Of a DNA stretch of 64,000 bases, positions 1 through 64,000 are shown one piece after another. Positions within the stretch are counted from its first letter, which is position 1, and the number at the start of each line of letters is the position of its first letter. Position numbers and translations under genes: made by a program. The DNA comes from Centipeda periodontii DSM 2778 (GTDB lineage Bacteria; Bacillota; Negativicutes; Selenomonadales; Selenomonadaceae): NCBI RefSeq assembly GCF_000213975.1, contig NZ_GL892076.1, positions 1,112,905 to 1,176,904 of the forward strand, given 5' to 3'. The notes beneath the pieces were generated by a model. It saw nothing but the letters and a program-made list of their open reading frames with translations, was not told the DNA's origin and searched no databases.

Positions 1-709
1 GACCGAGGCAGACGGCATGGTGATCGCGCAGATCAGCGACGTGCATCTCGGAGCGTATTTCTCCGTGGAGGATCTTGATGCGCTTCTGACGGAGGTCGCG
101 CGCGGCGGCGCGGATCTCCTCGCCGTGACGGGCGATGTATTTGATGATGAGCGACTGAACGAGGCAGCGGCAGAGGTGCTTGCTGCGCATGTGGGGGACT
201 GGCGGGACGGCATCTGGTACTGCATCGGTAATCATGAATACTACCGAAATGGGCGTCCGCTTGTCGATCGCATGGCACGCGAGGGACGGGTGCATGTCGT
301 GCTGAACTCGGCAGAGCAGGTTGCGGGGCGCGGCGCACTTTGGATTGCGGGCGTTGACTATCCGTTTGCACGCGGTGAGGCATTTGATCCGCAAAAGGAA
401 GCGTATTTTGCGGCAGCAATGGCGGATGTTCCCGCGAATGCCGTGACGATTCTTTTGGCGCATCATCCGGAGTTTATCGACGATGCGGCGGCGCATGGCG
501 GCGTTCCCCTGACGCTGACGGGGCACACGCATGGAAGCCAGTTCGGTATCTTCGGGCAGCCGCTCTTCCCCGTGTTCAAATACACGCGCGGCATGGTGCG
601 TATCAATGACAACTATGGTTACGTGCATACGGGCAACGGCAGCTGGTTTCCGATGCGGATCGGCTGCCCGCCCGAGGTGGCATATTTCAGATTGGAGAGA
701 GCAGAATGA
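1..709 (+). CDS. metallophosphoesterase, calcineurin-like (5' end outside window)
   Basis: The reading frame is open from the first bases of the window, so the true start lies upstream and the ATG at 17 is probably internal. The protein shows all five motifs of the calcineurin-like metallophosphoesterase fold in order: SDVHLG, GDVFDD, GNHE, a single His in LAHHPEF, and GHTHG. These ligate two metal ions and hydrolyse phosphoester or pyrophosphate bonds. The spacing resembles YkuE/YaeI-type enzymes, which usually carry an N-terminal membrane anchor; that part would be missing here. The stop overlaps the start of the next gene by 4 bases (ATGA), so the two are probably co-translated. The substrate cannot be deduced. 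Confidence 0.9.
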   Translation, partial: TEADGMVIAQISDVHLGAYFSVEDLDALLTEVARGGADLLAVTGDVFDDERLNEAAAEVLAAHVGDWRDGIWYCIGNHEYYRNGRPLVDRMAREGRVHVVLNSAEQVAGRGALWIAGVDYPFARGEAFDPQKEAYFAAAMADVPANAVTILLAHHPEFIDDAAAHGGVPLTLTGHTHGSQFGIFGQPLFPVFKYTRGMVRINDNYGYVHTGNGSWFPMRIGCPPEVAYFRLERAE

Positions 710-2163
710 ACTGGATGGATGACTACATGGCGATTCGCGAGGACATTCACACGGGATACATCTATGAGTCGATCGAGGCAATTCTCCTCATGCGCACCCA
801 TGAGGAGATCCCTGCGGACGAGCAGTGGCGCTTCTCCGAGATGATGGGCGCGTGCTGTCGTGCGCTTGCGGATACGGAGGGGGCACTTGCCGCATACTTT
901 GAGGCGGCGACGGAGGATAAATACCTGCGCAGCCAGCGTTCGCATTTCTCCAACTATCTCTATCTCTGTCACGCCGTGCCGAATCTGACGCCGAAGGAGC
1001 TCAAGGCGCAGTTCGATATGTACGCGAAGCTCTACAGCCATGAGGAGCCGCTGTCCCCACGTGAGAACGTGCGTCATGAGCGTCTGCGCATCGGTTTTAT
1101 CGCAGAGAATTTTCTCAGCTCATCATCCTCGATGTTCTATGAGGGACTCCTGCGCGGGCTTGGGGAGAAATACGATGTCTATGCATACGCTCTGGATGAT
1201 CGTGCGGACGACTTTACCGAGAGTCTGCGCGGTGAGGTCAATTACAATGTGCTCTCGAATCTCTCCATCGAGGAGCAGGCGCAGCACATTCGTGCGGATG
1301 AGATCGACGTGCTCTTTGACCTCGGCGGACATACGGACGGGGGTATGACACTCATGGTGCTCGCGCGCCGTCCTGCGCCTGTGCAGCTTTCGGGCATCGG
1401 CTGGTTTGCGACAACGGGCGTGGATTTCGTCGACGGTTTCCTGACGGATGATGTGCTCTCACCTGCGGGGGCGGAGGAATTCTACAGCGAGCAGCTACTG
1501 CGTCTGCCGCATGCGTTCCACTTCACGCCCGATGCGGCGATGCGTGCGAGCGCGGTGGCGGAGCGTCCTGCGAATGCGCCCGTGACGTTCGGCGTATTCC
1601 AGAACTTTATGAAGATCAACGAGGAGTCGCTGAAGGCATGGGGACGCATCCTGAAAAAACTGCCGAAGGCGCAGCTCATTCTGCAGGATGCCGCCGTGGA
1701 CAGCCCACTGCGCGTAACGACGATCCTCGAGATGATCGAGGGGCTGAAGCTGCCTGCAAAGCGGATTTTTGTGCGCACGGGCAAGCGCGACTATCTCGCG
1801 GACTACGCTGACATCGACATTGCGCTCGATACGTTCCCCTATGCGGGCGGTGCCTCGACGGCGACGGCACTCTATATGGGCGTGCCTGTGATTACCCTGC
1901 GCGGGGAGACGCACCATGCATCGCGGCTTGGTGCAGCGATGCTTACGGCGGCAGGAAAAGCGGCATGGATTGCAGAGAGTGCGCAGGCATATGAGCGGCT
2001 TGCCCTACAGATGGCGGAACATCTTTGGGAGGTTCGAGCGAATCGTGCAGCGCTGCGCGCGGAGGTGGAGGCATCTGCACTGATGGATGGAGCAGAGTAT
2101 CTCTCAGCATTTACGAGCGAGATCGAACGGCTGTGGGCGGAGCGTGGGGACTTTGTGCGGTGA
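706..2163 (+). CDS. OGT-type (GT41) glycosyltransferase
   Basis: The 485-residue protein has an alpha-helical, probably TPR-like N-terminal segment (about residues 1-120) and a C-terminal catalytic region typical of the O-GlcNAc transferase/SPINDLY family. Recognisable stretches are LRIGFIAENF, the DLGGHT motif, LSGIGWFATTG, FGVFQNFMKI and the nucleotide-sugar pocket ALDTFPYAGGASTATAL followed by GVPVITLRGETHHASR. Such enzymes transfer a sugar from a UDP-sugar to Ser/Thr; bacterial examples often modify flagellins or adhesins. It overlaps the flanking genes by 4 bases on each side. The acceptor protein is unknown and flagellin is only a guess. Confidence 0.88.
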   Translation: MNWMDDYMAIREDIHTGYIYESIEAILLMRTHEEIPADEQWRFSEMMGACCRALADTEGALAAYFEAATEDKYLRSQRSHFSNYLYLCHAVPNLTPKELKAQFDMYAKLYSHEEPLSPRENVRHERLRIGFIAENFLSSSSSMFYEGLLRGLGEKYDVYAYALDDRADDFTESLRGEVNYNVLSNLSIEEQAQHIRADEIDVLFDLGGHTDGGMTLMVLARRPAPVQLSGIGWFATTGVDFVDGFLTDDVLSPAGAEEFYSEQLLRLPHAFHFTPDAAMRASAVAERPANAPVTFGVFQNFMKINEESLKAWGRILKKLPKAQLILQDAAVDSPLRVTTILEMIEGLKLPAKRIFVRTGKRDYLADYADIDIALDTFPYAGGASTATALYMGVPVITLRGETHHASRLGAAMLTAAGKAAWIAESAQAYERLALQMAEHLWEVRANRAALRAEVEASALMDGAEYLSAFTSEIERLWAERGDFVR

Positions 2164-2990
2164 AGACAGAGATTCTTGACATCCTCGCACCAAGTATGGA
2201 GCGTCTGACGATGCTTGTGGTTGACGGCTCAGAGCATCTCATGCGCCTGCGGGAGATGTATCCAAACGCGGAGATGCACGCCATCACGCCCTATCCGGAG
2301 ATTGCGGAGAACGAGGACATAGCGGCACTCGGCGTACACGCACACCTTCTCGACTGGCGACGTGACCCCCTGCCGTTCGCGGATGAGACATTTGATCGGA
2401 TTATTTCGGAGTTTGCGATTGAGTCTGCCTATGAACCGTATGATGCGCTCATGGCACTGAACCGCGCGCTCAAGGAGACGGGGACACTCTACACCTGCTA
2501 CACGAACATCCGCTATCATCGCGTGCTCGCGGGACTGCGCGACGGGGAGTTCCACGTGCGCGGCGACCGTCATCTCTATGCAAAGCCCGAGATCGTGCGT
2601 CTCCTCAACGATACGCTCTACAAGGAGATTCACTTCTTCGCGGGCGAGCGTGACGATGATCCGGCGATGGGGGAGGCATGGGCAGAGGAGGGGTTCCAGA
2701 ATTTCAGCGACGATCTTACGACGCGCACATGGCTCATTGAGGCGTCTCGGAGTACGGCGGCAGCGGCAAATCTCAAGCGGTTCTTTTCGCATGAAACGCG
2801 GCGTACGATTGCGCGCCTCCTGCATCGCGTCGAGTATGACATTGCGGCAGAGAAGGCGGTCATGTCGTTGCGTGAACTATGCACGCACGAGGGCATCTTC
2901 CACGACTACCTTGCAGATTTTATCACGGAGGTCTGCGTGCATGAGGAACATGTGCGGGCAATGCTCTCGGATTTGCTCACACAAATTTAA
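2160..2990 (+). CDS. methyltransferase-like protein
   Basis: I take the GTG at 2160 as start, because it overlaps the glycosyltransferase stop in a GTGA tetrad and gives 276 residues. The stretch DPLPFADETFDRIISEF followed by a helix and ALKETGTLYTCYTNIRYH matches the post-I/II/III region of class I SAM methyltransferases. The usual motif I glycine loop (GxGxG) is not evident: the corresponding stretch reads LVVDGSEHLM. The C-terminal 90 residues resemble no domain I know. Tight coupling to the GT41 gene suggests a role in glycan modification. It could be an active enzyme with an unusual SAM loop or a non-catalytic partner. Confidence 0.6.
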   Translation: MKTEILDILAPSMERLTMLVVDGSEHLMRLREMYPNAEMHAITPYPEIAENEDIAALGVHAHLLDWRRDPLPFADETFDRIISEFAIESAYEPYDALMALNRALKETGTLYTCYTNIRYHRVLAGLRDGEFHVRGDRHLYAKPEIVRLLNDTLYKEIHFFAGERDDDPAMGEAWAEEGFQNFSDDLTTRTWLIEASRSTAAAANLKRFFSHETRRTIARLLHRVEYDIAAEKAVMSLRELCTHEGIFHDYLADFITEVCVHEEHVRAMLSDLLTQI

Positions 2991-2991
2991 G

Positions 2992-3044
2992 TGTAAACAA
3001 CAACAGAACATTTAGTTGACGAAGATAAAATCCTGCTTTATAAT
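2992..3044 (+). promoter_or_regulatory. bioB promoter with BirA-like operator
   Basis: A near-consensus promoter is visible: TTGACG at 3016-3021, a 17-base spacer and TATAAT at 3039-3044. An imperfect inverted repeat, TGTAAAC at 2992-2998 and GTTGACG at 3015-3021 separated by 16 bases, matches the arm spacing of BirA (biotin repressor) sites, and its right arm coincides with the -35 box. Repression by biotin-bound BirA would block RNA polymerase. The promoter is direct observation; the BirA assignment is inference. Confidence 0.6.
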
Positions 3045-3067
3045 AGACGACATAAAAATTATCTATT

Positions 3068-4096
3068 ATGAGGCAGGGATTTTTTATGCGCGAACATCGT
3101 ATTGCAGAACTCACGAAGAAGATCATTGCAGGCTATCGTATCAGCCGCGATGATGATCGCTCCATCTTTATGGATACGCCGATCGAGGAGCTGGGCGAGG
3201 GGGCGTACCGTCTGCAAAAGCACTTCTGCGGCAACCACATCGACCTGTGTACGATTGTCAACGGGCGCAGCGGGCGCTGCGGGGAGAACTGCAAATACTG
3301 CGCGCAGGCAGCATGCCACAAGACAGGTGTCGATACCTACGGCTTTCTCCCGCAGGAGGAGATCATTGCGCATGCAAAGGCAAATCAGGATGCGGGCGCA
3401 AACCGTTTCTCCATCGTCACCTCGGGCGGCGCGCTCTCGGGCAAGGAATTTGAGAAGGCACTTGCCACGTACGATGAAATGCGCCGCACGCTTTCCATCG
3501 AGCTCTGCGCCTCGCACGGACTCCTCACGCGCAGCCAGTTCCGCCGTCTGCGCGAGGTCGGCGTGACGAGCTATCATCACAACATCGAGACCTCGGAGCG
3601 CTACTTCCCCGAGATCTGCACGACGCACAGCTACGCCGACCGTATCCGTACGATCAAGGCGGCGCAGGCAGAGGGGCTCTGCGTCTGTTCGGGAGGCATC
3701 ATCGGCATGGGGGAGCGGTGGGAGGATCGCTTCGATATGGCGTTCGCGCTCCAAGAGCTCGGCATCGAGTCCATCCCTCTTAACTCCCTCATGGCGATCT
3801 CGGGGACGCCGCTCGAGCATCTTGCACCACTCTCGGGTGAGGAGATTCTCCGAACGATCGCGATCTTCCGCTTCATCAATCCGACCGCGAACATCCGCCT
3901 CGGCGCGGGACGCAAGCTGCTGCCCGAGAACGGCGCGACGGCGTTTCGCGCGGGTGCGTCCGCATCCATCACGGGGAATATGCTCACGACTTCGGGTACG
4001 ACAATTGCCGAGGATATGGAGCTCATCAAGGAGCTCGGTTTCACGAACCGCAACGAAGACTGTAGCGTGTCGACGGGCACCTGCGGCGCACATTGA
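3068..4096 (+). CDS. bioB: biotin synthase
   Basis: This is a radical-SAM enzyme that inserts sulphur into dethiobiotin in the last step of biotin synthesis. The radical-SAM cluster motif CGENCKYC (CxxxCxxC) lies near residue 75. Further family hallmarks are the YHHNIETS segment, a conserved Cys-containing SGGIIGMGE stretch and the IRLGAGRK region with the Arg that ligates the auxiliary [2Fe-2S] cluster. At 342 residues the length is normal. ATG 3068 and an internal ATG at 3086 are both possible starts; the latter follows GCAGGGA and may be the true one. The gene is monocistronic: it has its own promoter upstream and a strong hairpin terminator downstream. No other bio gene is in the window. 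Confidence 0.95.
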   Translation: MRQGFFMREHRIAELTKKIIAGYRISRDDDRSIFMDTPIEELGEGAYRLQKHFCGNHIDLCTIVNGRSGRCGENCKYCAQAACHKTGVDTYGFLPQEEIIAHAKANQDAGANRFSIVTSGGALSGKEFEKALATYDEMRRTLSIELCASHGLLTRSQFRRLREVGVTSYHHNIETSERYFPEICTTHSYADRIRTIKAAQAEGLCVCSGGIIGMGERWEDRFDMAFALQELGIESIPLNSLMAISGTPLEHLAPLSGEEILRTIAIFRFINPTANIRLGAGRKLLPENGATAFRAGASASITGNMLTTSGTTIAEDMELIKELGFTNRNEDCSVSTGTCGAH

Positions 4097-4101
4097 TCTG
4101 C

Positions 4102-4145
4102 ATAAAATTAGGGACGCTGCACGAAGTCAGCGTCCCTAATTTTAT
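4102..4145. terminator. bidirectional terminator between bioB and crp-like gene
   Basis: A perfect 18-base inverted repeat begins ATAAAATTAGGG, has an 8-base loop and returns to end in TAATTTTAT. The A/T flanks on both sides let it terminate both the rightward bioB and the leftward regulator transcripts. Its right arm runs directly into a solo repeat-element end at 4141. Confidence 0.85.
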
Positions 4146-4157
4146 CAGTGCTTCCTA
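4141..4157. repeat. solo terminal repeat of the small repeat element (right-end type)
   Basis: TTTATCAGTGCTTCC followed by TA is identical to the right end of the full element at 33795-33812. No element body adjoins it. It overlaps the last bases of the bioB terminator and contains the stop codon of the leftward Crp-like gene. Confidence 0.6.
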
Positions 4158-4850
4158 TAGATACTCCTCAAACTTCTCCATATCCAAAATCCGTATACTT
4201 CGCCCCGTCGCCTCAATTATTCCTTCGCGCTGCATTGCGCTCAGTTCGCGTGAGAGGGAGGGGCGGCTGACCGCGAGGTAGGCGGCAATGAACTCACGGC
4301 TGACCGTGAGCGCAATCTTCCCTTTTTCGTCGATGTGCGGGAACAAATAGCGCACAATCTTTTCGCGCAGCGTTCCGCTCGCGAGAATCTTGAGCTTCGT
4401 ATGCATCCCATACGCCTTGCCGGCAAAGATCTTCATGAGGTTTCGCTGCACGATGAGCGCACTGCGGCGCGGCGCTTCTCCTACATCCAGCGTGAAGAGA
4501 TGGCTCGAAACTTCGAGCAGCTTGACCTTTGTCACGGCGCGGACATACATATCGTACGGACGGCGCAGCACCTCGTAGACTTCGCCGAACATATCGCCCG
4601 GACGGTCAATCTCCGAGATGAAGATCTGCCGTCCCGAATACGTGTCCTTGAGGATGTGCACCTCCCCCTCGAGCAGGATGTAGAGCGAGTGCGGCATCTC
4701 CCCGTCGTGGAAGATGACCGCGCCCTTTGGGTACGTTCGCAGTGCTACATCGCTTGAGGCGAGGAGTTCGGCGACCTCCTCCTCATTCATCCCCTGTGCA
4801 AGGGAAGTCTGTGCGAGAATGCGCGCGGCATTTTCCTTTTCGTTTGTCAT
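4155..4850 (-). CDS. Crp/Fnr-family transcriptional regulator
   Basis: An upstream in-frame start would run the ORF through a tRNA gene, so I choose the ATG at 4850, which has GGAG 10 bases upstream and gives 231 residues. An N-terminal cyclic-nucleotide-binding-type beta barrel (about residues 25-140, with the roll motif LYILLEGEVHILKD and GDMFGE) is followed by a dimerisation helix. A C-terminal winged helix-turn-helix contains VSREFIAAYLAVSRPSLSRE. There is no Fnr-type N-terminal cysteine cluster, so an Fe-S oxygen sensor is unlikely. The effector is unknown. The gene lies between two solo ends of the repeat element and converges on bioB. Confidence 0.88.
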   Translation of the reverse strand: MTNEKENAARILAQTSLAQGMNEEEVAELLASSDVALRTYPKGAVIFHDGEMPHSLYILLEGEVHILKDTYSGRQIFISEIDRPGDMFGEVYEVLRRPYDMYVRAVTKVKLLEVSSHLFTLDVGEAPRRSALIVQRNLMKIFAGKAYGMHTKLKILASGTLREKIVRYLFPHIDEKGKIALTVSREFIAAYLAVSRPSLSRELSAMQREGIIEATGRSIRILDMEKFEEYL

Positions 4851-4873
4851 TTTTGTGTACTCCTGTATATACG

Positions 4874-4895
4874 AAAAAACCGCCCCATAGGACGG
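4874..4895 (-). terminator. terminator after tRNA-Val(CAC)
   Basis: On the minus strand, CCGTCC, a short loop and GGGCGG form a 6-bp stem (one G-T pair) followed by six T residues. It ends the tRNA transcript just upstream of the regulator. Confidence 0.7.
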
Positions 4896-4906
4896 TGTAA
4901 TATACA

Positions 4907-4982
4907 TGGTGCTCACTGAGGGATTCGAACCCCCGACCCCCTCCATGTGACGGAGATGCTCTACCAACTGAGCTAAGTGAGC
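4907..4982 (-). tRNA. tRNA-Val (anticodon CAC)
   Basis: The 76-nt sequence folds into a full cloverleaf: acceptor GCTCACT/AGTGAGC, D arm GCTC/GAGC, anticodon stem TCTCC/GGAGG with loop GTCACAT, T arm with TTCGAAT, and an encoded CCA. The anticodon at loop positions 3-5 is CAC, reading GUG valine codons. Position 32 is G, which is uncommon. Confidence 0.9.
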
Positions 4983-4983
4983 C

Positions 4984-5001
4984 TAAGGAATCACTGATAA
5001 A
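4984..5001. repeat. solo terminal repeat of the small repeat element (left-end type)
   Basis: TAAGGAATCACTGATAAA matches the left end of the full element at 33645-33662 (one difference). It lies between the two tRNA genes, 1 base from the 5' end of tRNA-Val(CAC), and overlaps the T-tract of the preceding terminator. No body of the element is attached. Confidence 0.6.
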
Positions 5002-5022
5002 AAAATCCGCACGCTTGCGGAT
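5000..5022 (-). terminator. terminator after tRNA-Val(GAC)
   Basis: On the minus strand, ATCCGCA, a 4-base loop and TGCGGAT form a perfect 7-bp stem followed by a run of T. It lies 11 bases beyond the tRNA CCA end. Confidence 0.7.
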
Positions 5023-5033
5023 GGAAAATCAAA

Positions 5034-5110
5034 TGGTGGGGTTAACAAGATTCGAACTTGTGACCTCCTCGATGTCAACGAGACACTCTAACCAACTGAG
5101 CTATAACCCC
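5034..5110 (-). tRNA. tRNA-Val (anticodon GAC)
   Basis: The 77-nt cloverleaf has acceptor GGGGTTA/TAACCCC, D arm GCTC/GAGT, anticodon stem TCTCG/CGAGG with loop TTGACAT, T stem ACAAG/CTTGT, and an encoded CCA. The anticodon GAC reads GUC/GUU valine codons. Confidence 0.93.
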
Positions 5111-5143
5111 ATTGTTGTCGCTCATGTCCAAACGACAAGATGA

Positions 5144-5172
5144 ATTATAACAATGGATATGATTTCTGTCAA
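5144..5172 (-). promoter_or_regulatory. tRNA-Val promoter
   Basis: On the minus strand there is a perfect sigma-70-type promoter, TTGACA (5172-5167), a 17-base spacer and TATAAT (5149-5144), about 34 bases upstream of tRNA-Val(GAC). Confidence 0.85.
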
Positions 5173-5224
5173 GGAGTTTTTTCAGACTCCTGCGGTAGCT
5201 GCAAAATGCGTATCGTGTTCCATG

Positions 5225-5253
5225 TTGACATCTTGTATATCGTATGATAATCT
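5225..5253 (+). promoter_or_regulatory. promoter of first cobalamin-riboswitch transcript
   Basis: TTGACA at 5225-5230, 17-base spacer, TAATCT at 5248-5253. The second riboswitch has the same -35, spacer length and -10 hexamer, so the two promoters are probably paralogous along with their leaders. Confidence 0.75.
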
Positions 5254-5282
5254 GATTTTTAATCACAACTGAATATTTTGCC

Positions 5283-5523
5283 GATCGGGTGCGCATTGCG
5301 CTTAATAGAGAAGCAGGTGAAAGACCTGTGCTGTCCCGCAGCTGTAATGCAGAGTCGACCTCATAACGTCACTGGGAAACCGGGAAGGCGGGGAAGACGA
5401 GGATGCAGAGCCAGAAGAACTGCCCGATTGGAACGCTGTTATCATTTTCTGCGAGAGACAGGAAGGCTGATTCGATGGATGTGCTTTGTGCGCCTTTTTG
5501 CTCTTTGTGCAAAGAGGCGTTTT
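5283..5523 (+). ncRNA. cobalamin (AdoCbl) riboswitch with terminator platform, copy 1
   Basis: The aptamer occupies about 5283-5429. Closing-stem bases ATCGGG at the start pair with CCCGAT at 5423-5428. The core carries AGAGAAGCAGGTG, GCTGTCCCGCAGCTGTAAT, TGGGAAACCGGGAAGGCG and the B12 box AGCCAGAAGAACTGCC (5409-5424). The expression platform ends in a hairpin with arms CGCCTTTTTGC and GCAAAGAGGCG (5491-5519) and then TTTTAT, a rho-independent terminator. Cobalamin binding should therefore terminate transcription before the importer operon. It is closely similar to the copy at 11972 throughout the aptamer. Confidence 0.93.
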
Positions 5524-5545
5524 ATATGATGAAGGAGGCATGACA

Positions 5546-7126
5546 GTGAGGAAGTTTCTGATGTGTCTGCTGATGGCGATGACAATGCTCATCGTCGGAT
5601 GCGGCGGCACGGATCAGCCAAAGAACGAACGCGCCGAGAAGGGCGAGATCGTAATCTCGGTGGGCAAGTACATGGTCGGCGAGGGCTTTGACCCGACAGC
5701 AGGCTGGGGGAGCTGGGGGCCGGATCCGTTCCACAGTGCCTTGATGATGCATGATGAGAAGAATCAGCTCGTCAAGGATCTTGCGACGGATGTGCAGCGT
5801 TCGGCGGACGGTCTGAAATATACCTTTACGATCCGCAGCGATGCCAAGTTCTCCGATGGTCAGCCGCTGACGGCGGAGGATGTTGCGTTCACCTACGAGA
5901 CGGCGAAGAAAGCCGCCGGCACAGTCGATCTGACGGTGATGGAGGAGGTACGCGTGCTCTCTCCGACACAGGTGGAGTTCACGCTCTCCAAGCCGTGGTC
6001 GGTCTTCCTTGAGACAGCTGCGGCTCTTGGCATCGTGCCGAAGCATGCATACAAAGAGGGCTATGCGACGGCTCCTATGGGCAGCGGCCCGTGGAAGGTG
6101 GTATCGTTCCAGAAGGAGCAGCAGCTCATCATGGAGCCGAATGAATACTACTACGGGAAGAAACCGAAGCTGAAGAAGGTCACGGTGCTGAACCTCGGTG
6201 ATGATGCGATTCTCGCTGCCGCGCAGTCGGGACAGGTGGATCTCGTATTTACCCCGACGGAGTATGCAGGGGCAAGTGTACCGCATATGAAATTGGTGTT
6301 AATGGATACCATTGACAGCTTCTGCGTCAACATGCCGCAGGAAGCGGAGCATGACGAAAACGGCATGCTGGTCGGCAATAATGTGACGAGCGATCCTGCG
6401 ATTCGCACGGCACTGAATATCGGCATTGACCGCAAGACGATTATTGAGAATGCACTCGCCGGCTTTGGCAAGCCGAGCATGAATTTGGCAGAGGCACTCC
6501 CGTGGGCGAACAACGCACTGCAGGAGAAGGACAACCGTGTCGACGAGGCTGTGAAGATCCTCGAGGATGCGGGCTGGAAGGATACGGACGGAGACGGCAT
6601 CCGTGAGAAGAACGGCATGAAGGCGGAGTTCGTCATCAATGGGCGTTCCAATGATCTGCAGCGTTATAATACGGCAGTGGCACTCGCGCAGGATGCGAAG
6701 AAGCTCGGCATCAACATCATCGCAAAGTCAACGCCGTGGTCGGAGGCGCGCAAGATCGCGCGGAATATCCCGACGGTATGGGCGATTGGCGATTATACGC
6801 CGCAGGCGATTTACAACTACTACCACTCCTCTCAGGTTGGAGTCAATGTTGTCAATAACCCCGCAATCTATCGCAATCCGGCGGTCGATGTGCATATTGA
6901 CCGTGCGCTTGCGGCAACCTCGGACGAGGAAGCCATGCGTGAATTCAAGGCAGCGCAGTGGGATGGGACGGTAGGAGCGAAGAGCGACGTACCGTATCTT
7001 TGGATTGTAACCGTGCAGGTGCCGTACTTTGTCAACGAGCGTCTTGATCTTGGACAGCTTCGTGTTGGCGAGCGCGGGCAGGGCATGGGGGTTCTCGCGA
7101 ATCTTGATGATTGGCAGTGGAAGTAG
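5546..7126 (+). CDS. Nik/Opp-type substrate-binding lipoprotein (B12-repressed metal uptake?)
   Basis: I choose the GTG at 5546, which sits 7 bases after AAGGAGG; the nearer ATG (5540) is only 1 base from that site and earlier starts fall in the riboswitch terminator. The 526-residue product has a lipoprotein signal ending LIVGC and a family-5 solute-binding fold (for example DGLKYTFTIRSDAKFSDGQPLTAEDVAFTYE). The length matches NikA/CntA-type proteins (about 520-530). Placement behind a cobalamin riboswitch, followed by two permeases and two ATPases, suggests import of cobalt (or nickel) for corrin synthesis, or of a B12 precursor. The substrate is inference; a peptide ligand cannot be excluded from sequence alone. 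Confidence 0.85.
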   Translation: MRKFLMCLLMAMTMLIVGCGGTDQPKNERAEKGEIVISVGKYMVGEGFDPTAGWGSWGPDPFHSALMMHDEKNQLVKDLATDVQRSADGLKYTFTIRSDAKFSDGQPLTAEDVAFTYETAKKAAGTVDLTVMEEVRVLSPTQVEFTLSKPWSVFLETAAALGIVPKHAYKEGYATAPMGSGPWKVVSFQKEQQLIMEPNEYYYGKKPKLKKVTVLNLGDDAILAAAQSGQVDLVFTPTEYAGASVPHMKLVLMDTIDSFCVNMPQEAEHDENGMLVGNNVTSDPAIRTALNIGIDRKTIIENALAGFGKPSMNLAEALPWANNALQEKDNRVDEAVKILEDAGWKDTDGDGIREKNGMKAEFVINGRSNDLQRYNTAVALAQDAKKLGINIIAKSTPWSEARKIARNIPTVWAIGDYTPQAIYNYYHSSQVGVNVVNNPAIYRNPAVDVHIDRALAATSDEEAMREFKAAQWDGTVGAKSDVPYLWIVTVQVPYFVNERLDLGQLRVGERGQGMGVLANLDDWQWK

Positions 7127-7132
7127 ATCAGT

Positions 7133-8119
7133 ATGACAAAACGGATGGCATACTTCATCGGGGGGAGCGCAGCTCGTCTGCTGCTGCTCTTGGCTGCCGT
7201 AAGTGTGGTTAGCTTTGTACTGCTAGCGAACTCGCCGATTGACCCGATTGATGCCTATTTTGCGAATAAAACGGCGACGGCGGAGCAGCATGCGCTTGTT
7301 GCTGCCTACTGGGGATTTGACAAACCGCCGCTTGAGCGATTCCTGCTCTGGGCGGGGAATATTCTGCACGGTGACTTCGGCACGTCGCTCATCTATCGGG
7401 CACCGGTACTCGAGGTCATCGGAGAAAAATTCCGTCTGACGCTCCTGCTGATGCTGACGGCGTGGGTGTTGTGGGGCGTGATCGGTTTCACGCTTGGCGT
7501 ACTTGCAGGAATGTACCGCGGTAGCCGTCTCGACAAGGCGATTCAGGGATTCTCTCTGCTGTGCGTTTCTGTGCCGGTGTTCTGGCTGGGGCTGCTCTTT
7601 CTGATGCTTTTCGCAGTCAAGCTGCAGTGGTTCCCACTGGCACTTGCTGCGCCGATTGGGAAGCTGCACGAGGAGGTCACACTGACGGATCAGCTCCGTC
7701 ATGTTATCCTGCCTGCGCTGACACTGAGCGTTACAGGAATCTCCGCGATGACGCTTCAGACGCGCGAGAAGATGATTGAGGTCATGGGGACGAACTATAT
7801 GCTCTTTGCCGAGGCGCGGGGCGAGTCGCTCTGGCAGCGCGTGCGTCGGCATGGTCTGCGCAACATTCTGATGCCTGTAGTCACGCTACAGTTTGCTTCC
7901 TTTAACGAACTGTTCGGCGGAGCGGTGCTTGCGGAGACGGTGTTCTCCTATCCGGGGCTTGGCGGTACGGTCACGATGGCGGGGCTGCGCGGCGACCTGT
8001 CACTTTTGCTCGGCATTGCGATTTTCAGTGCGGTGTTTGTCTTTGTCGGAAATCTCATTGCCAATATTCTGTACGGCATTGTTGATCCGCAGCTGCGCGA
8101 GGGGAGGGGAGATTCTTGA
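7133..8119 (+). CDS. ABC importer permease, NikB/OppB type
   Basis: The 328-residue inner-membrane permease has about six hydrophobic segments. It shows the N-terminal OppB/NikB signature (a first membrane helix followed by an ANSPIDPIDAYF-type extracellular loop) and the ATPase-contacting EAA loop around AEARGESLWQRVRRHGLRN. It begins 6 bases after the binding-protein gene and its TGA overlaps the next start. It forms the transmembrane channel with the following NikC-type subunit. Confidence 0.9.
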   Translation: MTKRMAYFIGGSAARLLLLLAAVSVVSFVLLANSPIDPIDAYFANKTATAEQHALVAAYWGFDKPPLERFLLWAGNILHGDFGTSLIYRAPVLEVIGEKFRLTLLLMLTAWVLWGVIGFTLGVLAGMYRGSRLDKAIQGFSLLCVSVPVFWLGLLFLMLFAVKLQWFPLALAAPIGKLHEEVTLTDQLRHVILPALTLSVTGISAMTLQTREKMIEVMGTNYMLFAEARGESLWQRVRRHGLRNILMPVVTLQFASFNELFGGAVLAETVFSYPGLGGTVTMAGLRGDLSLLLGIAIFSAVFVFVGNLIANILYGIVDPQLREGRGDS

Positions 8120-8964
8120 TGAAAGAGGATCTTTCCCTGCGCGGCGGCATGAGCGTTCGGCAGCGTCAGCTGATCTTTGCCGTGTTGGCGGGCTGTTTTA
8201 TCCTCGGTATACTCATCTGGGGAACGACGATGCCGGAGAGCGCGTATGCGGTCGACTATGGGCAGAAAAATCTTGTACCGTCTGCTGCGCATCCGTTCGG
8301 GACAGATTATATGGGGCGCGATATGCTCCTACGTTCGGTCAAGGGCATGTCCATCAGTCTGCAGATTGGAATTGCTGCGGCATTTGTCAGCTCCTGCATT
8401 GCACTCCTCCTCGGAACGCTGTCGGCGGCATTCGGCGGCAAGGTCGATCAGTTCGTGCTCTGGCTCGTGGATCTCTGCATGGGGATTCCGCATATCCTGC
8501 TCATCCTCATGATCTCGGTCATGATGGGTGGCGGTGTTATGGGGGTGTCCATCGGTGTCATTGTTACCCACTGGCCGCGCCTGACACGCATCATCCGTGC
8601 AGAGGTCATGCAGCTGCGTGCACAGCCCTATATTCTGGCGGCGCGGCAGTACGGGTACTCGTGGGTGACTGTGGCACGGCGGCATTTCGTCCCCCATGTC
8701 CTGCCGCAGTACATCATCGGGCTCGTCCTGCTATTTCCCCATGCGATCATGCACGAAGCCGGAATCAGTTTTCTCGGGTATGGTCTGCCGCTGGATATGC
8801 CGGCAATTGGCATCATCCTCTCGGAGTCGATGCGTTACCTCGCACTCGGCATGTGGTGGCTTGCGTTCTTCCCGGGATTTTTGCTGCTGCTCGTCGTGCT
8901 GATCTTTGACCGTCTCGGCGCGGCACTGCGCGATCTGTTCGATCCGCAGTCCGGACAGGCATAG
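8119..8964 (+). CDS. ABC importer permease, NikC/OppC type
   Basis: Start ATG 8119 overlaps the preceding TGA and follows GGGGAG; a TTG one codon earlier is less likely. The 281-residue protein has an N-terminal helix, the family stretch HPFGTDYMGRDMLLRSVKG, and an EAA loop around AARQYGYSWVTVARRHFVPHVLPQ. It is the partner of the NikB-type permease, forming a heterodimeric channel for the same substrate. Confidence 0.9.
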   Translation: MKEDLSLRGGMSVRQRQLIFAVLAGCFILGILIWGTTMPESAYAVDYGQKNLVPSAAHPFGTDYMGRDMLLRSVKGMSISLQIGIAAAFVSSCIALLLGTLSAAFGGKVDQFVLWLVDLCMGIPHILLILMISVMMGGGVMGVSIGVIVTHWPRLTRIIRAEVMQLRAQPYILAARQYGYSWVTVARRHFVPHVLPQYIIGLVLLFPHAIMHEAGISFLGYGLPLDMPAIGIILSESMRYLALGMWWLAFFPGFLLLLVVLIFDRLGAALRDLFDPQSGQA

Positions 8965-8972
8965 GAGGGGAT

Positions 8973-9788
8973 ATGGAACAACTTCTCGCAGTAAAGAATC
9001 TGTCCGTGTCCTTCCGTATGTATCAGGGGGCACTGACCCATACCTTGGTGGCAGGGATGCACGATGTCAATCTGCATCTGAACCGTGGAGAGATCCTTGC
9101 CGTCGTCGGTGCAAGCGGCTCCGGCAAAAGCCTGCTCGCACACGCCGTGCTCGGCATCCTGCCGTACAATGCCATGACGAGCGGTGAGATGCGGTATCGC
9201 GGGGCTGTGCTTGATACAAAACGACAGGAGCAGCTGCGCGGACGTGAGATAGCACTGATTCCGCAGTCCGTGACCTATCTCGATCCGCTTATGCGCGTCG
9301 GGCGTGAGGTGTGTGGACTCTACGGTTCGCCTGACGATATGGCGGCGACCTTCCGCCGTCTGCACTTGGAGGAGCGGGTGCAGCGTCTCTATCCGTTCCA
9401 ACTCTCGGGCGGCATGGCGCGGCGCGTGCTCTTTTCGACGGCGGTCATCACGGATGCCTCACTCATCATCGCAGACGAGCCAACGCCCGGCATGGACGTG
9501 AAGAGTGCCGTCGAGGCACTGCAGCTCCTGCGCGAGCTTGCCGATGCGGGCAAGGGTGTTTTGCTCATCACGCACGACATTGACCTTGCCGTCGAGGTTG
9601 CGGACAATGTTGCCGTTTTCTATGAGGGTCGAACGGTGGATATGGCTCCGGCTGCCGCATTTCATGGAGATGGGGCTGAACTCGTGCACCCGTATACGAA
9701 GGCACTCTATCATGCGCTGCCGCAGAACGATTTTACCGTATATACGGCGGCAGAGGTTACCCAGATGACTGCGGTGGGAGGTGCGTGA
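8973..9788 (+). CDS. ABC importer ATPase, NikD/OppD type
   Basis: The 271-residue cytoplasmic ATPase has Walker A GASGSGKS (about residues 47-54), signature LSGGMARRV, Walker B LIIADEP and the switch His in LLITHDIDL. The signature carries M instead of the usual Q after GG, as in some Nik/Dpp ATPases. AGGAGGGGAT precedes the ATG. It pairs with the next ATPase. Confidence 0.9.
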   Translation: MEQLLAVKNLSVSFRMYQGALTHTLVAGMHDVNLHLNRGEILAVVGASGSGKSLLAHAVLGILPYNAMTSGEMRYRGAVLDTKRQEQLRGREIALIPQSVTYLDPLMRVGREVCGLYGSPDDMAATFRRLHLEERVQRLYPFQLSGGMARRVLFSTAVITDASLIIADEPTPGMDVKSAVEALQLLRELADAGKGVLLITHDIDLAVEVADNVAVFYEGRTVDMAPAAAFHGDGAELVHPYTKALYHALPQNDFTVYTAAEVTQMTAVGGA

Positions 9789-9789
9789 G

Positions 9790-10395
9790 ATGCTGGACGC
9801 AAAGGATCTGTCCTATCGCTATGGGGAGGACAGCCCTGTTCTGTGGAATGTGTCGCTGCGCGTTGCGGACGGGGAGCGTCTCGCACTTCTCGGACCGAGT
9901 GGGCGCGGCAAGAGCACATTGGCACTTCTTCTCGCGGGGTATCTTCCGCTACAGCAAGGGACGATCACGTTGGACGGCGCGTCGCTGCCAAAGGGCGGCT
10001 ACAATCCCGTTCAGCTCATCTATCAGCATCCGGAGAAAGCAATGGATCCGCGCTGGAAGGTGGGAGCTACGCTGCGTGAGGCATGGGACGTTCCGCAGGA
10101 ACTGCTCACGGCGATCGGTGCGGAGCCGGACTGGCTCTCGCGTTGGCCGCACGAACTCTCGGGCGGTCAGCTGCAGCGGCTCTCAATCCTGCGCGCGCTC
10201 AGTCCAAAGACACGCGTGCTCATCGCCGACGAGATCACGGCGAGCCTCGACCCCATCACACAGGCGCAGATTTGGTCTGTTATCTTGCGCGAGATCGAGA
10301 AGAACCGCACCATGCTCATTGCCATCACGCACAATGAGGCGTTAGCACAGCGGATCTGTACGCGTATGGTACATATTGAGGAATTGCAGGGATAA
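9790..10395 (+). CDS. ABC importer ATPase, NikE/OppF type
   Basis: Start ATG 9790 is chosen; a GTG at 9781 is in frame but overlaps the previous stop. GGGAGG lies 9 bases upstream. The 201-residue protein is short for OppF (about 300) and NikE (about 260) but has Walker A GPSGRGKS, signature LSGGQLQRL, Walker B VLIADEI and switch His ITHNE. It ends RICTRMVHIEELQG. The DNA coding this tail recurs as a stray copy at 17583-17628. Confidence 0.88.
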   Translation: MLDAKDLSYRYGEDSPVLWNVSLRVADGERLALLGPSGRGKSTLALLLAGYLPLQQGTITLDGASLPKGGYNPVQLIYQHPEKAMDPRWKVGATLREAWDVPQELLTAIGAEPDWLSRWPHELSGGQLQRLSILRALSPKTRVLIADEITASLDPITQAQIWSVILREIEKNRTMLIAITHNEALAQRICTRMVHIEELQG

Positions 10396-10422
10396 AAGAG
10401 AACTACCGTTCATACGAAAATC

Positions 10423-10458
10423 CGGTATCTGTCCGAAAGGTGGATGCCGAATTTTTTT
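10423..10458 (+). terminator. terminator of first B12-regulated operon
   Basis: CGGTATC and GATGCCG pair around an interior that can extend the stem (GTCC/GG), followed by seven T residues. Confidence 0.65.
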
Positions 10459-10496
10459 GCGTATTTATAAGCATAGAAAAATATATGAAAACCTCA

Positions 10497-10525
10497 TTGA
10501 CAAGATCTTTTTCAGTATGTATAAT
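10497..10525 (+). promoter_or_regulatory. promoter of the M20 amidohydrolase gene
   Basis: A consensus promoter: TTGACA at 10497-10502, 17-base spacer, TATAAT at 10520-10525. The gene starts 46 bases downstream, so it is transcribed separately from the riboswitch operon. Confidence 0.85.
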
Positions 10526-10571
10526 TCCAATATAACATATCTAATATGTATGGATTGGAAAGAGCAAGAAA

Positions 10572-11714
10572 ATGAAAGACATTAAACATATCGAAGCACA
10601 TATTGCAGAAGAGTTTCAATGGTTTCATCGCCATCCCGAGCTCTCCTACGAAGAAGTCGAAACGACGAAGCGCATTCGCGCATCCTTGGAACGTGCGGAA
10701 ATCCGTATTTTGGATCTGCCATTGAAGACGGGGCTTGTCGCAGAGGTGGGAGCGGGCGATACCGTCGTCGCTCTGCGCTCGGACATCGACGCACTGCCCA
10801 TCGAGGAACAGACGGATCTGCCGTATCGCTCGGAGCACGCGGGGCGTATGCACGCCTGTGGGCACGATTTTCACATCGCTGCGGTGCTCGGTGCAGCGCT
10901 CCTGCTCAAACAGCACGAGGCAGAGCTTCCGGGACGCGTGCGCATCTTTTTCCAACCGGCGGAGGAGGCACCGGGCGGCGCGAAGGTGCTCATTGAGGCG
11001 GGGGCGCTACAGGATGTGAGTGCGATCTTTGGACTACACGCATGTCCGCTCCTCCCCGTCGGGACGGTCGGCATCTCAGCGGGCGCAGTGATGGCTGCGG
11101 TGGATCGCTTCGTGTTCCGCTTTCGCGGCAAGGGCACACACGCCGCACATCCGGAGTCGGGCATCGATCCGATTCCCCTCACGGCGGCATTCGTTCAGGC
11201 GGTGCAGACCATTGTCGCGCGCAATCTCAACCCGTTTTCGGCGGGGCTTGTAAGCGTCACGCACATCGCAGCAGGGAATACGTGGAACGTCATTCCCGAG
11301 GAGGCTCTCGTCGAGGGGACGACGCGCAGTTTGTCGGCGGAGGAGCGTGCGCTGATCCGTGCGCGCGTCTGCGCCCTGGCAGAGAACATGGCAGCGGCAC
11401 ATGGTGCGACGGTGGAGATGGACTGGTACGAGGGACCTCCTGCGACAGTGAACGATGCCTTCTGGGCGTCGTTTGCCGAGGAAACGGCAAAGGCGCGCAA
11501 TCTGAACGTCGTTCTCGCACCCCAGTCGCTCGGCGGTGAGGACTTTGCCTTCTATCAGGAAAAAGTTCCGGGCATGTTTGTCCTCGTTGGCACGGGGCTT
11601 TCACACGCGCTCCACAATCCGGGCTTTTGCGTCGATCCGAATGCGCTCGCGCCGACGGCACATTATCTCGCGAAACTGGTGCGTGCGGCTTTGAAGAAGG
11701 TGAAGGAACGATGA
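10572..11714 (+). CDS. M20-family amidohydrolase (N-acyl amino acid / hippurate type)
   Basis: The 380-residue cytoplasmic metallopeptidase carries the M20D motifs DIDALPIEE, MHACGHDFH, the catalytic EEAPGG and a late GGEDFAFY with its metal ligand. The central dimerisation domain begins near FVFRFRGKGTHAAHPESG. Family members hydrolyse N-acyl amino acids, hippurate or indole-acetyl conjugates to a carboxylate plus a free amino acid. It is followed with a 4-base ATGA overlap by a broken ABC ATPase gene, suggesting it once headed an uptake operon for the amino acid product or the conjugate. Confidence 0.9.
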   Translation: MKDIKHIEAHIAEEFQWFHRHPELSYEEVETTKRIRASLERAEIRILDLPLKTGLVAEVGAGDTVVALRSDIDALPIEEQTDLPYRSEHAGRMHACGHDFHIAAVLGAALLLKQHEAELPGRVRIFFQPAEEAPGGAKVLIEAGALQDVSAIFGLHACPLLPVGTVGISAGAVMAAVDRFVFRFRGKGTHAAHPESGIDPIPLTAAFVQAVQTIVARNLNPFSAGLVSVTHIAAGNTWNVIPEEALVEGTTRSLSAEERALIRARVCALAENMAAAHGATVEMDWYEGPPATVNDAFWASFAEETAKARNLNVVLAPQSLGGEDFAFYQEKVPGMFVLVGTGLSHALHNPGFCVDPNALAPTAHYLAKLVRAALKKVKER

Positions 11715-11860
11715 TCGAATTTGTGGATGTGCACAAGGATTTCCTTGTAAACGGGCAGCCCGTTACGGCACTGCATGGGGCCACTACACATCTGCGGCTG
11801 GGCAGGACTCTTCTTCAAGGAAGATTCGGAGCATATGATGACGCAGTGTCAGAAATGTGA
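11711..11860 (+). pseudogene. truncated ABC transporter ATPase (MetN-like N-terminus)
   Basis: Translation starts at ATG 11711, overlapping the amidohydrolase stop. The first 30 residues (MIEFVDVHKDFLVNG, then ALHG) match the beginning of MetN-type amino-acid ABC ATPases. Homology is lost before Walker A and the frame stops after 49 residues, just before the second riboswitch promoter. No Walker or signature motif remains. It looks like the stump of a gene whose remainder was removed when the riboswitch-btu segment was installed. Confidence 0.6.
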
Positions 11861-11899
11861 CTATCGATAAGGAGAATTGTATCGTTCTTTATAATAGGC

Positions 11900-11928
11900 T
11901 TGACAGATTATTTATGTTATGATAATCT
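11900..11928 (+). promoter_or_regulatory. promoter of second cobalamin-riboswitch transcript
   Basis: TTGACA at 11900-11905, 17-base spacer, TAATCT at 11923-11928; same hexamers and spacing as the promoter at 5225. Confidence 0.75.
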
Positions 11929-11971
11929 GCTAAAAGTTATTGGGAATAAAAACACAATTGAATATTTTGCC

Positions 11972-12210
11972 AATCGGGTGCGCATTGCGCTTAATAGAGA
12001 AGCAGGTGAGAGACCTGCGCTGTCCCGCAGCTGTAATGTGGAGTCGACCTCAATACGTCACTGGGAAACTGGGAAGGCGAGGGAGACGAGGAAGCAGAGC
12101 CAGAAGAACTGCCCGATTGGAACGCTGTATCGTCCCTGCGAGAGACAGGAAGGCACGATTATTTTTGTATGTTTCGTATGCCTTTTTGCCGGAGAGCAAG
12201 AAGGCTTTTT
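11972..12210 (+). ncRNA. cobalamin (AdoCbl) riboswitch with terminator platform, copy 2
   Basis: The aptamer (about 11972-12118) repeats copy 1 almost base for base: closing stem ATCGGG/CCCGAT, the GCTGTCCCGCAGCTGTAAT core and the B12 box AGCCAGAAGAACTGCC (12098-12113). The platform again ends in a terminator, GCCTTTTTGC / GCAAGAAGGC (12180-12205) followed by five T residues. The platform sequence differs from copy 1 while its design is the same. It should repress the BtuB-type receptor and transporter when cobalamin is plentiful. Confidence 0.93.
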
Positions 12211-12374
12211 GTTTGCTTCTTACGGTGTGTTTTTCTTGTGCTCAATTTGACGATGCATGAATCCTATTGGCATTTTGGAAACAAAATGTGAATGCGGGAA
12301 TAAGCCTGTATTTGACATTGTTTTCTATGATGTACTGCCGTATTAAATGCTTTTTGTCAAAGGAGAGTAAGCAC

Positions 12375-14672
12375 ATGCAAAAGAAGCTGCGAAGGGGTAC
12401 TGTACTCGGGATCTTAATGTCGACGATGCTGATGGGAGGCACAGATGTTTATGCTCAGGACGCAGAGTCGACTGTGCCCGGCGAGGAAACAGTCAAGACG
12501 ACATATGTGACGCAGGATATTGATGTCGAAGGAAAGATGAAAGATCCTTTCGGCAATGTGATGACGGAACAGTCCTACTATCGCACGGGCGGCGATGTGA
12601 ACGTCATTGACCGTGATACGCTTGAAAAGCGGCATTACGATCAGCTCAGCGATGCGCTACGGCAAGTGCCGGGGGTACAGATCAAGACGCCGGGGTATCG
12701 CGGGGGTGAGTATGGGTATACGCAGACACACAACATTGTGACAATTAATGGCGATGATCGAGTTGTTGTGCTCGTGGATGGGCGCCGTATGGATAACTCT
12801 GTGGGCAACGTTGTCTCCGGACGTTCAACGAGCGGCTCCAAGGCGGTCACGGACATCAATCAGGTCACAAATATTGATAATATCGAAAAAATAGAAGTCA
12901 TCAAAGGACCCGGTGCGTCATTTTACGGATCGGATGCCACCGGCGGCGTTATCAATATTATTACGCGCAAGGGGACAGATAAATCCTATGGGTCACTTGA
13001 TCTGTCAACCGGTTCATGGAATCGGCACAATTATAAATTGAACTATGCGGGGAGCACAGATCAGGGGAAACTGAAATATTTCTTTACACTTGCGCGTGAA
13101 ATGGGTGGAGATGCCAAATATAAGGATGGACTGAGCGGCAATACCTATACCTATGTGAATACGGGCTACAAAGAGGAAACGTTCAATCTCCGTGTGGACT
13201 ATGATTTCGACCCCACACATTCATTGCAGGCGGCGTTCAATCATATGCAGAGTGATGCAGACTATCCGCTTACGGCACCCGATCACAAGTACTTTAATCA
13301 AGCTGATTGGGATCGGATTAAGACTGATTATTCCGTACATAAAAAATATGGTGATCCAAAAAATCCAGGTTATCGCACACTATGGTATATGTGGGCGGTG
13401 ACGGGCGCCTATAACGCCTACAACAAGAACAATCTCGATCTGACCTATACGTTCCATCGAGATAACGGCATGGAGAGTTTTGTTCGGTACTACGAACAGC
13501 ATGAACGCTATTGGGGGTCGTTTGGAGGAGGGAGTCGACAAGATTCGCCCGTACCGGATACGCCCGAATGGTTTGAATGGGGGAAAGCGAATTATCGCAG
13601 CCGAGACCATCGCTCATGGTATCACCATCTGGAAAATAAAGGGATTCAGTTCCAACTGGGTAAATCCTATGGGAAACATGATGTTCTCACTTCGTGGACC
13701 TATGATAATTCGAAATACTATAATACACAAGTAAGTACAGGAAAAAACACGAGTGTTAAACGAGATTCTATCCTTGGCTACATTCAGGATAAAATTCTGC
13801 TTTCGGATAAGTGGGAACTGACGCCGTCCCTTCGCTTCGCGCATTACAGTGATGTCAGCCATGTATCGCAAGATGGGGTTCACAGCATCGGCGGTGCCTC
13901 GTCCAACACGATTACACCGTCCCTCAATACGCAGTATCGGTTTGATAAAGATACGAGCGCATATTTCGGCTACAGCCGCGTACACAGACCGCTCAAACCG
14001 AATGACTATACGGCGACGAATGGAGCGGATGCTGCCAATCTGCAGGATGAGAAGGGAGATGTATGGACGCTCGGCGTGCGGCACGAGTTTTCACCAAATA
14101 CAACGGCGTCTGTCCATTACGCCTATACACGTATGAGTAACGCGGTTGTTCGATACAGCATCTGGGATGGAGCGGTGAGTGACTTCAAGCTCAAGTATGT
14201 CAACGCCAAGGAAGTCAAGAAATCGATCAACCTTTCTTTGCAACATCAATTTAATCCGCATTTGTCGATTACGGCAGGTTATTCGCATGATTTCGATAAG
14301 TTTTCGGCAAAGGATGGAATGACCTTCGATCCTGAACTGAAATGGGCAGATGGCAATGTTAATTCCGTTATCAATAAGTTGCGTCCTGCTAATACCTATA
14401 CAGCGGATCTTGTGTATGAGAACGGAAAGCTGTATACGGCATTGACGGGTACTTGGTATACGGGCTGCAATACAATGGCGTATACCAGCAGGCGTGCGCT
14501 TGTTCTCGATTTCAACATCAACTACGCGCTTCAAAAGGATTTAACCCTGTATGCCTCCGTTGTGAATTTGACCAACCAGGCGTATGAGACGGTTTATACC
14601 AGCTATCTTGGGAAGGGGAGCTGGCCTCAGTTAGGCAGACATTTTCTGATTGGTATGAAATATAAATTCTAA
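12375..14672 (+). CDS. btuB: TonB-dependent outer-membrane receptor, BtuB-type (corrinoid uptake)
   Basis: The start at ATG 12375 follows AGGAG and places a signal peptide (MQKKLRRGTVLGILMS, predicted cleavage after VYAQ) at the N-terminus; the longer ORF has no such signal. The 765-residue protein has a plug domain (about residues 60-200, with RHYDQLSDALRQVPGV, VVVLVDGRRMD, KIEVIKGPGASFYGSDATGGVINI) and a 22-strand-type barrel ending in the aromatic residue of IGMKYKF. Cobalamin riboswitch control and the BtuFCD-like genes downstream assign it to corrinoid import, by inference. Base composition is noticeably more AT-rich than the neighbouring operons. Confidence 0.88.
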   Translation: MQKKLRRGTVLGILMSTMLMGGTDVYAQDAESTVPGEETVKTTYVTQDIDVEGKMKDPFGNVMTEQSYYRTGGDVNVIDRDTLEKRHYDQLSDALRQVPGVQIKTPGYRGGEYGYTQTHNIVTINGDDRVVVLVDGRRMDNSVGNVVSGRSTSGSKAVTDINQVTNIDNIEKIEVIKGPGASFYGSDATGGVINIITRKGTDKSYGSLDLSTGSWNRHNYKLNYAGSTDQGKLKYFFTLAREMGGDAKYKDGLSGNTYTYVNTGYKEETFNLRVDYDFDPTHSLQAAFNHMQSDADYPLTAPDHKYFNQADWDRIKTDYSVHKKYGDPKNPGYRTLWYMWAVTGAYNAYNKNNLDLTYTFHRDNGMESFVRYYEQHERYWGSFGGGSRQDSPVPDTPEWFEWGKANYRSRDHRSWYHHLENKGIQFQLGKSYGKHDVLTSWTYDNSKYYNTQVSTGKNTSVKRDSILGYIQDKILLSDKWELTPSLRFAHYSDVSHVSQDGVHSIGGASSNTITPSLNTQYRFDKDTSAYFGYSRVHRPLKPNDYTATNGADAANLQDEKGDVWTLGVRHEFSPNTTASVHYAYTRMSNAVVRYSIWDGAVSDFKLKYVNAKEVKKSINLSLQHQFNPHLSITAGYSHDFDKFSAKDGMTFDPELKWADGNVNSVINKLRPANTYTADLVYENGKLYTALTGTWYTGCNTMAYTSRRALVLDFNINYALQKDLTLYASVVNLTNQAYETVYTSYLGKGSWPQLGRHFLIGMKYKF

Positions 14673-14684
14673 GGATATGGGGCG

Positions 14685-14710
14685 GCAAGTGTGTCATTTT
14701 GACAGCTTGC
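14685..14710 (+). other. hairpin between receptor and binding-protein genes
   Basis: GCAAG..TGTCA pairs with TGACA.CTTGC around a short T-rich loop. It has no good T-tract, so it may be an mRNA stabiliser or weak attenuator within the operon. Confidence 0.35.
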
Positions 14711-14738
14711 TGTCCATTTCTATAAGAAAGTTGGAGCT

Positions 14739-15743
14739 ATGAAAAAATCTCTCATCTTATTGCTGGTAATTGTCGGACTGTCCATTTTTTTTGAGGAAAG
14801 AAATGGAGAGAACTTTGAAGTGAAACTGCCATCAGAAGACATGGTTGAGAAAGCCCCTTCATATGAAACTGTGGAGATTGAGACGTTTGACTCGTCGAAG
14901 AACCCCATATGGATTCAGTTTGACAAAGTACCGATACGGGGGATTGTATATGGAGGAAATACAATAGAGACACTCATGGTATTTGGTCAGGGTGACAAGA
15001 TTCTCAGCGCGTCATTGAGTACATCCGATGAGGCATATGCGCGGATGAGGGAGAAATACCCTGAAGAACTGAAAAAAATACGACATATCTCCCAGCAGGA
15101 GATTAGCAGAGAGCAGACGATTGCCTATCAGCCGGATTTTATTCTGGGATGGAAGTCGACATTTTCTCCGAGGCGATACGGCAGCACGGATTGGTGGCAG
15201 GAGCGCGGCGTGAATACATATATTGTTGCCACATCAAACCATGTGGTGCCGCATGGAACGATCGAAGACGAGTGCCAATTCCTGGATGACATGGGGCGAA
15301 TATTTGATGTTAGAGAGAAATCAGAGGCTTTGATCAATGAAATTCACGCAGAGATGGAGCTTACAGAGAAGAGTATTGTGGGGGAAAAACTACAAGAGGT
15401 CATGGTCGTTGAAGTGAGTAAAACGGGAATTATGAACTATGATGATGGTTGGATCGTGGGGGATATGGTGCGGCGTCTGGGTGGAAATATGCCCGTCAAG
15501 AGTCGCTCTGTGGGGGCTGAGGACTTGCTGGCACAGGATCCGGACATTATTTTTGTCGTTTACTTTAATTCACGGCATCGCGAGGAGTCGGAGCTTTTCT
15601 TTCAAAACGTCCGCTTTAACTCATTGAAAGCCTCGCGCAATAATCGAATCTATATGCTGCCGTTCCGGTATATGTATACGCCGGCAGTGCATACAATAGA
15701 TGGGATTCGAGCGATCAAAAGGGGGCTGTATCCGGAATTATGA
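14739..15743 (+). CDS. btuF: corrinoid ABC transporter substrate-binding protein, BtuF-like
   Basis: The 334-residue protein begins with a hydrophobic segment (MKKSLILLLVIVGLSIFF) that lacks a lipobox Cys, so it is either anchored by that segment or released. The rest is a helical-backbone periplasmic-binding fold: VPIRGIVYGGNTIETLMVFGQGDKI, then YQPDFILGWKS, and a C-terminal lobe with LAQDPDIIFVVYF and a final VHTIDGIRAIKRGLYPEL. Its TGA overlaps the permease ATG by 4 bases. Ligand assignment rests on the upstream riboswitch and receptor; siderophore-type ligands bind the same fold. Confidence 0.8.
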   Translation: MKKSLILLLVIVGLSIFFEERNGENFEVKLPSEDMVEKAPSYETVEIETFDSSKNPIWIQFDKVPIRGIVYGGNTIETLMVFGQGDKILSASLSTSDEAYARMREKYPEELKKIRHISQQEISREQTIAYQPDFILGWKSTFSPRRYGSTDWWQERGVNTYIVATSNHVVPHGTIEDECQFLDDMGRIFDVREKSEALINEIHAEMELTEKSIVGEKLQEVMVVEVSKTGIMNYDDGWIVGDMVRRLGGNMPVKSRSVGAEDLLAQDPDIIFVVYFNSRHREESELFFQNVRFNSLKASRNNRIYMLPFRYMYTPAVHTIDGIRAIKRGLYPEL

Positions 15744-16792
15744 ACCGTACAAATTGGCAGCAGGCAGTAATCCTCGTTGAATTGTTTTTGATTCTGATCA
15801 TCAGCATGGCAGGAGCGCTGACGTTTGGTACGGTATCTCTATCCGTCGGCGATATCATATCTGCGATTTATGATTCCCTGCGAAGCGGCATCCCCATTGA
15901 TGCGGCGGGACAGGGGGCACTTCATGATATTGTCTGGCTGCTGCGGATGCCTCGTATTCTGATGGCTGCGTGTATCGGAGCGGGACTTGCAACCTGTGGT
16001 GTCATTATGCAGGCGATCGTGAAAAATCCGCTTGCCGACCCCTATATCCTTGGCGTTTCCTCTGGTGCTTCTCTAGGCGCAACGGCAGCAATCCTCCTCG
16101 GTGTCGGGGTTTCTCTTGGAGAAAACTTTGTCGGGATCGCTGCATTTGTTGGAGCCTTTGCGATATCTCTCGCGATTGTGTTCATTGCAAATATGGGCGG
16201 GCGTGCCAACGCTGTGAAACTGCTGCTTGCGGGCATGGCACTGAGTGCGGTATGCAGCGCGTTTTCCAGCTTTATTGTCTACTTTGCCAACGATAAGGAC
16301 GGCATCCAATCCATCACCTATTGGCTGATGGGGAGTGTTGCGGGTGCAAGTTGGTCGACGCTGGGGGTAATGATACCGCTCAGTATTGTGGTGCCGTTTT
16401 TCTTCTATACGCAGGCAAAGATATTGAATCTGATGCTGCTCGGCGATGATACGGCGGTGACCCTTGGGGTGGATTTGCATCTGTATCGTCAGGGGTATTT
16501 GCTCGTGAGCGCACTTATGGTAGGATTTGCCGTTTATGCAGCCGGTATGATCGGCTTTGTAGGGCTTATCGTCCCCCATGTGAGCCGTATGCTGGTCGGA
16601 GCAGATCATAGAAAGCTGCTGCCGATTGCCGCACTTTCCGGCGCAATATTTCTCGTCTGGGCGGATGTGCTCTGCCGCATCATCATTCCGCAGACAGAAC
16701 TCCCCATCGGCATTCTGGTTTCAATGATCGGTGCACCCTGCTTTATCTATCTGATGATAAAGAAAACATACGGTTTTGGCAGCGGTGCATAG
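15740..16792 (+). CDS. btuC: corrinoid ABC transporter permease, BtuC/FecCD family
   Basis: The 350-residue integral membrane protein has about ten hydrophobic segments and the family stretches LLRMPRILMAACIGAGLATCGVIMQAI (first part) and KNPLADPYILGVSSGASLGA. The GFVGLIVPHVSRMLVG motif provides the ATPase-coupling region. Family members form a homodimeric channel with a BtuD-type ATPase. It is translationally coupled to the binding protein and followed by the ATPase after 19 bases. Confidence 0.88.
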   Translation: MNRTNWQQAVILVELFLILIISMAGALTFGTVSLSVGDIISAIYDSLRSGIPIDAAGQGALHDIVWLLRMPRILMAACIGAGLATCGVIMQAIVKNPLADPYILGVSSGASLGATAAILLGVGVSLGENFVGIAAFVGAFAISLAIVFIANMGGRANAVKLLLAGMALSAVCSAFSSFIVYFANDKDGIQSITYWLMGSVAGASWSTLGVMIPLSIVVPFFFYTQAKILNLMLLGDDTAVTLGVDLHLYRQGYLLVSALMVGFAVYAAGMIGFVGLIVPHVSRMLVGADHRKLLPIAALSGAIFLVWADVLCRIIIPQTELPIGILVSMIGAPCFIYLMIKKTYGFGSGA

Positions 16793-16811
16793 GCGGCAAC
16801 AGGAGCATATT

Positions 16812-17570
16812 ATGGAGATTCGCGTAGAAGAATTGGAAAAGAGCTTTGATGGCCGACAGATTCTGAATAAAATATCGCTTGCGGTAGAGCGTAAGGAGTT
16901 TGTTGGCATTATCGGTCCCAATGGGAGCGGGAAGAGCACGTTGCTCAAGTGTATCTATCGCGTTCTCCGTCCGGATTCCGGTGCAGTCTTTCTCGATGGG
17001 GAGCCGTTGGATGATCTGTCTGTGCGGGAGTCGGCGCGGCGGCAGGCAGTGCTTGCACAACATCATACATTCTCATTTGACTTTACTGTCCTGGAGGTTG
17101 TCCTGATGGGGAGAAGTCCGCATAAGCGCATGCTGGAGAGGTATAACGAGGAGGACTATAGGATTGCAAAGCATTATTTGGCGTTTATCGGTATGGAGAG
17201 TTTTGTCAATCAGTCATTTTCCAGTCTCTCGGGCGGGGAACAGCAGCGCGTGCTGCTTGCGCGGGCGCTCACGCAGTCGACGTCCTGCCTGATCTTGGAT
17301 GAGCCGACGAATCATCTGGATATTCGTTATCAGTTGGAAATCATGGAAAACATACGGCAGATGAATTTGACCGTGATTGCCGCTGTCCACGATCTCAATA
17401 TTGCCGCATCGTACTGTGATCGGATCATTGCGATGAAGGATGGTGTGATTTTGAGAGAAGGGGTACCCGAAGAGATTTTCACGGATGAATTTATTTACGA
17501 ACTATACGGTGTGCGCGCGCGCATTCACCATTTGGAGGATGGAAATATTGTAATTTCATATCATCTGTGA
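16812..17570 (+). CDS. btuD: corrinoid ABC transporter ATPase, BtuD/FecE family
   Basis: ATG 16812 follows ACAGGAG and is preferred over an upstream in-frame ATG inside the permease gene. The 252-residue ATPase has Walker A GPNGSGKST, signature LSGGEQQRV, Walker B CLILDEPTNHLD and switch AAVHDLN, all typical of FecE/BtuD. It energises import through the preceding permease. It is the last gene of the riboswitch-2 operon. Confidence 0.88.
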   Translation: MEIRVEELEKSFDGRQILNKISLAVERKEFVGIIGPNGSGKSTLLKCIYRVLRPDSGAVFLDGEPLDDLSVRESARRQAVLAQHHTFSFDFTVLEVVLMGRSPHKRMLERYNEEDYRIAKHYLAFIGMESFVNQSFSSLSGGEQQRVLLARALTQSTSCLILDEPTNHLDIRYQLEIMENIRQMNLTVIAAVHDLNIAASYCDRIIAMKDGVILREGVPEEIFTDEFIYELYGVRARIHHLEDGNIVISYHL

Positions 17571-17582
17571 TGTGTTGATAAA

Positions 17583-17628
17583 ACGTATCTGCATGCGCAT
17601 GGTGCACATTGAGGAATTGCAGGGATAA
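17583..17628 (+). pseudogene. stray 3' tail of a NikE-type ATPase gene
   Basis: The bases encode RICMRMVHIEELQG and a stop in an open frame without a start. They match the last 14 codons of the NikE-type gene at about 10348-10395 with only scattered differences, including an identical GAGGAATTGCAGGGATAA. Nothing else of that gene is present. It is the residue of a duplicated copy of the first operon. Confidence 0.75.
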
Positions 17629-17674
17629 CAAACGGGATGATGCACAAAATCTTTCGTGGGTTCATCTCGTTTGT
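17628..17674 (+). terminator. hairpin downstream of the btu operon
   Basis: ACAAACGGGATGA pairs with TCATCTCGTTTGT across a loop of about 21 bases (one G-T pair), followed by a moderately T-rich stretch. Likely the operon terminator. Confidence 0.5.
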
Positions 17675-17675
17675 C

Positions 17676-17704
17676 TTGTATCAATGGAAAAAAAAGGATA
17701 AAAT
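17676..17704 (+). promoter_or_regulatory. promoter of Rpn-family gene 1
   Basis: TTGTAT at 17676-17681, 17-base spacer, TAAAAT at 17699-17704, 27 bases before the ATG. Confidence 0.55.
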
Positions 17705-17730
17705 ATAGGGAGTAAAGGAGGGAGCATCGG

Positions 17731-18639
17731 ATGAACCGTCAAAACTACAATCCCTTGAATGACTATCTCTTCAAGTTCATCTTTGGCAGAGATGAGCGTA
17801 AGCGCATTACGCTCAGTTTCCTCAATGCTGTTTTAGATCGTGAGGGAGAAGAAACACTCACGGACATTACATTTATTGACCGCGAAATTGATCCGCAGTT
17901 TGAGGACGATAAGCTCTCACAGCTGGATATTTATGGAATTGCAAGCGATGGCAGTCAAATCAACATAGAGGTTCAGCTTGTGAATCTATACAATATGCAG
18001 AAGCGGACGCTCTACTATTGGGCTCGGATGTATCAGACCCTCCGCAAAGGGGCGGAGTATCAAGATCTGAGCCCGTCCATTACGATCAATCTGCTCAACT
18101 TTCAGATGCTCCCACAGGAAAGTCCGCACAATATGTATGGAATTTATGATATTGCAAGCGGGCATCGGCTGACTGACGATCTGGAAATACACTTTCTTGA
18201 GATTCCCAAGTTCAAGATCAAATCGGTGAAAGAGATGAAGCGTCTTGAAAAGTGGCTTGCTTATTTTTCAAACAAATTGAACGAGAGAGAAACGGAGGAG
18301 TTGGCGATGAGCGAGGCAGCAATCAACGAGGCGATTCAGGCAGAGCGCATCTTTATGCAGAGTGATGTGGAGCGTTGGCAGTACGAGCAGAGAGAAAAAG
18401 CAATGCGCGATTATCTCAGTGCTATGTCATTTTGTAGCCGTGAGGGACATCGTCAGGGGCTCGAAGAAGGTAGGCGTGAGGGTCGGCGTGAGGGTCGGCG
18501 TGAGGGTCGGCGTGAGGGCATGCTGGATATGGCACGCTCTCTGCTTGCACTTAACGTGCCCGTAGATGTAATTGAAAAATCGAGCGGCATGACACGCGCA
18601 GAGATTCTCGAGCTCCAAGCGCAAATAGAGCATACTTGA
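17731..18639 (+). CDS. Rpn-family PD-(D/E)XK nuclease / putative transposase
   Basis: The 302-residue protein opens with the family signature NPLNDYLFKFIFG, followed by a PD-(D/E)XK-like core: QLDIYGIASDGSQINIEVQL supplies the D and the ExQ residues. Rpn (recombination-promoting nuclease) proteins cut DNA and promote RecA-independent recombination, and occur as multicopy paralogues. Residues 247-262 are a perfect fourfold RREG-type repeat coded by a 12-base tandem DNA repeat, giving a highly charged hinge before a C-terminal helix. AAAGGAGGGAGC precedes the ATG. A second family member lies at 52932. There is no inverted repeat or target duplication indicating that it is itself mobile. Confidence 0.82.
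   Translation: MNRQNYNPLNDYLFKFIFGRDERKRITLSFLNAVLDREGEETLTDITFIDREIDPQFEDDKLSQLDIYGIASDGSQINIEVQLVNLYNMQKRTLYYWARMYQTLRKGAEYQDLSPSITINLLNFQMLPQESPHNMYGIYDIASGHRLTDDLEIHFLEIPKFKIKSVKEMKRLEKWLAYFSNKLNERETEELAMSEAAINEAIQAERIFMQSDVERWQYEQREKAMRDYLSAMSFCSREGHRQGLEEGRREGRREGRREGRREGMLDMARSLLALNVPVDVIEKSSGMTRAEILELQAQIEHT
18469..18516 (+). repeat. 12-bp coding tandem repeat, 4 units
   Basis: Four contiguous copies of GGTCGGCGTGAG (first unit with A for C) encode RREG-type residues. Being a multiple of three, copy-number change would keep the frame. Confidence 0.9.
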
Positions 18640-18655
18640 AAAATATGATGAGTAA

Positions 18656-18693
18656 AAATCCGGCACTTGCCCAAAAGGCAGGTGCCGGATTTT
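18656..18693. terminator. bidirectional terminator between rpn and lgt
   Basis: AAATCCGGCACTTGCC and GGCAGGTGCCGGATTT form a 16-bp stem with one mismatch and a 6-base loop, with A/T flanks on both sides; it serves two converging genes. Confidence 0.85.
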
Positions 18694-18723
18694 GTCGTTC
18701 ATCTGTTGTGTGTGTGCAGCTTC

Positions 18724-19542
18724 CTATGTTCGTGAGGCGCGTTTGCTCTTGCCCTTCGTTGGCGGTTCAGTATTTTGCGTTTTCAGCCCCAACCAGAGAA
18801 AGAAGCCAAGGGCGACGAGCCCGAAGCCGAGGCTGGTCATCTGTGCACTGGTGAAGAGCCCGAGGTACTTCTCAGTGTAGTCGCCGCGCAGATACTCGAG
18901 CGCGAAGCGTACGAGACTGTAGAGCATGATGTAGAGTGCAAAGCACTGCCCGCGTGCGTGCCCTCGTGCGCGGAAGATGAGCAGCAGGGCAAAGATGACG
19001 AGGTCGAGCTGTCCCTCCCAGACCTCCGCCGGCCAGAGAGGCTGTGCGCCGTAGGTGTGATGCGCGAGGGTAGTGTCGGGGTAGAGGATGCCGAAATTGC
19101 TGCCCGTCGGTGCGCCGAATGCATCCCCGTTGAGGAGATTCGCACAGCGTCCGAGCGCCTGTCCGAGGACGATGGCGGGGGCGGCAATGTCCATGAAGTG
19201 TATGGTGTCAAGTCTGTGCTTGCGGCTGTAAAGGATGCCGACGAGCACGCCGAGAAAGACGCCGCCCTGGATTGCCATACCGCCCTGCCAGACGTTCAGG
19301 ATCTCGGTCAGGTGGTGCTGGTAGTAATCCCAGTCGAAGAAGAATACGTCCCAGAGGCGTGCTCCGAGCAGCCCCGCGATGCCGCAGTAGATGCCGAGAT
19401 CGGGGACGTGCTTTTCGTAGCCGCGTCCGTCCGCCTTTGCGAGGAAGTAGCCGACGCCCGTTGCGAGCAGGATGGAGAGCGAGATCACAACGCCGTACGA
19501 GCGGATGGGGAAGTCCCCAATGTAGAAGAGATATTGATGCAA
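18724..19542 (-). CDS. lgt: prolipoprotein diacylglyceryl transferase
   Basis: The enzyme transfers diacylglycerol from phosphatidylglycerol to the lipobox cysteine of prolipoproteins in the inner membrane. The 272-residue protein has about seven membrane segments, the HxGG-type region as GMAIQGGVFLG, and the Lgt signature GRCANLLNGDAFG (usually GRIGNFLNGE). A late essential-type Arg lies in RFALEYLRGD. The C-terminus is short and basic. It is the last gene of a four-gene minus-strand operon, 17 bases after the phosphoribosyltransferase. Substrates in this window include the lipoproteins at 5546 and 39355. Confidence 0.93.
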   Translation of the reverse strand: MHQYLFYIGDFPIRSYGVVISLSILLATGVGYFLAKADGRGYEKHVPDLGIYCGIAGLLGARLWDVFFFDWDYYQHHLTEILNVWQGGMAIQGGVFLGVLVGILYSRKHRLDTIHFMDIAAPAIVLGQALGRCANLLNGDAFGAPTGSNFGILYPDTTLAHHTYGAQPLWPAEVWEGQLDLVIFALLLIFRARGHARGQCFALYIMLYSLVRFALEYLRGDYTEKYLGLFTSAQMTSLGFGLVALGFFLWLGLKTQNTEPPTKGKSKRASRT

Positions 19543-19559
19543 GCGCAGCCTTCCTCTCT

Positions 19560-20111
19560 TTACTCTGCTTCAAAGAGCGGAAGTGCCTCAAGAAAGATGA
19601 TGTCCGTGCGCTTTGCCGCATCGCCCTCGGCGAGTACCGCTGCCTGTCCGATGACGTGTGCGCCCGCCTTCTCGGCAAGATTTCCGAGCGCCGTCATGGA
19701 GCCGCCCGTGCTGATCACGTCGTCGAGAAGGAGCACCTTGCGCCCCTCAATGCGCTCGATGTCTGTATTCATGAGGTAGAGGCGCTGTTTGCCCAGTGTC
19801 GTGATGGACTCGTCTTCGACCCAGATCGGATCCTCCATGTACGCCTTGACGGATTTGCGCGCTGTGATGTAGTAGGGCATTCCGAGCTGGCGTGAAAGCT
19901 CTGCCGCGAGCGGGATGCCCTTTGTCTCGGCGGTCATGATGATCTCCGTGTCTGCCGGAATCTTCTTTGCAAGTTCGCGCGCGCAGTTCGCGCAGAGTTC
20001 CACGTCGCCGAGCATGATAAAGCCAGCGATGGCAAGCGTTTCGTTGAGGTTGAGGATTGTGAGCCGACGCTTGCAGCCTGCGACTGTGAGATCATAGTAT
20101 CGTTTTGCCAT
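19560..20111 (-). CDS. phosphoribosyltransferase, adenine-PRT-like
   Basis: The 183-residue protein has a type I PRTase fold with the PRPP-binding loop VLLLDDVISTGGSM near residue 125 and an upstream flexible-loop region around ARKSVKAYM. It resembles adenine (or xanthine) phosphoribosyltransferase, which makes a nucleotide from base plus PRPP. An N-terminal 35-residue extension (YYDLTVAGCKRRLTILNLNE) is unlike classical Apt and recalls PRTase paralogues of unknown substrate. The stop of the upstream aminotransferase lies 2 bases before its start, so the two are co-expressed. Confidence 0.75.
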   Translation of the reverse strand: MAKRYYDLTVAGCKRRLTILNLNETLAIAGFIMLGDVELCANCARELAKKIPADTEIIMTAETKGIPLAAELSRQLGMPYYITARKSVKAYMEDPIWVEDESITTLGKQRLYLMNTDIERIEGRKVLLLDDVISTGGSMTALGNLAEKAGAHVIGQAAVLAEGDAAKRTDIIFLEALPLFEAE

Positions 20112-20113
20112 GT

Positions 20114-21427
20114 TCAGAATCCTTTCTCGGTCAGTACGAGTTCCACAGCGTTGAGTACGTCGTTCACGTTCTCCTCAGTGATGATGAGCGGTGGCTGGAA
20201 CGCCATGACGTTGCGACCGATGCCGTTCTTGCCGACGATAAAGCCGCGGTCTTTCAGATCCTCGAGCACGAGGTCGAGTTCGGCGGCGGCAGGCGACTTG
20301 TCTGCGTGGACGAACTCTGCGCCGACCATGAGACCAAGCCCGCGCACATCGCCGATGATGGGGTGGCGCTTTTGGATTTCCCTGAGTCCTGCGCGCAGCT
20401 GCTTCCCGCGCTGCTCTGCATTTCCAATGAGATTGTGCTCCTCGATGTAACGAATGACCTGAAGCCCTGCGGTCGTAGAGACGGGGTTGCCGCCGAGGGT
20501 CGATGCGCCGGGCTTTGTGTATGTGTCTGCCACCTCGGGCGTCGCGATGAACGCGCTGATGGGCGCACCGTTGCCGAGTGCCTTTGCCACGGTCATGATG
20601 TCAGGCGTGACGCCAAAATGCTCGATGGCAAACATCCTGCCCGTGCGTGCAAAGCCTGTCTGCACCTCGTCCGCGATGAAGAGGACTCCGTAGTGATCGA
20701 GGATTTCCTTGACACGTTTGAAGTAGTTCTTCGGCGGGACGATGATGCCCGCGTTGCCCTGAATGCTCTCGGCGATGAATGCGGCGGGACGCCCCGAGGT
20801 GGCACTCTTGATCGTCTCCTCAAGTTCGTATGTGCAGTCAATCCCGCACTCCTCGGGCGTGTGCTTGTGCGGGCAGCGATAGCAGTAGGGATTTTTGACG
20901 AAGTGGATGCCGCCGACGGGGTTCGGGTCGGTGCGCCACATGGAGATACCCGTGAGGCTCATCGTGAGCTTTGTGCGTCCGTGCAGGCCCCCGCGCAGGG
21001 CGATGAACTCACTGCTGCCCGTTGCGATCTGCGCGAGGAGCGCCGCGCCCTCGTTCGCCTCCGTGCCCGTGGAGCAGAAGAAACTCTTTTGCAGCCGTCC
21101 CGGCGTAATGCGCGCGAGCTGCTCGGCGAGGTTGACGAAATTCTCCGTGAGGTAGATGTTGCAGACGTGCTGGAGCGTGTTCAGCTGCTCCGTGACGGCG
21201 GCGTTGATCGCGGGGTTGCAGTGCCCGCAGTTGATGACGGAGACGCCCGCGAAGCAGTCGAGATACTTCCTGCCCGCACTGTCGTAGAGGTACTGCATCT
21301 CGCCGCGCACGATCTGACGCGGTTCACGGTAGAAATGCCCGAGGCAGGGCATGATGTACTTCTTTTTCTTTTCGAGGATGGCGGCGGCACCGATGTAGAT
21401 GTTCTCGTTTGGGGAAGCTGTGTCCAT
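20114..21427 (-). CDS. class III aminotransferase (PLP)
   Basis: The 437-residue protein has the fold-type I, class III features: FCSTGTEANEGAAL, a pyridoxal-phosphate Asp in LFIADEVQTGFARTG and the catalytic Lys in TVAKALGNG. Such enzymes move the omega-amino group of GABA, ornithine, beta-alanine or the amino group of alanine to a keto acid. A Cys-rich insert (NPYCYRCPHKHTPEECG) around residue 180 is typical of the AGXT2-like subgroup. The substrate cannot be fixed. It lies 20 bases after the U32 gene in the same operon. Confidence 0.85.
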   Translation of the reverse strand: MDTASPNENIYIGAAAILEKKKKYIMPCLGHFYREPRQIVRGEMQYLYDSAGRKYLDCFAGVSVINCGHCNPAINAAVTEQLNTLQHVCNIYLTENFVNLAEQLARITPGRLQKSFFCSTGTEANEGAALLAQIATGSSEFIALRGGLHGRTKLTMSLTGISMWRTDPNPVGGIHFVKNPYCYRCPHKHTPEECGIDCTYELEETIKSATSGRPAAFIAESIQGNAGIIVPPKNYFKRVKEILDHYGVLFIADEVQTGFARTGRMFAIEHFGVTPDIMTVAKALGNGAPISAFIATPEVADTYTKPGASTLGGNPVSTTAGLQVIRYIEEHNLIGNAEQRGKQLRAGLREIQKRHPIIGDVRGLGLMVGAEFVHADKSPAAAELDLVLEDLKDRGFIVGKNGIGRNVMAFQPPLIITEENVNDVLNAVELVLTEKGF

Positions 21428-21446
21428 GGAATATGCTTTCTAATGG

Positions 21447-23393
21447 TCAGATAGAATTGCGGCTCTGGCGGAAACGATAGGTGCCGATGCCCAAGGGGCG
21501 CGGCGCAATCTCCGTGAGGCGGTCGAAATCCGCCGCGCGATAGCTGTCGCTGCCCGCAGCGAGACGATCGAGCGCGGCACGGTAGATGCGGACAATCTCG
21601 GCGGTCACGTCCGCCGTATAGTCCTGCGCCTCGATTCTGTACGAGCCGAGGCCGTTGAATTTTTCGAGGTAGGGGTAGAGGCAGAGATCCTTTGCGAAGT
21701 AGATGTGGTTGCGTCCGTACTGGTCGATGCGGATGGAGTGCACGCCGCCCGCTTCGTCGCGGAATGCGTACAATTTGTCGAGCAGCTCCGGCGAGGAAAG
21801 GTCACTGTAGTTCGGCAGCGACATTGCGGGGAAGTTGTAGTCGCAGATCATCGACTCGTATGCGCCGTGGATGACCGCCTCAACAGGCAGAACGGCGTTC
21901 TCGACGATCTCGCGCAGCTGCTGAAAGGACAGCTCATAGGAGACGGTCGCCATCGTGAGGCCGTTTTCCTTGAGGAAGGCGACGGCGAGATGGTTGAATG
22001 TATTGAATGAGTGATCCGCCTGCACGGGCAGCTTCGTCAGCGTGCGTGCGAGTTTCAGCGTGCCGAGGTTGCCGACCATAATGCCGTCGACGCCGAGGTC
22101 ATTCAGCGCGGTAAAGAACTGCTCGAGTTCGCCGCACTCGCGCCGCATGGTCGTGCGCGGTGTGTTCACAACAACGCGTGTGCGGCCCGCCGCATAGCGG
22201 ACGATGTCTTTATAGTCCGTGAACTTCCACGGGCGGTGAGGGCGGAATGCCTCGCCGCCGACGTAGATCGTATCTGCGCCCGCATCCACTGCCGCACGCG
22301 CTGCGTCAACGGTGCCGACGCGCACGCTGAGGTGGCGGCTCGGCGTATTTTCCTTTTCGATCGGACGCTCGGCACGCAGTACCTCGTCTGCAAATCCCGC
22401 TTCCTCGACCGCCTGACTGAAAAAGCGCGGCTCACGCTCGCCCGTCATGCCGATGTCGATCGCAGTCGGCTGCCCAAATGCGAACGTCGTCGTGTAGTCG
22501 CGTACGCGGTTGTCGTAGAGCGTGCGCCATCCCTCCTCGTCCGTTGTGTAGCCGTTCGGGTCGGCGATGTAGGCGTCGATCGCCTTGCGGTACGTCGATA
22601 CGAGACGCCCGATGAACTCGGGCGAGCGCATGCGTCCCTCGATCTTGAACGAGTAGACGCCCGCCTGAATGAGTGCGGGGATGGAGCGGTACATGCACAT
22701 ATCCTTGAGCGCGAGCTTGTACGGCCCGGGGCTGTTTGCATCGAGCACTTCTCCTGTCGTCTCATCGATGAGGGCGAACGGCCAGCGGCAGATCTTCATG
22801 CAGCGCCCGCGGTTGCCACTCTGCCCGAAGAGTACGCCCGAGTGAATGCACTGCCCACTCTCGGAGATGCACATGTCGCCGTGCATGAAGTACTCGACCT
22901 CGATGCCCGTGCGTGCGCGGAAGAGCGCGAGTTCGGAGAGCGTCATCTCGCGCCCCACAACAATGCGTGTAATGCCGTACTCCTTGAGTTTTTCAATCGC
23001 GTGCTCATTGTGCGTATTCATCATGACGGACGTGTGCAGGGGTACGGTAATGCCCATTTCGTGCACGAGTTCGAGCACGGCAAAGTCCTGCACGAGGATC
23101 GCGTCGGGGCGAATCTCGTTGAGATAGGCGAGGTATTCTCGCAGCGCGGGCAGCTCCTCGTTGCTGATGAGATTGTTGAGCGTGATGTAGAGCTCGACAT
23201 TGTGTGCGTGCGCGTAGTCAACGGCTGCCTTCAGGCGCTCGTCGTCGAAGTTGAAGTCGCCCTCGTGGAGCCGCATATTAAAATGTTTGCCGCCGAGATA
23301 GACGGCATCCGCACCTGCTGCGATACCCGCTGTCATGGCGTCCCATGTGCCGGCGGGGGCGAGTAGCTCAACGGATTTACGGTGTAACAGCAT
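21447..23393 (-). CDS. peptidase U32 family protein (RlhA/YhbU-like, with C-terminal domain)
   Basis: The start is taken at ATG 23393 (MLLHRKSVELLAPAG), preceded by AAGGAG; longer in-frame starts give residues foreign to the family. The 648-residue protein has the TIM-barrel-like U32 domain (LLAPAGTWDAMTAGIAAGADAVYLGG) and the signature region around residues 160-200 with several Cys (HGDMCISESGQCIHSG, GRCMKICRWP) thought to bind an Fe-S cluster. A second barrel-like half follows from about residue 370. Family members include RlhA, which hydroxylates a 23S rRNA cytidine, and collagenase-like proteins; the larger size fits the RlhA group. First gene of the operon running to lgt. Confidence 0.85.
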   Translation of the reverse strand: MLLHRKSVELLAPAGTWDAMTAGIAAGADAVYLGGKHFNMRLHEGDFNFDDERLKAAVDYAHAHNVELYITLNNLISNEELPALREYLAYLNEIRPDAILVQDFAVLELVHEMGITVPLHTSVMMNTHNEHAIEKLKEYGITRIVVGREMTLSELALFRARTGIEVEYFMHGDMCISESGQCIHSGVLFGQSGNRGRCMKICRWPFALIDETTGEVLDANSPGPYKLALKDMCMYRSIPALIQAGVYSFKIEGRMRSPEFIGRLVSTYRKAIDAYIADPNGYTTDEEGWRTLYDNRVRDYTTTFAFGQPTAIDIGMTGEREPRFFSQAVEEAGFADEVLRAERPIEKENTPSRHLSVRVGTVDAARAAVDAGADTIYVGGEAFRPHRPWKFTDYKDIVRYAAGRTRVVVNTPRTTMRRECGELEQFFTALNDLGVDGIMVGNLGTLKLARTLTKLPVQADHSFNTFNHLAVAFLKENGLTMATVSYELSFQQLREIVENAVLPVEAVIHGAYESMICDYNFPAMSLPNYSDLSSPELLDKLYAFRDEAGGVHSIRIDQYGRNHIYFAKDLCLYPYLEKFNGLGSYRIEAQDYTADVTAEIVRIYRAALDRLAAGSDSYRAADFDRLTEIAPRPLGIGTYRFRQSRNSI

Positions 23394-23466
23394 TCTGTAA
23401 ATAACTCCTTCTGGCATGGAGAGCTTGTTGCTTCGGTTACGGAAGCGCTCTCCTGTATCGTTTATG

Positions 23467-23495
23467 ATTATAGCAGGAAACGTCATTTCTTTCAA
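23467..23495 (-). promoter_or_regulatory. promoter of the U32-aminotransferase-PRT-lgt operon
   Basis: Minus strand: TTGAAA (23495-23490), 17-base spacer, TATAAT (23472-23467), about 75 bases upstream of the U32 start. Confidence 0.8.
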
Positions 23496-23736
23496 ATGAC
23501 GGGGTGTGGTTATATAGGATTGTGCGATAGTATTTTTCTAGTATTCTATAAGGAAGTTTTTTCATCGCTCTCCTTGTAAAAGAAATGCTTTTCGAGTATA
23601 TTATACATAGATTTTATTGTCTATTCCACTAATTATAAATTTTATTAGTATTGCCTGTGCAGATAAAAATTTTCTCAGGCATTTGTTCTGTTTGTTTATT
23701 TTTCTGTGTAGTTATTTCATATTAGGAGGTCTGTGT
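23496..23736. promoter_or_regulatory. AT-rich divergent region with nuo promoter
   Basis: This stretch holds the control region of the nuo operon. A candidate promoter is TTGTAA at 23574-23579, 17-base spacer, TATATT at 23597-23602, leaving a leader of about 130 AT-rich bases before nuoA. The ribosome site AGGAGG precedes the nuoA ATG. I see no gene and no clear riboswitch or terminator here. Confidence 0.5.
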
Positions 23737-24090
23737 ATGGGAGAGTTTGGAAGTCTGGGAATCTTTCTCGTGGTGGCGCTGTTTTTCCCCGTCATGGCGC
23801 TCGGCCCTGCATTTCTCTTGCAGCCGAAGCAGCCGTCGCCGCAGAAATACATTCCCTACGAGTGCGGCGTTGATCCGATCGGCTCGCCGTACGTGCAGTA
23901 TCGCGCGGGGTATTTCCTCTACGCGCTGCTGTTCATCGTGTTTGACATCGAGACGGTGTTCCTCTATCCGTGGGCGGTCGAGTTCCAAATGCTCGGCCTC
24001 TTTGCGCTGCTCGAGATGTTTGTCTTTGTCGGGATTCTTGCGCTCGGTCTTGCCTATGCGTGGCGAAAGGGGGATCTCTCATGGAGATAG
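23737..24090 (+). CDS. nuoA: NADH-quinone oxidoreductase subunit A
   Basis: ATG 23737 follows AGGAGG; a longer frame upstream is AT-rich leader. The 117-residue membrane subunit has three hydrophobic helices and the family signature [10 protein letters not shown], with the conserved [12 protein letters not shown] loop. It belongs to the peripheral-arm/membrane junction around the quinone site. It overlaps nuoB by 10 bases and starts the 11-gene operon. Confidence 0.93.
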
Positions 24091-24620
24091 CGGATCGTGT
24101 TCCCGAAAGTCTGCGGCACAATGTCTTTGTGGTGAAGCTCGACGAACTTCTGCGCTGGGCACATGCCAGCTCCATCTGGCCGCTGTCCTCGGGGCTTGCC
24201 TGCTGCGCGATTGAGATGATGAGCACGGCAACGGCGCGCTTCGACCTCGCGCGCTTTGGCTACGAGGTGTTCCGTCCGTGCCCGCGTCAAGCCGATCTCC
24301 TCATCGTTGCGGGGACGCTGACGTGGAAGATGGCAGATCCGATCGTGCGTCTTTACGAGGAGATGCCCGAACCGAAGTATGTGATCGCGATGGGCGCGTG
24401 CACGATTGCAGGAGGGCCCTTCGCGGACTCCTATGCAGTTGTGCCGGGTGTGGATGAGATCCTGCCCGTGGATGTCTATATCCCCGGCTGCCCACCGCGC
24501 CCCGAGGCACTGATCGACGGCATGCTGAAGCTGCGTGAGAAGATTCTCCATCCGGAGCGCGTGGCGGCGGAGCGCGCCTACTGGGCGCAGCAGGTGGAGA
24601 AGAAGGCGGTGAACGCATGA
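24081..24620 (+). CDS. nuoB: NADH-quinone oxidoreductase subunit B
   Basis: The subunit carries cluster N2, which passes electrons to quinone. The four ligand cysteines are visible: the CC pair in [10 protein letters not shown], then PCPRQADLL and [11 protein letters not shown] further Cys sits in GACTIAGG, where many homologues have GSC. At 179 residues the length is normal. The start ATG 24081 lies inside the end of nuoA. Confidence 0.95.
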
Positions 24621-25108
24621 GAAACGACTATGCTTCGTCAGAAGCGCTCGCTGCGCTCAAGATTGCCTTTCCAAATGCGGAATACGATGCGGAGGCTTCG
24701 CATCCAGCCGTCTATATCGGCGCGGAGGAATTGACCGTGTTTCTTACGTTCCTGCGCGACGACAGAGCTTTGCAGCTCACGCGCATGGAGAACGTCACGG
24801 CGGTTGACTGGAAGGATCGCTATGAGATGGTTTACCATCTCTTTTCGCCGACCCTCCTGCACTGGCTGACGGTGAAGGTGACGCTCGCGCATGAGGATGC
24901 GCCCACAGTGCCGTCCGCGACGGCGGTGTTCCCAGGCGTGGAGTTCGAGGAGCGCGAGGTCTATGACCTTATGGGCATCACATTTACGGGACATCCCGAT
25001 CTCCGGCGCGTGTTCCATCGCGATGATTTTGTCGGGCATCCACTGCGCAAGGACTTTGTACCGCCGCCTCCGCCGAACATCCCGCGCATTCGAAGGGAGG
25101 GGATCTGA
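24617..25108 (+). CDS. nuoC: NADH-quinone oxidoreductase subunit C
   Basis: The 163-residue 30-kDa-type subunit includes the signature [21 protein letters not shown] near its C-terminus. nuoC and nuoD are separate genes, unlike the fused nuoCD of enterobacteria. It overlaps nuoB by 4 bases and nuoD by 1. Confidence 0.93.
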
Positions 25109-26208
25109 TGGTACGCAGCGAGACCTATACGCTCAACATGGGACCGCAGCACCCCTCGACGCACGGCGTGCTGCAGGTGCAGCTTGAGCTGGACGGCGAG
25201 CGCATTGTAAAGGCGACGCCGATCATGGGCTACCTCCATCGCGGCATCGAAAAGCTGCTCGAGGATCGGACGTACGTACAGGGGCTGCCCTATACGGACC
25301 GCCTTGACTATATCTCGGCGATGAACAACAACTTCGGCTACGCGCTTGCGGTGGAGCAGCTTGCGGGCATCGAAACAACGCCGCGCGCAGAGTACATCCG
25401 CGTCATTATGGCGGAGCTGAACCGCATCAACAGCCATTTGATCTTTATCGGGACACTCGCGAACGATCTCGGCGCGTCGACGGGGATGCTCTACTGCTTC
25501 CGTGACCGCGAGAAGATTCTCGACATCTTCAACCTCGTCTGCGGTGCGCGCCAGACGTTTCACTACATCCGCATCGGCGGCGTAAAGGAAGATCTCACAC
25601 CCGAGGCAGAGGTGCTGATCCGCGCATTCCTCGATGAGGTGCCGATCTTCCTTGAGGAGTACAACAAGCTGTTGACGGGCAACGAGATCTTCATTCGCCG
25701 CATTGTGGGGACATCCCCCATGACGACGGAGCAGGCACTCTCGTACAATATGACGGGGCCGAATCTGCGCGCGACGGGGCTTGCCTTCGACCTACGCAAG
25801 GTGGACGGCTACAGTGTCTACGATGATTTTGACTTTGATATCCCCGTCGGCAAGAACGGCGACAACTGGGATCGCTATATGGTGAAGCTGAACGAGATCG
25901 CCGAGAGCGCGAAGATCATCCGTCAGGCGATCGACGGTCTGCCCGAGGGCGACTTTATGGGCAAGAAAGTCCCGAAGGTCATCAAGCCCCCCAAGGGCGA
26001 GGTGTTCAGCCGCACGGAGGGCACGCGCGGCGAGCTCGGCTTCTACATCGTCAGTGACGGCACGACAAAGCCGTACCGCATCCACATCCGCCGCCCCTCG
26101 TTCGTCAACATGCAGGGGCTGAACGCGATGTGCCACGGAATGCTCATCGGCGACTCGGTCGCCGCGTATTCGTCCATCGACCCGATCATGGGCGAAGTGG
26201 ACTGCTGA
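25108..26208 (+). CDS. nuoD: NADH-quinone oxidoreductase subunit D
   Basis: This 49-kDa-type subunit forms the quinone pocket with NuoB. It shows NMGPQHPSTHG at the start (the quinone-head His), GYLHRGIEKL, and the C-terminal SIDPIMGEVDC, a relic of the NiFe-hydrogenase large subunit. At 366 residues it is somewhat short compared with about 400. Confidence 0.95.
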   Translation: MVRSETYTLNMGPQHPSTHGVLQVQLELDGERIVKATPIMGYLHRGIEKLLEDRTYVQGLPYTDRLDYISAMNNNFGYALAVEQLAGIETTPRAEYIRVIMAELNRINSHLIFIGTLANDLGASTGMLYCFRDREKILDIFNLVCGARQTFHYIRIGGVKEDLTPEAEVLIRAFLDEVPIFLEEYNKLLTGNEIFIRRIVGTSPMTTEQALSYNMTGPNLRATGLAFDLRKVDGYSVYDDFDFDIPVGKNGDNWDRYMVKLNEIAESAKIIRQAIDGLPEGDFMGKKVPKVIKPPKGEVFSRTEGTRGELGFYIVSDGTTKPYRIHIRRPSFVNMQGLNAMCHGMLIGDSVAAYSSIDPIMGEVDC

Positions 26209-26220
26209 GGAAGGAGGCGG

Positions 26221-27267
26221 ATGATGGAACTTTCTTTCTTGGGAACGATTGCGCTTACGCTGCGCGCACTCATCTACAGCATCGTACCGATCCCGTTTGT
26301 GGTCGATCTTGTGATGACCTTCGTCGGCATCGCGCTCCTGCTCGGGATTATTTCGATGGCGGCGATCGTCTTTACCTATGCGGAGCGCAAAATCTGCGCG
26401 TTCATTCAGGTGCGCATCGGTCCGAACCGCGTCGGCGGACGCTTCGGACTGCTTCAGCCGATTGCCGATATGCTCAAACTTATGAGCAAGGAAGATATCA
26501 TGCCCGCCGGTGCGGACAAGGTGGTCTGGGCGCTCTCGCCCGCGCTGCTCTTCGTCCCTGCGGCGCTGGTCTATGCGTTCTTCCCGTTCGACGCGGGCGC
26601 GGTGCTCGCGGATGTAAACGTGGGAGTGTTCCTGCTGTTCGCCGTCTCGGGACAGGCGGTTCTGCCATTCCTCATGGGCGGCTACGCATCGAACAATAAA
26701 TACTCGTTCATCGGCGGTATGCGCATTGTTGGGCAGATGCTCAGCTACGAGGCACCACTGCTCTTTTCCTTGCTCGGCGTCATCATGATTACGGGCTCGC
26801 TGCGCCTCGACGACATTGTGCAAATGCAGGCACAGACGAGATGGTTCATCTTTATGCAGCCGCTCGCGTTCGTCATCTTCCTGATTGCGGCGGTCGCGGA
26901 GACGAATCGCACGCCGTTCGATCTCGTCGAGGGCGAGTCCGAGATCATCGCAGGGCCGTTTACAGAGTACTCGGGGATGCGCTGGGCGCTGTTCTTCCTC
27001 GCGGAGTACGCGAATCTGCTGACGGCGGCGATCCTCGCGACGACGTTCTTCCTCGGCGGCTACAGCGGCCCGTCGTTCCTGCCGGGCTTCGTCTGGTTCG
27101 GACTCAAGGCAGTGCTTATGGTGCTGCTCATCATGTGGTTCCGCTGGACGTTCCCGCGCACGCGCGTCGATCAGATTCTCACCTTCGGCTGGAAGGTGCT
27201 CGTGCCGCTCTCGATTCTCAACGTCTTTTTGACGGGCATCGGGATGTATCTCTTCGGCATTGTCTAA
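26221..27267 (+). CDS. nuoH: NADH-quinone oxidoreductase subunit H
   Basis: The 348-residue membrane subunit has eight helices and the conserved loops TYAERKICAFIQVRIGPNR and AETNRTPFDLVEGESEI, which line the quinone entrance. Two adjacent ATG codons are possible; AAGGAGG is 3 bases before the first and 6 before the second (26224), so the second may be used. nuoEFG would normally precede nuoH but are absent: only 12 bases separate nuoD and nuoH. Confidence 0.95.
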   Translation: MMELSFLGTIALTLRALIYSIVPIPFVVDLVMTFVGIALLLGIISMAAIVFTYAERKICAFIQVRIGPNRVGGRFGLLQPIADMLKLMSKEDIMPAGADKVVWALSPALLFVPAALVYAFFPFDAGAVLADVNVGVFLLFAVSGQAVLPFLMGGYASNNKYSFIGGMRIVGQMLSYEAPLLFSLLGVIMITGSLRLDDIVQMQAQTRWFIFMQPLAFVIFLIAAVAETNRTPFDLVEGESEIIAGPFTEYSGMRWALFFLAEYANLLTAAILATTFFLGGYSGPSFLPGFVWFGLKAVLMVLLIMWFRWTFPRTRVDQILTFGWKVLVPLSILNVFLTGIGMYLFGIV

Positions 27268-27279
27268 GGGGGTGCCCAC

Positions 27280-27951
27280 ATGTTTGGAAAAGGTTTGCTC
27301 ACAGGTATGAGCGTCACATGGAAGCACCTCTGGGGCAAGAAGGAAACATTCTGCTACCCCGAAGAGAAACTTCCGATGACGGATAATTTTCGCGGGGGCA
27401 ACCTCGCGATGGACTGGCGCGTCTGCATCGGCTGCTCGATGTGCGCGAATGCGTGCCCGAATAAGGCGCTTGAGCTCGACATCGTGCAGGACGCGAAGAA
27501 GAAGCGCCACATGAAATCCTACGTGCACAAGTCGGGACGCTGCCTTTACTGCAATCTCTGCGTAGAGGTCTGCCCCGTCAAGACGCTCGTCTGGGATAAG
27601 GACTATGCGATCTCGACGTGGAGCAAGGAGACGATGACCCACGATGCGATGACCGATCAGGATCGCGAAGACCTTGCGGCGTTCCTGGCACAGGTCGAGG
27701 TCGAGGCGGCGGAGGAAAAGGCAAAGAAGGAAGCCGCCGCCAAGGCAAAGGCGGAGGCTGCCGCGAAGGCGAAAGCCGAGGCAGAGAAGGCTGCGGCGGA
27801 GAATCCCAAGGCGGCTGCCGAGAAAACGCCCGAAAAGCCGGAAGCGACAGCGAAAGTGCCCGCAGCGGGAAAACCTGCGGCAGAAAAGCCGCCCGCTGCG
27901 CCAAAACCCGCCGAAGCAAAAGCAGAACCGAAGGAAGGAGGGACGGCATGA
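27280..27951 (+). CDS. nuoI: NADH-quinone oxidoreductase subunit I with long Ala/Lys-rich tail
   Basis: The ferredoxin-like subunit carries clusters N6a and N6b; both CxxCxxCxxxCP motifs are intact (CIGCSMCANACP near residue 48 and CLYCNLCVEVCP near residue 88). After about residue 128 the protein continues for some 95 residues of Ala, Lys, Glu and Pro, made of AKAEAAAKAKAEAE-like repeats and then Pro-rich AEKPPAAPKPAEAK. This tail is absent from standard NuoI (about 160-180 residues). The first part should form a charged helix and the rest a flexible arm. In a complex lacking NuoEFG it could dock a soluble electron donor; that is speculation. Confidence 0.92.
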   Translation: MFGKGLLTGMSVTWKHLWGKKETFCYPEEKLPMTDNFRGGNLAMDWRVCIGCSMCANACPNKALELDIVQDAKKKRHMKSYVHKSGRCLYCNLCVEVCPVKTLVWDKDYAISTWSKETMTHDAMTDQDREDLAAFLAQVEVEAAEEKAKKEAAAKAKAEAAAKAKAEAEKAAAENPKAAAEKTPEKPEATAKVPAAGKPAAEKPPAAPKPAEAKAEPKEGGTA

Positions 27952-28442
27952 GCATCGTATTCTATTTTCTCGCGGCGGTGACGATCATCGGCGCACTCGG
28001 CGTCGTGCTGTCCCCGAATGTCGTGCACAGCGCGCTCTTCCTCGTGCTCTCCTTCATTGGCGTCGCGGCGATCTACTTCTCCATCGGCGCGGAGTTCCTC
28101 GGCGCGGTGCAGCTGATGGTATACAGCGGCGCGGTCGCCGTCCTCATCGTCATGGCGATCATGCTGACGCGCCGCGACTCCATGGCGCAGTCGAACCCCT
28201 CGCAGAAGCTCTTTCGCCGCGTGGTGACGGGGCTGCTCGCGGGCGGATTCTTCTTCCTCATCGGTCTAGGGATTGTGCTTTCACCCCTGCCGGACGGTGA
28301 TCTCGCTCCGTCCGCAGGCGCGCATGAGATCGCACAGCGGATGCTCGGCACGTACGTCCTGCCGTTTGAGATCGTGGCGGTGCTGCTGCTCGTCGCGATG
28401 GTCGGGGCGCTCGTGCTCGCGAGGGGAGGCGATACGGAATGA
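27948..28442 (+). CDS. nuoJ: NADH-quinone oxidoreductase subunit J
   Basis: The 164-residue five-helix membrane subunit includes the family stretch EFLGAVQLMVYSGAVAVLIVMAIML, containing the pi-bulge helix involved in proton transfer. ATG 27948 overlaps the nuoI stop (ATGA) and follows AAGGAGGG. Confidence 0.93.
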   Translation: MSIVFYFLAAVTIIGALGVVLSPNVVHSALFLVLSFIGVAAIYFSIGAEFLGAVQLMVYSGAVAVLIVMAIMLTRRDSMAQSNPSQKLFRRVVTGLLAGGFFFLIGLGIVLSPLPDGDLAPSAGAHEIAQRMLGTYVLPFEIVAVLLLVAMVGALVLARGGDTE

Positions 28443-28744
28443 TCGGACTGCCTGATCTTCTCTTTGTCGCCGCCGTGCTCTTCTGCATCGGTCTCTATGG
28501 TCTGCTCACGCGGCGCGGCATCATCCCGATCCTCATGTGCGTGGAGCTGATGCTCAACGCGGTCAACATCAACCTCATCGCGTTCGACCGCTTCTACGCG
28601 CACAATATGGAGGGACAGCTCATGGCGCTGTTCTCGATCGCGGTCGCCGCATCCGAGATCGCCGTCGGGCTTGCCCTCGCATTCCGTCTGTATCAGATCC
28701 GATTCACGACGAATGTCGATGAGCTGGACACGCTCAGAGATTAG
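28439..28744 (+). CDS. nuoK: NADH-quinone oxidoreductase subunit K
   Basis: The 101-residue, three-helix MrpC-like subunit contains the conserved Glu residues in MCVELMLNAVNIN and SEIAVGLAL that form part of the proton path. It overlaps nuoJ by 4 bases. Confidence 0.94.
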   Translation: MIGLPDLLFVAAVLFCIGLYGLLTRRGIIPILMCVELMLNAVNINLIAFDRFYAHNMEGQLMALFSIAVAASEIAVGLALAFRLYQIRFTTNVDELDTLRD

Positions 28745-28758
28745 AGGAGGGGAGAGAT

Positions 28759-30660
28759 ATGTTTACCTTTGCACTGACACATGCCTATCTGATCCCCCTG
28801 TTCCCTGCGCTCGCATTCCTCATCATCGGGCCGTTCACGCGGCAGGAGAAAAACCTCTCCGCCGCGATTGCGATTACGATGATGTCGCTCGCGTTCGCGT
28901 TCTCCGTATTCGTCGCGCTCGCCACCGTGAACTATCAGATCACGATGAACGATCCGTACGTCATGAAGGCACTCTGGGCGCAGATCGGCGACGTGAAACT
29001 GACGATGGGCGTGCTCATCGACCCCCTGACGGCGATGATGCTCGTCATCGTGACGCTCGTCTCGCTGCTCGTCTACATCTACTCCGTCAGCTACATGGAG
29101 CACGACGAGGGCATGGGGCGCTTCTTCGCGTTTATCTCGCTGTTCTCGGCGTCCATGCTGGGACTCGTCGTCTCGGTCAACTTCCTCCAGCTCTATGTGT
29201 TCTGGGAGGGCGTCGGACTCTGTTCCTACCTCCTCATCGGCTTCTACTATCACAAGGTATCTGCACGCGAGGCGGCGAAAAAGGCGTTCATCACAACGCG
29301 CATTGGCGACTTCGGAATGCTCGTCGGCATCCTGCTCGTACAGATGACGTTCGGCACAATGGACTTCATCGAGCTGCGCATGCTCGTGCCTCCGTACGTT
29401 GTTCTTGCGGGGACGGGCTTCCTGACCGTGATCGGACTCCTCCTCTTTATGGGCGCAATCGGAAAGTCGGGACAGTTCCCGTTGCACGTCTGGCTGCTCG
29501 ATGCGATGGAAGGACCGACGCCCACATCGGCGCTCATCCACGCGGCGACGATGGTCGCGGCGGGCGTCTACCTCGTCGCGCGCGCGTTCTTTATCTTTAG
29601 CGAGTCGCCGTTTGTGATGGACTTTATCGCAGGACTCGGCGCGTTTACCGCGCTCTTTGCCGCGATTATCGCCGTGACACAGCGGAAGTTCAAGTCCGTC
29701 CTCGCGTACTCGACCATCAGTCAGCTCGGCTATATGATGCTTGCGGTCGGCGTCGGCGCATTCTCTGCGTCCATGTTCCACCTCATGACGCATGCCTTCT
29801 TCAAGGCGATGCTCTTTCTCTGTGCGGGTGCGGTCATGCACGCGCTGCACGATGAAACGGACATCACGAAGATGGGCGGTCTGTGGAAGAAGATGCCGCT
29901 CACGTTCGCGGCGATGGTGGTCGGCGTGCTTGCCATCTCGGGCATTCCGCCGTTTTCGGGCTTCTTCTCCAAGGACGAAATTCTCGCGGCGGTGATGCAC
30001 GCGAGCACGCCGCTCTATGTGATTGCGTCGTTTACCTCCTTCCTCACGGCGTTCTACATGGCACGCCTCCTCATCGTGGCGTTTCTCGGCGAGAGCCGCA
30101 GCAAGCATGAGGCACATGAGGTCGACGCATTCATGCGCTGGCCGATGATCATGCTCATCCTGCTTACGCTTGTGAGCGGTCTTTGGGGCTACTTCGGCGA
30201 TTTCGCCGTCTGGGTCAATGCGGGCGTGCCGCATCATGCGGCGATCGACTGGACGGTCGCAGGCACGAGTACGGCACTTGCACTCGTCGCGTTCGCCGCC
30301 GCCTATCAGATCTACGGGCGGCACAGCCTGCGGATGGCGATGCGTCAGCGGAGCTTCGGTTTCGTCTATCGCGTTGTCTATCACAAGTTTTACATCGACG
30401 AACTCTACGCCTATTTCCGTGAACGATTTGTCTACGGGACGGCGCTCATTCTCAAATGGGTCGATGAAAAGATCTTCGACGGTATCATGTACGGTCTCGG
30501 CGGTTATGCGCTCGCCACGAGCGACCTCCTCACGGAGTCCGCGAACGGGCAGGCACAGCGCTACGTCGTCGTGTTCTATACAGGCGTGCTCATTCTCCTG
30601 TGCTATGCGCTCTACTGGGCGGTTCAGATCATTGCCTACTGGGGAGGTGGACTGCGATGA
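28759..30660 (+). CDS. nuoL: NADH-quinone oxidoreductase subunit L
   Basis: The 633-residue antiporter-like subunit has about 16 membrane helices. Typical stretches are FFAFISLFSASMLGLVVSVNFLQLYVFWEGVGLCSYLLIGFYY, GKSGQFPLHVWLLDAMEGPTPTSALIHAATMVAAGVYL (parts) and the long lateral helix region toward the C-terminus. It pumps protons or, in some bacteria, sodium. AGGAGGGGAGAGAT precedes the start. Confidence 0.95.
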   Translation: MFTFALTHAYLIPLFPALAFLIIGPFTRQEKNLSAAIAITMMSLAFAFSVFVALATVNYQITMNDPYVMKALWAQIGDVKLTMGVLIDPLTAMMLVIVTLVSLLVYIYSVSYMEHDEGMGRFFAFISLFSASMLGLVVSVNFLQLYVFWEGVGLCSYLLIGFYYHKVSAREAAKKAFITTRIGDFGMLVGILLVQMTFGTMDFIELRMLVPPYVVLAGTGFLTVIGLLLFMGAIGKSGQFPLHVWLLDAMEGPTPTSALIHAATMVAAGVYLVARAFFIFSESPFVMDFIAGLGAFTALFAAIIAVTQRKFKSVLAYSTISQLGYMMLAVGVGAFSASMFHLMTHAFFKAMLFLCAGAVMHALHDETDITKMGGLWKKMPLTFAAMVVGVLAISGIPPFSGFFSKDEILAAVMHASTPLYVIASFTSFLTAFYMARLLIVAFLGESRSKHEAHEVDAFMRWPMIMLILLTLVSGLWGYFGDFAVWVNAGVPHHAAIDWTVAGTSTALALVAFAAAYQIYGRHSLRMAMRQRSFGFVYRVVYHKFYIDELYAYFRERFVYGTALILKWVDEKIFDGIMYGLGGYALATSDLLTESANGQAQRYVVVFYTGVLILLCYALYWAVQIIAYWGGGLR

Positions 30661-32189
30661 TGACATTTCCGATTCTCTCGGTCATCCTCCTGACACCGCT
30701 CGCGGCGGCGCTCATCATCGCGCTCCTGCCGGGGCGGCTGCACGATACGATCCGCCAGCTCTCGGCGTTTGCGATGATGGTCGCAACATTGCTGACACTC
30801 TTTGTCTATGCGGACTATGATATGGCACGCGGCGGAATGCAGTACACGGAGTACATCCCGTGGATCACCGATCTCGGTGTTGCGTACTCGCTTGGCGTCG
30901 ACGGCATCTCGCTGCCCATGCTGCTCCTCTCGAGCGTCGTGGGGCTTGCCGCCGTCTACAGTTCGTGGCACGTCGAAAAGCGTGTCAAGGAGTATTTTGT
31001 TCTGCTCCTCATCGTGATTGCGGGCGTCTCGGGGGCATTCCTCGTGCGCGACCTCTTCTTCTTCCTCGTGCTCTGCGAGATGGTCGTCATTCCGGCGTAT
31101 CTCATGGTGCTCATCTGGGGCTCCTCGGAGCGCGTTTCGAAAGAGCACGCGGCAATGAAGATGACCATTTTCCTGCTCGTCGGCTCTGCGTTCATGCTGC
31201 TCGGCGTACTCCTGCTCTACGTGAGCGCGTACGAGTCGGGGATGCGGACGTTTGACTTTGAGGCACTTGCCGCCGCTGCGGTTGCGGGGCACATTTCGTG
31301 GGAGGTGCAGATCACGGCATTCCTCCTGCTGCTCATCGGCTTCGGCTCGCATCTCTCGATGTTCCCATTCCACATCTGGTCGCCCGACGGCTATGCGGGC
31401 GCGCCGACGGCGATCTCCATGATCAACGCGGGCGTTGTGAAAAAGATCGGGGGCTACGCGCTCATCCGCATCGGTTTCTTCATCCTGCCGTTCGGCGCAA
31501 AGTTCTGGGCGCCCGTGATTGCCGTGCTCGCGATGATCAACGTCATCTATGCGTCCTACATCGCACTCGCACAGCGCGACATCAAGTACATGATCGCATA
31601 TTCCTCCGTTTCCCACATGGGCTACGTCCTGCTCGGCTTCGCGGCGCTGAACGTCGTGAGTGTGAGCGGTGCGGTCGCCTACATGGTGGCGCACGGCATC
31701 ATGCTCGCGCTCTTCTTCTCGCAGGTCGGCTATGTCTACGAGAAAACGGAACTGCGCAGCGTCGGCGACCTCTGGGGGCTCGCGCACCACATGCCGCATA
31801 TCACGGTCGGCTTTATGCTCGCGGGTCTGTGTTCGCTCGGACTGCCGGGTCTGATCGGCTTCATCCCGGAGTTCACGATCTTCGTCGGCATTATCGAGGT
31901 CTACCCCGTGATCGCCGTGATCGCCGTCTCGGGCATCATCTTCACTGCGTTCTATGTCCTGCGTATGCTCGCGCGCGTCCTCTTCGGACCGCGTGTGGAA
32001 CGCTTTGCAAAATTCCCCGACGAGCGCAAGATCGACATCGTGCCGCTCGTCGTGCTCGGCGTGTTCCTTGTCGGCTTCGGCGTCTTCCCGGGGCTCCTCA
32101 TGGGCGTTGTGGATACGGGTGTTGCGCCCCTTGCGCCACTCTTTGAGCTGATTCAGGACGCACCGACAATCTTAGGAGGTGGGCACTGA
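30657..32189 (+). CDS. nuoM: NADH-quinone oxidoreductase subunit M
   Basis: The 510-residue antiporter-like subunit has SLGVDGISLPMLLLSS near the N-terminus and the proton-channel segment SHLSMFPFHIWSPDGYAGAPT followed by the Lys-containing MINAGVVKKIGGYALIRIG. Tandem ATG codons at 30657 and 30660; the first overlaps the nuoL stop. It overlaps nuoN by one base. Confidence 0.94.
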   Translation: MMTFPILSVILLTPLAAALIIALLPGRLHDTIRQLSAFAMMVATLLTLFVYADYDMARGGMQYTEYIPWITDLGVAYSLGVDGISLPMLLLSSVVGLAAVYSSWHVEKRVKEYFVLLLIVIAGVSGAFLVRDLFFFLVLCEMVVIPAYLMVLIWGSSERVSKEHAAMKMTIFLLVGSAFMLLGVLLLYVSAYESGMRTFDFEALAAAAVAGHISWEVQITAFLLLLIGFGSHLSMFPFHIWSPDGYAGAPTAISMINAGVVKKIGGYALIRIGFFILPFGAKFWAPVIAVLAMINVIYASYIALAQRDIKYMIAYSSVSHMGYVLLGFAALNVVSVSGAVAYMVAHGIMLALFFSQVGYVYEKTELRSVGDLWGLAHHMPHITVGFMLAGLCSLGLPGLIGFIPEFTIFVGIIEVYPVIAVIAVSGIIFTAFYVLRMLARVLFGPRVERFAKFPDERKIDIVPLVVLGVFLVGFGVFPGLLMGVVDTGVAPLAPLFELIQDAPTILGGGH

Positions 32190-33643
32190 TGCTGCAGGCG
32201 ATGAACTTTTCGGCAATCTCCGTGGAGATCGGCATTGTCCTCCTGATGGCGGCCGTGCTCGTCACCGATCTTGTCCTCAAAAAGGATGCGCCGCGCTGCC
32301 CCGTCGTCTGGCTGACGGTGGCAGGACTTCTCGGCGTGCTCGCGCTTGCCGTGGGCATGTATCCGCCCGATGGGGGCGCGGCGGCGTTCTACGCGGGGCT
32401 TTACATCGTTGACGGTTACTCGATTTTCTTCAAGATTCTATTCATCATCGGGATTCTCTCGACCGTCATCTTTGCGGCGGACTATGTGGAGCAGACGATG
32501 CGACACAAGGGCGAGTTCTATCTGCTCCTGCTCTCAGGCCTCCTCGGCATGTGCGTTCTCGCCTCGGCGAACGACCTCATGACGGCATTTGTCGGACTCG
32601 AGCTGATGACGATTTCGTTCTATACGCTCGTCGCCATTCGCACGGATAACCCGCTCTCGGCGGAGGCGGGCATCAAGTACCTTGTGTTCGGCTCCGGCTC
32701 GACGGCGGTGCTGCTCTACGGCATGAGCCTCGTCTACGGCATGACAGGGACGATGGTGTTTCAGTCGATCGCGCAGGGACTCGGACTCGTGTTCTCCCTC
32801 GGGCTGATCGGCGTGGTCTTTATCCTCGCGGGCTTCTTCTTCAAGCTCTCGATCATCCCGTTCCATCTCTGGGCACCCGATGTGTACGAAGGCGCGCCCG
32901 CACCCGTGACGGCACTGCTCGCCATGTGCTCGAAGGCGGCAGGCATTGCGATCCTCCTGCGCGTTCTCTTCGTCGCGTTCCCTGTGCTCTCGGCGTACTG
33001 GGCGCATCTGCTTGCGATCTTCGCGGCGGTCTCGATGGTTGGCGGCAATCTCATGGCGTTTCGCCAGACGAACATCAAGCGTATGCTTGCGTATTCGTCG
33101 ATTGCACAGGCGGGCTACATGATGACGGCAATGGTCGCGACGAATGCGGCGGGCGTCAAGGCAGTCCTCTTCTATGCGATGGTCTACGTCTTTGCGAACG
33201 TCGGCGCATTTGTCACGGTGTCCTATCTTGAGATGAAGCGCGGCGGTGCGGACTTTACGAGCGTCAGAGGTCTTGCGAAGGACTCGTTGCTCCCTGCGGG
33301 CATTCTCATGGTCGCACTCCTCACGATGGCGGGCATTCCGCCGACGGCGGGATTCGTCGGGAAGATCTACATCTTCTCGGCAGCAATCGACGCGGGCTAT
33401 CTCTGGCTCGCGGGTGTCGGCTTCGTCATGTCCATGATGTCTGTCTACTATTATTTGCTTGTCATCAAGGAGATGTTCCGCGATGTCGAGGAAGGGGAGA
33501 AGTGGACGGAGGAGCACCTGCGCCTGCCGCTCCCCGCAAGCGCAATGGGCGTGATCGCCGTCGCCTTTACCCTCATCATCGGCGTATGGGCAGAGCCGCT
33601 CTCGATCTTCAGCAATGTTGCGGTCTATACATTTATGAGGTAA
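32189..33643 (+). CDS. nuoN: NADH-quinone oxidoreductase subunit N
   Basis: The 484-residue antiporter-like subunit has the conserved KLSIIPFHLWAPDVYEGAP and RMLAYSSIAQAGYM motifs. It ends the operon. A copy of the small repeat element begins 1 base after its TAA, and no independent terminator lies between, so the element may provide the 3' end of the nuo message. Confidence 0.94.
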   Translation: MLQAMNFSAISVEIGIVLLMAAVLVTDLVLKKDAPRCPVVWLTVAGLLGVLALAVGMYPPDGGAAAFYAGLYIVDGYSIFFKILFIIGILSTVIFAADYVEQTMRHKGEFYLLLLSGLLGMCVLASANDLMTAFVGLELMTISFYTLVAIRTDNPLSAEAGIKYLVFGSGSTAVLLYGMSLVYGMTGTMVFQSIAQGLGLVFSLGLIGVVFILAGFFFKLSIIPFHLWAPDVYEGAPAPVTALLAMCSKAAGIAILLRVLFVAFPVLSAYWAHLLAIFAAVSMVGGNLMAFRQTNIKRMLAYSSIAQAGYMMTAMVATNAAGVKAVLFYAMVYVFANVGAFVTVSYLEMKRGGADFTSVRGLAKDSLLPAGILMVALLTMAGIPPTAGFVGKIYIFSAAIDAGYLWLAGVGFVMSMMSVYYYLLVIKEMFRDVEEGEKWTEEHLRLPLPASAMGVIAVAFTLIIGVWAEPLSIFSNVAVYTFMR

Positions 33644-33644
33644 C

Positions 33645-33812
33645 TAAGGAATCGCTGATAAAATGAAGTCCGTCAGATTGGCGTAGATTTTTTCGTCCGA
33701 ACAAGGAGGCAAACCGGACGCATAGCCAAAGCTATGTGGAGGATTTGCCGACACAGTGCGGGCAAAAAAGATGCGTCAAGATGGCGGTGCTGAATTTATC
33801 AGTGCTTCCTTA
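33645..33812 (+). repeat. small repeat element with terminal inverted repeats, copy A (168 bp, MITE-like)
   Basis: The ends TAAGGAATCGCTGATAAA and TTTATCAGTGCTTCCTTA are imperfect inverted repeats (16 of 18 positions pair). TA at each outer edge would fit TA target duplication. Inside are an inverted repeat CGTCCG/CGGACG enclosing AAGGAGGC and a hairpin CATAGC-CAAA-GCTATG. It has no ORF. Copy B is the same sequence in the opposite orientation on the other side of the TonB receptor gene. Confidence 0.8.
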
Positions 33813-33848
33813 AGCCTCAATCGTTTTACAATTTCATCTGAAAACACA

Positions 33849-33880
33849 AAGAACCCGTCGGCACAATCGCCGATGGGTTC
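33849..33880. terminator. terminator of the TonB-receptor gene
   Basis: AGAACCCGTCGGC pairs with GCCGATGGGTTCT around a 6-base loop (one G-T pair); on the minus strand it is followed by a T-rich stretch. It lies just beyond the receptor stop. Confidence 0.7.
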
Positions 33881-33901
33881 TCTGCGTTTTACTGTATCTG
33901 T

Positions 33902-35869
33902 TTAGAAGGTCATGCGTACGCCGCCGCGCCAGATGCGGCCGTCGTAGGCGAGTGCGTCGCTCTCCTTGTCGAAGATGTTGTCGACGCCGAGGTAGGCGCT
34001 GAACTGGTCGTTGAATTTCTTGGTGACAACGAGATTCGTGAGCGCGAGCGCGGCATCCTTATAAACGGTTCGCCTGCCGACCTGCTCCGCATAGCGATAG
34101 CCGGCGGTCCAGTCCTGCCAGAGCGTCGCGTTCCAGCCGTGCCGCGGGTCATCGTAGCTGAGTTGGAGGCTTGCCTTGTGGCGGGCGCGTCCCGTCAGGC
34201 GTGTGTTGGTCTTATCGTCCTGCGCGTCGAGGTAGGTATAGAGTCCACGCAGGGCGAAGCCGCTGCCGAGATCCTGCTTTGCCTCAAGCTCGACGCCCTG
34301 AATCGTGGCGCTGTCGATGTTCTGATAGGTACCGGTTGAGAGGATAGTAGGCGGCGGGGGACCGGGGATGACGGTATTGACTACATTGACGTTGATCAAG
34401 TCTTCCACCTTGTTGTGGAAGTACGTGAGCTTACCGAAGGTCTTGCCGCGCTCGCCCTCGATTCCGAGGTCGAAGTTCAGCGCCTTTTCGGGCTTCAGAT
34501 CAGGATTTCCAACAATATGGACATTTATTTTTCGAGCCGGTGTATGCCGCCAGTCAAAGTAGAGTTCGCTCGCGGTCGGGGCACGGTAGGCACTGCCGAC
34601 GTTCGCCTTGAAGCGCAGACCCTTGTTTATTTTGTAGGTTGTGCCGAGCTTGCCCGTCACCTCGCTGCCGAATACGTCGCTGTGATCCCAGCGCACGGAT
34701 GGGATGACCGTCCAACGTGGGCTTACAAGCCACTCATCCTGCACATAGAGCGCGGCCAAATTCATTGAGCTGTCGCCAAGTTGATTGGTCACACCCTCAA
34801 GCGTCGTTGTCTTGGAGCCTTTGATGCGCGTGCTCTCGTAGTCTTCCTTGCGGTATTCGCCGCCGACGGTCAGCAGATGATCCTTTGCGATCTGCATGGA
34901 GCGTCTGCCGTCGAAGATCAGGGAGTTGTACGTCATATCGTCAAAGCTGTGGAGGCTGCCGTTTGCGCGGTTTCTTGTCCGCTGATTCTTGTCAAAAAAG
35001 GTATAGTACACCTGCATCTCGTAGTCGCCGCGGCTGTCACGTCCGGAATACTTGACGCCCGTGGAGAAGCGATCATGGTCATAGCTTGTTTTCTGTGTGG
35101 CGGAGTCCTTCATGTCGAGATTTTCCTTCAGATAGTCGAAGAAGACATCGAGCCACTTGTCCCTTGCCACGTCCATACGCCCGTCGATGTTGAAGAAATA
35201 CTTCTTGCCGTATATATTACTGACCGCGTCGGTACCGCGCTCGCGCACGTCCGTGCGCTTGAAGCTCGTGCTGAACGCCCATTTGCCGACCTTGCCGGAG
35301 TCGAGACGGAGACCTTCATTGTTCTGGCGCGTCGTCCAATCGAGGGTAACAGAGGTCTGTGCCTCGGCGGGGCGCTTCCGTATGACGTTGATAACGCCGC
35401 CGAGCGCCTCCGAGCCGTAGAGAGAGCTGACCGCGCCGCGCACAATCTCGATGCGCTCCACATCGTCCATGTTGACGCGCTGCAGCTCATAGTAGTTCAT
35501 CGTCTCGCTCGTATTTTCCGTACGGACGCGGCGTCCATCGATGAGGATGAGCGTCTGATTTGTATTCATGCCGCGGATGGCGGAGCGATTGCCGACCATC
35601 GTGTTTTCCTGCAGATCAATACCGAGGGCGAGTTTGAGCGCCTGTGCAAGGTTCTCCGCGCCCATCTTGTCGATGTCCGCGCGCGTGATGACCTCGACGG
35701 CGCTTGGTGTCTCCTTGATCTCTTGCTCCGTGCGGGAAGCCGTGACAACGACTTCGTCTGTGACTACAGATGCCCCTCCATCGCGAACTGCTGCGTAGGC
35801 GGGCACGGATATTGCGCTGAGTACGGCTGCGGTCAGAAGAATTTTCCTCTGTGTGTGCTTGTGTGACAT
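33902..35869 (-). CDS. TonB-dependent outer-membrane receptor (iron/siderophore or haem type)
   Basis: Start ATG 35869 has AGGAG 8 bases upstream; six codons further upstream lie close to the repeat element. The 655-residue protein has a signal peptide ending PAYAA, a TonB box DEVVVTAS near residue 36, a plug (ALKLALGIDLQENTMVGNRSAIRGM, ILIDGRRVRTE, ERIEIVRGAVSSLYGSEALGGVIN) and a barrel whose C-terminal residue is Phe (RGGVRMTF). Similarity is to CirA/HmuR-type receptors; the ligand is unknown. The Fur-type ABC importer 300 bases upstream on the same strand suggests iron or haem. The gene is bracketed by inverted copies of the repeat element, one ending 20 bases before its start. Confidence 0.9.
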   Translation of the reverse strand: MSHKHTQRKILLTAAVLSAISVPAYAAVRDGGASVVTDEVVVTASRTEQEIKETPSAVEVITRADIDKMGAENLAQALKLALGIDLQENTMVGNRSAIRGMNTNQTLILIDGRRVRTENTSETMNYYELQRVNMDDVERIEIVRGAVSSLYGSEALGGVINVIRKRPAEAQTSVTLDWTTRQNNEGLRLDSGKVGKWAFSTSFKRTDVRERGTDAVSNIYGKKYFFNIDGRMDVARDKWLDVFFDYLKENLDMKDSATQKTSYDHDRFSTGVKYSGRDSRGDYEMQVYYTFFDKNQRTRNRANGSLHSFDDMTYNSLIFDGRRSMQIAKDHLLTVGGEYRKEDYESTRIKGSKTTTLEGVTNQLGDSSMNLAALYVQDEWLVSPRWTVIPSVRWDHSDVFGSEVTGKLGTTYKINKGLRFKANVGSAYRAPTASELYFDWRHTPARKINVHIVGNPDLKPEKALNFDLGIEGERGKTFGKLTYFHNKVEDLINVNVVNTVIPGPPPPTILSTGTYQNIDSATIQGVELEAKQDLGSGFALRGLYTYLDAQDDKTNTRLTGRARHKASLQLSYDDPRHGWNATLWQDWTAGYRYAEQVGRRTVYKDAALALTNLVVTKKFNDQFSAYLGVDNIFDKESDALAYDGRIWRGGVRMTF

Positions 35870-35889
35870 CTTTTCAACTCCTATCATAC

Positions 35890-36055
35890 TATGGAAGCAC
35901 TGATAAATTCAGCACCATCATCTTGGCGCATCTTTTTTGCCCGCTTTTCGCCCTCGATCCTCCACAGAGCACCACTCTGCGTCCGGTTTGCCTCCTCAAC
36001 CGGACGAAAAAATCTACGCCAATCTGACGGACTTCATTTTATCAGCGATTCCCTA
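35890..36055 (-). repeat. small repeat element, copy B (166 bp, inverted relative to copy A)
   Basis: Read on the minus strand it begins TAGGGAATCGCTGATAAAATG and ends TTTATCAGTGCTTCCATA, matching copy A at both ends and in most of the body. The inner hairpin arm pair is CAGAG/CTCTG where A has CATAG/CTATG, a compensated change. A 9-bp stem CGTCCGGTT/AACCGGACG encloses a GAGGAGGC-containing loop. TA lies at both outer edges. Confidence 0.8.
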
Positions 36056-36172
36056 TGTAAACGTGGCGTATGCAAAAGCTCCGCGTGGGGAATTCCTGCA
36101 CATCGCCGCTGCCGCCTCGTTTTGCTCTCCTAAAAAATGCAGATGTGTTTTCTTTGCCCATCCCTCCCTTCA

Positions 36173-37120
36173 CTACGAATTCGGATACATGATGTTCGCG
36201 AGTGTCTGAAGGGCATCCGCAGCGCGGACACCGGGATTTACGGCAAAGAGTTCGTATGGCAGTACATAGACGCGACCGTTCTTCACTGCATCGACATCTG
36301 ACCATGCCTCGCTCTCCTGTAGGTCGCGACGCATCTTCGGCTCAAGCGTCTCAGCGGGACCGTGCACGATGATGAAGATCACGGCTGGATTCTCGCGCGC
36401 GACGAACTCCATGGAAAGCGGAATATAACCGCCGTCCCCCTCCGCCCGATCGGCGATATTGCCGCCGCCGAGCATGTCAATCAGCCCCCCGGTGAAGCAT
36501 TTCGATGTGCCCATGTTAAAGCTGTCGGGCGAACCGAAGACGAGGAGATTCTTTGGTGGCGTGCGCCCCTCCGCACGTTTCTTCACGACATCGAGTTTCT
36601 CTTGAATCACTGTTGCCTGCGCGCGAGCATCCTCTTCGTGCCCCGTGAGGCCTCCGTAGAAGTCGAGCGTGGAGAGCAGGGATGGAACGTCGTCGAGCGC
36701 TTGTATATAGAGTGGTACGCCGGCATTGCTCAGCGTCTCCACAAGCCCCGTATGGAAGGGGACGTTCGTGCCGATGACGAGATCGGGCTGCAGCGCGAGG
36801 ATCTTCTCGATGTCTGGCTGATGTATGATGCCGACCTCCTCTGCGGATGCCGTCTTTTCCTTGACTGTCTCGGAGAGCGCCTGCGAAGTCGGCTTTCCGA
36901 CGATGGCGTCGGCGCCGCCCGCAGCGACGTAGAGGTCGAGGTTCGACGGGTTGAGGATGACGACGCGCTGCGGATGTGACGGAAGTGTGACCGTGCGTCC
37001 CGTGCTGTCCGTTACCATGAGCTCCTTTGGCTCCGGCGGTGCCTGTGCCGAAGGCCAAAGGAGAAAGATGGCAGCTGCCGCGAGGCAGAGAAATGCTGCA
37101 ATGATACCGATTTTTCGCAT
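36173..37120 (-). CDS. iron/siderophore/haem ABC transporter substrate-binding protein
   Basis: ATG 37120 follows GGAGG; a GTG two codons earlier overlaps that site. The 315-residue protein has an N-terminal hydrophobic signal/anchor (IIAAFLCLAAAAIFLLW, no lipobox Cys) and a helical-backbone binding fold: VTLPSHPQRVVILNP, then IEKILALQPDLVIGTNV, and NPGVRAADALQTLANIMYP at the end. It should present an iron chelate or haem to the downstream permease and ATPase. It is the last gene of the three-gene operon, 53 bases beyond the ATPase. Confidence 0.87.
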   Translation of the reverse strand: MRKIGIIAAFLCLAAAAIFLLWPSAQAPPEPKELMVTDSTGRTVTLPSHPQRVVILNPSNLDLYVAAGGADAIVGKPTSQALSETVKEKTASAEEVGIIHQPDIEKILALQPDLVIGTNVPFHTGLVETLSNAGVPLYIQALDDVPSLLSTLDFYGGLTGHEEDARAQATVIQEKLDVVKKRAEGRTPPKNLLVFGSPDSFNMGTSKCFTGGLIDMLGGGNIADRAEGDGGYIPLSMEFVARENPAVIFIIVHGPAETLEPKMRRDLQESEAWSDVDAVKNGRVYVLPYELFAVNPGVRAADALQTLANIMYPNS

Positions 37121-37173
37121 AAACACCTCCGAAAGTGATAACTTCCTAAAGTAATTCTCTGAGATTTCGGTGT

Positions 37174-37983
37174 TCAGTGTTCGTGTGCTGTCCGTGCAAC
37201 GCGCTCGGGCAGGCAGAGTTTCGTGCGCCGTCCCGCAATCTCAATGTCGCTGACGCGACTCTCCACGCCGTAGAGATCACGCACGAGTTCGTGCGTGAAT
37301 ACGTCGTTTGGGGATCCGTCCGCGATAATTTCGCCTGCGCGGACGGCAATGAGGCGACCGCCATAGCGCACGGCTTGGTTGAGGTCATGCAGAACCATAA
37401 TGACGGTGAGACCGAGTGTGTCGTGCAGATTTTCCACAAGCTCCATGAGTGCGAGCTGGTGCCGGATGTCAAGATACGTGGTAGGCTCGTCGAGAAGCAG
37501 CGCCTCCGGCTGCTGGGCAAGCGCCATCGCCAGACGTACGCGCTGACGCTCACCGCCGGAGAGCGCGCGGATCGGTCGCATGGAGAGGGACTCCATGCCC
37601 GTTCGCATGAGTGCCTCACGACATATTTCTCCGTCCTCTTTGGAGAACATGTCCCAAAATTTTCGATGCGGCAGTCGTCCCATGCGAACGAGTTCGAGTA
37701 CCGTGATGTCGCCGGGCGGTTCCGCGCTTTGGGGCAGGAAGGCGATTTTCTGTGCAATATCCCGTTCGCTTTTCCCCCATATGTCGGCGCCTAGGAATTC
37801 GATTGTCCCGCTGCTCGGTTTCAAGAGGCGGGCGAGCGCCTTTAGGAGTGTTGACTTGCCTGAGCCGTTGGGGCCGATGATGGCAGCAATTTCCGCGCGG
37901 TGTATGGATACATCAACCGCGTGTATGATCTCCATGCGCCCGTAGCTGAGCGAAAGCGCGCGTGCCCGCAGCAGTTCTTCCAT
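37174..37983 (-). CDS. iron-chelate ABC transporter ATPase, FecE-type
   Basis: Start ATG 37983, 4 bases after the permease stop. The 269-residue ATPase has Walker A GPNGSGKST, signature LSGGERQRVRLAMALAQQ, Walker B ALLLDEPTTYLD (the FecE/FhuC-type TYLD) and the switch VLHDLNQAVRYGG. It powers the adjacent FecCD-type permease. Confidence 0.92.
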   Translation of the reverse strand: MEELLRARALSLSYGRMEIIHAVDVSIHRAEIAAIIGPNGSGKSTLLKALARLLKPSSGTIEFLGADIWGKSERDIAQKIAFLPQSAEPPGDITVLELVRMGRLPHRKFWDMFSKEDGEICREALMRTGMESLSMRPIRALSGGERQRVRLAMALAQQPEALLLDEPTTYLDIRHQLALMELVENLHDTLGLTVIMVLHDLNQAVRYGGRLIAVRAGEIIADGSPNDVFTHELVRDLYGVESRVSDIEIAGRRTKLCLPERVARTAHEH

Positions 37984-37987
37984 AACG

Positions 37988-39013
37988 TCACTCCCTTCGC
38001 ATGCCTTTCTTGAGTAGGTAGAGGAAGAACGGCGCGCCCAGAAAGGACATGAATACGCCGACCGGCACCTCGACCGGGGCAAAGGCGACGCGTGCCGCAG
38101 CATCCGCACCGGCGACGAGCGCTGCACCCCAGAGTGCCGATGCAGGCAGGAGCCAGTCAAAGTCAGAACCGGTCAGGAGGCGTACGATATGTGGTACGAC
38201 CAGTCCGACAAAACCCAGCATGCCTGCGGCACTGACGGCGGATGCCGCGAGCAGCGCTGCAAGTATGAGGAGGACAAGGCGGGCGCGTGCGACATTCACG
38301 CCCAGGCTTCGCGCCGTTTCCTCACCGAGCTGCAGAGCGTTCAGCCAGCGGCTGCCGAGCAGGGCTCCGGCAATGCCGATGAGTGTGTAGGGGAGAACCA
38401 TCTCTGCATGACTCCAGCTTCTCCCTGCGAAACCTCCTGCCATCCAGTTCACCGTACCCTGCACGCGATCGGAGTAGAACACCATCAGGGCAGTCATCGC
38501 TCCACCGAAGAATGCGGCAATGGCGACGCCTGCGAGCACCATGCGCATCGGATGCACGCCGTTCTCCCATGAGAGGGCAAAGACGAGCGCAACGGCGATC
38601 ATCGCTCCAATGAAGGCACCGAGCGGGACAAATTTTGTTTCGGCAGGCAGCAGGATCATAATGCACATAGCGGCAAGCCCCGCTCCTGCCGAGACACCGA
38701 TGATGCCCGGATCAGCGAGCGGATTTTTCAGAATGCCCTGCAGAATGCAGCCCGCGAGCGCGAGATTGATGCCTGTGAGCGCCCCCGTAACGATGCGCGG
38801 CAGACGAATATGATACAGGATGCGGTAGTCCTCCGGCGTTCCGTTTCCGAGAAGTGTCGGAAGAATATCATGCGGAGCGATCTCGACCGCTCCCAGTGAA
38901 GCGCTCGCAAGCAGTGCGCCCACAAGTGCGAGGAAACCAATGCCAAGTGCCAGCCGACGCAGCAGTGCACGCGGATGAATGTCTGTGGAGAAATTTTTTT
39001 TCGATGCTTCCAT
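37988..39013 (-). CDS. iron-chelate ABC transporter permease, FecCD family
   Basis: ATG 39013 follows TGGAG; upstream codons fall in AT-rich leader. The 341-residue membrane protein has about nine to ten helices, the family motif RLPRIVTGALTGINLALAGCILQ, KNPLADPGIIGVSAGAG, and GFVGLVVPHIVRLLTG for ATPase coupling. It is the first gene of the operon behind a promoter with Fur-like sites. Confidence 0.92.
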   Translation of the reverse strand: MEASKKNFSTDIHPRALLRRLALGIGFLALVGALLASASLGAVEIAPHDILPTLLGNGTPEDYRILYHIRLPRIVTGALTGINLALAGCILQGILKNPLADPGIIGVSAGAGLAAMCIMILLPAETKFVPLGAFIGAMIAVALVFALSWENGVHPMRMVLAGVAIAAFFGGAMTALMVFYSDRVQGTVNWMAGGFAGRSWSHAEMVLPYTLIGIAGALLGSRWLNALQLGEETARSLGVNVARARLVLLILAALLAASAVSAAGMLGFVGLVVPHIVRLLTGSDFDWLLPASALWGAALVAGADAAARVAFAPVEVPVGVFMSFLGAPFFLYLLKKGMRRE

Positions 39014-39176
39014 AGAATCTCCATTTATAAGAATATGAAATATAAAATTATTATCAATAAAGATATAAAAGAAAAAGGGGGATCGCCCCCTTTTTCTACA
39101 ATCAACAGCAGCGAAAATTATAATCATTCCCTCATGTGCTCGTTCGTAGAATACATTATTGTGTTTGTCTTGTCAA
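39014..39176 (-). promoter_or_regulatory. Fur-type control region and leader of the iron importer operon
   Basis: On the minus strand there is TTGACA (39176-39171), a 17-base spacer and TATTCT (39153-39148). A Fur-like box, GAAAATTATAATCATTCCC at 39113-39131, agrees with the 19-base consensus at 15 positions and lies just after the expected start point. A second AT-rich Fur-like sequence lies at 39042-39058. Between them a perfect 10-bp hairpin, AAAAAGGGGG/CCCCCTTTTT (about 39072-39095), sits in the untranslated leader and resembles a terminator. Confidence 0.6.
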
Positions 39177-39201
39177 CTCAAAATTTATGCCGAATATCAA
39201 A

Positions 39202-39304
39202 GCCTGCCCCGCCGCAGCGGGGCAGGGGCGTTTGTAACGATTCATCTAATCATAAAGACAGGGGCAGTTGTACGAAGTTTTCTAGCTTCGTGCAACTGCC
39301 CCTG
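39202..39304. terminator. two consecutive strong hairpins between lipoprotein gene and iron operon
   Basis: The first, GCCTGCCCCGC/GCGGGGCAGG with a 4-base loop (39202-39226), and the second, a 19-bp stem starting CAGGGGCAGTTG (39259-39304), follow the lipoprotein gene on the minus strand. The T-tracts are weak. The rest of 39177-39354 shows no gene. Confidence 0.5.
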
Positions 39305-39354
39305 TGATGTTATCGTTTGACTTTCGTCAGTAGGTTTGTGTACCGGAATGTTCG

Positions 39355-40008
39355 TTATTTCATCTCATCCATAATGGAGTCGTCGCCGCCCTTGAAGAAC
39401 ATGTAGCGCGCGAGGTCTTCCTGGAACTTGCCGACATCGGCGGGCACCCATTTGCCGGTATTCTTGTCCTTCTTGACCTCGACCTCAAACGACTGCTGTC
39501 CTGCGACTTTTGCAGCCTTCAGTTGGTCGGAGAAGATCTTCAGATACACGTCACCGAGCTTGGAAAGAGCTGACGTATCATCCGAATCCATCGCCTTTTC
39601 CATTTCTTTTTCGAGCATCTGCATAGAGCTCGTCATCACAGATGTGAACTCGATATAGTCGGTCGTGACTTTGACCTTCGCCGAGTTGTCGCTCTTAGAC
39701 ACGTCCTCGGTCTTGATCTTCAGCTCCTTGAGCTTGTCACCCATGACCTTCTGGGCAGCGTCGCTTCCTTCCTTGCTGGCTTCGAGACTCTTCCCCAACT
39801 CTTGAATAAAGATCTCGTTGATGGGCTTTGCGCCATCGCCCGTCAGTTTGAAATCCTTCATTGCGGCGGCATCGCCGTGGCCGATTCCCTCTGCGAGGGC
39901 TTGGACATCAACGCTCGGATCGTTCCCGCCGCAGCCCATGAGGGCGACGCTCGTAAAGAGAGCAAAGCAGAGGGCGAGCAGAACCTTACTGAGTGAACGG
40001 ATTTGCAT
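39355..40008 (-). CDS. lipoprotein of unknown function (DUF5105-like)
   Basis: The 217-residue protein has a lipoprotein signal with lipobox ALMGCGG. The mature part is mainly helical and acidic/lysine-rich, with a mid-section VKVTTDYIEFTSVMTS and a C-terminal Lys-rich WVPADVGKFQEDLARYMF. This layout recalls small Firmicutes lipoproteins of the DUF4878/DUF5105 kind with an NTF2-like fold; the assignment is tentative. It is a single gene with hairpins on both sides. No function can be stated. Confidence 0.75.
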   Translation of the reverse strand: MQIRSLSKVLLALCFALFTSVALMGCGGNDPSVDVQALAEGIGHGDAAAMKDFKLTGDGAKPINEIFIQELGKSLEASKEGSDAAQKVMGDKLKELKIKTEDVSKSDNSAKVKVTTDYIEFTSVMTSSMQMLEKEMEKAMDSDDTSALSKLGDVYLKIFSDQLKAAKVAGQQSFEVEVKKDKNTGKWVPADVGKFQEDLARYMFFKGGDDSIMDEMK

Positions 40009-40097
40009 AACACTTCCTCCTTATAGCTGAAATACACGGAAACTGAGGGGGTATCCTCTTTTCCTCCAAAAAGCTCTTCCTATATTCTATCACAGTC

Positions 40098-40127
40098 AGA
40101 AAAAAAGTGTACTGTCATAAATGACAG
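40098..40127 (-). terminator. short hairpin after the cyd operon
   Basis: On the minus strand CTGTCAT and ATGACAG form a 7-bp stem with a 2-base loop, followed after a few bases by seven T residues. It lies 25 bases past the last gene of the cyd operon. Confidence 0.45.
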
Positions 40128-40151
40128 GTTTTACCAAAAAATTTGAAAAAA

Positions 40152-40868
40152 TTATATATCCCAGTGCAGCTGTTCGGGGTTCGGTGTCGCACGGTCGATC
40201 TCGCGCAGGATCCATGGCGCGTTTTCGTGCGCTGCGGCAAAGGCATCTGCAAGTCCCTGCTCATATGCGGGCGGAATCTCCATCGCGTGCAGCGCCATAT
40301 GCATGTAGTCCTTTGCGATGAGGACGACGCCGCGCTCGGCGGCGAGATGTGCCTTGAAGCGGTAGCCGTAGTAGAGATACGAGTTGTGCGGCACGGCGTC
40401 CGCGAGCCCGTCAAAGGCGGCAATGCGCTCGTCCACCTCTGCCTCGGCATCCTCGGTCATGTGCAGCTTGTGCATGAGGTTCCAGCGATCTGCCCAGAGC
40501 TCGCCGCGCAGGATGTACTTGTAGAGGAAATCCGTGGACTCGGCGCACTCGATGGCAAGGTTGATGTGCTCGAGTGCCGCTTCCTGCGTCTCCTTTTCCG
40601 CAGCTTCGAGCGCACTCAGCCCCTGCATGGCATAGATCTTTTCCTCCATGTCCTGTGCAAGCTCTTCGTTCGGCTCTGCGTCGATGATACTCTGAAAAAG
40701 TGCGAGAGCATCACTGCGATATTCCTCCGCCTGTGCGAGGAAATGGGCAAGGCGTGCGCGTGCGTGCCAGTCCGCTACGCCGCCCGCAAAGAGGTCGTGG
40801 GGCGGAGCTGCCGCACCAAGACGGTCTATCACCACATGAATGAGTTCGTGAAAGCGTTCTTCTGTCAT
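40152..40868 (-). CDS. TPR-like protein of unknown function, last gene of cyd operon
   Basis: The 238-residue acidic, soluble protein is almost entirely helical, with alternating Ala/Glu/Leu patterns and a pair of repeats (EAALEHINLAIECAESTDFLYKY; later YGYRFKAHLAAERG) that suggest TPR-like units. It has no signal peptide and no catalytic motif I recognise. Its start overlaps the cydC stop by 4 bases (ATGA), so it is made together with the cytochrome bd assembly transporter. A role in bd oxidase assembly or in regulating it is possible but unproven. Confidence 0.75.
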   Translation of the reverse strand: MTEERFHELIHVVIDRLGAAAPPHDLFAGGVADWHARARLAHFLAQAEEYRSDALALFQSIIDAEPNEELAQDMEEKIYAMQGLSALEAAEKETQEAALEHINLAIECAESTDFLYKYILRGELWADRWNLMHKLHMTEDAEAEVDERIAAFDGLADAVPHNSYLYYGYRFKAHLAAERGVVLIAKDYMHMALHAMEIPPAYEQGLADAFAAAHENAPWILREIDRATPNPEQLHWDI

Positions 40869-42472
40869 AGTTCTATCACCTGTTTCATACGGTCGAGAAG
40901 GGGAAGGTCATGCGTGATGACGATGAGCGTGCCGCCGCGTGCGTCGAGTTCCGCGAGAACGGCGGCAATCAACCGCTCCCCACGCTCTGCATCAAGCCCT
41001 GCGGTCGGCTCGTCGAGAAGAAGAATCGGCGCATTGGAGGCGAGTGCAAGCGCCGTGAGGAGGCGGCTGCGCTGTCCGCCCGAGAGGCGTGCGGCATTCG
41101 CGCCGAGCTCTTCGTCGAGTCCCGCAGGAAGTGCCCGCACAACATCGGCAAGCTGCGCCGTTTCGAGCGCCTCCCACATACGTTCCGCCGTTATACCTTC
41201 GTGCAGACGTAGGAAGTTGTTGCGTATTGACGTGCTGAAGAGATAACTGCCCTGAAGCGCAGCGCCGAAGAGCACGCGCGTCGCGGTCGGAGAGAGTTCC
41301 GTATGCTTTGCTCCGCGATAGGAGAGCATCCCGCCATCGACCTCCCAGAGGCGCAGGAGGAGGCTTGCAAGCGTGGTTTTGCCTGCGCCGCTCTCACCGA
41401 TGATCGCCGTGTGCTGACCGCGCTGAATTGTGAACGAGAGTCCGTTCAGTATGGGCACGGAGGCATGATACCCGAAGGAGATGTCCTGCGCCTCAATAAG
41501 AGGTGCGTCAGGGGCGCTGTCGGGCACGGGGGAGGTAATTTCACGTAGTTCCTTCGTCGCGGGCAGAATTGTCTCTGCCGCCCGTACTGCCTCCACCGTA
41601 CCGAGACTTGCGGCGGGTAGGGGCCGATACTCGCTGAGGACTGCCTCAATAACGAGCACCCAGACGGCGTACTGGACGCCCGTGAGAGCACCGTTTGCGA
41701 CGAGCGGGGTGAGTAGGATGATCAAAAGAATCCAGACGGATACACGCAGAACGTCGAGCAGTGTGAAAAGGCGCTCGCGCTTCGTGCGTTTGCCGCTCTG
41801 TTTCTGCTGAAAATTCACTGCCGCCCGATCGAGATGATTCGTAGCATCCACGAGAGTGCCCGCCGCCGCAAGTTCCATGCGTCCATCGAGACGGTCGAGC
41901 AGTGCGTTGCGGTAGGCGGCGCTCTCCGTGCGCAAATCTGTTTCCCGCAGCAGATGGGGGAGAACGAGATGCGCGGCATACAGGAGTACGATGAGCAGTA
42001 TGCCCCACGGGCTGAGCGGCAGGAGAGCCGCGCAGGTTACGGCGGTGAGTATTCCTGCGATCAGCGGCTGCGGGACGGTGCGGAGGTAGAAGTCACGCAG
42101 TGTCTCGCAGCCCGTCAGGAGATCGTGCAGGAATTCGCCCTCACGCACGTTTCCTTCGCGCAGCGGAATCATCGCAGCCGAGCGGCGGTAGGTCGCCTGC
42201 TGCAAGCCTTCGTAACACGCGAATGCAAGCCGATGGGAGAGCAGGCGGTCGAGGTAGCGAAAGACGGCGCGCCCGATGCCGCAGGCGCGCACCGTCGTAA
42301 TCATGAGTGCGAGTGCGGAGAGGGGAGGCTGCAGGGCAGCACTTGCGATGATCCACGCCGCTGCACCGATGAGCGCAATGCCCGAGGCAGCCGCAAGTAT
42401 GCCCGCGATAAGAGCGGGCAGCGCCTTCATCGGATCAGCAATCCTGAGTAGTCGGAAGAGTGTTCTTGTCAT
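40865..42472 (-). CDS. cydC: thiol reductant ABC exporter, CydC subunit
   Basis: The 535-residue half-transporter has six membrane helices in its first 300 residues, then an ATPase with Walker A GESGAGKTT, signature LSGGQRSRL, Walker B PILLLDEPTAGLD and switch His in IVITHDLPLLD. With CydD it exports cysteine and glutathione-type thiols to the periplasm, needed to assemble haem d cytochrome bd. It overlaps cydD by 4 bases. Confidence 0.9.
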   Translation of the reverse strand: MTRTLFRLLRIADPMKALPALIAGILAAASGIALIGAAAWIIASAALQPPLSALALMITTVRACGIGRAVFRYLDRLLSHRLAFACYEGLQQATYRRSAAMIPLREGNVREGEFLHDLLTGCETLRDFYLRTVPQPLIAGILTAVTCAALLPLSPWGILLIVLLYAAHLVLPHLLRETDLRTESAAYRNALLDRLDGRMELAAAGTLVDATNHLDRAAVNFQQKQSGKRTKRERLFTLLDVLRVSVWILLIILLTPLVANGALTGVQYAVWVLVIEAVLSEYRPLPAASLGTVEAVRAAETILPATKELREITSPVPDSAPDAPLIEAQDISFGYHASVPILNGLSFTIQRGQHTAIIGESGAGKTTLASLLLRLWEVDGGMLSYRGAKHTELSPTATRVLFGAALQGSYLFSTSIRNNFLRLHEGITAERMWEALETAQLADVVRALPAGLDEELGANAARLSGGQRSRLLTALALASNAPILLLDEPTAGLDAERGERLIAAVLAELDARGGTLIVITHDLPLLDRMKQVIEL

Positions 42473-44145
42473 GCGTGCTCACCTCCCAATGTGATAACGT
42501 GATCCGCCCACGCGATGAGGGCGGGGCGGTGCGAGGTCAGAATCAGCGTGCGATGATGTGCAAATTGTGTCAGTGCCGCAATGACCTGTGCCTCCGTTTC
42601 CCCGTCCAGACCTGCCGTGATCTCGTCGAGCAGTACGATGGGGCGATTCTGAAAAAACGCGCGCGCGAGTCCGAGACGATGTCGCTCACCCGCAGAGAGC
42701 GGATGTCCGCCGGCGCCGAGCGGAGTTTCGAGTCCCTCGGGCAGGGAGCGCAGGAAGTCGCCGAGCGAAGCTGCCTCAAGTGTTGCCGTGAGGGTTTCGT
42801 TCGTGGCGTGTTTGAGCCAGAGGCTGACGTTCTCCGCAAGCGACGCCGTAAAGATATGCGGCTCCTGCGGAACGTAGGTGATGAGATTTTGCCGCGTTGC
42901 CGCAGAGAGGTGCGCAAGGTCAAATGCGCTGCCGTTTCCCGCACCGTCCGCGAGCACAATTTTTCCCTCCGTCGGTGCAGTCTGACCTGCGAGCAGGAGC
43001 AGCAGGGTAGATTTGCCGATGCCGCTCGCACCCGCAAGCACCGTGGCTTTTCCCGCAGGGAAGGAGTAATTCGTGTTCGTGAGCACGGTCTCCTCGGTCA
43101 GCGGATAGCGATAGGAGAGATGCTCCGCATGCACGGCGGGCGGCGAGAGGATCTGACTGCGTGCACCGTCCCCGGGGGAGGGGAGACCCACGTAGGGCAG
43201 GAGTGCCGCCTCCGCTGTCTTGGCATCCATCGCCGCATGAAACGCGATGCCGCCCTCGCGCAGCGGCTGATAGAAGAGCGGCGCGAGGATGAGGACAAAG
43301 AACGCCGTCTGAAACGTCATCATCCCATCGAGGAGGCGCAGACCGATGGAGACGGCAATGAGCGCAATCGAGAGTGTTGTAATCAGCTCGAGCGCGAACG
43401 CTGAGACAAAGGCAAGGCGCAGGACGGAGAGGGACGCCTCGGCGAAGCTGTGGCTCATCCGTGCAAGATGTGCGCCCTCTTCATCGACGCGGCGAAAGAT
43501 CTTGAGCGTCATCGCTGCACGCACGAGTTCGCCGAATCCGTCCGTGAGTGCCTGCATCTTGTCCCACTGCCGTTCACTCGCGCGGCGTGTCGCCTTGCCG
43601 ATGAGGAAGAGAAGGAAGGGCGCGATCGGCAGCGTGACGAGGAAGAGGAGCGCCGAGAGCGGATCCGCGATTGCCGTCACAATGAGAATGAGCGGGATGA
43701 GGACAACTCCTGCAATCATTGTGGGCAGTACCGTGTGAAAGAACGGATCGAGTGCATCGACGCGTTCGAGTATGAGCGTCAGCGCACCCGAGGAACTGCG
43801 GCCGTGCAGGAGCATTGCCTCGTGCAGGGAGGAGCGTGCGGAGAGGCGCACGTTATGCGAGAGCTGTGCCTCAATGCGTCCCTTCGGCAGGCGCAGCAGT
43901 GCCATCGAGAGAACGCACAAAAACAGCATCAGAAGATCTGATGCTGTTTCAGCAAGCCTGCCGTGTTCTATAAATACTGCATTCACAATGATGGCAGTCT
44001 CCCATGCTGCCGCGACGACGAGACCTCCGTGGAGGAACTCGATCGCCGCGCGCACGAGGATGCTGTTCCGCTCAGTGCGAAGCACAGACAGCAGAATGGA
44101 CTTCTTTTTTTCATTGTGATCAGTATGCCTGATGACCGTTGTCAT
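42469..44145 (-). CDS. cydD: thiol reductant ABC exporter, CydD subunit
   Basis: ATG 44145 is the best in-frame start I can find; it lies 26 bases inside the end of cydB and has only a weak ribosome site, which would mean coupled translation. The 558-residue half-transporter has six membrane helices, then an ATPase with Walker A GASGIGKST, signature LSAGERHRL (A for the usual G), Walker B PIVLLDEITAGLD and switch LTSHRPALI. It partners CydC. Confidence 0.88.
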   Translation of the reverse strand: MTTVIRHTDHNEKKKSILLSVLRTERNSILVRAAIEFLHGGLVVAAAWETAIIVNAVFIEHGRLAETASDLLMLFLCVLSMALLRLPKGRIEAQLSHNVRLSARSSLHEAMLLHGRSSSGALTLILERVDALDPFFHTVLPTMIAGVVLIPLILIVTAIADPLSALLFLVTLPIAPFLLFLIGKATRRASERQWDKMQALTDGFGELVRAAMTLKIFRRVDEEGAHLARMSHSFAEASLSVLRLAFVSAFALELITTLSIALIAVSIGLRLLDGMMTFQTAFFVLILAPLFYQPLREGGIAFHAAMDAKTAEAALLPYVGLPSPGDGARSQILSPPAVHAEHLSYRYPLTEETVLTNTNYSFPAGKATVLAGASGIGKSTLLLLLAGQTAPTEGKIVLADGAGNGSAFDLAHLSAATRQNLITYVPQEPHIFTASLAENVSLWLKHATNETLTATLEAASLGDFLRSLPEGLETPLGAGGHPLSAGERHRLGLARAFFQNRPIVLLDEITAGLDGETEAQVIAALTQFAHHRTLILTSHRPALIAWADHVITLGGEHA

Positions 44146-45136
44146 TCGGTGAGATGCGCTTGCGGAAGATGTAGTACGTCCAGATCTGATAGGCGAGGAC
44201 GACGGGAACGAGAATGGCCGCCGCAATCGTCATGATGGAGAGTGTGTACTCCGTCGAGGACGCATTGTAGATCGTGAGGCTGTACCCGGGATTCAGGCTC
44301 GAGACCATGAGGCGTGGGAAGAGACCGACAAAGAAGCCGATCGTTGTGCCGACAATTGCAAGACCGCCGAGCATGAATGCGGGCAGCTGTGTTCCCTTAT
44401 ACATTGCGCCAAGCGCTGCGACGAATGCCGCCGCCGAGAAGACAAGAGCGCCGGCAGCGAGCGGGCTCGCATAGAGATCCGTCTCAACATAGGTGAGGAT
44501 CATGCAGAGTACGTAGAGGAGCGCTGCGAGGACGCCGAACTTCAAACCGAGCACACGGGCGCGGTCGAGGAGATAGCGATCCGTGAGACGCAGGCGCAGG
44601 AACGCCGCACCGTGGAAGGCAAAGACCGTGAGGAAGGTTACGCCGCCGACCACCGTATAGGGGGTCAGAAGATCGAAGAAGTTGCCCTGATAGACCATGT
44701 TCGAGCCAATGGGCAGCCCCGCGATCAGATTCGTGACGGCAACGCCCCAGAGGAATGCAGGGACAATGCTGCCGAACGCAATCGCGTACGACCAGCGGCG
44801 CTGCCACTCTGCATCCTCACGCTGATGGCGGAACTCGAATGCGACACCGCGCAGGATGAGAGCGACGAGCATGAGGAAGAGTGCGATGTAGAAGGTGCTG
44901 AACATCGTCGCATAGACATGCGGAAACGCCGCAAAGGTAGCGCCGCCCGCCGTAATCATCCAGACCTCATTGCCGTCCCAGACGGGGCCAATCGTGCGGA
45001 TGACCTGAGAGCGGTCGCTCTCTTTGTCCGAAAGGAGTGTGAGCAGTGTGCCGACGCCGTAGTCAAATCCCTCGAGAAAGAAGAATCCCGTGAAGAGGAC
45101 GACGATGAGCACGAACCAGAGAATATTGTAGTCCAT
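44120..45136 (-). CDS. cydB: cytochrome bd quinol oxidase subunit II
   Basis: The 338-residue protein has about eight membrane helices, with the family opening FVLIVVLFTGFFFLEGFDYGVG and GPVWDGNEVWMITAGGATFAAFP. It forms the oxidase with CydA and lets the cell reduce oxygen at very low concentrations while protecting anaerobic enzymes. It starts 2 bases after cydA. Confidence 0.95.
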   Translation of the reverse strand: MDYNILWFVLIVVLFTGFFFLEGFDYGVGTLLTLLSDKESDRSQVIRTIGPVWDGNEVWMITAGGATFAAFPHVYATMFSTFYIALFLMLVALILRGVAFEFRHQREDAEWQRRWSYAIAFGSIVPAFLWGVAVTNLIAGLPIGSNMVYQGNFFDLLTPYTVVGGVTFLTVFAFHGAAFLRLRLTDRYLLDRARVLGLKFGVLAALLYVLCMILTYVETDLYASPLAAGALVFSAAAFVAALGAMYKGTQLPAFMLGGLAIVGTTIGFFVGLFPRLMVSSLNPGYSLTIYNASSTEYTLSIMTIAAAILVPVVLAYQIWTYYIFRKRISPNDNGHQAY

Positions 45137-45138
45137 TC

Positions 45139-46509
45139 TTACTTCCCTCCTTCGATGGCAGGGGTGATCTGCGTGCGGCGGATGAAGCGGAAGGCGAGAT
45201 AGAGCGCCGTGATCAGGAGCAGCAGGTAGAGCACCGTGAACCCGATCATTGAAATCATGATCTCAGCAGAGGTGAGATTCGGCGAAACACCGTCCACCGT
45301 CTTTTGGAGTCCGACGACGAGCCATGGCTGACGCCCCATCTCCGCGACAATCCAGCCGCAGGAGTTTGCGATAAAGGGAACGACCACGAGCCACGGGAGC
45401 GCGTAGAGCAGTTTTTTTGCCGAGAACAGCTTGTCTTTTTTTGCGAGGTAGAACACCACGAGCGAAACGAGCACCATGAAGAAGCCGGAGCCAACCATCG
45501 CGCGGAACGAGTAGAAGAGCATGGTTACATGCGGACGATAGTCGCCGGGACCGTGCTTTTCAACCGCCTCTTTTTGGAGATCGTTGATACCGCGCACCTC
45601 GCCCTTGATATTATCGTGCACCATGATCGTGAACATGTAGGGGATGGTGATCTCGAAGTCATTGTGTCCCTTCTCCATGTTCGGGTAGGCAACGACGGCA
45701 AACGGCGCGGGATCCTCCGTCTCCCAAAGCGCCTCCATCGCCGCGAGCTTCATCGGGCTTGCCTGTGCGAGGTACTGCGTGTGGAAATGCCCGCTCAGAA
45801 TGACGCCGACGACGCCGACCACCGTGTAGACCGCGCCCGCCTTGATCGCCTGCGTAAAGGCGTAGCGCGACTCCGTATCGTGGAGCAGCTTCCATGCCGA
45901 AACCGCCATGACGACGAAGCCCGCAGTTGTGATGCCTGCGAACAGCGTGTGGGACTGCTCGCCGAGGATGTAGTGATTTGTTACGAGCTCAAAGAAACTT
46001 GCCATCTCCGCGCGGCCGTTCGCAAGCGTATAGCCGACGGGATGCTGCATGAACGAGTTTGCGACGAGAATCCAGAACGCCGACAGATTACTGCCGATTG
46101 CGACGAGCCAGATACAGGCACAGTGCGCTTTTTCCGACAGCTTATCCCAGCCGAACATCCAGATGCCGAGGAAGGTCGACTCGAGGAAGAACGCCGTGAG
46201 CGCTTCGAGTGCAAGCGGCGCGCCGAAGATGTCGCCCATGAAGCGCGCGTACTCCGACCAGTTCATGCCGAACTGGAACTCCTGCACCAGACCGGTGACG
46301 ACACCCATCGCGAAATTGATGAGAAAGAGCGTGCCAAAGAAATGCAGCAGCTTTCGGCAGGTCTTCTTCCATTCCGGCTTCTTCGTCCGCACGTAGCACG
46401 TCTCGAGCATGGCGACGAAGATCGCCATGCCGAGGGTGACGGGGACGAAGAGAAAGTGATAGATGGTTGTGATTGCAAACTGCCATCGTGACAGCAGCAC
46501 TTCTTCCAT
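45139..46509 (-). CDS. cydA: cytochrome bd quinol oxidase subunit I
   Basis: ATG 46509 follows GGAGGGG at 7 bases; a TTG two codons earlier is in frame but less likely. The 456-residue protein has the axial haem His in SRWQFAITTIYHFLFVPVT, another in a helix near 180, and the GRQPW motif in EMGRQPWLV. The quinol loop is the short form. First gene of cydABDC plus the 40152 gene. Confidence 0.95.
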   Translation of the reverse strand: MEEVLLSRWQFAITTIYHFLFVPVTLGMAIFVAMLETCYVRTKKPEWKKTCRKLLHFFGTLFLINFAMGVVTGLVQEFQFGMNWSEYARFMGDIFGAPLALEALTAFFLESTFLGIWMFGWDKLSEKAHCACIWLVAIGSNLSAFWILVANSFMQHPVGYTLANGRAEMASFFELVTNHYILGEQSHTLFAGITTAGFVVMAVSAWKLLHDTESRYAFTQAIKAGAVYTVVGVVGVILSGHFHTQYLAQASPMKLAAMEALWETEDPAPFAVVAYPNMEKGHNDFEITIPYMFTIMVHDNIKGEVRGINDLQKEAVEKHGPGDYRPHVTMLFYSFRAMVGSGFFMVLVSLVVFYLAKKDKLFSAKKLLYALPWLVVVPFIANSCGWIVAEMGRQPWLVVGLQKTVDGVSPNLTSAEIMISMIGFTVLYLLLLITALYLAFRFIRRTQITPAIEGGK

Positions 46510-46597
46510 TTCCAAACCCCTCCTAAAAAATAAAACCCTATGATAATATCACCGTCTTTTGTCACAAGAACTGCAACAAAATCCCTTGATTCGGTGA

Positions 46598-46626
46598 ATT
46601 ATATCATAGGTTAAAATGAAATACAA
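46598..46626 (-). promoter_or_regulatory. promoter of the cydABDC operon
   Basis: Minus strand: TTGTAT (46626-46621), 17-base spacer, TATAAT (46603-46598), about 90 bases upstream of cydA. A TTGTGAC half-site at about 46558-46564 recalls half of a Rex operator but has no second arm. Confidence 0.65.
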
Positions 46627-46671
46627 GTTAGATGAATATTTTTACTTATTTAGGAATAAATATCGTTAGCC

Positions 46672-48030
46672 TCATTCTCGAAGAGCGTTCACAATGAGCA
46701 AAATGACGAGCACAATAAGAGCGCCCCCGACGAATGGATAGGGCATCAGAGCGAGGTCAAAGGCTATGAAGATTCCTGCGGCAGCCGCTGTGAAGAGGAG
46801 AAGAAAGAGGATACTGAGCCATGCGTTCTGCTTCGCGCGCACACGCGCTGCGTTGCTCGTATCCCAGAGCGTGACGAGACTCGGCAATCCCTGCGCGTCG
46901 AGGGTGATGTCCGGCGTGAAGTTTGTCGAACGCCCTTGATTGCGCAGCGCCTGTGCCTCGAAGTAGGCGGCGTCCTCGGGGGACATCAACGGTTCAAGCT
47001 CCTGTGACGATTGCTCCCCGTCGGGTCCACGCAGGAGTTCTTCGTGCAGCGGATCGTGGGGCTGCTCTTCCATTTCGACGGCGGGGGGCTTATCGAGTGA
47101 GGAGGGGCAGCCGATGCTAATGTCCGCCGCACGCATTGCAGGCTGATCTGCCATCGGATTACCGACCATCGCGATGACGGAGCCGTGCGATTGGAGGAGG
47201 CGAATTTCGCGTGCTTTGTCTGCGCCCGTCAGGTCGGAACGCACTTCGGAGATGTGGAGTTCCTTGCCCGTCGCGTTCGCGAGGCGCTTCGTTTCACCCG
47301 TGAGGAGGACAAAACGAAGACCTCGTTCTTTGAGTGCTTGCAGTGCATGACGTACGTCGGCACGCACATCATCGCGAACTGCGATGATGCCGCGCGCGTA
47401 TTTGCTCGAGCTCACGAAGAGCGGCGTCTGTCCGCTCGTTGCAAGCTGGTCGGCGCGCGTGAGGAGTGCCGCGCTGATCTCGATGTTCTCCTCCTGCAGC
47501 CATTCCTTCTTGCCGACGCGTACGGGTGTGCGTGCAATCAGTGCCTCGACGCCGAAGCTCTCGGTCTCGTGCGCGGCGGAGTGACGCTGGAGATGCAGAC
47601 CGCGCTGGACAGCAGTGTCATAGAGCGCGTGGGCGTAGGGATGCGTTGCCTCACGCTCGGCACTCGCGGCAAGTGCGAGCAGCGATCCCTGTGTCATGCC
47701 TTCGGGCACGAGGGCAGAGATGAAGATGTTGCCCTCCGTTAGTGTGCCGTTGCGGTTGAATGCAATCGTGTCGACATGCAGCAGCTCGGTCAGCGCCCCC
47801 ATGCGGCTGCATGTGACGCCGGAGTCGCGCAGGCGTCGCTTAATCCGCAGGGCGATGAACCATCGCGATACGATAAAGGGCAGCGGCGAGGCCGCAAGAA
47901 ATACGCCGAGGAAGATCTCCGATGCAGCTTCAACGGAAATATCGCCTGTGATATACCAATAGCCTGCAGCGCACGCCGCAAGCACAACGCTTGCGATGAA
48001 ATGGAAGAATGTGGAGAAAAATTTCTTCAA
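46672..48030 (-). CDS. half-length P1B-type (heavy-metal) P-type ATPase pseudoenzyme
   Basis: The intact 452-residue frame matches the C-terminal half of a metal-transporting P-type ATPase: two N-terminal helices, a P/N-domain (residues about 80-300), an acidic Pro-rich linker, and two C-terminal helices. The metal-site CPC of the second helix is SPL (AASPLPF). The phosphorylated Asp motif DKTGT is NRNGT (47743-47757), and the hinge GDGxNDxPAL is GNPMADQPAM. The N-domain HP motif is kept (ATHPYAHAL), as is an LTGETKRLA region. The actuator domain with TGE and the first helices are missing. It cannot form the aspartyl phosphate and probably does not pump. It may be a regulatory or scaffolding protein, or a gene decaying while still open. 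Confidence 0.8.
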   Translation of the reverse strand: MKKFFSTFFHFIASVVLAACAAGYWYITGDISVEAASEIFLGVFLAASPLPFIVSRWFIALRIKRRLRDSGVTCSRMGALTELLHVDTIAFNRNGTLTEGNIFISALVPEGMTQGSLLALAASAEREATHPYAHALYDTAVQRGLHLQRHSAAHETESFGVEALIARTPVRVGKKEWLQEENIEISAALLTRADQLATSGQTPLFVSSSKYARGIIAVRDDVRADVRHALQALKERGLRFVLLTGETKRLANATGKELHISEVRSDLTGADKAREIRLLQSHGSVIAMVGNPMADQPAMRAADISIGCPSSLDKPPAVEMEEQPHDPLHEELLRGPDGEQSSQELEPLMSPEDAAYFEAQALRNQGRSTNFTPDITLDAQGLPSLVTLWDTSNAARVRAKQNAWLSILFLLLFTAAAAGIFIAFDLALMPYPFVGGALIVLVILLIVNALRE

Positions 48031-48067
48031 GGACGTTCAACTCCTGTCCTGTTACTTTTACAGAGGC

Positions 48068-48096
48068 ATTATAGCACAGGCAGAGGGCTGTGACAA
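48068..48096 (-). promoter_or_regulatory. promoter of the P-type ATPase-like gene
   Basis: Minus strand: TTGTCA (48096-48091), 17-base spacer, TATAAT (48073-48068). It supports the view that the ORF is expressed. Confidence 0.75.
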
Positions 48097-48176
48097 ATCC
48101 ATTCGTATATACTTGCCCCTTGCGATAAGAAAATGATAATATAGAGAAAAATGGTACGCGGTTTGGAGGAAACATG

Positions 48177-49130
48177 ATGAAAGCAGTCGTTGTATATGAA
48201 CCCGGCGGCGCGGAGCAGCTCGTATATACGGATGTACCGCGTCCCGTACGCAAGGACGGTTGGTCACTCGTGCGCGTGCGCGGATTCGGCGTGAATCACT
48301 CGGAGATCTTCACGCGGCAGGGACTATCTCCGTCTGTTGTATTTCCGCGCATTCTTGGCATCGAATGCGTCGGAACGGTGGAGGAGACGACGGATGTGGC
48401 ACGACTTCCTGTGGGACAACGTGTCGTTTCCATCATGGGAGAGATGGGGCGTGCCTTTGACGGCAGTTATGCGGAGTATGTGCTCCTGCCGAATGAGCAG
48501 ATCTATCCCGTGGAGAATGATCTGCCGTGGGAGGTCTTTGCGGCGATTCCCGAGACCTGTTATACAGCGTTTGGTTCACTGAAGAATCTGTGCATATCGG
48601 AGGGCAATACTGTGCTTGTGCGCGGCGGAGCAAGCGGCGTCGGAATTGCATTTCTGCGGCTGCTGCGTGCGCAGTTCCCTCATATACAGATCGACGGTAC
48701 GACACGTCGTGTTGAGATGGTGGAGCAGCTGCGCACAGAAGGATACAACCATGTTGTGATCGAAACGAACGGGGAACTCAATGCTGAGGAACGCTATGAC
48801 CGTATTCTCGATCTGGTTGGAGCGGCGGCAATGAAAGACTCTATGCGTCATTTGGCATCCGGCGGCATTCTGTGCAATACGGGACAACTCGGTGGGAAAT
48901 GGTATCTCGAGGAATTCGATCCCATTGTTGATCTTGCGGAGGATGCATATCTTACCTCATTCTATTCGGGCAATGTGCGCGTGGAACGCCTGCGTGAGCT
49001 GTTTGCGTACATTGGGCACTATGATGTTCCCGTACAGCCGGCACGTGTATTCTCCCTTGCGGAGACAGCGGAGGCACATCGCTGGCTTGAGGGACAGAAC
49101 GGCTTCGGCAAAGCGGTTGTCTTGCTATAG
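48177..49130 (+). CDS. MDR-family NADPH-dependent oxidoreductase (quinone reductase-like)
   Basis: Two adjacent ATGs (48174, 48177); GGAGG is 7 bases before the second. The 317-residue protein has the MDR fold: GroES-like N-terminal half with FGVNHSEIFTRQG and the nucleotide-binding VRGGASGVGIAFLRLL. The Cys/His ligands for structural or catalytic zinc are absent, as in zeta-crystallin-type NAD(P)H quinone reductases. Substrate unknown. A possible promoter (TTGCCC, 18 bases, TAATAT at 48137-48142) precedes it, and a terminator follows. Confidence 0.85.
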   Translation: MKAVVVYEPGGAEQLVYTDVPRPVRKDGWSLVRVRGFGVNHSEIFTRQGLSPSVVFPRILGIECVGTVEETTDVARLPVGQRVVSIMGEMGRAFDGSYAEYVLLPNEQIYPVENDLPWEVFAAIPETCYTAFGSLKNLCISEGNTVLVRGGASGVGIAFLRLLRAQFPHIQIDGTTRRVEMVEQLRTEGYNHVVIETNGELNAEERYDRILDLVGAAAMKDSMRHLASGGILCNTGQLGGKWYLEEFDPIVDLAEDAYLTSFYSGNVRVERLRELFAYIGHYDVPVQPARVFSLAETAEAHRWLEGQNGFGKAVVLL

Positions 49131-49139
49131 ATGCGGAAC

Positions 49140-49166
49140 CCCTCTCCTATTGCAGAGAGGGATTTT
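49140..49166 (+). terminator. terminator after the MDR oxidoreductase gene
   Basis: CCCTCTC and GAGAGGG form a 7-bp stem with an 8-base loop followed by ATTTTT. Confidence 0.75.
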
Positions 49167-49170
49167 TCAT

Positions 49171-49199
49171 TTGCATGACATTATCATCTGTGATATAAT
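49171..49199 (+). promoter_or_regulatory. promoter of the osmoprotectant transporter gene
   Basis: TTGCAT at 49171-49176, 17-base spacer, TATAAT at 49194-49199, 40 bases before the ATG. Confidence 0.7.
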
Positions 49200-49239
49200 A
49201 TAATTGTGATTAGACAAATTACATTTTGGGGATTGAAAC

Positions 49240-50781
49240 ATGGAACTCTTTCAGGCAGTTCTTTCGATTTTTGCAGAGCGCAGTACATTTTTTTTGCAGC
49301 TTTTGGTAGAGCATCTTTGGATTTCGGGCGCGGCAATCGGCATCGCAATCGTACTCGGTGGGACGGCAGGCGTGCTGATCCACAAATATGAACGGGCAGC
49401 GGCGCCAACACTCGGGACAGTGAACTTTCTCTATACGATCCCGTCGATCTCGATGCTCGGCTTCCTCATTCCGTTCTTTGGCATCGGCAATCGTTCGGCG
49501 ATCATTGCACTCACGATCTATGCGCTCCTGCCGATGGTACGCGCGACACACACGGGGCTGTCGCAGGTTCAGCCATCCCTGCGTGAGGCTGCTGCAAGCC
49601 TCGGCGGCTCGGAGCTGCATGTGCTGACGCGCGTTCAGATTCCGCTCGCGATGCCGATCATCATGAGCGGTATCCGCAATATGGCGACGATGACGATCGC
49701 GCTCGCGGGCATTGCATCCTTTATCGGCGCGGGCGGGCTCGGCGTTGCAATCTATCGCGGCATCACGACGAACAATCCCGCACTCACGATCGCAGGCAGT
49801 CTTCTGATCGCCGTGCTCGCCCTCGTTGTTGACGGTGTGCTCGGCTTTGCGGAGCGACGTATGGCAGAGCCCGTGCGGGAGCGCGAAATCAGCCGTACGG
49901 CATACGCCTCCGCGGCGGCGGCTGTGCTCATTGCGGTGAGCGGTGTGACGTATGGTTTTTTCGGGAAGGCAGATGTCGTGCATATCGCGACGAAGCCGAT
50001 GACGGAGCAGCTCATCATGGGCGAGATGCTGAAGCTCGTCATTGAGCACGATACGGGGCTCGAGGCGCGTATTACGGCAGGAGTCGGCGGCGGCACGTCG
50101 AACATCCACCCCGGCATGGAGAGCGGCGCGTTCGATATTTACCCCGAGTACACGGGGACGGGATGGAACATGGTGCTCAAGGAGGAGTCGAAATACGGTG
50201 AGGAACTGTTTCCGAAGCTGACCGAGGAGTATGAGCGGCGCTTTCGAATGCGCTGGATGGGGATGTATGGCTTTAACGATACGTTTGGCATTGCTGTGCG
50301 GCGTGACATTGCAGAGCAATACGATCTCCACACTTATTCCGACCTGCGCCGCGCGGCGCCCAATCTCACCTTTGGTGCGGAGTATGATTTCTTCGAGCGT
50401 GCGGATGGATTTCCCGCGCTCTGCAAGGCATACGGACTTGATTTTGCACGTACGGTTGATCTCGATATCGGGCTGAAATATCAGGCACTCGCGAACAAGC
50501 AAATGGATGTGATGATTGTGTTCACGACGGATGGGCAGCTTGCGGCGTCGGATGCACGCGTCTTGACAGACGATCAGGGATTCTTCCCGTCCTATCGCTG
50601 CGGGAACGTCGTGCGTGCAGAGGTGTTGGAGCGCCATCCGGAGCTTGGCGATGCGCTGGACAAGCTGACGGGTATCATCACGGATGAAGAGATGGCGGCG
50701 ATGAACTACGCTGTCGAGAGCGAGGGAAAAGAGCCGCGCTCCGTTGCGGAGAATTTTCTTCGCGGAAAGGGACTTCTTTGA
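49240..50781 (+). CDS. osmoprotectant (glycine betaine/choline) ABC transporter, fused permease and binding protein
   Basis: The 513-residue protein joins two subunits. Residues 1-210 are an OpuCB-type permease with about five helices and the coupling loop REAAASLGGSELHVLTRVQIPLAMP. After a further helix near residue 230 comes an OpuCC-type binding domain (about 245-513) with GTSNIHPGMESGAFDIYPEYTGTGW, which provides aromatic cage residues for quaternary amines. Such fusions are known in Firmicutes. The ATPase that should drive it is not adjacent: an unrelated FBPase follows. GGGGATTGAAAC precedes the start. Confidence 0.9.
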   Translation: MELFQAVLSIFAERSTFFLQLLVEHLWISGAAIGIAIVLGGTAGVLIHKYERAAAPTLGTVNFLYTIPSISMLGFLIPFFGIGNRSAIIALTIYALLPMVRATHTGLSQVQPSLREAAASLGGSELHVLTRVQIPLAMPIIMSGIRNMATMTIALAGIASFIGAGGLGVAIYRGITTNNPALTIAGSLLIAVLALVVDGVLGFAERRMAEPVREREISRTAYASAAAAVLIAVSGVTYGFFGKADVVHIATKPMTEQLIMGEMLKLVIEHDTGLEARITAGVGGGTSNIHPGMESGAFDIYPEYTGTGWNMVLKEESKYGEELFPKLTEEYERRFRMRWMGMYGFNDTFGIAVRRDIAEQYDLHTYSDLRRAAPNLTFGAEYDFFERADGFPALCKAYGLDFARTVDLDIGLKYQALANKQMDVMIVFTTDGQLAASDARVLTDDQGFFPSYRCGNVVRAEVLERHPELGDALDKLTGIITDEEMAAMNYAVESEGKEPRSVAENFLRGKGLL

Positions 50782-50782
50782 A

Positions 50783-50802
50783 GGAGTACGTTTGCGTACT
50801 CC
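50783..50802 (+). terminator. hairpin after the osmoprotectant transporter gene
   Basis: GGAGTACG-TTTG-CGTACTCC is a perfect 8-bp stem 1 base past the stop; it lacks a T-tract, so it may act in mRNA end protection rather than intrinsic termination. Confidence 0.4.
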
Positions 50803-50888
50803 CCGCGAACGCCTCGTTGCGCAAGTGATCGTGTGCTCCTCACTTGCTTCACTAAGCGCGAGCTCGTGCTTCCTCTCATTTCGCGTCC

Positions 50889-50917
50889 TTGAATTTTCAC
50901 CTGCATAATGTTAGAAT
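50889..50917 (+). promoter_or_regulatory. promoter of fbp
   Basis: TTGAAT at 50889-50894, 17-base spacer, TAGAAT at 50912-50917, 36 bases before the start codon. Confidence 0.6.
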
Positions 50918-50953
50918 GCAGAAGAGTAAAAATATTGCGTAGGAGGAAACAAG

Positions 50954-52858
50954 GTGAGTATAAACATGATAAATACAGAACAGGAAAAGGTGCTCCGCCT
51001 GATGGCGGAGAAGTATCCGACGAAGGAAATTGTCTATGAGAAGATTGTCTATCTGAAGTCGCAGCTCATGTTGCCGAAGGGCACGGAGCACTTCATGAGC
51101 GATCTGCACGGCGCGTATGATTCGTTCTTTCACATTCTCAACAACTGTTCGGGCGTCATCAAGGAGAAGGTGGATTACTGTTTCGGCGAGCGCATGACAG
51201 AGGAGGACAAAGCGGAGTTCTGCACGCTCATTTACTATCCGCGCGAAAAGGTGGAGCAGCAGACGGCGGCGGGCAAGGCGACGGCAATCTGGTACCAGCA
51301 GACCATTGCCAACCTGCTCGAGCTCACGAAGCTCATGAGCTGGAAACTCCCCGCGAGCAAGATGCGCAGCTACATCCCGAAGCGCTACGAATCCGTCATT
51401 GTGGAGCTCTTGAACACACATCCAAAGTTGGATGAGGCACAGCTCTACTACTATAAACAACTGATCGAAACGATTGTGGAGATTGGCGGCGGCGCGGACT
51501 ACATCGAGGCGTTCAGCATCCTCATCAAGCGTCTCGCGGTCGAACGCATCCATATCGTCGGCGACTTCTACGACCGCGGCGACCGCCCCGACGGGATCCT
51601 CGACCTTCTCATGGAGCATCCGTCTGTCGATATCCAGTGGGGCAACCACGATGTGCTCTGGATGGGGGCGGCACTCGGGAGCGAGGTCTGCATTGCAGCG
51701 GTCATCCGCAACTCGCTGCGCTATCGCAATACGGACGTACTCGAGCGCGGTTACGGCATCAGCCTGCGTCCGCTCTCAACCTTCGCCTCGCGCATCTACC
51801 CTGACGAGAATCCAATCAAGGCGGCAGAGCGCGCCATCACAATGATGATGTTCAAGCTTGAGGGGGCGCTTATCAAGCGCAACACGGACTTTCAGATGGA
51901 GGATCGCCTGCTCCTCGACAAGATTGACTTCAGCTCGTCCTATGTCACGCTTGGCAGTGGGCGGCGCGTGGAGCTTGAGAGCGCGTATTTCCCAACGATT
52001 GACGGCAGTGCGAACTGCTACGAACTCACGGAGGAGGAGCGGCACATCATCGACGATCTGCGCTCCTACTTCCTTGAGAGCAAGGCGCTGCAGCGCCATG
52101 TAGACTATCTCTACGAGCGCGGCAGCATGTATCTGTGTTGCAACGGCAATCTGCTCTTTCACGCCTGCGTTCCGATGGACGAGGCGGGGAATTTTCGGAC
52201 GATTACATACAAAGGAAAAGAGTATCGTGGGCGGGCGTGGCTGGATTTCTGCGAGGAGAAGGCGCGCGAGGCGTGGCTTGAGCATACACGGGAGGGACTG
52301 GACTTTATGTACTTCCTCTGGTGCGGACTGCTCGCGCCGACCTCGGGCCGCTCGTTCACGACGTTTGAGCGTTCCTTTATCGCGGATGAGTCGACGTGGG
52401 AGGAACCGTCCGACCCATATTTCCGTCTTGTGAACGATGAGGCGATCTGTGAAAAGATCCTTGCGGAGTTCGGACTGGATCCGAAGCACGGGCACATCAT
52501 CAACGGGCATGTTCCCGTCAAGGTAAAAAAGGGAGAGAGCCCCCTGCGCGCCAGCGGGCGCGCACTCGTCATCGACGGTGGATTTGCGGCACCGTTTCGC
52601 GCGAAGACCGGTATCTCCGGCTACACACTCATCTACAACTCGCGCGGGCTGCGTCTTCTACAGCATCAGGCGGTCGCCAATGTGCGCGAGGCACTGCGCG
52701 AGAACCGCGACATCGAGTCCGTCTCGCAGACGGTCGAGCTGCAGGCGCGCAGTTCCCTCGTGCGCGATACCGACCGCGGCGCGGTGATCGCGGACGAGAT
52801 TGCTGACCTGCACGCACTCCTACGCGCGTATCAGACAGGGCATATCAAGCCGCAGTAA
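50954..52858 (+). CDS. fbp: fructose-1,6-bisphosphatase, class III
   Basis: The enzyme hydrolyses fructose 1,6-bisphosphate in gluconeogenesis. The 634-residue protein is the Firmicutes-specific class III form, unrelated to classes I and II. Metallophosphatase residues appear in MSDLHGAYDSFFHIL, VGDFYDRGDRPDGIL, WGNHDVLWMGAA and INGHVPVK. The GTG at 50954 has AGGAGG 7 bases upstream; an ATG four codons later is the alternative. Confidence 0.93.
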   Translation: MSINMINTEQEKVLRLMAEKYPTKEIVYEKIVYLKSQLMLPKGTEHFMSDLHGAYDSFFHILNNCSGVIKEKVDYCFGERMTEEDKAEFCTLIYYPREKVEQQTAAGKATAIWYQQTIANLLELTKLMSWKLPASKMRSYIPKRYESVIVELLNTHPKLDEAQLYYYKQLIETIVEIGGGADYIEAFSILIKRLAVERIHIVGDFYDRGDRPDGILDLLMEHPSVDIQWGNHDVLWMGAALGSEVCIAAVIRNSLRYRNTDVLERGYGISLRPLSTFASRIYPDENPIKAAERAITMMMFKLEGALIKRNTDFQMEDRLLLDKIDFSSSYVTLGSGRRVELESAYFPTIDGSANCYELTEEERHIIDDLRSYFLESKALQRHVDYLYERGSMYLCCNGNLLFHACVPMDEAGNFRTITYKGKEYRGRAWLDFCEEKAREAWLEHTREGLDFMYFLWCGLLAPTSGRSFTTFERSFIADESTWEEPSDPYFRLVNDEAICEKILAEFGLDPKHGHIINGHVPVKVKKGESPLRASGRALVIDGGFAAPFRAKTGISGYTLIYNSRGLRLLQHQAVANVREALRENRDIESVSQTVELQARSSLVRDTDRGAVIADEIADLHALLRAYQTGHIKPQ

Positions 52859-52882
52859 ATTGTGTGGAAAAACTGCTTCATC

Positions 52883-52911
52883 TTGCGATTGTGTGCGGAA
52901 TACGCTAAAAT
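52883..52911 (+). promoter_or_regulatory. promoter of Rpn-family gene 2
   Basis: TTGCGA at 52883-52888, 17-base spacer, TAAAAT at 52906-52911, 20 bases before the ATG. Confidence 0.5.
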
Positions 52912-52931
52912 ACATCATAGGGGGGGATTCG

Positions 52932-53798
52932 ATGACATTCAATATGGAGGAAGCACGCCGTGAGAGGTACAAGGAAATCATTCAGAGTTTTACCTTGCTC
53001 GATGATGTCTTTATGACGGCGGTGTTTCAGGACAGTCTCCCCTGTGTTGATCTGGTCTTGCAGATCATCTTAGATCGCCCGAATCTTCGTGCAACGAGCG
53101 TTGTCACGCAGGATACACTGAAGAATCTGCATGGGCATGATGTCCGGCTCGATATTCACGCATTTGCGGACGGGCAGGAGTTCAACATCGAGATTCAACG
53201 TGCGAGAAAGGGAGCGGCACCGCGCAGAGCGCGCTATCATAGCAGCATTATGGACGCGAATGCATTGCCCGAGGGGGCTGATTACGAGAAGCTGCCGGAG
53301 AGTTATGTTATCTTCATCACAGAGACCGATGTACTCGGGAAAGGGAAGCCACTCTACGTGATTGAGCGGACGATAAAGGGTGATGGAGATTTCTTTGATG
53401 ACGGCACGCATATCGTCTATGTGAACAGTTCAATTGTGGATACGGAAACACCGCTCGGCAAGCTGATGCACGATTTTCGATGCGTGCAGCCCGATAAGAT
53501 GTACTATGGCGTTCTCGCGGAGCGAGCGGGAGCATTTAAGAAGACCGAGGAAGGAGTAATGGCTATGAGCTCGAAGTGGGAACAGTTCGTTCAGGAAATT
53601 CGTGAAGAGGCGATGGAACGTGGCATGGAGCGTGGCATGGAGCGTGGCATGGAGCGTGGCATGGAGCGCGGCGCAGAGAACGCATATCTTTCTTCGATCC
53701 GAGCGATAATGGAAAAATTGTCGGTTACGGCAGAGAAGGCAATGGATGTGCTTGCAATTCCTCAATCCGAGTGGGGACGGTATAAAGCAATGCTTTGA
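52932..53798 (+). CDS. Rpn-family PD-(D/E)XK nuclease / putative transposase
   Basis: ATG 52932 is chosen, since the longer frame begins inside fbp; GGGGGGA precedes it. The 288-residue protein has a PD-(D/E)XK core: RLDIHAFADGQEFNIEIQR provides the D and ExQ residues, preceded by FMTAVFQDS. It belongs to the same broad Rpn/transposase-like group as the gene at 17731, though the two are not close in sequence. Residues 228-247 are five MERG-type repeats coded by a 12-bp tandem DNA repeat, before a short helical C-terminus. This mirrors the RREG repeat of the first gene at the same position in the fold. The repeat element copy C follows the stop. Confidence 0.8.
   Translation: MTFNMEEARRERYKEIIQSFTLLDDVFMTAVFQDSLPCVDLVLQIILDRPNLRATSVVTQDTLKNLHGHDVRLDIHAFADGQEFNIEIQRARKGAAPRRARYHSSIMDANALPEGADYEKLPESYVIFITETDVLGKGKPLYVIERTIKGDGDFFDDGTHIVYVNSSIVDTETPLGKLMHDFRCVQPDKMYYGVLAERAGAFKKTEEGVMAMSSKWEQFVQEIREEAMERGMERGMERGMERGMERGAENAYLSSIRAIMEKLSVTAEKAMDVLAIPQSEWGRYKAML
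53613..53672 (+). repeat. 12-bp coding tandem repeat, 5 units
   Basis: Five units of ATGGAGCGTGGC (first with A for G, last with C for T) encode MERG. The unit length keeps the frame if copies are gained or lost. Confidence 0.9.
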
Positions 53799-53817
53799 GA
53801 CAAGATGGTGTTAGGCA

Positions 53818-53938
53818 AGAAATCGCCGATAAAACAGACCCTCAGCATAGTGCAGATTTTTCTGTCCGATTGAGGTGGCAACCGGACGCATAGCAAAAGC
53901 TATGTGGAGGATTTGCCGGATCTGAGACAGGGGCGTTT
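53818..53938 (+). repeat. degenerate copy C of the small repeat element
   Basis: It aligns with copy A from the left end (GAAATCGCCGATAAAA) through the CCGGACGCATAGC hairpin, GCTATGTGGAGGATTTGCCG, then diverges before the right terminal repeat. The hairpin CATAGC-AAAA-GCTATG is intact. It begins about 20 bases after the Rpn-family stop. Confidence 0.7.
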
Positions 53939-54020
53939 CATAAAATTAGAAACAAGGGAACAGGGGGATTGACAGCAACGTTCTGTGCATGGTATTTTCC
54001 GATAAAGGGAGGAAGGATCC

Positions 54021-54251
54021 ATGTACAGAACTTTTTCGATTCTTGAAGACCTGCGTCATGAAAGCTATGTGATTCATCGCTTAGAGAACGTCCTGACGAT
54101 TGTCATGTGTGCCGTTTTCCCATATTTTACGCCAGAAGTCGGTGTTTTTTGCACAAAATTTGAGGCTATTGCACGTTTGTTTTGTGCAACAGCCCCTTTC
54201 TTATGCACTTATGGATTCTTCTTCAGCCACATACTCCACGGTATGGCATAG
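54021..54251 (+). pseudogene. ISAs1-family transposase fragment
   Basis: A ribosome site GGGAGGAAGG precedes the ATG, and the first 33 residues (MYRTFSILEDLRHESYVIHRLENVL, then TIVMCAVF) match the N-terminus of ISAs1/H-repeat transposases, typically FxxLxDPR...HxLxDILxIxxCAV. Homology ends there; the remaining residues to the stop at 54251 are junk that overlaps the phytase terminator and gene end. The DDE catalytic part is missing. An insertion sequence once stood here and was deleted. Confidence 0.65.
54164..54194 (-). terminator. terminator of the phytase gene
   Basis: GGCTATTGCAC pairs with GTGCAACAGCC around a 9-base loop (one mismatch); on the minus strand it follows the phytase stop and is trailed by a T-containing stretch. 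Confidence 0.6.
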
Positions 54252-55195
54252 TCGTTCTTGTGATTCTGCTGAACGTAGTCGTAGAACTTTGCGATCATCT
54301 CTGCCTTGTGATGGTAGTCTGCATCCTCCCATCCCGTCGGTGCATGCAGCGTGGTCGGGTCGTAGGCGAGGTATGCTCCGCCGAGCAGGTACTGACGATA
54401 GAGGATGTCCTTCAGCGGGACGGAGGGATTTTTCATCATATCGTACATTGCCATAAAGCTGGTCGTGCGTCCCTTGCCTGCCTGACAGTGAAAGTGCATC
54501 CATGTGTCCGCGGGCATTTTTTTCACGAGATCGACAAAATTGTCGATGGTTTGCGGGTCTGCCCATTTGTGGTCGGTGACGGCGAGACGGACGTAGCGCA
54601 CGCCCGCATCCTCGACCAGCTCACGCTCCGTCATCGCCGTTATGACGCGGATGGTCTGCGGATTTTTTGGCTGCTTTTTCTTGTCGAGGTGCGCGAGCAC
54701 GACATCCTTGCCCTGTGCACTGCGAATGCGCATGTTCTCGTCACACAGTGCCTCGTACTTCGTCCTGCCGATATTGCCCCAGTCGTGCTTGCCGTACCAG
54801 CTGACGGCGTTTCCATTCATGAAGCCGTGCGACTCCTGCCGCAGATCGACGATACAGATCGAGCCCTTTGCGCGCGTGTGCAAGTCTTTCAGCAGTGCGT
54901 GAAAGGCAGGGACGGAGAACTCCGCGCTTCCCGAGAGCGGCAGGGCGTCCAGTCCCTCACGAGACGGAGTGTAGTTCGGGTCGACACCGAACTTCGCTGT
55001 GTCTGTCCGCGTTTGGAACGGCGATCCCGCCGTGCGGAAATTGTGCGGCAGTTCCGCCTCATTGCCCGCCGCCGTATCGATGCGCCAGACATAGCCCCGG
55101 TAGTCTGCATTCGTATCGGTGGCAGAGGCGGTGTATGGGATGATACATAGCGTGCATAATAGCAGGGCAGTGAGTAAATGTTTGAATGCGTGCAT
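54209..55195 (-). CDS. secreted PTP-fold cysteine phytase (PhyA-like)
   Basis: The 328-residue protein has a signal peptide (MHAFKHLLTALLLCTLCIIPYTASA) and is exported to the periplasm or beyond. The catalytic P-loop is HCQAGKGRTTSFM near residue 236 (CX5R). The general-acid loop reads VTDHKWADP. After the P-loop, MMKNPSVPLKDILYRQ matches, from memory, the corresponding part of the Selenomonas ruminantium myo-inositol hexakisphosphate phosphatase. Such enzymes release phosphate stepwise from phytate with no metal. GGAGGG precedes the ATG, and the promoter lies at 55298-55326. Confidence 0.88.
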   Translation of the reverse strand: MHAFKHLLTALLLCTLCIIPYTASATDTNADYRGYVWRIDTAAGNEAELPHNFRTAGSPFQTRTDTAKFGVDPNYTPSREGLDALPLSGSAEFSVPAFHALLKDLHTRAKGSICIVDLRQESHGFMNGNAVSWYGKHDWGNIGRTKYEALCDENMRIRSAQGKDVVLAHLDKKKQPKNPQTIRVITAMTERELVEDAGVRYVRLAVTDHKWADPQTIDNFVDLVKKMPADTWMHFHCQAGKGRTTSFMAMYDMMKNPSVPLKDILYRQYLLGGAYLAYDPTTLHAPTGWEDADYHHKAEMIAKFYDYVQQNHKNDYAIPWSMWLKKNP

Positions 55196-55297
55196 GAGAC
55201 CCTCCGCTGTGTAAACTGACGATTCTTTCGGAATTGCTGGTAAAACCTTCGCTCGAATTGGAGTGGTTTTTATCCGTGCTTTCTATATTCATCGTTG

Positions 55298-55326
55298 GTT
55301 ATAGCACTCTTTGCATAAAGGTGCAA
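55298..55326 (-). promoter_or_regulatory. promoter of the phytase gene
   Basis: Minus strand: TTGCAC (55326-55321), 17-base spacer, TATAAC (55303-55298). The leader is about 100 bases. Confidence 0.55.
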
Positions 55327-55356
55327 GGGAAATCTTGGGCAGATGCCGCCTGTTCC

Positions 55357-55409
55357 TTGAAAAATCCCCTCCCGTGTGCTAGAATGACGTGACTATGCTA
55401 CGGGAGGGG
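55357..55409 (+). promoter_or_regulatory. ileS promoter with straddling inverted repeat
   Basis: TTGAAA at 55357-55362, 17-base spacer, TAGAAT at 55380-55385. A perfect 10-bp inverted repeat, CCCCTCCCGT at 55366-55375 and ACGGGAGGGG at 55400-55409, flanks the -10 box. Its right arm is the ileS ribosome-binding site. No T-box leader is visible. Confidence 0.6.
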
Positions 55410-55414
55410 TTTCT

Positions 55415-58400
55415 TTGTACGAGAAAGTAGATACCAATCTGAATTTTGCCGCGCGTGAGAAAGCCGTTGCGGATTTTTGGCGCGAGAATCATATTGCACA
55501 GCAGGCGGTGGACCAGCGTGAGGGCTGCGAGACGTTCACGTTCTATGACGGTCCGCCGACGGCGAACGGTCGCCCGCATATCGGGCATGTCCTGACGCGC
55601 GTCATCAAGGATATGTTGCCGCGCTACCAGTCGATGAAGGGGCGCAAGGTGCTCCGCAAGGCGGGCTGGGACACACACGGCCTGCCCGTCGAGCTCGAGG
55701 TGGAGAAGGCGATCGGCATCAACGGCAAAGAGCAGATTGAGGAGTACGGCATCGAGCCGTTCATCAAGAAGTGCCGCGAGTCCGTCTGGACGTACAAGGC
55801 GATGTGGGAGGAGTTCTCCGATGTTGTCGGCTTCTGGGCGGATATGGAGCATCCCTACATTACCTATGAAAATGACTTCATTGAGTCGGAGTGGTGGGCG
55901 CTCAAGGAAATCTGGAAGAAGGGGCTGCTCTATCAGGGGCACAAGATCGTCCCGTACTGCCCGCGTTGCGGCACGCCGCTCTCCTCGCACGAGGTCGCAC
56001 AGGGATATAAGGATGTAACGGAGCGTTCGGCAATCGTGCGCTTCAAGGCGGCGGATGAGGATGCCTACTTCCTCGCGTGGACGACGACGCCGTGGACGCT
56101 CCCGTCGAACCTCGGTCTCTGCGTGAACCCGAACGTGACATACGTCAAGGTGCGCGTCTACGGCAAGGTCTACTACCTTGCCGAGGCACTGATGGACAGC
56201 GTATTCGCGGGTTCGTGGGGCGACCGCGAGGTACTTGGAACGATGAAGGGCAGCGAGCTCGAGCATCGGAAATATGAGCCGCTCTATTCCTTTGCAACGA
56301 AGGATGTGCGGGACAAGGCGTTCTTCGTCACCTGCGACGACTACGTTACGACCGAGGACGGCACGGGCATCGTCCACATCGCACCTGCCTTCGGTGAGGA
56401 CGATAACCGCGTCTGCCGCAAGTATGGCATGCCGTTCGTTCAGTTCGTCAACGACAAGGGCGAGATGACGGAAGAGACGGATTGGCCGGGCGTCTTCGTA
56501 AAGGATGCCGACCCGCTGATTCTCAAGGATCTCGAGAAGAGCGGCAAGCTCTTCAAGGCACCCGAGTTCACGCACAGCTATCCGCACTGTTGGCGCTGCG
56601 ACACGCCGCTGATCTACTATGCACATGCCTCGTGGTTCATTCGTATGACAGCAGTGCGCGATGCGCTCGTTGCGAACAACAGGACAGTCAACTGGATTCC
56701 GAAGTCCATTGGAGAGGGGCGTTTCGGCAACTGGATCGAGCATGTGCAGGATTGGAGCATCAGCCGCGACCGCTATTGGGGGACGCCGCTGAACATCTGG
56801 AAATGCGGCTGCGGGCACGAGCACGCGATCGGCTCGATCGCGGAACTGCGTGAGCTTCAGCCGAACTGCCCCGCCGATATCGAGCTGCATCGTCCGTACA
56901 TCGACGCGATCACGTTCCCGTGTGAGAAGTGCGGCGCGGAGATGCACCGCGTGCCCGAGGTCATCGACTGCTGGTTCGACTCCGGTGCGATGCCGTTTGC
57001 GCAGTGGCATTATCCTTTTGAGAACAAGGCAATCTTCGAAAAATACTTCCCTGCGGACTTCATCTCAGAGGCGGTCGATCAGACGCGCGGCTGGTTCTAC
57101 TCACTGATTGCGATCTCGACGCTGCTCTTTGACAAGAGCCCATATAGGAACGTCATCGTCCTCGGTCATGTGCAGGATGAGAACGGACAGAAGATGAGCA
57201 AGTCCAAGGGCAACGCGGTCGAACCGATGGATGCCCTGCGCCGTCACGGAGCGGACGCGATTCGCTGGTACTTCTATGAGAACAGCGCCCCGTGGCTGCC
57301 GAACCGCTTCTCCGACGACGCGGTGCAGGAGGGTGCACGCAAGTTCATGGGGACGCTCTGGAACACGTACGCGTTCTACGTTCTCTATGCGAACATCGAC
57401 GAATTCGATCCGACGGTGCACACGCTCGACTACGACCGCCTCTCGGTTATGGATCGCTGGGTGTTCTCACGCCTGAATACGATGGTGCGTACGGTGGACG
57501 ACTGCCTCAGTAACTATCGTGTCACCGAGGCGGCAAAGGCGGTGCAGTCCTTCGTCGAGGAACTGTCGAACTGGTATGTGCGCCGCAGCCGCAGCCGTTT
57601 CTGGGCGAAGGGCATGGAGCAGGACAAGGTGGATGCCTATCTGACGCTCTATACCGCACTTGTGACGACGGTGAAGGCGGCGGCGCCGATGGTTCCGTTC
57701 ATCACGGAGAGCATCTACCGCAATCTCGTCTGCTCGGTCGACAAGAACGCGCCGATCTCCGTGCATCTCGCGGATTTCCCAACGGTGAACGAGGCGCTCA
57801 TTGACACGCAGCTCGAGGAGAACATGGAGATCGTGCTCGAGGTTGTGACGCTCGGACGTGCGGCGCGCAACGCGGCGAACATCAAGAATCGTCAGCCCGT
57901 TGCGAATATGTTTGTCAAGGCGGAGCACACGCTGCCCGAGTTTTTTGTCGAGATTATTGAGGACGAGCTGAATGCCAAGGTGGTCACATTCCGTGACGAT
58001 ATGTCGGACTTCCTCGCCTACCATGTGAAGCCGAACTTCCATGCGCTCGGTCCCAAGGTCGGCAAGCGCATGGGTGCGGTCAAGAAGGCGCTCGAGGAGA
58101 GCGACGGCGCGACGGTGAAGGAGGCGCTTGCGGGGGACGGTAGCTACACGCTTCACCTTGCGGACGGCGATGTCACGGTCACGTCCGAGGATGTCGAGGT
58201 CACGCTCTCCCAGCAGGAGGGCTACAACTGCCAGAGCTACGGCGGCGTCACGGTTGCACTTGAGACGACGCTTACGGAGGAACTTCTCGAAGAGGGCTTT
58301 GTCCGCGAGATCATCAGCAAGGTGCAGACGATGCGCAAGGAGTGCGGGCTTGAGGTGACGGATCATATCGCGCTCGATCTCTCGGGCAACGCGAAGCTCA

Positions 58401-58534
58401 CGGCAATCGCGCAGAAGAACGAATCGTTTATCCGCGAAATTACGCTCGCCGATTCCGTTTCCTACGACGCGCCCGCAGGCACGAGCAAGGAGTGGAACAT
58501 CAACGGTGAGAAGCTGACGCTCAGCATCAAGTAA
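55415..58534 (+). CDS. ileS: isoleucyl-tRNA synthetase (type II)
   Basis: The enzyme charges tRNA-Ile. The 1039-residue length and GWDTHGLPVE segment place it with the eukaryote-like type II enzymes, which tend to resist mupirocin; type I bacterial IleS is about 930 residues with GWDCHGLP. The HIGH motif is in ANGRPHIGHVL and KMSKS in GQKMSKSKGNAV. The editing domain spans roughly residues 190-390 with AWTTTPWTLPSN. The start is TTG 55415, 5 bases after GGGAGGGG. The terminator is at 58549. Confidence 0.95.
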   Translation: MYEKVDTNLNFAAREKAVADFWRENHIAQQAVDQREGCETFTFYDGPPTANGRPHIGHVLTRVIKDMLPRYQSMKGRKVLRKAGWDTHGLPVELEVEKAIGINGKEQIEEYGIEPFIKKCRESVWTYKAMWEEFSDVVGFWADMEHPYITYENDFIESEWWALKEIWKKGLLYQGHKIVPYCPRCGTPLSSHEVAQGYKDVTERSAIVRFKAADEDAYFLAWTTTPWTLPSNLGLCVNPNVTYVKVRVYGKVYYLAEALMDSVFAGSWGDREVLGTMKGSELEHRKYEPLYSFATKDVRDKAFFVTCDDYVTTEDGTGIVHIAPAFGEDDNRVCRKYGMPFVQFVNDKGEMTEETDWPGVFVKDADPLILKDLEKSGKLFKAPEFTHSYPHCWRCDTPLIYYAHASWFIRMTAVRDALVANNRTVNWIPKSIGEGRFGNWIEHVQDWSISRDRYWGTPLNIWKCGCGHEHAIGSIAELRELQPNCPADIELHRPYIDAITFPCEKCGAEMHRVPEVIDCWFDSGAMPFAQWHYPFENKAIFEKYFPADFISEAVDQTRGWFYSLIAISTLLFDKSPYRNVIVLGHVQDENGQKMSKSKGNAVEPMDALRRHGADAIRWYFYENSAPWLPNRFSDDAVQEGARKFMGTLWNTYAFYVLYANIDEFDPTVHTLDYDRLSVMDRWVFSRLNTMVRTVDDCLSNYRVTEAAKAVQSFVEELSNWYVRRSRSRFWAKGMEQDKVDAYLTLYTALVTTVKAAAPMVPFITESIYRNLVCSVDKNAPISVHLADFPTVNEALIDTQLEENMEIVLEVVTLGRAARNAANIKNRQPVANMFVKAEHTLPEFFVEIIEDELNAKVVTFRDDMSDFLAYHVKPNFHALGPKVGKRMGAVKKALEESDGATVKEALAGDGSYTLHLADGDVTVTSEDVEVTLSQQEGYNCQSYGGVTVALETTLTEELLEEGFVREIISKVQTMRKECGLEVTDHIALDLSGNAKLTAIAQKNESFIREITLADSVSYDAPAGTSKEWNINGEKLTLSIK

Positions 58535-58548
58535 AATTTTCGGCAACG

Positions 58549-58587
58549 AGCCGCTTTGTTTGGGGATCACCGAATGAAGCGGCTTTT
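58549..58587 (+). terminator. terminator of ileS
   Basis: AGCCGCTT and AAGCGGCT form an 8-bp stem across a 20-base loop, then TTTTC. Confidence 0.75.
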
Positions 58588-58590
58588 CTA

Positions 58591-58618
58591 TTGACATTGT
58601 GGGGACATATCGTATAAT
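58591..58618 (+). promoter_or_regulatory. promoter of the UPF0173-miaA-hfq operon
   Basis: TTGACA at 58591-58596, 16-base spacer, TATAAT at 58613-58618. Confidence 0.85.
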
Positions 58619-58659
58619 GAAACACAACAAACGAATTGTGAAATAGGAGAGTGGTCGCA

Positions 58660-59337
58660 ATGGTAAAATTCAGCTACTACGGTCATGCGGCTTTTTTGCT
58701 TGACGACGGAACGCATAAGGTGTTGGTGGATCCCTTTCTGACGGGGAATCCGACGGCGAGCATCGCGGCGAATGAGGTGGACTGTGATTTCATCCTGCTC
58801 ACGCACGCACATGGGGATCATCTCGGCGATGCGCCATCGATTGCGACACGCACGGGGGCGGCGATTGTAGCGATCCCGGAGGTCATCTCGGTATGTGAGA
58901 GTCAGGCGTGCGCGGAGATCAAATCCTATCCCATGAACATCGGTGGCTCGCTCGATCTGCCGTTCGGCAAGGTGCGCATGACGTTCGCCCAGCACAGCGC
59001 GGGCGTCGCCGGTGGGATTGCCTGCGGTTTCGTCATCTACATCGGCGGCAAGGTCGTCTACTACTCCGGCGATACGGCGCTTTTCAGCGACATGCAGCTG
59101 ATCGGGCGCAAGGATGTCATCGACTACGCCGTGCTTCCGATCGGCGATAACTATACGATGGGGCTGGAGGATGCGGCACAGGCGGCACAGTGGATCAACG
59201 CAGGACACGTCATCCCGATTCACTACGATACGTGGCCGGTCATCGCGCAGGAAGTGAACCGTTACAAGGAGGTCACGGAGGCGATGACACGCGCGAAGGT
59301 AAACATCGTCGCACCGGGCGAAACGATCGAACTTTGA
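58660..59337 (+). CDS. UPF0173 metal-dependent hydrolase (metallo-beta-lactamase fold)
   Basis: ATG 58660 lies 10 bases after AGGAG; a GTG at 58651 is too close. The 225-residue protein has the MBL motif THAHGDHLGD, a second His in FAQHS, Asp in YSGDTALF and a final IHYDTWP. Two metal ions are expected. The physiological substrate of this family is unknown. Its end overlaps the miaA TTG start by 4 bases. Confidence 0.9.
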   Translation: MVKFSYYGHAAFLLDDGTHKVLVDPFLTGNPTASIAANEVDCDFILLTHAHGDHLGDAPSIATRTGAAIVAIPEVISVCESQACAEIKSYPMNIGGSLDLPFGKVRMTFAQHSAGVAGGIACGFVIYIGGKVVYYSGDTALFSDMQLIGRKDVIDYAVLPIGDNYTMGLEDAAQAAQWINAGHVIPIHYDTWPVIAQEVNRYKEVTEAMTRAKVNIVAPGETIEL

Positions 59338-60302
59338 CCGCACACGCGAAAAGCTCACTCCTCGTGCTGCTCGGCCCGACGGCAGTCGGAAAGACAGAAC
59401 TTTCGCTGAAACTTGCCGAGACGCTTGGGACGGATATCATATCGGGCGATTCCATGTGTATCTATCGTGGATTTGATATCGGCAGTGCAAAGCCGACTGT
59501 TGCAGAGCAAGCGCGTGTCCCTCATCATCTCGTCGATGTGTTGGACGCGGATGAATCGTTTTCGGTTACGGCGTTTGTTGCGCGTGTTGCCGCACTTGTC
59601 AAGGAGTGTGAGATGCGGGGGCGCCTGCCATTTATTGTCGGTGGGACGGGGCTCTACATCAAGGCGCTCATCGAGGGATACGATTTCAATGAAACGCAGG
59701 AGCACCGATTTTTTCGTCGGGCGATGGAGGCGATTGCCGCACGGCGCGGAAATTCACGCGTGCATTCCTTCCTTGCGCATCGTGACCCGCAGGCGGCGGA
59801 GCGGTTGCACGCGAACAATCTCCGGCGCGTGATCCGCGCGCTTGAGGTCGTGCGCTATGGCGATGAGCGCATTTCGCAGGAGAGTGCGTTTGCGGTCGGT
59901 GCAGCTCCATACGATGCCTTTGTGATCGGACTCACCCGCGCACGCCCGCATCTTTATGAGCGGATCAATGCGCGTGTGGAGGCGATGTTCAAAGCGGGGC
60001 TTGTGGATGAGGTAACGGCACTTCTCGCGGGCGGTGTAGGGCGCGATGCTCCTGCGATGAAGGGCATCGGTTATAGGGAAACGGCAGCATATCTCGCGGG
60101 TGAGATGGGCCGTGCAGAGGCAGTTGCTGCCATTCAGACGGCGACGCGGCATTTTGCAAAGAGACAGATGACATGGTACCGGCGCATGCCATACATCCAC
60201 TGGTATGATGCGGATGCGCGGACGGAGCAGGAGCTCCTGCACGTGATCCTTGCGGATATACGCGCATGGCAGGAGACCAGAGAAAGGAGCACTCAGGCGT
60301 GA
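59334..60302 (+). CDS. miaA: tRNA dimethylallyltransferase
   Basis: The enzyme adds dimethylallyl to A37 of tRNAs reading UNN codons. The 322-residue protein starts at TTG 59334, overlapping the previous stop (TTGA), since the longer frame runs inside the hydrolase gene. It has the P-loop [29 protein letters not shown] and [13 protein letters not shown], and the zinc-like C-terminal part ends in [12 protein letters not shown]. miaA-hfq is a widely conserved pair. Confidence 0.94.
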
Positions 60303-60532
60303 CGGCGAAAACCATCAATTTGCAGGATAATTTTCTCAATCAGGTGCGAAAGGACGGCATTTCTGTGACGATCCACCTTGTGAACGGGTTTCAGATCAAG
60401 GGCACGGTGCGGGGCTTTGACAACTTCATTGTCATGATCGACAGTATGGGAAAACAGCAGATGATTTACAAGCATGCAATTTCGACCATCACTCCTGCAC
60501 AGACGGTGAAGGTGCTGCCGGAGGAGTCCTGA
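60299..60532 (+). CDS. hfq: RNA chaperone Hfq
   Basis: GTG 60299 overlaps the miaA stop and has AAGGAG 9 bases upstream; this gives 77 residues, normal for Hfq. Sm1 motif residues appear in [20 protein letters not shown] and Sm2 in YKHAIST, with the distal-face [12 protein letters not shown] start. Hfq forms hexamers that pair small RNAs with messages. Confidence 0.95.
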
Positions 60533-60597
60533 GCGGAGATTATGACGCTGCTGCACCGAGTACGGCGCGGCGGCTTTTTATATTTGAGGGGAAATAA

Positions 60598-61053
60598 ATG
60601 AAAACACGCGGCTTTGAAGTTGTCTCCATGTATGGGACGGCGGGCATCTATCTGCCGGAGCGCAAAACGGGTGCGAGTACGGGCTACGACTTCGCTGCGG
60701 CCGAATCTGTCGAGATTGCGCCGGGAGAGGGGGCGCTTGTTCCGACGGGGGTCAAGGCGTATATGCAGCCGGATGAGGTGTTGCTCATCTACATCCGCTC
60801 GAGCACGGCACTCAAGAAGCACCTCATGCTGCTGAACAGTGTGGGCGTGATCGACGCGGACTACTACGGCAACGCGGAGAACGAGGGGCATATCTATATC
60901 CCGCTTTACAACTATGGGAAGAAGCCTGTGTGCATCGCGGTGGGCGAGCGCATCGCGCAGGGGATCTTCACGCATTATCTGACGGTAGACGGTGATACGG
61001 CGGGGCGCGGCGGCAAGCGAACGGGCGGATTCGGGTCGACAGGGAATCTTTGA
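60598..61053 (+). CDS. dut: dUTP diphosphatase
   Basis: The 151-residue trimeric dUTPase hydrolyses dUTP to dUMP. Its five motifs are seen: ASTGYDFAA, PTGVKAYM, IRSSTALKKHLML, the uracil-binding GVIDADYYGN and the C-terminal flexible RGGKRTGGFGSTG. Insert ENEGHIYI is normal. TTGAGGGGAAATAA precedes the ATG. Confidence 0.93.
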   Translation: MKTRGFEVVSMYGTAGIYLPERKTGASTGYDFAAAESVEIAPGEGALVPTGVKAYMQPDEVLLIYIRSSTALKKHLMLLNSVGVIDADYYGNAENEGHIYIPLYNYGKKPVCIAVGERIAQGIFTHYLTVDGDTAGRGGKRTGGFGSTGNL

Positions 61054-61113
61054 CAGGAAAACGAAACTCATTTATAATGACGGTGTATTGATATAGAATG
61101 GGATCCCTATATC
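61050..61113 (+). promoter_or_regulatory. promoter and operator of the Rrf2-iscS operon
   Basis: TTGACA at 61050-61055 (overlapping the dut stop), 17-base spacer, TATAAT at 61073-61078. A perfect 7-bp inverted repeat GATATAG-N10-CTATATC occupies 61090-61113, just downstream of the expected start point, suiting repression by the Rrf2 protein it precedes. The operator role is inference. Confidence 0.6.
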
Positions 61114-61128
61114 CATTTGGGAGATGTT

Positions 61129-61572
61129 ATGAAGCTTTCAACGAAAGGGCGCTACAGTGTTACGGCGCTCTATGAACTTGCTCTGCACTACGGAGAGGGC
61201 GTTGTGCCTCTCAAGACGATTGCCAAGACGCAGCAGATTTCTGAGAACTATCTGGAGCAGCTGATGGTACCGCTCAAGCGCGCGGGACTTGTAGAGAGCG
61301 TACGTGGGGCACAGGGCGGATATGCGCTCGCTCTTCCGCCCGAGGAGGTTACGATCGGACGCATCATCACGGCAGTGGAGGGACCAATTGCCCTCGTAGA
61401 CTGCCTGCTGATGAGTGCGGAGGCAGAGGGAAAAAGCTGCGTACGTGCAGACAGTTGCGTGACGCGTCGGATCTGGGAGGAGGTGCGTGACAGCATCAAT
61501 TCCGTGTTGAACAATATTTCACTCGCCGATCTTGTCGTGCGCAATCGGCAGCGTATTGGGGGCAATCAGTGA
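61129..61572 (+). CDS. Rrf2-family regulator, IscR-like
   Basis: ATG 61129 follows GGGAG and gives 147 residues starting KLSTKGRYSVTALYELAL. The winged-helix N-terminal half includes ISENYLEQLMVPLKRAGLVESVRGAQGGY. Three cysteines in VDCLLMSAEAEGKSCVRADSC have the order of IscR [2Fe-2S] ligands but a wider first spacing (11 and 5 residues between). It could sense Fe-S status or cysteine supply (CymR-like). The stop overlaps the iscS GTG start. Confidence 0.87.
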   Translation: MKLSTKGRYSVTALYELALHYGEGVVPLKTIAKTQQISENYLEQLMVPLKRAGLVESVRGAQGGYALALPPEEVTIGRIITAVEGPIALVDCLLMSAEAEGKSCVRADSCVTRRIWEEVRDSINSVLNNISLADLVVRNRQRIGGNQ

Positions 61573-62705
61573 AGCCTGTCTATCTCGACTACGCCGCGAC
61601 GACTCCGCTCGACACACGTGTGCTCACAGCAATGCAGCCCTATCTGACGGAGATCTACGGCAACCCGTCCAGCCTGCATTCGTTTGGGCAGGCAGCACGG
61701 CGCGGCATTGCGTGTGCGCGGGAGCAGGCGGCTGCACTCATTGGGGCATCCCCCGATGAGGTGTTCTTTACGAGCGGGGGTACGGAGAGCGATAACTGGG
61801 CGATTCGCGGGATTGCAGAGGAGCGCAGGGCGGCGGGCTGCGGTGCGCATATCGTGACCTCTGCCGTGGAGCATGCCGCTGTGCGTGAGACGTGTCGTTA
61901 TCTTGCACGGTGCGGCTTTACGATCACCAAGCTTCCCGTCGACGGGGACGGTCGCGTCGACCCCGTTGCCGTGGAAACGGCACTGCGTACGGATACGGCA
62001 CTTGTCAGCATCATGACGGCGAACAACGAGGTTGGCACGATCGAGCCGATTGCAAAGATTGGGCAAATCGTCCGCGCACGCGGTATTCCGTTTCATACGG
62101 ACGCCGTACAGGCGGCGGGCCATATTCCTCTAGATGTAAGCGCATTGCATGTGGATGCACTTTCCTTCTCTGCACATAAATTCTGTGGACCGAAGGGCGT
62201 CGGCGTGCTTTACCTGCGACGCGGGATGAAGTGCGCACCGCTTCTCTATGGCGGTGCACAGGAGCGCGACCTTCGCGCAGGGACGGAGAATGCGGCTGCG
62301 ATTGTCGGCTGCGGGCGTGCGGCAGAGATTGCGCGTGCCGAGATGGGTGTAGAGGATGAGCGGCTGCGTGCGTATACGAATCTGCTGCGGACAAAGCTCT
62401 CGGTGATCGATGGGATTGTCTTTCATGCAGCCGCGCAGGAACGCCTCGCGGGGATTCTGAATTTCGGTGTGCGCGGCATAGCGCAGGACAGCCTTCTCAT
62501 CCGTCTCGATCTTGAGGGGTTCGCCGTATCGGCAGGAAGTGCATGCAGCGCGGGCGCTGCACATCCGTCCCACGTCCTGACGGCACTGGGATTTTCGGAC
62601 GGGGAAGCGCGCTCTGCGATTCGCGTGAGTCTCGGGCGCTTTACGGAGCGGGAGGATGTGCTCGCTTTTGCAGATGCAGTGATTCAGATTGCAGAAGAGT
62701 ACTGA
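61569..62705 (+). CDS. iscS: cysteine desulfurase
   Basis: This PLP enzyme removes sulphur from cysteine for Fe-S clusters and tRNA thiolation. The 378-residue protein shows GGTESDNWAIRG, the PLP His in SAVEHAAV, catalytic Lys in SFSAHKFCGPKG and the active-site Cys in GSACSAGAAHPSHVL. The start is GTG 61569, translationally coupled to the Rrf2 gene. No iscU follows. It could equally be named nifS. Confidence 0.92.
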   Translation: MKPVYLDYAATTPLDTRVLTAMQPYLTEIYGNPSSLHSFGQAARRGIACAREQAAALIGASPDEVFFTSGGTESDNWAIRGIAEERRAAGCGAHIVTSAVEHAAVRETCRYLARCGFTITKLPVDGDGRVDPVAVETALRTDTALVSIMTANNEVGTIEPIAKIGQIVRARGIPFHTDAVQAAGHIPLDVSALHVDALSFSAHKFCGPKGVGVLYLRRGMKCAPLLYGGAQERDLRAGTENAAAIVGCGRAAEIARAEMGVEDERLRAYTNLLRTKLSVIDGIVFHAAAQERLAGILNFGVRGIAQDSLLIRLDLEGFAVSAGSACSAGAAHPSHVLTALGFSDGEARSAIRVSLGRFTEREDVLAFADAVIQIAEEY

Positions 62706-62711
62706 AAAAAT

Positions 62712-62740
62712 TTGTCTTTGCAGGATACTTCATGTATAAT
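62712..62740 (+). promoter_or_regulatory. promoter of the RodZ-like gene
   Basis: TTGTCT at 62712-62717, 17-base spacer, TATAAT at 62735-62740. Confidence 0.7.
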
Positions 62741-62786
62741 AATGGCAATATATTCCGGAAGTGACAAAAGTCAGGGAGGGAGTCGT

Positions 62787-63674
62787 ATGGTAGGGGACAT
62801 CTTACGTAGAGAGCGTGAGAAACAGGGGCTGACGATTGCCGATATCGAGAAGGGGACCAGTATTCGCGGGCTCTATATCGGGTGTATTGAGCAGGGCAAG
62901 GTCGAGGAACTGCCCGGGATGGTCTATGCGAAGGGGTTTGTGCGCAACTATGCGAAATTTCTTGGATTGGATGCCGAGGCACTCGTGCAGCAGTTTGCGG
63001 AGGAGAACGGGAGCGCACCTGCGCCCACACCCGCTCCGGCAGAACCCGAGGCTGCACCAAAGCGTATTTCGTTGAGCAACGTGGGGGATGAATCGCTGTC
63101 ACAGATCTCCATCGGCAGCCCGAGCTCGTCTTATGCGGGGATCTTTGGCAAGCTTGCCGTGGGGATCGTTGTGCTTGTTGCACTTGTAGGCGGCGGTGTC
63201 GCCGTCATCTCTGCGATCAACTCCCCGGCAAAAGAAACGGCGACAGCGCCTCCGGTCAAGACGGAGCAGCCTGTTGCAGTACCGGCCGCCGCCGAGGCTG
63301 CGGCTACGGACGAGGCACGTGCCGCCGCTGCAAATGCCGATGGGGTACGTGTGAGTGTAAATCTCACGGAGCGCTGCTGGACAGAGGTGAGCGTTGACGG
63401 GAAACCTGTCTTTGAGGGGATCCTTGAAAAGGGCAAGAGCGAGAACTGGCAGGGCAAGGAGTCTGTTGTCGTCCGTGCGGGCAATGCGGGCGCATTGGAT
63501 GTGTCGCTCAACGGCAAGCAGCTGGGCAAATTCGGCGACAACGGGGAAGTCCTCGAACGCCGTTTTACGAAGACGACAAAGGAACTGAAGGATACACTGT
63601 CTCCGGCGGGTCCGGATAATAAGGCGCCCACCGCCAATCCAAAGGATGCAAGGAATACAGCGAATACGAAATGA
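62787..63674 (+). CDS. RodZ-like protein: HTH domain, membrane helix, DUF4115
   Basis: ATG 62787 follows CAGGGAGGGAG. The 295-residue protein has a cytoplasmic XRE-type HTH (residues about 1-70, GDILRREREKQGLTIADIEKGTSI, then YAKGFVRNYAKFLGLD), a Pro/Ala linker, one membrane helix near 120-145 (GKLAVGIVVLVALVGGGVAVI), a Pro/Ala-rich extracytoplasmic linker and a DUF4115 beta domain (CWTEVSVDGKPVFEGIL). RodZ links MreB to cell-wall synthesis in rod-shaped cells. Confidence 0.85.
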   Translation: MVGDILRREREKQGLTIADIEKGTSIRGLYIGCIEQGKVEELPGMVYAKGFVRNYAKFLGLDAEALVQQFAEENGSAPAPTPAPAEPEAAPKRISLSNVGDESLSQISIGSPSSSYAGIFGKLAVGIVVLVALVGGGVAVISAINSPAKETATAPPVKTEQPVAVPAAAEAAATDEARAAAANADGVRVSVNLTERCWTEVSVDGKPVFEGILEKGKSENWQGKESVVVRAGNAGALDVSLNGKQLGKFGDNGEVLERRFTKTTKELKDTLSPAGPDNKAPTANPKDARNTANTK

Positions 63675-63704
63675 CCTACGGCGCATGAGGAAGGATGAAG
63701 TACG

Positions 63705-64000
63705 ATGAAATGTCCTTTTTGCAAGAAGCCGGACAGCCGGGTGATCGATTCGAGGGCTGCGGATGACGGAGCGACGATTCGCCGGCGGCGCGAGTGCAGT
63801 GAGTGTGGGCGACGTTTTACGACCTATGAGGTGGTGGAGAAGCTGCCTCTTATGGTTGTCAAGCGCGACAATCGTCGCGAGCCGTTCAATCGAGACAAGC
63901 TCCTGACGGGGATCATTCGCTCGTGTGACAAGCGTGATATCTCGATGGAGCAGATCACGAACTTCGTCGCGGAGATCGAGCGTGACATTCGCAACCGTAC
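63705..64000 (+). CDS. nrdR: ribonucleotide reductase repressor NrdR (3' end outside window)
   Basis: ATG 63705 follows GAGGAAGGA. The translation starts [17 protein letters not shown] and continues [13 protein letters not shown], which gives the four-Cys zinc ribbon. The ATP-cone begins at [20 protein letters not shown]. About 98 of the usual 150-160 residues are in the window. NrdR represses nrd genes when dATP is high. Confidence 0.95.

Follow-up and report, generated by a model that had tools for sequence, protein, structure and literature searches.

We found that the unbroken open reading frame (ORF) at positions 46672–48030 on the minus strand of the window, the 64,000-nucleotide stretch of Centipeda periodontii DSM 2778 DNA analysed here, encodes a pseudo-P1B-ATPase (psATP), and we give a probability of about 0.6 to the reading that this protein is kept as a membrane-anchored, nucleotide-responsive adaptor or sensor with a new, non-enzymatic role. 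At the level of sequence, the data establish dead catalytic motifs, one common origin from an active CopA, retention among relatives, purifying selection centred on the nucleotide-binding (N) domain and the keeping of ATP-pocket residues. A broader proposal, which we hold tentatively and at slightly less than even odds, is that psATP represents a class of bacterial pseudo-P-type ATPases specific to its family. In this class, a copper pump would have shed its pumping half and its phosphorylation site, and its N domain, selected more strongly than that of the working pump, would have turned into a nucleotide-dependent module that signals or acts as an adaptor at the membrane.

The ORF comprises 452 residues with a TTG start and matches the latter half of a P1B ATPase (CopA); its nearest solved sequences are CopA proteins. 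The only Pfam match is the HAD domain PF00702 (67.5 bits against a gathering cut-off of 26.4), which places psATP in the HAD-like hydrolase superfamily, although the catalytic Asp is absent. The NCBIfam model for heavy-metal P-type ATPases, TIGR01525, is matched in part, over model positions 176–475 of 560 and at 178 bits, below its cut-off of 346. The actuator domain carrying TGE (PF00122) has no Pfam match in psATP, as the sequence-only reading had proposed, and the HMA domain is likewise missing. The same reading had described three changed motifs in an intact ORF, all of which are borne out by alignment columns: SPL replaces the CPC metal site (residues 48–50, 47881–47889), NRNGT replaces DKTGT and leaves no phosphorylatable Asp (residues 92–96, 47743–47757), and GNPMAD replaces GDGxND (residues 290–295, 47146–47163). 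None of the defining features of a P1B pump is therefore present, be it the Asp of DKTGT, CPC or CPx, the TGE actuator domain or GDGxND. The metal-sensing role suggested earlier is not upheld, as both CPC cysteines are gone, three Cys are left in the whole protein and there is no positive evidence for it.

An AlphaFold model of psATP (pLDDT 83.5, pTM 0.71) is confident outside the linker. Two membrane helices, corresponding to the last two before the P domain in pumps, occupy residues 1–69 (47824–48030), and the second is kinked at P49, the only residue of the CPC site to survive, which is retained in 83 of 86 sequences. The N domain follows at residues 109–219 (47374–47706), and residues 373–452 (46675–46914) form the C-terminal region, which holds the final pair of membrane helices; these features, like the ORF, lie on the minus strand. 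Between the two, an acidic linker (residues 314–372, 46915–47091) is mostly modelled with low confidence. It was correctly recognized from the letters as an addition of about 65 aa (14 D/E against 4 K/R), but its length is genus-specific, ranging from 3 to 63 aa in other genera and standing at 11 aa in active CopA, and it is the least constrained part of the gene. The ORF had also been called promoter-driven. What stands of this is a promoter-like site on the same strand, TTGTCA-17-TATAAT with a TG before the −10 element (extended −10), at 48068–48096 and 38–66 bp upstream of the start, resting on an 11/12 consensus match only; the region holds four such promoter-like sites compared with 0.8 in shuffled sequences.

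The host genus is the oral Selenomonas group, with orthologues in S. infelix, S. noxia, S. flueggei and others. psATP is free of stops in all 14 genus genomes, each from a different species, and the orthologues share 72–86% identity. NRNGT is present in 12 of the 13 aligned genus sequences (NRSGT in the other), and some of its codons have changed silently. SPL is likewise found in 12 of the 13, the exception being SPI. The conservation of motifs that had been looked for thus holds within the genus for NRNGT and fails for GNPMAD, which no other genome has; most of the genus reads GDPxxDQ here. When 189 Selenomonadaceae genomes were searched with a profile, the search recovered half-length intact ORFs, mostly of 380–455 aa, in many genera, along with longer degenerate forms; dead forms occur in most sampled genera of this family, whose members are anaerobes of the mouth, gut and rumen. 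No half-length form was found outside the family in a 300-genome sample of the class. These results exclude a recent pseudogene confined to one strain. Some genera of the family (g8 and g10) have no copy at the thresholds used, and the pseudo-ATPase relative carries one in-frame stop in three genomes (L119 in G191, L125 in G061, and G153:C278:9141-10301), which may be real losses or assembly errors. Together, the missing copies and the stops indicate that the role of psATP is not essential everywhere.

When the tree is computed with the motif columns removed, 41 pseudo forms make up one clade (100/99), which is nested with active CopAs (98/100) and lies apart from a second CopA clade (95/86); 30 half-length rows (380–485 aa) form a subclade within it (95/94). 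The persistence of the clade after this rebuild excludes clustering driven by the motifs themselves. Synteny agrees. In genus g24 (G036 and G086), a full CopA with HMA, TGE, CPC, DKTGT and GDGIND stands between ispE and cydABDC, an active CopA adjoins ispE in G027, and a degenerate form occupies the place between ispE and cydABDC in dozens of other genomes. The tree, the synteny and the motif table show that psATP descends from an active enzyme and has lost its catalytic residues.

This decay appears graded. The actuator-domain score falls from 194 bits in the active form to 100 in L054, 21 in L053 and 19 in L055, and is absent from the half forms. L054 keeps a recognizable actuator domain in which TGE has become TGK, and the phosphorylated Asp, lost in 85 of the 86 pseudo sequences, is left solely in L053 (DRSGT). 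The fading actuator domain and the Asp of L053 point to a stepwise descent from an active CopA. The sequence-only reading had all catalytic sites changing simultaneously, which these intermediates contradict; the changes were probably not simultaneous, with intermediate states surviving in relatives. L054 and L153, both from genus g6, are long relatives with most of the actuator domain left and the TGE-to-TGK change, and can be regarded as decay intermediates.

The whole gene has a dN/dS of 0.131 (0.110–0.152) among 13 genus sequences, with pooled ratios and ranges from a codon bootstrap; dS is near saturation in many pairs and the ratios are approximate. This value, which answers the earlier call for a dN/dS well below 1, is unevenly distributed along the protein. 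The N domain stands at 0.027 (0.015–0.044), followed by the first helices (0.109), the P domain (0.115 and 0.124), the C-terminal region (0.186) and the linker (0.242). In the working CopA of the host genus, which has all motifs in the 13 of 13 genomes read, the N domain is instead the least constrained of the parts compared, at 0.214 (0.156–0.287), so the pattern of constraint is reversed in psATP. Beyond the host genus, the agreement is partial: in the two g16 groups and g50 no other part is as constrained as the N domain, in g12 the N domain leads by a small margin only, and g3 does not show the pattern. The strong constraint is clearest in the host genus and g16. An overlapping or antisense gene was considered as the cause of the N-domain conservation and ruled out, since stops interrupt the antisense frame in 9 of the 13 genus sequences and the synonymous sites of the N domain vary freely. 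The inactive form is under purifying selection, and the presence of the gene in all genus species and in most of the family further supports the earlier suggestion of selection for a non-enzymatic role.

Many ATP-pocket residues persist in the pseudo sequences. The Glu and His that we take to be equivalent to E457 and H462 of CopA, by numbering placed on the alignment with CopA, are kept in 79 and 76 of 86 sequences, respectively. Of the GxG glycines, the first is kept in 64 and the second in all 86. E155 of psATP (47566–47568) is typical of the pseudo-ATPase clade, where its equivalent occurs in 78 of 86 sequences, and this position is mostly Ala in active CopAs. The best structural matches of the model are the P/N domains of CopA with AMPPCP or ADP (Z 28.6–28.8); the comparison was also run with Foldseek. 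By the fold of the model, psATP has the P1B N domain with its Glu, His and second Gly, the first Gly being Ser in the host genus, where the Glu directly before the His of SEHP is also mostly Thr. The glycines G1099 and G1101 of ATP7B, which match those of GxG, are described as near ATP (PMC3203118). The Ser in GxG and the Thr before the SEHP His suggest that ATP binding in the host genus may be weak or lost, in which case the constraint on the N domain may come from protein contacts only; part of the residue retention may also reflect shared ancestry and fold stability.

We propose that a former CopA copper pump would have been reduced to its second half, consisting of two membrane helices, the P and N domains and two further membrane helices. 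Phosphorylation and transport would have been lost early in Selenomonadaceae, once copper export had passed to another CopA. Judging from the pocket residues, the N domain would probably still bind ATP or ADP, next to a dead P domain that would be beyond phosphorylation. Nucleotide-dependent closure of N and P, or else an invariant surface of the N domain, could then engage a membrane partner, and partner binding would be followed by a signalling step.

The neighbourhood suggests another role, in which psATP would be an accessory or assembly factor of cytochrome bd that works at the membrane alongside CydDC or CydAB. Downstream of psATP, all on the minus strand, lie cydA (45139–46515, 156 bp away), cydB (44120–45136, TIGR00203), cydD (42469–44226, TIGR02857) and cydC (40865–42472, TIGR02868, just under its cut-off), and the cluster ends with TPRx (40152–40868), a 238-aa protein with no Pfam or NCBIfam match. 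The common gene order is prs-glmU-GntR-ispE, then, divergently, psATP-cydA-cydB-cydD-cydC, often with TPRx. The linkage to cydABDC anticipated in the sequence-only reading is real and spans many genera: psATP lies 4–640 bp upstream of cydA on the same strand in the host genus, in most of the loci fetched from g3, g4, g14, g17, g19 and g48 and in part of g16, and in the host genus the psATP-cyd block is intact even though it sits away from the ispE site. However, psATP is kept without a CydA match in seven genomes that are 94–100% complete (G190, G033, G017, G025, G023, G019 and G166), and g12 and part of g16 carry psATP and cyd far apart. These CydA-less genomes and unlinked copies indicate that assembly of cytochrome bd, as first suggested, is not the sole function and weaken any role strictly tied to this oxidase. 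Moreover, the active CopA of g24 already stands beside cydABDC, so the linkage may be inherited. On balance, we consider the cytochrome bd role unlikely, while ranking it first among the alternatives to the adaptor.

No partner gene is constant across all psATP loci. TPRx is found in 101 of the 189 family genomes, often near cydC, and directly follows psATP in L049, L059 and L060. A role tied to TPRx was rejected, given that TPRx is restricted to these 101 genomes and has no match in any g12 genome, where psATP is kept. Elsewhere in the window, an ORF at 52800–53798 on the plus strand contains consecutive MERG repeats close to its end and appears by eye to encode an Rpn/PD-(D/E)XK-type transposase-associated protein.

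Marginally less probable than the cytochrome bd role is that psATP regulates the remaining working CopA, through a hetero-oligomer or competition for a copper chaperone. Both share descent from a copper pump, and a second, active CopA is present in 10 of 10 tested genomes with a dead form, while no other CopA occurs in the six tested genomes with an active form of this lineage (G036, G086, G021, G152, G027 and G035). This co-occurrence would be equally expected if the second CopA had merely relieved the first of its job, and psATP, lacking both HMA and CPC, shows no linkage with the second copA at the loci that were read. L045, L050, L057, L133 and L156 are active CopAs of the psATP lineage, from genomes without a second CopA.

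It is very improbable that psATP retains other chemistry, such as HAD-type hydrolysis through a substitute nucleophile. The PF00702 score exceeds its cut-off and the Thr of HAD motif II and the Lys of motif III are each present in 76 of 86 pseudo sequences, but lineages differ in the residue at the nucleophile position (N, S, A, P, G or T), so no common chemistry has been kept. Least credible of all is a decaying pseudogene left open by chance: all transport motifs are lost, lengths vary among genera and a few genomes have one in-frame stop, yet the ORF is open throughout the genus and across most genomes of the family, synonymous divergence between genus members approaches saturation, and the low dN/dS of the gene and of its N domain is hardly compatible with neglect.

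Pseudoenzymes are familiar among kinases and other enzyme classes. A conserved family of dead P-type ATPases is described neither in Pfam and NCBIfam nor in the open-access literature searched, in line with the sequence-only reading, which knew of no such family; this is weak evidence of absence. Within a single bacterial family, the path runs from an active CopA at the locus, through longer dead forms with an actuator remnant, to the bare half. psATP offers a natural case for studying the N domain of P-type ATPases free of transport, and in these bacteria of the mouth, gut and rumen an annotation as "copper-translocating P-type ATPase" can be wrong.

Among known systems, CopA of Archaeoglobus fulgidus (P/N domains, PDB 3A1C–3A1E; full length, 7R0G) has the P/N and flanking-helix fold in common with psATP (Z 28.8 and 25.0, respectively), and the ATP-pocket residues of its N domain are largely kept. 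Unlike CopA, psATP lacks the actuator domain, the first membrane helices, HMA, CPC, the phosphorylated Asp and GDGxND. The same kind of truncation is seen in the pineal night-specific splice form of ATP7B, PINA, which has neither the metal-binding domains nor the first four membrane helices (PMC3750203). PINA arises from an active pump by splicing and is itself reported to retain weak copper transport (PMC3750203), whereas psATP is a separate bacterial gene that has lost all catalytic sites. The P4-ATPase domain of Plasmodium guanylyl cyclase alpha provides a P-type ATPase fold with a regulatory role (PMC7858053), as we propose for psATP. In contrast to psATP, that domain is eukaryotic, of type P4 and fused to a cyclase, and its catalytic Asp is kept and apparently needed (PMC7858053).
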